This document shows positions 1-11,643 of a stretch of 11,643 nt of DNA, piece after piece. Position numbers and translations under genes: made by a program. Position 1 is the first letter of the stretch. The number at the start of each line of letters is the position of its first letter. The notes beneath the pieces were generated by a model. That model saw nothing but the letters and a program-made list of their open reading frames with translations, searched no databases and was not told the origin of the DNA. Source of the DNA: an uncultured Candidatus Saccharibacteria bacterium (GTDB lineage: Bacteria; Patescibacteria; Saccharimonadia; Saccharimonadales; UBA4665). The stretch lies in contig CAIYEO010000098.1 of NCBI GenBank assembly GCA_903925195.1, positions 1-11,643 of the forward strand, written 5' to 3'.

Positions 1-20
1 GTTGCGCAATCGGCACTGGT

Positions 21-629
21 TTAGTCTATCTCGTCTTGATATAGACGGTTATGCTGAATATATAGGATCTGCTCTTTAGATAATAATCTACTAGATTTTT
101 TAATGGTTATATCTTGTCTGACCTTTCGAGCCTGAAGATGATCCTCTTGTTGTGAGATTATTCTATAATGAAAGCCACTGCTTATTTTTATAGGTAAACT
201 CATTATGGCTTTATCAAGTGCTTTTCGATCAGCGATTGACCTTACTATGACTGCATACTCACAATAAGTAATTGAAGCCCGAAGATTTGGGCTGCTTATA
301 TAAGCGATAATATTATCACTTCCTGTAATTCTAATAGTTCTAGATGCACTGATCTCAGCAAAAAGCTCATTCTTAAGATTTAGTACGTTGATGTTATCGA
401 TAACTTTTATCTTATATTTGTAATCTATTTTACTATTGTCTAACATCAATTTGACTAGATTGATTCTATGATCTAGATCAATTGCATTTTCTTTTTTTGG
501 ATCTTGCTTGCTGATAAAAATAATAACTTCGTCAAATTTGAATATCTTGTAAGCAGATTGTATGGCTAAAAAATGACCGTAATGGAATGGATCAAAGGTC
601 CCTGTGAAAATAGCATTAGTGAATTTCAT
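21..629 (-). CDS. nadD: NadD-like nicotinate-nucleotide adenylyltransferase
   Basis: Predicted 202-residue cytoplasmic nucleotidyltransferase. The N-terminus carries TGTFDPFHYGH (residues 9-19), the HxGH-type nucleotide-binding signature of the cytidylyltransferase-like superfamily. A GSDNI segment near residue 103, an AVIVR strand, an ARKVRQDI segment at the place of the family's second ATP-binding motif, and the ending KEQILYIQHNRLY all fit NadD, which joins ATP and nicotinate mononucleotide to make deamido-NAD. Length is normal for NadD and longer than typical CoaD. The second ATP motif is not the textbook ISSTxxR, so substrate is inferred. The ATG at 629 lacks a Shine-Dalgarno; a TACAAT box at 645-640 puts transcription only a few bases upstream. 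It stands alone, divergent from the glycan operon. Confidence 0.66.
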   Translation of the reverse strand: MKFTNAIFTGTFDPFHYGHFLAIQSAYKIFKFDEVIIFISKQDPKKENAIDLDHRINLVKLMLDNSKIDYKYKIKVIDNINVLNLKNELFAEISASRTIRITGSDNIIAYISSPNLRASITYCEYAVIVRSIADRKALDKAIMSLPIKISSGFHYRIISQQEDHLQARKVRQDITIKKSSRLLSKEQILYIQHNRLYQDEID

Positions 630-639
630 TAATTCATTA

Positions 640-645
640 ATTGTA
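640..645 (-). promoter_or_regulatory. -10 box for the nadD-like gene
   Basis: TACAAT on the minus strand, 10 bases before the ATG at 629. The predicted transcription start is near 633, giving a leader of about 4 bases with no Shine-Dalgarno. I see no convincing -35 hexamer. Confidence 0.4.
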
Positions 646-745
646 GCTTATTCCTATAAATTAATACTAATATAAAAATACAACAATATCTAAGACATTT
701 CATCTTTAAAAGGTTATGTTTTGTAGATTAATAATGTACAATAGC

Positions 746-751
746 TATTAT
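746..751 (+). promoter_or_regulatory. Candidate -10 box of the glycan operon
   Basis: TATTAT lies 25 bases before the ATG at 777, so the leader would be about 19 bases and would include the Shine-Dalgarno-like AGGA at 763-766. TACAAT at 737-742 is an alternative -10. No good -35 accompanies either box, so the promoter may be weak or need an activator. Confidence 0.35.
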
Positions 752-776
752 GAATAAACGTTAGGAACGAGGGCTG

Positions 777-1964
777 ATGAAGGTACTTATGTTAGGTTGG
801 GAATTACCTCCATTTAATAGTGGTGGATTAGGTGTAGCCTGCTTCCAACTATGTAAGTCTCTAGCTAAGAATAACGTTGATATTGAGTTTGTTCTACCAT
901 ATATAACTGATCAATCTAATGAATTTATGACTATAGCCTCAACTTCACCTAAGTCATTTAGTGAATTAAAACATCACATCAATGTTTACGATAATAGTCA
1001 CTACTTAACTACTCACGAAATTACTAGTGAACAAATGAACTATGAAAAATTTGTAGAAAAAAAAGTAACAGATCAACAATATGACATTATCCATGCTCAC
1101 GATTGGCTAACATTTAGAGCTGGTATGAAAGCTAAACAAGTATCTGGTCTTCCATTGGTTGTTCATGTGCATTCAATTGAATCCGACAGGGCCGGTGGTG
1201 AGGCAGGTAATCCAATGATAAGAGAGATTGAACAAATGGGCCTTCAAATGGCTGATATAATTATTGCCGTTAGTGAGCGAACCAGACAATTAATCTCCAA
1301 ACAATACCATATACCATTAGATAAAATACAAGTAGTTCATAATAGTATTGACGTCGAAGAGTTAAGCGCTCTAGATGATAATAATATCTACACCTATCTG
1401 GAGGTTCTAAAAAAAGATGGCTATAAGATAGTTACGAACGTCGGGCGACTAACTATTCAAAAAAATATTACTGGACTCATGAAGGCAGCAAAAGAAGTAG
1501 TAGCAGTTTTACCTAAAACAATTTTTCTTATCGTTGGTAGCGGTGAGCAGTTTCACGAACTCATAGCACTTGCAGCTGACTTGGGTATACTTCAGAATGT
1601 AATATTTACTGGATTCCAAAGAGGTAAAGCTTGGAGAGATGCATTCTCGGTGGCTGATTTATTCGTTATGCCCTCAATTTCTGAACCATTCGGGATAACT
1701 CCGCTCGAAGCTATTAACTACGGTACCCCATCATTGATTAGCCATCAATCAGGAGTGAGCGAGATATTCAAGAATTGTTTGAAGGTAGATTTTTGGGATT
1801 GCAATGAAATGGCCAACCAAATTGTTGGTTTTCTGCAGAACAAAGGTATCAGTGATACTTTAACCAAAAATGCTTCTAGCGAAGTTAAAAAATTAAGCTG
1901 GAATGAATCAGCCTCAAAATTAGTTGATATCTATACTCAACACACTTCTGGAGCGGTGGCATGA
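777..1964 (+). CDS. GT4-family glycosyltransferase, glycogen-synthase-like
   Basis: A 395-residue GT-B fold enzyme of family GT4. The N-terminal domain has the glycine loop PPFNSGGLGVA (residues 11-21) that contacts the donor sugar nucleotide, and HAHDW at 106-110. The C-terminal domain has GRLTIQKN (223-230), with the conserved Arg and Lys that bind donor phosphates, and EPFGITPLE with E303 and E311 forming the EX7E motif of retaining GT-B enzymes. There is no signal peptide or membrane segment, so it is cytosolic. An AGGA at 763-766 supports the ATG at 777. It is first in an operon with a GH57 and a GH15 enzyme, which points to alpha-1,4-glucan elongation from a nucleotide-glucose donor. 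Family is near certain; glucan as acceptor is inferred from neighbours. A trehalose- or sucrose-phosphate synthase-like activity is a less likely alternative. Confidence 0.88.
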   Translation: MKVLMLGWELPPFNSGGLGVACFQLCKSLAKNNVDIEFVLPYITDQSNEFMTIASTSPKSFSELKHHINVYDNSHYLTTHEITSEQMNYEKFVEKKVTDQQYDIIHAHDWLTFRAGMKAKQVSGLPLVVHVHSIESDRAGGEAGNPMIREIEQMGLQMADIIIAVSERTRQLISKQYHIPLDKIQVVHNSIDVEELSALDDNNIYTYLEVLKKDGYKIVTNVGRLTIQKNITGLMKAAKEVVAVLPKTIFLIVGSGEQFHELIALAADLGILQNVIFTGFQRGKAWRDAFSVADLFVMPSISEPFGITPLEAINYGTPSLISHQSGVSEIFKNCLKVDFWDCNEMANQIVGFLQNKGISDTLTKNASSEVKKLSWNESASKLVDIYTQHTSGAVA

Positions 1965-3169
1965 AAAAACCAATAGTTTTATATCTTCATGCGCATCAGC
2001 CCTATAGAGTAAGAGGATATAATATTTTTGATGTTGGCAATAAGCATGATTATTTCAATTGGCCGGAATCTGAACCAGATGGTAATAAAAGAGTTATCGA
2101 AAAAGTTTCTGCAAAATCATATATCCCAACAAACCGATTATTAATTAAGCTTCTAAATCAGTACCCAGATTTTAAGGTAAATCTATCTATCACTGGGACT
2201 CTTATAACTCAACTTGAAGCATGGGCTCCAGACGTACTGCAGTCATTTGTAGATCTTATTAATACTGGCAAGGTTGAGATAGTTGGAGAAACCTATCATC
2301 ATAGTTTAGCCTTCTTTTATTCACTCCAGGAATTTGAAATACAGGTACAAATGCACAGAGATAAGATTAAGCAAGTATTTAATCAGACTCCTCAGGTTTT
2401 TAGAAATACTGAACTTGCTTACAATAATGACCTTGCTATCTGGGCAGATAAATCTGGTTACAAAGGCGTACTTGCCGAAGGTTGGGATAAAGTGCTTGGC
2501 TGGCGTAACGCTAACCATGTATATCGACCAGTTAACACAAGTAACGTTAAATTACTTTTGAAGAACTATAAATTATCTGATGATATTGCCTTTAGATTTG
2601 GCGATAAAAATTGGTCAGAATATCCTTTAACTTCAGAATTATATGTAGATTGGTTGAATCAATCTGCTGATAGCGAACTAATTAATCTATTTATGGATTA
2701 TGAAACTTTTGGTGAACATCAATGGGAAGAGTCTGGGATCTTTGATTTCCTAAATCATCTTGTACCTAAATGGCTAGAAGACGATAACCATACCTTCATG
2801 AACGTTTCTCAGGCTATTGATAGTTTTGAGGCTCTAGATGTTCTGGACGTGCCTGAAACTATTACCTGGGCCGATACGGAAAGAGATTTGTCGGCCTGGC
2901 TTGGTAACTCAATGCAAACTTCTGCAATCAAATCGTTATATGACCTTTCATCTAAGATCTTAAATACAGGAGACTGGAATTTGATCGAAGATTGGCGAAG
3001 ATTACAAACTTCCGACCATTTCTACTACATGTGTACTAAGTGGTTTAACGATGGTGACATTCATGCCTATTTTAGTCCATATAAGACACCCTATGAAGCT
3101 GCCCTTAATTTTATGAATGCCTGGCATGACCTCAATTTTAGACTACTTGAAAAGGGTATGGATACATAA
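1961..3169 (+). CDS. GH57-family amylase-like glycoside hydrolase
   Basis: A 402-residue enzyme with all five conserved regions of family GH57. These are HAHQP (H10, H12); VEIVGETYHHSL near residues 106-117; FRNTELAYNND with the catalytic nucleophile E151; FMDYETFGEHQWEE with the acid/base D246; and WADTERDLSAWLGN starting at W303. GH57 members act on alpha-1,4 or alpha-1,6 glucans with retention of configuration (amylase, 4-alpha-glucanotransferase or branching enzyme). The roughly 400-residue form without C-terminal extensions resembles the alpha-amylase type. No signal peptide is present, so it works inside the cell. The start overlaps the previous stop (ATGA at 1961-1964) with a GGAG-like Shine-Dalgarno just upstream, implying translational coupling to the GT4 gene. 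The exact activity (hydrolase, transferase or branching) cannot be decided from sequence alone. Confidence 0.92.
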   Translation: MKKPIVLYLHAHQPYRVRGYNIFDVGNKHDYFNWPESEPDGNKRVIEKVSAKSYIPTNRLLIKLLNQYPDFKVNLSITGTLITQLEAWAPDVLQSFVDLINTGKVEIVGETYHHSLAFFYSLQEFEIQVQMHRDKIKQVFNQTPQVFRNTELAYNNDLAIWADKSGYKGVLAEGWDKVLGWRNANHVYRPVNTSNVKLLLKNYKLSDDIAFRFGDKNWSEYPLTSELYVDWLNQSADSELINLFMDYETFGEHQWEESGIFDFLNHLVPKWLEDDNHTFMNVSQAIDSFEALDVLDVPETITWADTERDLSAWLGNSMQTSAIKSLYDLSSKILNTGDWNLIEDWRRLQTSDHFYYMCTKWFNDGDIHAYFSPYKTPYEAALNFMNAWHDLNFRLLEKGMDT

Positions 3170-5109
3170 TGGCACGACCTGTATTTTTAGGAAATGGGCA
3201 GCTTACTGTAGGACTGGATGAATTTGGATTAGTGCATGATTTTTACTATCCCTATGTTGGGCTTGAGAATCTTAGTACAGCCAGGGAAATCGGGCACAAA
3301 ATTGGAGTTTGGGTAGATTCTAAATTTGCTTGGGTTGATGAATCATGGGAATCTAAAGTTGATTTTAATTCTGACGCACTTATTAGTGACATCTCATTAA
3401 TGAACAAGGAATTACAAATTGAACTATGTTTGCAAGATTTTGTAGATAGTCAAAAGAATATATTCTTCAGGAAAATTAAAGTAATTAATCATGCAGACAA
3501 ACCACGTTCAGTAAGACTCTTTATGCATCAAATGTTTGAGATAAGCAGGCAGGGTCGAGCCGATACTGCTTTCTTTGTGCCTGAGGATAATTATATTTTG
3601 GACTACAAGGGCAAGTATAACTTATTAATATATGGCCAAAAATCAGATGGAAAGCCATTTGAGAATTTTGCAATAGGTAGCTGCAATGTTGAGGGCAAGC
3701 AGGGAACTTATAAAGACGCAGAAGACGGAGTATTATCCAACAACTTAGTTGAACATGGTAGTGTCGACTCAGTTATTGGTTTTTCTCTTACTCTAAATGC
3801 CAAAGGTAGTGATTTTGTAGAGTATTGGATTATTGCAGCTGATACCCAATATAATGCAGAGAGAATACACCATAATATACTACAGGATACTTTTTTAAAA
3901 CACTTAGATAGAACTAGGGAATCTTGGCATGAATGGTTTAATCAGGTTGAACCTAGGTTAAATAAAATTGACTTAAAATACATCGATACTGTCAAAAAAT
4001 CTTTAATGCTCATCAAGGTCCACATAGACAAAAGAGGTGGTATTATTGCTTCCTGTGATTCATCTATCTATAACTATGGTAGAGACTATTATAGTTATGT
4101 TTGGCCTAGAGATGGAGCTTATGCGATTTGGCCACTAATTAGGATGGGTTTCGTGGATGAACCAAAAATGTTCTTTGAATTTTGTCGAGATATTGTATCT
4201 AATGATGGCTATATGATGCATAAGTATCAGCCAGACAAATCAATCGGTAGCACCTGGCATCCACTGCTTCACGACAATCGAAAGGAACTGGCAATCCAGG
4301 AAGATGAAACTGCCATTATTATCTTTATGTTGGGCCAATATTACCTATACACCAACGATGATGACTTCATCTTTAAGATGTATGATACCTTTATAAAACC
4401 TGCTGCCAATTTCCTAGCTACATATATAGATGAAAAAACTAACTTACCTCATGCAAGTTATGATTTATGGGAAGAAAAATTCCTAACTTCGACTTATACG
4501 GTAGCAGTTGTTTATCAGGCTCTAATGACTGCAACTCAATTTGCTGAAAAATTTGATTATCCTGATGATGCTTTGAACTGGAAAAGCGTGGCTAGTAAAA
4601 TTGCAAACAACGTTGGAACATTCTTTAACAATGAATCAGGCTATTTAGTTAAGGGATATTTGTTGGATAAATCCGGGGAACTTAACTTCGATAATATTCT
4701 CGATGTTTCAAGCTTTTACGGAGCATTTATGTTTGGTCAGAATATATTCAAGCTAGATCAATTACACTCAACAATAACTAAAATTGAAAACATATTAATT
4801 AAAGAAACGCCTATTGGCTTAAGTCCTCGCTATGAAAATGATAAATATTTTGCATCTACTCCGATTCATAAAGGAAATCCTTGGATTGTAACCAGTCTTT
4901 GGATAGCTCAGTACTACCTAAGTTTGAATATGGTAGAGGAAGCAAAAACAATCATAGAAAAGTGCCTAAGCTACTCGCTTCATAGCGGTGTCCTATCGGA
5001 ACAAGTCAATCCAGAGAGTGGGAAACCAGTATCTGTTACACCTCTTGTTTGGAGCCATTCGGAACTTATTAATACAATCCTAGATCTCTCCCTCAATACT
5101 CATGATTAA
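3169..5109 (+). CDS. GH15 glucoamylase-like glycoside hydrolase
   Basis: A 646-residue protein with the bacterial/archaeal glucoamylase layout: an N-terminal beta-sandwich domain (about 1-270) followed by an (alpha/alpha)6 barrel. Barrel hallmarks are WPRDG (312-316), ELAIQEDETA, YDLWEE with E435/E436 at the general-acid position, and LSEQVNPESG with E611 at the general-base position, then TPLVWSHSE. GH15 enzymes release glucose from non-reducing ends of alpha-glucans with inversion. No signal peptide is seen, so its substrate should be intracellular. The ATG shares one base with the preceding stop (TAATG at 3167-3171), continuing the tight operon. In Methanocaldococcus jannaschii, as I recall it, a GH15 glucoamylase and a GH57 amylase also sit beside a glycogen synthase. 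A trehalase or other GH15 specificity remains possible. Confidence 0.92.
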   Translation: MARPVFLGNGQLTVGLDEFGLVHDFYYPYVGLENLSTAREIGHKIGVWVDSKFAWVDESWESKVDFNSDALISDISLMNKELQIELCLQDFVDSQKNIFFRKIKVINHADKPRSVRLFMHQMFEISRQGRADTAFFVPEDNYILDYKGKYNLLIYGQKSDGKPFENFAIGSCNVEGKQGTYKDAEDGVLSNNLVEHGSVDSVIGFSLTLNAKGSDFVEYWIIAADTQYNAERIHHNILQDTFLKHLDRTRESWHEWFNQVEPRLNKIDLKYIDTVKKSLMLIKVHIDKRGGIIASCDSSIYNYGRDYYSYVWPRDGAYAIWPLIRMGFVDEPKMFFEFCRDIVSNDGYMMHKYQPDKSIGSTWHPLLHDNRKELAIQEDETAIIIFMLGQYYLYTNDDDFIFKMYDTFIKPAANFLATYIDEKTNLPHASYDLWEEKFLTSTYTVAVVYQALMTATQFAEKFDYPDDALNWKSVASKIANNVGTFFNNESGYLVKGYLLDKSGELNFDNILDVSSFYGAFMFGQNIFKLDQLHSTITKIENILIKETPIGLSPRYENDKYFASTPIHKGNPWIVTSLWIAQYYLSLNMVEEAKTIIEKCLSYSLHSGVLSEQVNPESGKPVSVTPLVWSHSELINTILDLSLNTHD

Positions 5110-5145
5110 TATTTATGAAAAAGATATGACCAAAATACATCAAAC

Positions 5146-5160
5146 TTATGCTTTAATTAA
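5146..5160 (+). promoter_or_regulatory. TATGCT -10 box with TTAA extension
   Basis: TTATGCTTTAATTAA ends five bases before the ATG at 5166. TATGCT at 5147-5152 reads as a -10 hexamer, placing the start near 5159 and leaving a leader of about 7 bases without a Shine-Dalgarno. ATGACC at 5126-5131 is a partial -35 with 15-base spacing. The same 15-base box, matching at 13 of 15 positions, lies before the histidine kinase gene. Confidence 0.5.
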
Positions 5161-5165
5161 CATAT

Positions 5166-5792
5166 ATGAATTCTAGTTATCAACAAATAAAAAAGTCATT
5201 GACGATATTTCTTACCTTACTGTCTCCGTCTATAATTGGTCTAACAATATATTCCGTGATATTTTTCATAACCTTTGCTGTCGAGCAAAATGAACAATTT
5301 AATCTAGCTCTTCAAACCTTCAGTCTGAATAATTTTAAAGGCACTTTTATATATGGATTTGTGAATAGTATTACTAAGCTTCTCAATACTCAAATTGCTA
5401 ATACGATTGCAATATATACATTCTGGATTGTTATTGGTATGGTTGTTTACTTTATTGGTTCTAGCTTATATCGTAATTTTCATGAGTTAACACAAGATAT
5501 GAGTATAAGACATTATTTATGGCCTCAAGGAACTGATAAGAATCGCCCAGTTTTAATATTCTTTGAGAAAACAGTATTCAGAATAGGAGTTTTTATTGCA
5601 ATCATAATATATCTTTATAAAGTATTACCGTCATTGTTTGTCTTTATTAGAGCTCATGACTTAAAGTTCGAATTTACTGGCCAATATGGAATTACACTAC
5701 TTAAAGTCTTTCTGGCAGAATTTATCGTATTTCACGTAGCTGTAATCCTACTAAGATTATTAACACTTAGAAAAAGAGTCGTTGGAATATAG
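5166..5792 (+). CDS. Unrecognised four-helix integral membrane protein
   Basis: A 208-residue protein I do not recognise. Four hydrophobic segments are evident at about residues 12-38, 78-101, 139-161 and 177-200. A hydrophilic loop (102-137) with HELTQDMSIRHYLWPQG lies between helices 2 and 3, and the tail is basic (LRKRVVGI). There is no N-terminal cleavable signal and no cysteine or histidine cluster suggesting metal or haem. It is separated by only 11 bases from the cupredoxin-like gene, which has its own Shine-Dalgarno, so the two are probably co-transcribed and may work together at the membrane. It has its own -10 box and may be independent of the glycan operon 56 bases upstream. A small transporter component or membrane scaffold are guesses only. 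Confidence 0.72.
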   Translation: MNSSYQQIKKSLTIFLTLLSPSIIGLTIYSVIFFITFAVEQNEQFNLALQTFSLNNFKGTFIYGFVNSITKLLNTQIANTIAIYTFWIVIGMVVYFIGSSLYRNFHELTQDMSIRHYLWPQGTDKNRPVLIFFEKTVFRIGVFIAIIIYLYKVLPSLFVFIRAHDLKFEFTGQYGITLLKVFLAEFIVFHVAVILLRLLTLRKRVVGI

Positions 5793-5803
5793 GAGTATTA
5801 AAT

Positions 5804-6262
5804 ATGGATAAGATTAGTAATTTAAATAAAACTGGCTATGAAGGAAAAAGAACTGTAAAGAATAGTTCAGTCATTATGATAATCCTCATATTCTTTTTAA
5901 TGGGAATTCTTATGATTTCTATTGTCTGGTTAACTAGAAGCATAGAAAATAATAATAATATTACTAGGATTAATAGAGCATCAAAGGTCTTGCCGGGAAT
6001 AGTTACTGTTAGTAAGGGTGGCTTTATTCCTTCTACAATTCAGATTAAGGTCGGCCAAGCTGTCCAATGGAAAAATAGTGACTCATTACATCATTGGATA
6101 TCATCTGACCCATATCCATCCAATGATGGCCTTAAAGAGCTTAGTAGCAACACTATGTTAAGCCAGGATAGTTATACCTTTGTATTTAACAAGCCAGGTA
6201 TTTATCCATATCATGATAACTTGAACCCTTATAAATTTCGTGGCGAGGTCATAGTTAAATAA
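5804..6262 (+). CDS. Membrane-anchored cupredoxin-like protein
   Basis: A 152-residue protein with one N-terminal hydrophobic anchor (about 22-46) and a cupredoxin-type beta-sandwich outside the membrane (about 65-152). The fold is suggested by VTVSKGGFIPSTIQIKVGQA, VQWKNSD, SLHHWISSDPYPSNDGL (H96, H97) and the closing PGIYPYHDNLNPYKFRG (H137) followed by a last strand EVIVK. True blue-copper proteins have Cys, His and Met in the last loop; here the Cys position is Asp138, followed by Asn139. Related bacterial proteins as I remember them read YHDHLNP, so one presumed metal-ligand His is also changed. Copper binding is therefore uncertain. AGGAG at 5791-5795, eight bases before ATG 5804, is one of the clearest Shine-Dalgarno sites here. 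It probably forms an operon with the membrane protein before it. Confidence 0.82.
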   Translation: MDKISNLNKTGYEGKRTVKNSSVIMIILIFFLMGILMISIVWLTRSIENNNNITRINRASKVLPGIVTVSKGGFIPSTIQIKVGQAVQWKNSDSLHHWISSDPYPSNDGLKELSSNTMLSQDSYTFVFNKPGIYPYHDNLNPYKFRGEVIVK

Positions 6263-6301
6263 ATAATCTGGATTTATCTATAGATTAGATTTGCTTTTTT
6301 T
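6261..6301 (+). terminator. Rho-independent terminator after the cupredoxin-like gene
   Basis: AAATAATCT (6261-6269) pairs with AGATTagATTT (6282-6292), with a two-base bulge. GC and a run of seven T (6295-6301) follow. It lies in the convergent junction, overlaps the 3' end of the diguanylate cyclase gene, and could act weakly in both directions because the opposite strand is U-rich after the stem too. Confidence 0.65.
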
Positions 6302-6934
6302 ATGCTCATACATCTCACTATCTGCTTGGTGCATTAATCGTTTGACGTCGTTTGCATCGTCGCCTTGTCCGGTAAATGCAAAACCTATACTTATATCAAA
6401 TAATGGAATTTGTTGCTTAATTGTAGAATTTTCATCTAAAAATTCCGCACATATAGATTCTAGGTGATCCTTAAAACCATTGATTTTTTCCTGATTAGTT
6501 AATGGTTTTTGATTATCTCTTTGTTCAAGCAAGCCAAATACACCAAATTCATCTCCACCCAATCTGCCACTGCCCACTACGATGTCATTCGCTCTAAGAC
6601 CATTTTTAAGTTTATTAGCAAAACTCGTTATGACTTGATCACCGATTTGATGCCCTAGGGTGTCGTTAACATCTTTAAACTTATCTATATCTAGAAAAGC
6701 TAGGGCAATAGGATCGCCGGTATTATTGCTTTTTTCCAAAATTGTTTTAAATCTATCAACAAAAGCAGTTTTTGTTAGCAGTCCAGTCTGACTATCTCTA
6801 TCGTTGCGTTCTTTTAATTTTTCATTTTCTGTCTTTAGATCATCTATTTGAGCTATGATACCAGTAAGCGCAACAACTACATGTTCGTTATCTGGTAGGT
6901 TATTGATATATTTCTCAGGATCTATTGAATTCAT
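6278..6934 (-). CDS. GGDEF diguanylate cyclase, soluble
   Basis: A 218-residue cytoplasmic protein that should make cyclic di-GMP from two GTP. A short N-terminal region includes a likely coiled-coil helix (about 28-46, LKTENEKLKERNDRD) that may drive dimerisation. The GGDEF domain begins at DSQTGLLTKTAF and holds LDIDKFKDVND (metal-binding Asp, 81-91), an intact GGDEF at 126-130 and DISIGFAF. RAND at 114-117 looks like the product-inhibition site RxxD but is eight rather than five residues before GGDEF. There are no sensory, membrane or EAL domains. ATG 6934 is preferred over the TTG at 6937. A TATAAT box at 6947-6942 gives a transcript starting almost at the ATG. It is divergent from the sugar transferase, which suggests but does not prove a link to surface glycan control. 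Confidence 0.9.
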   Translation of the reverse strand: MNSIDPEKYINNLPDNEHVVVALTGIIAQIDDLKTENEKLKERNDRDSQTGLLTKTAFVDRFKTILEKSNNTGDPIALAFLDIDKFKDVNDTLGHQIGDQVITSFANKLKNGLRANDIVVGSGRLGGDEFGVFGLLEQRDNQKPLTNQEKINGFKDHLESICAEFLDENSTIKQQIPLFDISIGFAFTGQGDDANDVKRLMHQADSEMYEHKKSKSNL

Positions 6935-6941
6935 CAATAAT

Positions 6942-6947
6942 ATTATA
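6942..6947 (-). promoter_or_regulatory. Consensus -10 box for the diguanylate cyclase gene
   Basis: TATAAT on the minus strand, seven bases from the ATG at 6934, so the expected start site falls at or next to the start codon and the mRNA would be leaderless. The -35 is poor (TTTATT at about 6969-6964). Confidence 0.6.
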
Positions 6948-6980
6948 CCCTAATTAACCCTCAAATAAAGTACTTACTCT

Positions 6981-7009
6981 TTGACAAAAAGGCATAACAA
7001 TGTTATAAT
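6981..7009 (+). promoter_or_regulatory. Near-perfect sigma70-type promoter, extended -10
   Basis: TTGACA (6981-6986), a 17-base spacer and TATAAT (7004-7009), with TG at 7001-7002 making an extended -10. It faces the sugar transferase gene; the expected start is near 7016, for a leader of about 25 bases. It is the best promoter in the window and shares a 100-base intergenic region with the divergent diguanylate cyclase promoter. Confidence 0.88.
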
Positions 7010-7041
7010 CATAAATTAATATTGAATAATTATGGGTGCAT

Positions 7042-7662
7042 ATGAGAAATAAAGGCATAGAATATCTAACTAGTGAATGTAAGAGAAATCTAGACGTAAT
7101 TGGAGCTGTTGCGTTAGGATCTTTTGCTATACCTGTAGCTACAGGATTAAGCATGCTTTCAGCGATTGACACCAACGACCATCCTATTTTTATTCAAAGT
7201 AGAGTCGGTTCGAAAGGTCAAAACTTTGATGTAAAGAAAATTCGAACTCTAAGCAGGGATAGTGTTAATCAGGACCCAATGATGAGAGGTAGTGTTGACC
7301 ATCGAGCATCTCGTTTCGGAAACTTCTTAAGAAAAACAGGCCTTGATGAATTACCTCAACTTGCCAATGTATTTTCTGGAGATATGTCTCTAGTTGGTCC
7401 TAGGCCAATTATCGAAGAAGATCTTAACTACATTCAGGAAGCCGATGCTCTAATGTTTAATGATTGGTATGAAGTATATACACTCACAAGACCAGGATTA
7501 ACTGGACCAAGCCAATTATATAGAAAAGGGGTAGCTCATAGTTTGGATTCATGGAAATCTTCTATGAAATTAGATTTAGTATATGCCGACAAGGCTACTC
7601 TTGGCGGTGATATAAAACTCTTAGGCCAAACTCCATTAAAATTAATTGCTTGCAGACGATAA
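7042..7662 (+). CDS. Polyprenyl-phosphate sugar-1-phosphate transferase (bacterial sugar transferase family)
   Basis: A 206-residue membrane-associated enzyme of the small monotopic phosphoglycosyl transferase type (the WcaJ, WbaP and PglC catalytic domain). It transfers a sugar phosphate from a nucleotide sugar to undecaprenyl phosphate, the first step of capsule, exopolysaccharide or glycoprotein glycan assembly. Visible family features are an N-terminal KRNLDVIG followed by a hydrophobic re-entrant helix (about 18-42) and SRVGSKGQNFDVKKIRTL. The catalytic Asp-Glu pair is D102/E103 in KTGLDELPQLANVF, followed by MSLVGPRP and TRPGLTGPSQL. It lacks the extra N-terminal helices of WbaP-type proteins. 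ATG 7042 is chosen; an in-frame GTG at 7036 is possible. Neither has a good Shine-Dalgarno. No other glycan-assembly genes adjoin it, so the sugar is unknown. Confidence 0.88.
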   Translation: MRNKGIEYLTSECKRNLDVIGAVALGSFAIPVATGLSMLSAIDTNDHPIFIQSRVGSKGQNFDVKKIRTLSRDSVNQDPMMRGSVDHRASRFGNFLRKTGLDELPQLANVFSGDMSLVGPRPIIEEDLNYIQEADALMFNDWYEVYTLTRPGLTGPSQLYRKGVAHSLDSWKSSMKLDLVYADKATLGGDIKLLGQTPLKLIACRR

Positions 7663-7670
7663 AGCTTTAA

Positions 7671-8054
7671 TTAATCACTGTATTTGTTCATGATCATAAT
7701 GCCTATACGAAATTCTTCGTAAGGATCACCCGTGAAATGTCTCATTCCAATGCCTCTAAGTGCAACCGTCAATTCGCTAACGTCTAAATGTAGAGCTATT
7801 TGTTTTGAACCTTCTCCTCTATAGAGAATAATATTCCTTTCGGCCTCTATATTATTTTTGCTTACAGAGTTTTCTCTGTACTTAAAGGTATCGAATAGTA
7901 TCCAATTATGATTTGTAATTGGGTCAATTGCAGATTTATACCTCACCTGTTGGGCGATGACATTGTCTTCATTGAAATAATGGGGCCGTTCGTATCTAAT
8001 TCCATCTAGTGCTTTATCAACGCTCTTTACAAAATCGTTTGATATATATTCCAT
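7671..8054 (-). CDS. Hypothetical protein, 127 residues
   Basis: I do not recognise this protein. It is soluble, with no signal peptide, membrane helix or cysteine, and looks like a compact alpha/beta fold. An acidic and basic mixed N-terminus (VDKALDGIRYERPHYFNEDN) is followed by alternating strands around NHNWILFDTFKYREN and AERNIILYRGEGSKQIALHL, then a C-terminal RHFTGDPYEEFRIGIMIMNKY. It is convergent with the sugar transferase (eight bases between stops). A -10-like TATTAT at 8066-8061 lies seven bases before the ATG, so the mRNA may be leaderless. Codon use resembles the surrounding genes, which supports a real resident gene. A possible regulatory partner of the neighbouring kinase or cyclase is speculation. 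Confidence 0.68.
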   Translation of the reverse strand: MEYISNDFVKSVDKALDGIRYERPHYFNEDNVIAQQVRYKSAIDPITNHNWILFDTFKYRENSVSKNNIEAERNIILYRGEGSKQIALHLDVSELTVALRGIGMRHFTGDPYEEFRIGIMIMNKYSD

Positions 8055-8060
8055 GGAACG

Positions 8061-8066
8061 ATAATA
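8061..8066 (-). promoter_or_regulatory. -10 box for the 127-residue hypothetical gene
   Basis: TATTAT on the minus strand, six bases upstream of the ATG at 8054, predicts transcription starting at or beside the start codon. TTTAAA at 8089-8084, 17 bases further upstream, is a weak -35. Confidence 0.45.
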
Positions 8067-8153
8067 CTAAACATCAATAAATATTTAAATAACCAGGAAC
8101 TATAATAAATATTAAAAAATACTATTATCTAGCTAATGAAAAGAGTCATGGTC

Positions 8154-8190
8154 TTAAATATATATCTAAAAAATGTTATGCTTAAGTTAA
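8154..8190 (+). promoter_or_regulatory. Extended -10 promoter of the histidine kinase gene
   Basis: TTAAAT (8154-8159), a 17-base spacer, and TATGCT (8177-8182) with an upstream TG at 8174-8175. The start would be near 8189, about six bases before the ATG, with no Shine-Dalgarno. TTATGCTTAAGTTAA (8176-8190) matches the box before the membrane protein gene at 5146-5160 in 13 of 15 bases. Confidence 0.55.
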
Positions 8191-8194
8191 TTGT

Positions 8195-9856
8195 ATGGCA
8201 TATAAATATCTAACCAAAAAAATTATTGATGAAAAACTTTCAAATGACCTAAAGAGTCAGATTATTTCGATAGGCATTGTTTTAGCGGTAGTCATTTATT
8301 ATGTTGCCAATAGAGAGTGGCAAACTACAAACCCATGGGGTTTTATCCTTATAATGTGTATGATTTCACTGCTTGAGATTTTTCTTCAATTGCCAGCAAC
8401 TAAGAAAATGCCAATTTTTAATAGTGGTGGACCGATTCCACTAACTGTCTATAATATCTGTCTATTTATAGTCATGGCTTTTTATATCCCTCTTTATAGT
8501 CCATTCATAATTGCCCTGGCTACGGTTGTATTCTTTACTGTTTACTACAGCAGCCTTTATTCTTTCATGTTAGCAGCAGCTAATATTATTGGTCTAGTGG
8601 TAATTAATACTATAAATCATGGTTATCCGGATTTGCCTCATGGTAATCTGTACCCGTATTTAATGGTTCTACTTGGTATCTCTTATATTGGAATTGTTCA
8701 AAGGGCTGGAATCTTAAATAGAAATGTTCGTAATGAGCTCAGCGATGCAGGAGAAAAAATTAGCCAAGAAAGAGAACAACTAGGAAGTCTAATTAACAGT
8801 ATAAAAGATTCCGTAATTGCTACTGATAATAATGGAAATATTATTTTCTATAATTCAACTTTTCTCAAGTTATTGAATGTAAATGAAATATTAGGTGGTC
8901 AGCCATTTTCTAAAATAGTAAGATTGTACGATGATCATTCTAATCTCGTTGATTTTTTTAGTATTTTTGTACCTAATTCTGAACAACAAAGGATACAAGA
9001 TCTTCATATTATAGATTCATCAAATCAAAAGAAGTTTCTTTCAATAGATATATCTCAGGTGAATTCTTTAATTCCAAATCAACAATCTACTGGAGCAATT
9101 ATCCTAATGAGAGATGTCACTAAGCAAAAATCCCTTGATGATGAAAGAGATGAGTTTGTGGCTGTTACGTCTCATGAGCTTAGGACTCCTATAGCGATCG
9201 CGGAAGGAAGTATATCAGTAGTCCTGAATAGTCCCGATTTGAATCAATTAGATCCTCAGTTAAAGGAAAATATCAATCAGGCCCATGCCGGCATACTCGA
9301 ACTTGCAAATCTAGTCAATCAGTTAACTGACTTATCTGATATTGAAAGCAAGAATCTAGAAGTTGAATATCAGGAAGTAGATCTCCATTCTATTTTGTAT
9401 ACGATGAAGGATATACATATCGACGCTGCCAAATCTAAAGGACTAGAAATAGTCATGAATGTTCAGGAAAATTTACCTAAAATATATACAAGTAAAATAT
9501 ATTTAAATTTAATCCTTGAAAACCTTGTTGCAAACGCAGTCAACTTTACTGATCATGGAAAAATTGACATAGAAGCTCATCTTTCTGAAAAGGACAATGA
9601 TAAAATTATTTTAAGCATTAAAGATTCAGGAGTTGGTATTAGTAACTCAGAAAAAGACAAGATATTCACTAAATTTTATAGAGCCGAAGATTATAAAAGA
9701 AAACACACAAAAGGAACAGGATTGGGGCTTTATCTAACTCTCAAAATCGCCAAGGTAATAGGCGGTAACCTATGGTTCGAGTCAGAATTAAATAAAGGCT
9801 CAACATTCTTTTTGGAAATTCCATACAAAGAGATTGACCAAAATAGACATCGTTGA
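8195..9856 (+). CDS. Membrane sensor histidine kinase, PAS-HisKA-HATPase_c
   Basis: A 553-residue sensor kinase. Five or six hydrophobic helices fill residues about 20-170 with only short external loops, so the signal is probably sensed in or at the membrane. A helical linker (about 171-195) leads to a PAS domain (about 196-310, starting INSIKDSVIATDNNGNIIFYN). HisKA follows with phospho-acceptor H327 in VTSHELRTPIA. The ATPase domain has ENLVANAVNF (N box), DSGVGIS (G1), FTKFYRAED (F box) and GTGLGL (G2) near residue 508. All catalytic motifs are intact. No receiver domain or response-regulator gene adjoins it, so its partner lies elsewhere. It is monocistronic with its own promoter and no Shine-Dalgarno. 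The stop at 9854 is followed 11 bases later by the large hairpin at 9867. Confidence 0.93.
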   Translation: MAYKYLTKKIIDEKLSNDLKSQIISIGIVLAVVIYYVANREWQTTNPWGFILIMCMISLLEIFLQLPATKKMPIFNSGGPIPLTVYNICLFIVMAFYIPLYSPFIIALATVVFFTVYYSSLYSFMLAAANIIGLVVINTINHGYPDLPHGNLYPYLMVLLGISYIGIVQRAGILNRNVRNELSDAGEKISQEREQLGSLINSIKDSVIATDNNGNIIFYNSTFLKLLNVNEILGGQPFSKIVRLYDDHSNLVDFFSIFVPNSEQQRIQDLHIIDSSNQKKFLSIDISQVNSLIPNQQSTGAIILMRDVTKQKSLDDERDEFVAVTSHELRTPIAIAEGSISVVLNSPDLNQLDPQLKENINQAHAGILELANLVNQLTDLSDIESKNLEVEYQEVDLHSILYTMKDIHIDAAKSKGLEIVMNVQENLPKIYTSKIYLNLILENLVANAVNFTDHGKIDIEAHLSEKDNDKIILSIKDSGVGISNSEKDKIFTKFYRAEDYKRKHTKGTGLGLYLTLKIAKVIGGNLWFESELNKGSTFFLEIPYKEIDQNRHR

Positions 9857-9866
9857 TGTGTAATTA

Positions 9867-9944
9867 GGTGGGGTGTACGATGAGGCAAAAATGAGAGGAT
9901 AAATATCCTACAATCAAATTTGCACTCAATCGTACACCCACACC
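9867..9944. repeat. 78-base imperfect inverted repeat (long hairpin) after the kinase gene
   Basis: Left arm GGTG, GGGTGTACGAT, GAG, GCAAA (9867-9889) pairs with TTTGC, CTC, ATCGTACACCC, CACC (9919-9944). That is 23 base pairs interrupted only by single unpaired A at 9924, 9928 and 9940, all on the right arm. The apical part contains a second small stem, AGGAT-AAAT-ATCCT (9896-9909). No T-run follows on the plus strand, so it is not a standard terminator. It could be a bidirectional transcript end, a structured RNA, or the edge or single-strand fold of a mobile element. It lies where base composition changes. Confidence 0.75.
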
Positions 9945-10103
9945 CGCCAAGAGTTTCTTGGTCTTCCTTCAATACTTGAAGATGAGGTCAGTCAGTACAG
10001 TTGGTGTTTTTTTGAACTAGTTAGCTCTTCTTCGTTAGTCCTTGGACTTGTCTTTGAAGATAACTTTTCCAGTTACAGTGAAAATCACCAGGGTGAATTT
10101 TGA
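9945..10103. other. Non-coding stretch with two further small hairpins
   Basis: No convincing gene. CCAAGA-GTT-TCTTGG (9947-9961) and CTTCAA-TAC-TTGAAG (9967-9981) are perfect six-base-pair stems with three-base loops. A run of seven T (10007-10013) on the plus strand could help end transcripts from the kinase gene, but no stem adjoins it directly. On the minus strand this is the 3' trailer of the two-gene secreted/membrane unit. Confidence 0.5.
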
Positions 10104-10259
10104 CTAGTGCTTCCTGTTCCAGGCCCACTTGATGAAGCGAACGAAGAAATAGGTAGCACACACTGCTGCCAGCAATGCTATGAACAAAGGAATGATTCCC
10201 CAAGCAAGCTTGTCAGCGAGCAGTGTGCTGAATCCGTTTACGGCGACGATTGGGTTCAT
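10104..10259 (-). CDS. 51-residue single-helix membrane protein
   Basis: A small gene reading MNPIVAVNGFSTLLAD, then WGIIPLFIALLAAVCATYFF (residues 20-39), then a basic, aromatic end RFIKWAWNRKH. One transmembrane helix with a positively charged C-terminus suggests N-out, C-in topology without a cleaved signal. Its ATG overlaps the stop of the secreted-protein gene (ATGA at 10259-10256), and AGGAAAGGAAG just upstream is a strong Shine-Dalgarno-like stretch. Translation is therefore probably coupled, and the two products probably act together. Size and layout recall filamentous-phage coat or minor coat proteins, holins and small pilin-like or anchoring subunits, but I can match it to none. Composition is richer in GC than the flanking genome. 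The stop is TAG, followed in frame by 22 more open codons. Confidence 0.72.
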   Translation of the reverse strand: MNPIVAVNGFSTLLADKLAWGIIPLFIALLAAVCATYFFVRFIKWAWNRKH

Positions 10260-11047
10260 AGGTTGTTGCTTCCTTTCCTTGCACGTCCGTTCGGGTAAAT
10301 GTTGAAGTACAAATTGTGATAATACGGCCCAACCATCAATAGTTGTCCAAACACATTGATACCAAATTTCAAGTTGAACATATCTCTTGAAAGAAGGTAA
10401 GCATTGGGTTCAAACAAACCAGCGATGGTGTACGGAAAATAACAATTTTCCTGGTTGTACTGCACATACCAAACGGTGTACTCATGACAGCTTGGAGGAC
10501 CGTAGCACTCCCAAGACCAGATACCGTTGTAACAATAAGTAGTGCTATTACTAGCGCTCCAAATTCCACAACCACCTGGTGCTCTGTCGCAGATTGATGC
10601 ATAAACGTTGAATACTCTTGTTGCGTAACTAGCCTTCGCATAAGCCTTCGCACTCAAACCACTCATTTGAGCGGTGGGAGGCGGAGAGACAAGCGAAGGA
10701 TCTACGCTTGAAGGAGTCACAGTAAAAGTCACAGTGACCTTGCAAGCAGCATCTTGAACTTCTTTGATCTGCTTACTCATGTCATTGCCCGCATTCGTCA
10801 CGGCTCCACTTGAGAGCTGCAGGCTCGTGCCGACTGTTTGATATGCTGACGTTACTTCATCTCTCACCTGAGTCATGCAACTGGCACTGTTGATCTTGGT
10901 CGTAGTCGACATAGTATTCGACGACGACAGATTTCCAGTTGCAGCACTTGCATTGGTTGTTATGGTGAGCGATGACGATAGACAGACTATCGCCATCATG
11001 ATACAATGCAATCTTGGCTTCATCTTGTATGCATGTTGAGAAGACAT
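10256..11047 (-). CDS. Secreted eight-cysteine protein of unknown family
   Basis: A 263-residue protein I do not recognise. A signal peptide is clear: basic start (MSSQHAYKMKPRLH), hydrophobic core (about 17-29) and a likely cut after NASA at residue 35. The mature part is Ser/Thr-rich to about residue 58 and helical around 58-102. VTVTFTVTPSS and a Pro-rich linker (SPPPTAQ) follow. Next comes an aromatic, Cys-rich region (150-205) and a Tyr/Phe/Asn-rich end. Mature cysteines are at 57, 102, 153, 160, 172, 181, 187 and 202, an even eight that could form four disulfides outside the membrane. ATG 11047 is chosen because GAGGGG lies 4-10 bases upstream; an in-frame ATG at 11086 lacks that. GC is mid-40s percent against about a third for neighbours. 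It is coupled to the 51-residue membrane protein. Adhesin, virion or effector roles are all open. Confidence 0.8.
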   Translation of the reverse strand: MSSQHAYKMKPRLHCIMMAIVCLSSSLTITTNASAATGNLSSSNTMSTTTKINSASCMTQVRDEVTSAYQTVGTSLQLSSGAVTNAGNDMSKQIKEVQDAACKVTVTFTVTPSSVDPSLVSPPPTAQMSGLSAKAYAKASYATRVFNVYASICDRAPGGCGIWSASNSTTYCYNGIWSWECYGPPSCHEYTVWYVQYNQENCYFPYTIAGLFEPNAYLLSRDMFNLKFGINVFGQLLMVGPYYHNLYFNIYPNGRARKGSNNL

Positions 11048-11147
11048 CTTGCCCCCCTCATTGGTGTTGACATGGCTAGTTGCCATTTGGATTTAGATTC
11101 TCACAAAGCTCAATTCACCTCATTTCATGGTTGACTATATTGACGTG

Positions 11148-11199
11148 CTAAGCGAGATGATAGAGCTCACAGGGATTGGAGCTCTATGAACTCACTTAG
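11148..11199. repeat. 52-base imperfect inverted repeat in the leader
   Basis: CTAAG, GAG and ATAGAGCTC (11148-11168) pair with GAGCTCTAT, CTC and CTTAG (11179-11199): 17 base pairs, a ten-base loop, one mismatch and one three-by-three internal loop. The inner nine pairs are perfect. It lies in the transcribed leader on the minus strand, about 100 bases before the secreted-protein start. Confidence 0.7.
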
Positions 11200-11254
11200 A
11201 ACTAATAGCCAAACAAGAATGTACTGACTAATAATTTAATGAACTCCCTTTTTT

Positions 11255-11275
11255 GTAATATCTATTAAATATTAC
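11255..11275. repeat. AT-rich perfect inverted repeat
   Basis: GTAATAT (11255-11261) and ATATTAC (11269-11275) are separated by seven bases. A run of T precedes it on the plus strand, which is A on the minus strand after the stem, so it does not look like a terminator in either direction. It could be an operator or a simple AT-rich fold. Confidence 0.4.
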
Positions 11276-11296
11276 GACTAAATCAAATGAATATTT

Positions 11297-11338
11297 AGTA
11301 GGGGTTGTATATTATCCTACTTTTTGAGAATTTGTCAA
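11297..11338 (-). promoter_or_regulatory. Leftward promoter with overlapping inverted repeat
   Basis: TTGACA (11338-11333), a 16-base spacer and GATAAT (11316-11311) on the minus strand; TAATAT with an 18-base spacer is an alternative -10. The start would be near 11304. AGTAGG (11297-11302) and CCTACT (11316-11321) form an inverted repeat around the -10 and start site, placed like an operator. On the plus strand the same repeat followed by five T resembles a terminator, but no plus-strand gene precedes it. Confidence 0.68.
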
Positions 11339-11375
11339 TAGTTTTTAAATCAACTTATTTTTGATCTGTTAATTG

Positions 11376-11643
11376 CTAACTTTTATTTGATATTTTTCTT
11401 AATTTTGTTATATAAGTATTTAATTTTTCGACTAATAAAGTAGGAGCTGATCTCTGCTTTAATACATTTAATATTGAGTCATACCACCATAGCTGGTCAT
11501 CGACATTCTTAGTAGTAAATATATCCCATATATCGTCACCAATCTTTTCATAGTCTATTATGGTCGATAGAACATTATGAATTTTATCAGACGCACTTAC
11601 GATAATAGCTTCATCGCTAGCTTTTGTTTCTAGATTTTTTAGA
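11376..11643 (-). CDS. HD-domain phosphohydrolase, C-terminal part (runs off the window)
   Basis: The last 88 codons of a minus-strand gene are open to the window edge and end at TAG (11378-11376). KASDEAIIVSASDKIHNV matches the later helix of HD-type phosphohydrolases of the RelA/SpoT hydrolase kind, where a conserved Asp precedes LHN (here DKIHN). DYEKIGDDIWDIFT and DDQLWWYDSILNVLKQR follow, as in stand-alone HD_4-type proteins. The N-terminal HD metal-binding residues would lie outside the window, so I cannot confirm activity. Substrate could be (p)ppGpp or another nucleotide. AT-rich codon use returns to that of the left part of the window. No clear terminator follows, so it may read into the secreted-protein unit. 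Confidence 0.72.
   Translation of the reverse strand, partial: LKNLETKASDEAIIVSASDKIHNVLSTIIDYEKIGDDIWDIFTTKNVDDQLWWYDSILNVLKQRSAPTLLVEKLNTYITKLRKISNKS

Follow-up and report, generated by a model that had tools for sequence, protein, structure and literature searches.

A foreign block with reusable ends and exchangeable two-gene cargo in Saccharibacteria, probably an effector/immunity-type cassette

Non-autonomous elements of the IS200/IS605 type and integron cassettes are small and enzyme-free, end in hairpins and carry passenger genes, and the core motif of attC sites is GTTRRRY. Polymorphic toxin systems, in the available part of PMC3482391, combine a constant delivery part with a variable effector and an adjacent immunity gene, and the CDI ionophore toxins, in the available part of PMC11630599, pair a C-terminal effector of hydrophobic helices with its cognate immunity protein. 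The block of Candidatus Saccharibacteria DNA analysed here resembles the first group of elements in its size, lack of an enzyme, hairpin ends and passenger genes. It is also similar in plan to the polymorphic toxin systems (PMC3482391, available part), but its constant part is a non-coding frame and the entire two-gene cargo differs between copies. A putative N-terminal trafficking domain with variable C-termini is found in the family of one cargo (cargo 2), where this domain precedes different C-termini in Actinobacteria and Saccharibacteria, but not in the secreted protein P1 of the other (cargo 1), while a coupled small membrane ORF, the putative immunity gene, is adjacent in both cargoes. 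The likeness to CDI ionophore toxins, drawn by analogy from their description, would concern cargo 2 only, and neither a CdiA-like protein nor a five-helix bundle was seen here. A search of the open-access literature has found no description of such a cassette, which is not proof of its absence.

The window, that is, the whole stretch of DNA analysed, comprises 11,643 nucleotides of contig CAIYEO010000098.1 from an uncultured Candidatus Saccharibacteria bacterium, an origin to which its relatives also point. In the block (Table 1) the order on the minus strand is promoter, leader (about 260 nt, containing a strong hairpin), P1, P2 and a 3' region with hairpins. The initial annotation of this DNA had described an island differing in GC from both sides, with two coupled genes, hairpins on both sides and no integrase or transposase, and all of these features were recovered. 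The GC content of 300-base windows was 0.39-0.50 (starts 9751 to 10951) versus 0.25-0.41 in the remaining windows, and GC3 was 0.47 for P1 and 0.65 for P2 versus 0.28 for ten complete native genes pooled. The genes of P1 and P2 overlap in ATGA, the block contains no recombinase, and its ends fold more stably than shuffled sequences, with z-scores of -5.6 (5') and -7.1 (3') and none of 200 shuffles equally stable at each end. A codon-use comparison, also proposed in the initial annotation, revealed that P1 (-0.06) and P2 (-0.23) are the sole misfits among the 13 genes scored, being the only ones with a fit to the native set worse than uniform (+0.08 to +0.20 in the other 11). Composition and codon use of the block are foreign. 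The likeness of its promoter (11338-11311, TTGACA-16-GATAAT) to the resident one, read by eye at 6981-7009 (TTGACA-17-TATAAT) and pointed out earlier, is real, but the promoters are of a common type.

Table 1. Position of the features of the block and of its flanking genes in the window.
Feature	Position	Strand	Description
Left flank, histidine kinase (HisKA, HATPase_c; PAS weak)	8195..9856	+	Pfam; orthologue L041 5547-7187
Extra block, 1519 bp	9857..11375	-	Kinase stop to HD-gene stop; right-to-left transcription
3' conserved frame	9857..10003	-	Two small hairpins and a long imperfect one (about 9866-9945); abuts kinase stop codon
3' arm	9990..9999	-	TGTACTGACT; complementary to 5' arm
P2, 51 aa	10104..10259	-	One strongly hydrophobic segment, basic tail; start overlaps P1 stop (ATGA)
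Secreted protein P1 (263 aa with the likely start, 276 aa with a start at 11086)	10256..11047	-	Signal peptide by eye; 10 Cys, two in signal region
5' conserved frame, untranslated leader	11121..11249	-	Invariant stretch TTAAATTATTAGTCAGTACA; alignments A2, A4; model R2
5' hairpin in leader	11145..11202	-	Internal loop between two stems of at least 9 bp; repeat search, fold
5' arm, 10 nt	11220..11229	-	AGTCAGTACA; complementary to 3' arm
Promoter	11311..11338	-	TTGACA-16 nt-GATAAT; identical hexamers and spacing in 3/3 copies
Right flank, HD-domain protein, cut by window end	11376..11642	-	56-57% aa to L041 4954-5535 (HD_4/HD); Pfam on this fragment alone, no match

Two other copies were found in the uncultured Candidatus Saccharibacteria bacterium isolate Kiruna2_bin-2349 (G001, the genome to which contig CAIMCP010000031.1 belongs). 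Its contig C31 contains an island of the window type, which corresponds to window positions 10162-11338 with 89% nucleotide identity over 1186 columns before the contig stops inside P2. Contig C12 (L005) contains window-like 5' and 3' ends (81-83% nucleotide identity) around an unrelated interior, which encodes a 333-aa secreted protein with an ATGA overlap to a 66-aa membrane protein, the same layout as in the window. The profiles of the two cargoes showed no similarity (hhalign probability 0.45%). These reusable ends around an exchangeable cargo are the central fact of the locus, which was absent from the initial annotation. The C31 block has as neighbours the glutaredoxin, FKBP, NUDIX and zinc-finger-like genes also found beside the C12 block, together with an SDR gene, and they differ from the neighbours in the window. 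The stretch from glutaredoxin to NUDIX is 70% identical in nucleotides between C31 and C12, which indicates two divergent versions of one locus with different cargo, due to a mixed bin or to duplication. Two locus versions with the same frame and different cargo are the best single sign of cargo exchange, a sign that hinges on the G001 bin.

The C12 block is located between a gene resembling DnaJ-type zinc fingers (below Pfam cut-offs) and pheT. The draft genome G004 has no block in the 260 bp between these two genes, and G005 has, in place of a block, the gene of an LPFTG-motif protein (95 aa) before pheT. The gap beside pheT is a variable site, occupied by a toxin-type cassette in G001 C12 (L005 1640-3722), by the LPFTG protein in L084 (5828-6183) and by nothing in L085 (4446-4707). 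A 48-nt palindrome (L005 1723-1770) lies upstream of the zinc-finger-like gene, and inspection of G004 (L085) showed a similar hairpin in the corresponding position.

In each of the three copies the -35 box marks the beginning of the homology, which ends just past the 3' hairpin in both copies where this is present. The shared frame is, as predicted from the sequence, a single transcription unit with the -35 box and the 3' hairpin as its limits. The 5' frame of the window is 81% identical to that of L005 over 128 columns, and that of L005 is 86% identical to that of C31, while the 3' frame is 83% identical to L005 3517-3662 over 147 columns despite the unrelated cargoes. These values come from three copies of the 5' frame (window, C12 and C31) and two of the 3' frame, representing one window and one bin in which two species are perhaps mixed. 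Both ends of the window and of L005, and the 5' end of C31, fold better than shuffles. For the 3' consensus 41 pairs were predicted, four of them changed on both sides, in a structure chosen on the same two sequences. The three sequences hardly differ in the 5' core hairpin, which tells little about covariation, and outer pairs of the predicted 5' structure are broken in single sequences. A long-range pairing between the 5' and 3' arms was rejected as too near chance, given that 16 of 300 shuffles match the 10 nt of the window and 62 of 300 the 9 nt of L005.

Rfam gave no match in the window at the gathering threshold, and the matches at E 5 (three in the window, five in L005) were all below their gathering scores. 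Models of the 3' (R1) and 5' (R2) ends detected only G001 among 392 genomes of the order, sampled from a larger group and scanned with filters that lose weak matches, and in 35 sources they detected nothing beyond the window, L005 and L006. A blastn search of 93 genomes of the family with the 5' end hit G001 and G057, the latter over 25 nt in what was by eye a cation-ATPase-like coding stretch, and this match was dropped. In viral contigs, a 21-mer of the hairpin gave no match and a 16-mer matched 19, none of them backed by R1 or R2.

The divergence of the cargo was compared with that of the host genes. P1 of the window and that of C31 are 93% identical in nucleotides and 92% in amino acids, with pS 0.176, dS 0.20 and dN 0.043 in a comparison of 263 codons. 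Between the window and G001, six host genes have 54-73% nucleotide identity, with pS 0.65-0.93 and dS from 1.54 to saturation, and between the window and G005 three have 68-74%. The GT-GH57-GH15 genes at window positions 777-5109, whose families were confirmed by Pfam, showed 71% nucleotide identity to G001, 71% to G005 and 70% to G004. A second, closer match to them was not found in G001, so that, as far as these genes tell, no near relative of the window is concealed in the bin. A dS of 0.20 in P1 versus 1.5 or saturation in the host genes indicates that the cargo crossed lineages, and that these lineages shared cargo 1 long after their host genes had split. The dN/dS of P1, about 0.2, shows that purifying selection maintains it. 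In P2, five synonymous and two amino-acid changes were found in the first 30 of the 33 codons present in C31, the last three, at the contig end, being excluded.

The site itself is empty in G001, where on contig C69 the orthologous kinase (546 aa) and HD-domain (193 aa) genes lie tail to tail, 11 bp apart, with no island. The initial annotation had proposed to look for adjacent kinase and HD genes in sister genomes, and had named fixation of both cargo genes at this site across the clade as evidence against its own interpretation; the empty site of G001 is the opposite finding. The HD gene was detected in 7 of 93 genomes of the G001 family (E 1e-25). The kinase is its neighbour only in G001, and of the remaining six genomes one (L043) has just 105 nt of contig beyond the HD gene. 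Taken alone, the kinase/HD site may also be compatible with a loss in G001 instead of a gain in the window.

A start of P1 at 11047 (MSSQHAYKMK, preceded by GGGGGGC) is likelier than one at 11086, and by inspection the protein is Cys-rich and aromatic. Both P1 and P2 had been left unassigned in the initial annotation and stay so, with no Pfam match at E 1, and the profile and structure searches that it recommended gave no convincing family. P1 produced weak rows only in PHROGs (best E 0.045), in NCBIfam (best E 0.0036 and 17 bits, where the cut-off is 169) and in PADLOC (E 0.066), and P2 produced no rows in these three collections. The structure model of P1 had a mean pLDDT of 42 and no confident fold, and was unusable. 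PDB searches by sequence found nothing below E 0.018 with A1 and nothing below E 0.44 with A6. Among about 5.8 billion proteins, three homologues of P1 were found at E 0.01 (P0001, 92%; P0002, 81%; P0003, 43%), and the search for P2 homologues gave no candidate. The cargo-1 profile gave four hits in 392 genomes of the class, G001 and three at E 0.0015-0.0083 that were rejected, and no relative of P1 was found in the plasmid records searched. Contigs of about 1.5 kb carrying several of the homologues were considered as possible assembly breaks at repeated copies and set aside, such sizes being common.

A search with the secreted protein of C12 found 19 homologues (E 0.01). They have W-A-x-D-A-x-G as invariant core, followed by P-x-x-x-D-P, and the close relatives have a C-terminal part with hydrophobic segments. 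The model of the C12 protein, of modest confidence (mean pLDDT 64), shows two long helices between beta strands in this C-terminal part; it had no match below E 0.001 among PDB structures and one in the viral library (A0A5Q2W7D1, E 1.2e-6). The cargo-2 profile was found in 19 of 392 genomes of the order, at 22 places, some of them close to the limit of E 0.001. G001, G076, G030 and G140 contain short secreted proteins (three places in the last, one cut by the contig end). A small ORF lies directly 3' in five of six short loci (L005, L034, L035, L036 and L037, but not L038), its hydrophobicity having been computed for L005 and judged by eye for the other four, and L034 and L036 have stops within the aligned stretch of the profile. 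A 109-nt hairpin (L034 6124-6232, G140) lies behind a putative effector/immunity pair, in a position equal to that of the 3' hairpin of the window and with an unrelated sequence.

The best explanation, with a probability of about 0.6 for the whole of it, is that the block is a horizontally acquired Saccharibacteria cassette that encodes no mover and consists of a constant transcription-unit frame and exchangeable effector/immunity-type cargo. The constant part would be the promoter, the structured 5' leader and the structured 3' end, and the variable part the secreted protein and the small membrane protein translationally coupled to it. The secreted protein would be an antibacterial effector against competitors or the host bacterium, probably membrane-acting in the case of C12, and the small membrane protein would protect the producer. 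The conserved ends would be mRNA leader and 3'-end structures, with a role in transcript stability and expression, and would serve at the same time as homology arms for the swap of cargo by incoming DNA. For P1 and P2, the roles of toxin and immunity protein are suggested by analogy, from the common frame, the two-gene layout and the coupling. Against the effector reading, cargo 1 has no detectable relation to the cargo-2 family and only three homologues.

The alternative that survives best, although it has clearly the smaller chance, is an exchangeable cassette whose cargo serves for surface display or attachment, with antigen-like variation, in which P1 would bind the host or shield a receptor and P2 would anchor or export P1. 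The Cys-rich, aromatic composition of P1 fits it, and so do the remaining matches of the cargo-2 profile, located in frames of about 600 to 2600 aa. The two of these that were scanned are Kelch-repeat proteins of about 1540-1570 aa with no toxin domain (L086 4414-9030 and L088 2775-7487), and given these proteins the cargo-2 N-domain may be a display domain. Other relatives join this N-domain to toxin-type domains, which argues against a surface module, as does the short coupled membrane ORF, which suits immunity. One is a secreted protein of 566 aa in G101 (L039 3521-5221) with a phospholipase A2 (PF09056, E 6e-10, above the cut-off) and a ricin-type lectin. The phospholipase A2 in G101 strengthens the effector reading, and the Kelch proteins weaken it. 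The G101 protein is in its own right a candidate secreted effector of a Saccharibacterium. The N-domain was also found in 21 of 72,556 plasmid records, all under actinobacterial names (Streptomyces, Clavibacter, Rhodococcus, Arthrobacter, Curtobacterium and Prescottella). The hosts of cultured Saccharibacteria are actinobacteria, and one study, PMC6166536, reportedly names Actinomyces. Two of the plasmid proteins were examined: the one from Clavibacter has a DUF4258 tail (E 4.5e-4, below the curated cut-off) and a DUF2283 gene 4 bp behind it, and the one from Streptomyces has no annotated partner gene. DUF4258 is listed among BECR-fold toxin families, with its activity unknown, in the available part of PMC11980606.

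It is rather unlikely, but would define a new class of minimal cassettes, that the mobile unit is exactly one transcription unit whose RNA-like ends are recognised for movement or packaging, which would give epibiotic CPR bacteria a common, swappable arsenal. A transposable element of non-autonomous type, ending in single-strand hairpins (IS200/IS605-like or attC-like) and moved by an enzyme acting in trans, would agree with the hairpins at both ends, the presence at at least two sites and the absence of an enzyme inside. This reading is improbable. The Y1 transposase (PF01797) was found in none of the three draft genomes G001, G004 and G005, while 5 of 14 control genomes were positive, and, unlike in IS200/IS605-type elements, the homology takes in the promoter outside the 5' hairpin. 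No end motifs were recognised, no GTTRRRY core was seen by eye in the 3' hairpin, and G001 has only two copies. No direct repeats of 12 nt or more flank the block at its approximate borders, and the inverted arms are internal to it.

An assembly or binning artefact in the window is very improbable. The bin with the other copies does hold two divergent versions of one locus, but the block recurs on different contigs beside different genes, and its identity of 81-89% shows that it is not the same DNA; moreover, its left limit is at most 1 base from the kinase stop and the flanks are adjacent in a relative. The initial annotation had offered a filamentous-phage remnant, with P2 as coat and P1 as adsorption protein, beside an undescribed small element; the second option was judged right, together with the foreign block and the lack of a recombinase, whereas the first is hardly credible, since its support is the coat-like layout of a one-helix P2 with a basic tail (by inspection), and P1 and P2 have no Pfam and no convincing PHROG match, no P1 relative is present in 50,697 phage records, none of 99 pattern matches in a viral-contig scan is a relative of P1, and the copy with the same ends in C12 carries unrelated genes. 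The other ORFs of the window that were scanned gave no match to a phage family in Pfam, and a 127-aa protein at 7671-8054 (minus strand) gave no Pfam match above the cut-off.

The means by which reduced, host-dependent Saccharibacteria attack or compete are still an open question. Weapon systems of small size easily escape notice. The module analysed here is common to lineages between which the host genes compared have a nucleotide identity of about 54-74%. If the reading as an exchangeable effector/immunity-type cassette is true, its constant, searchable frame would be a handle for finding further secreted effectors, and possible antidotes, in metagenomes.
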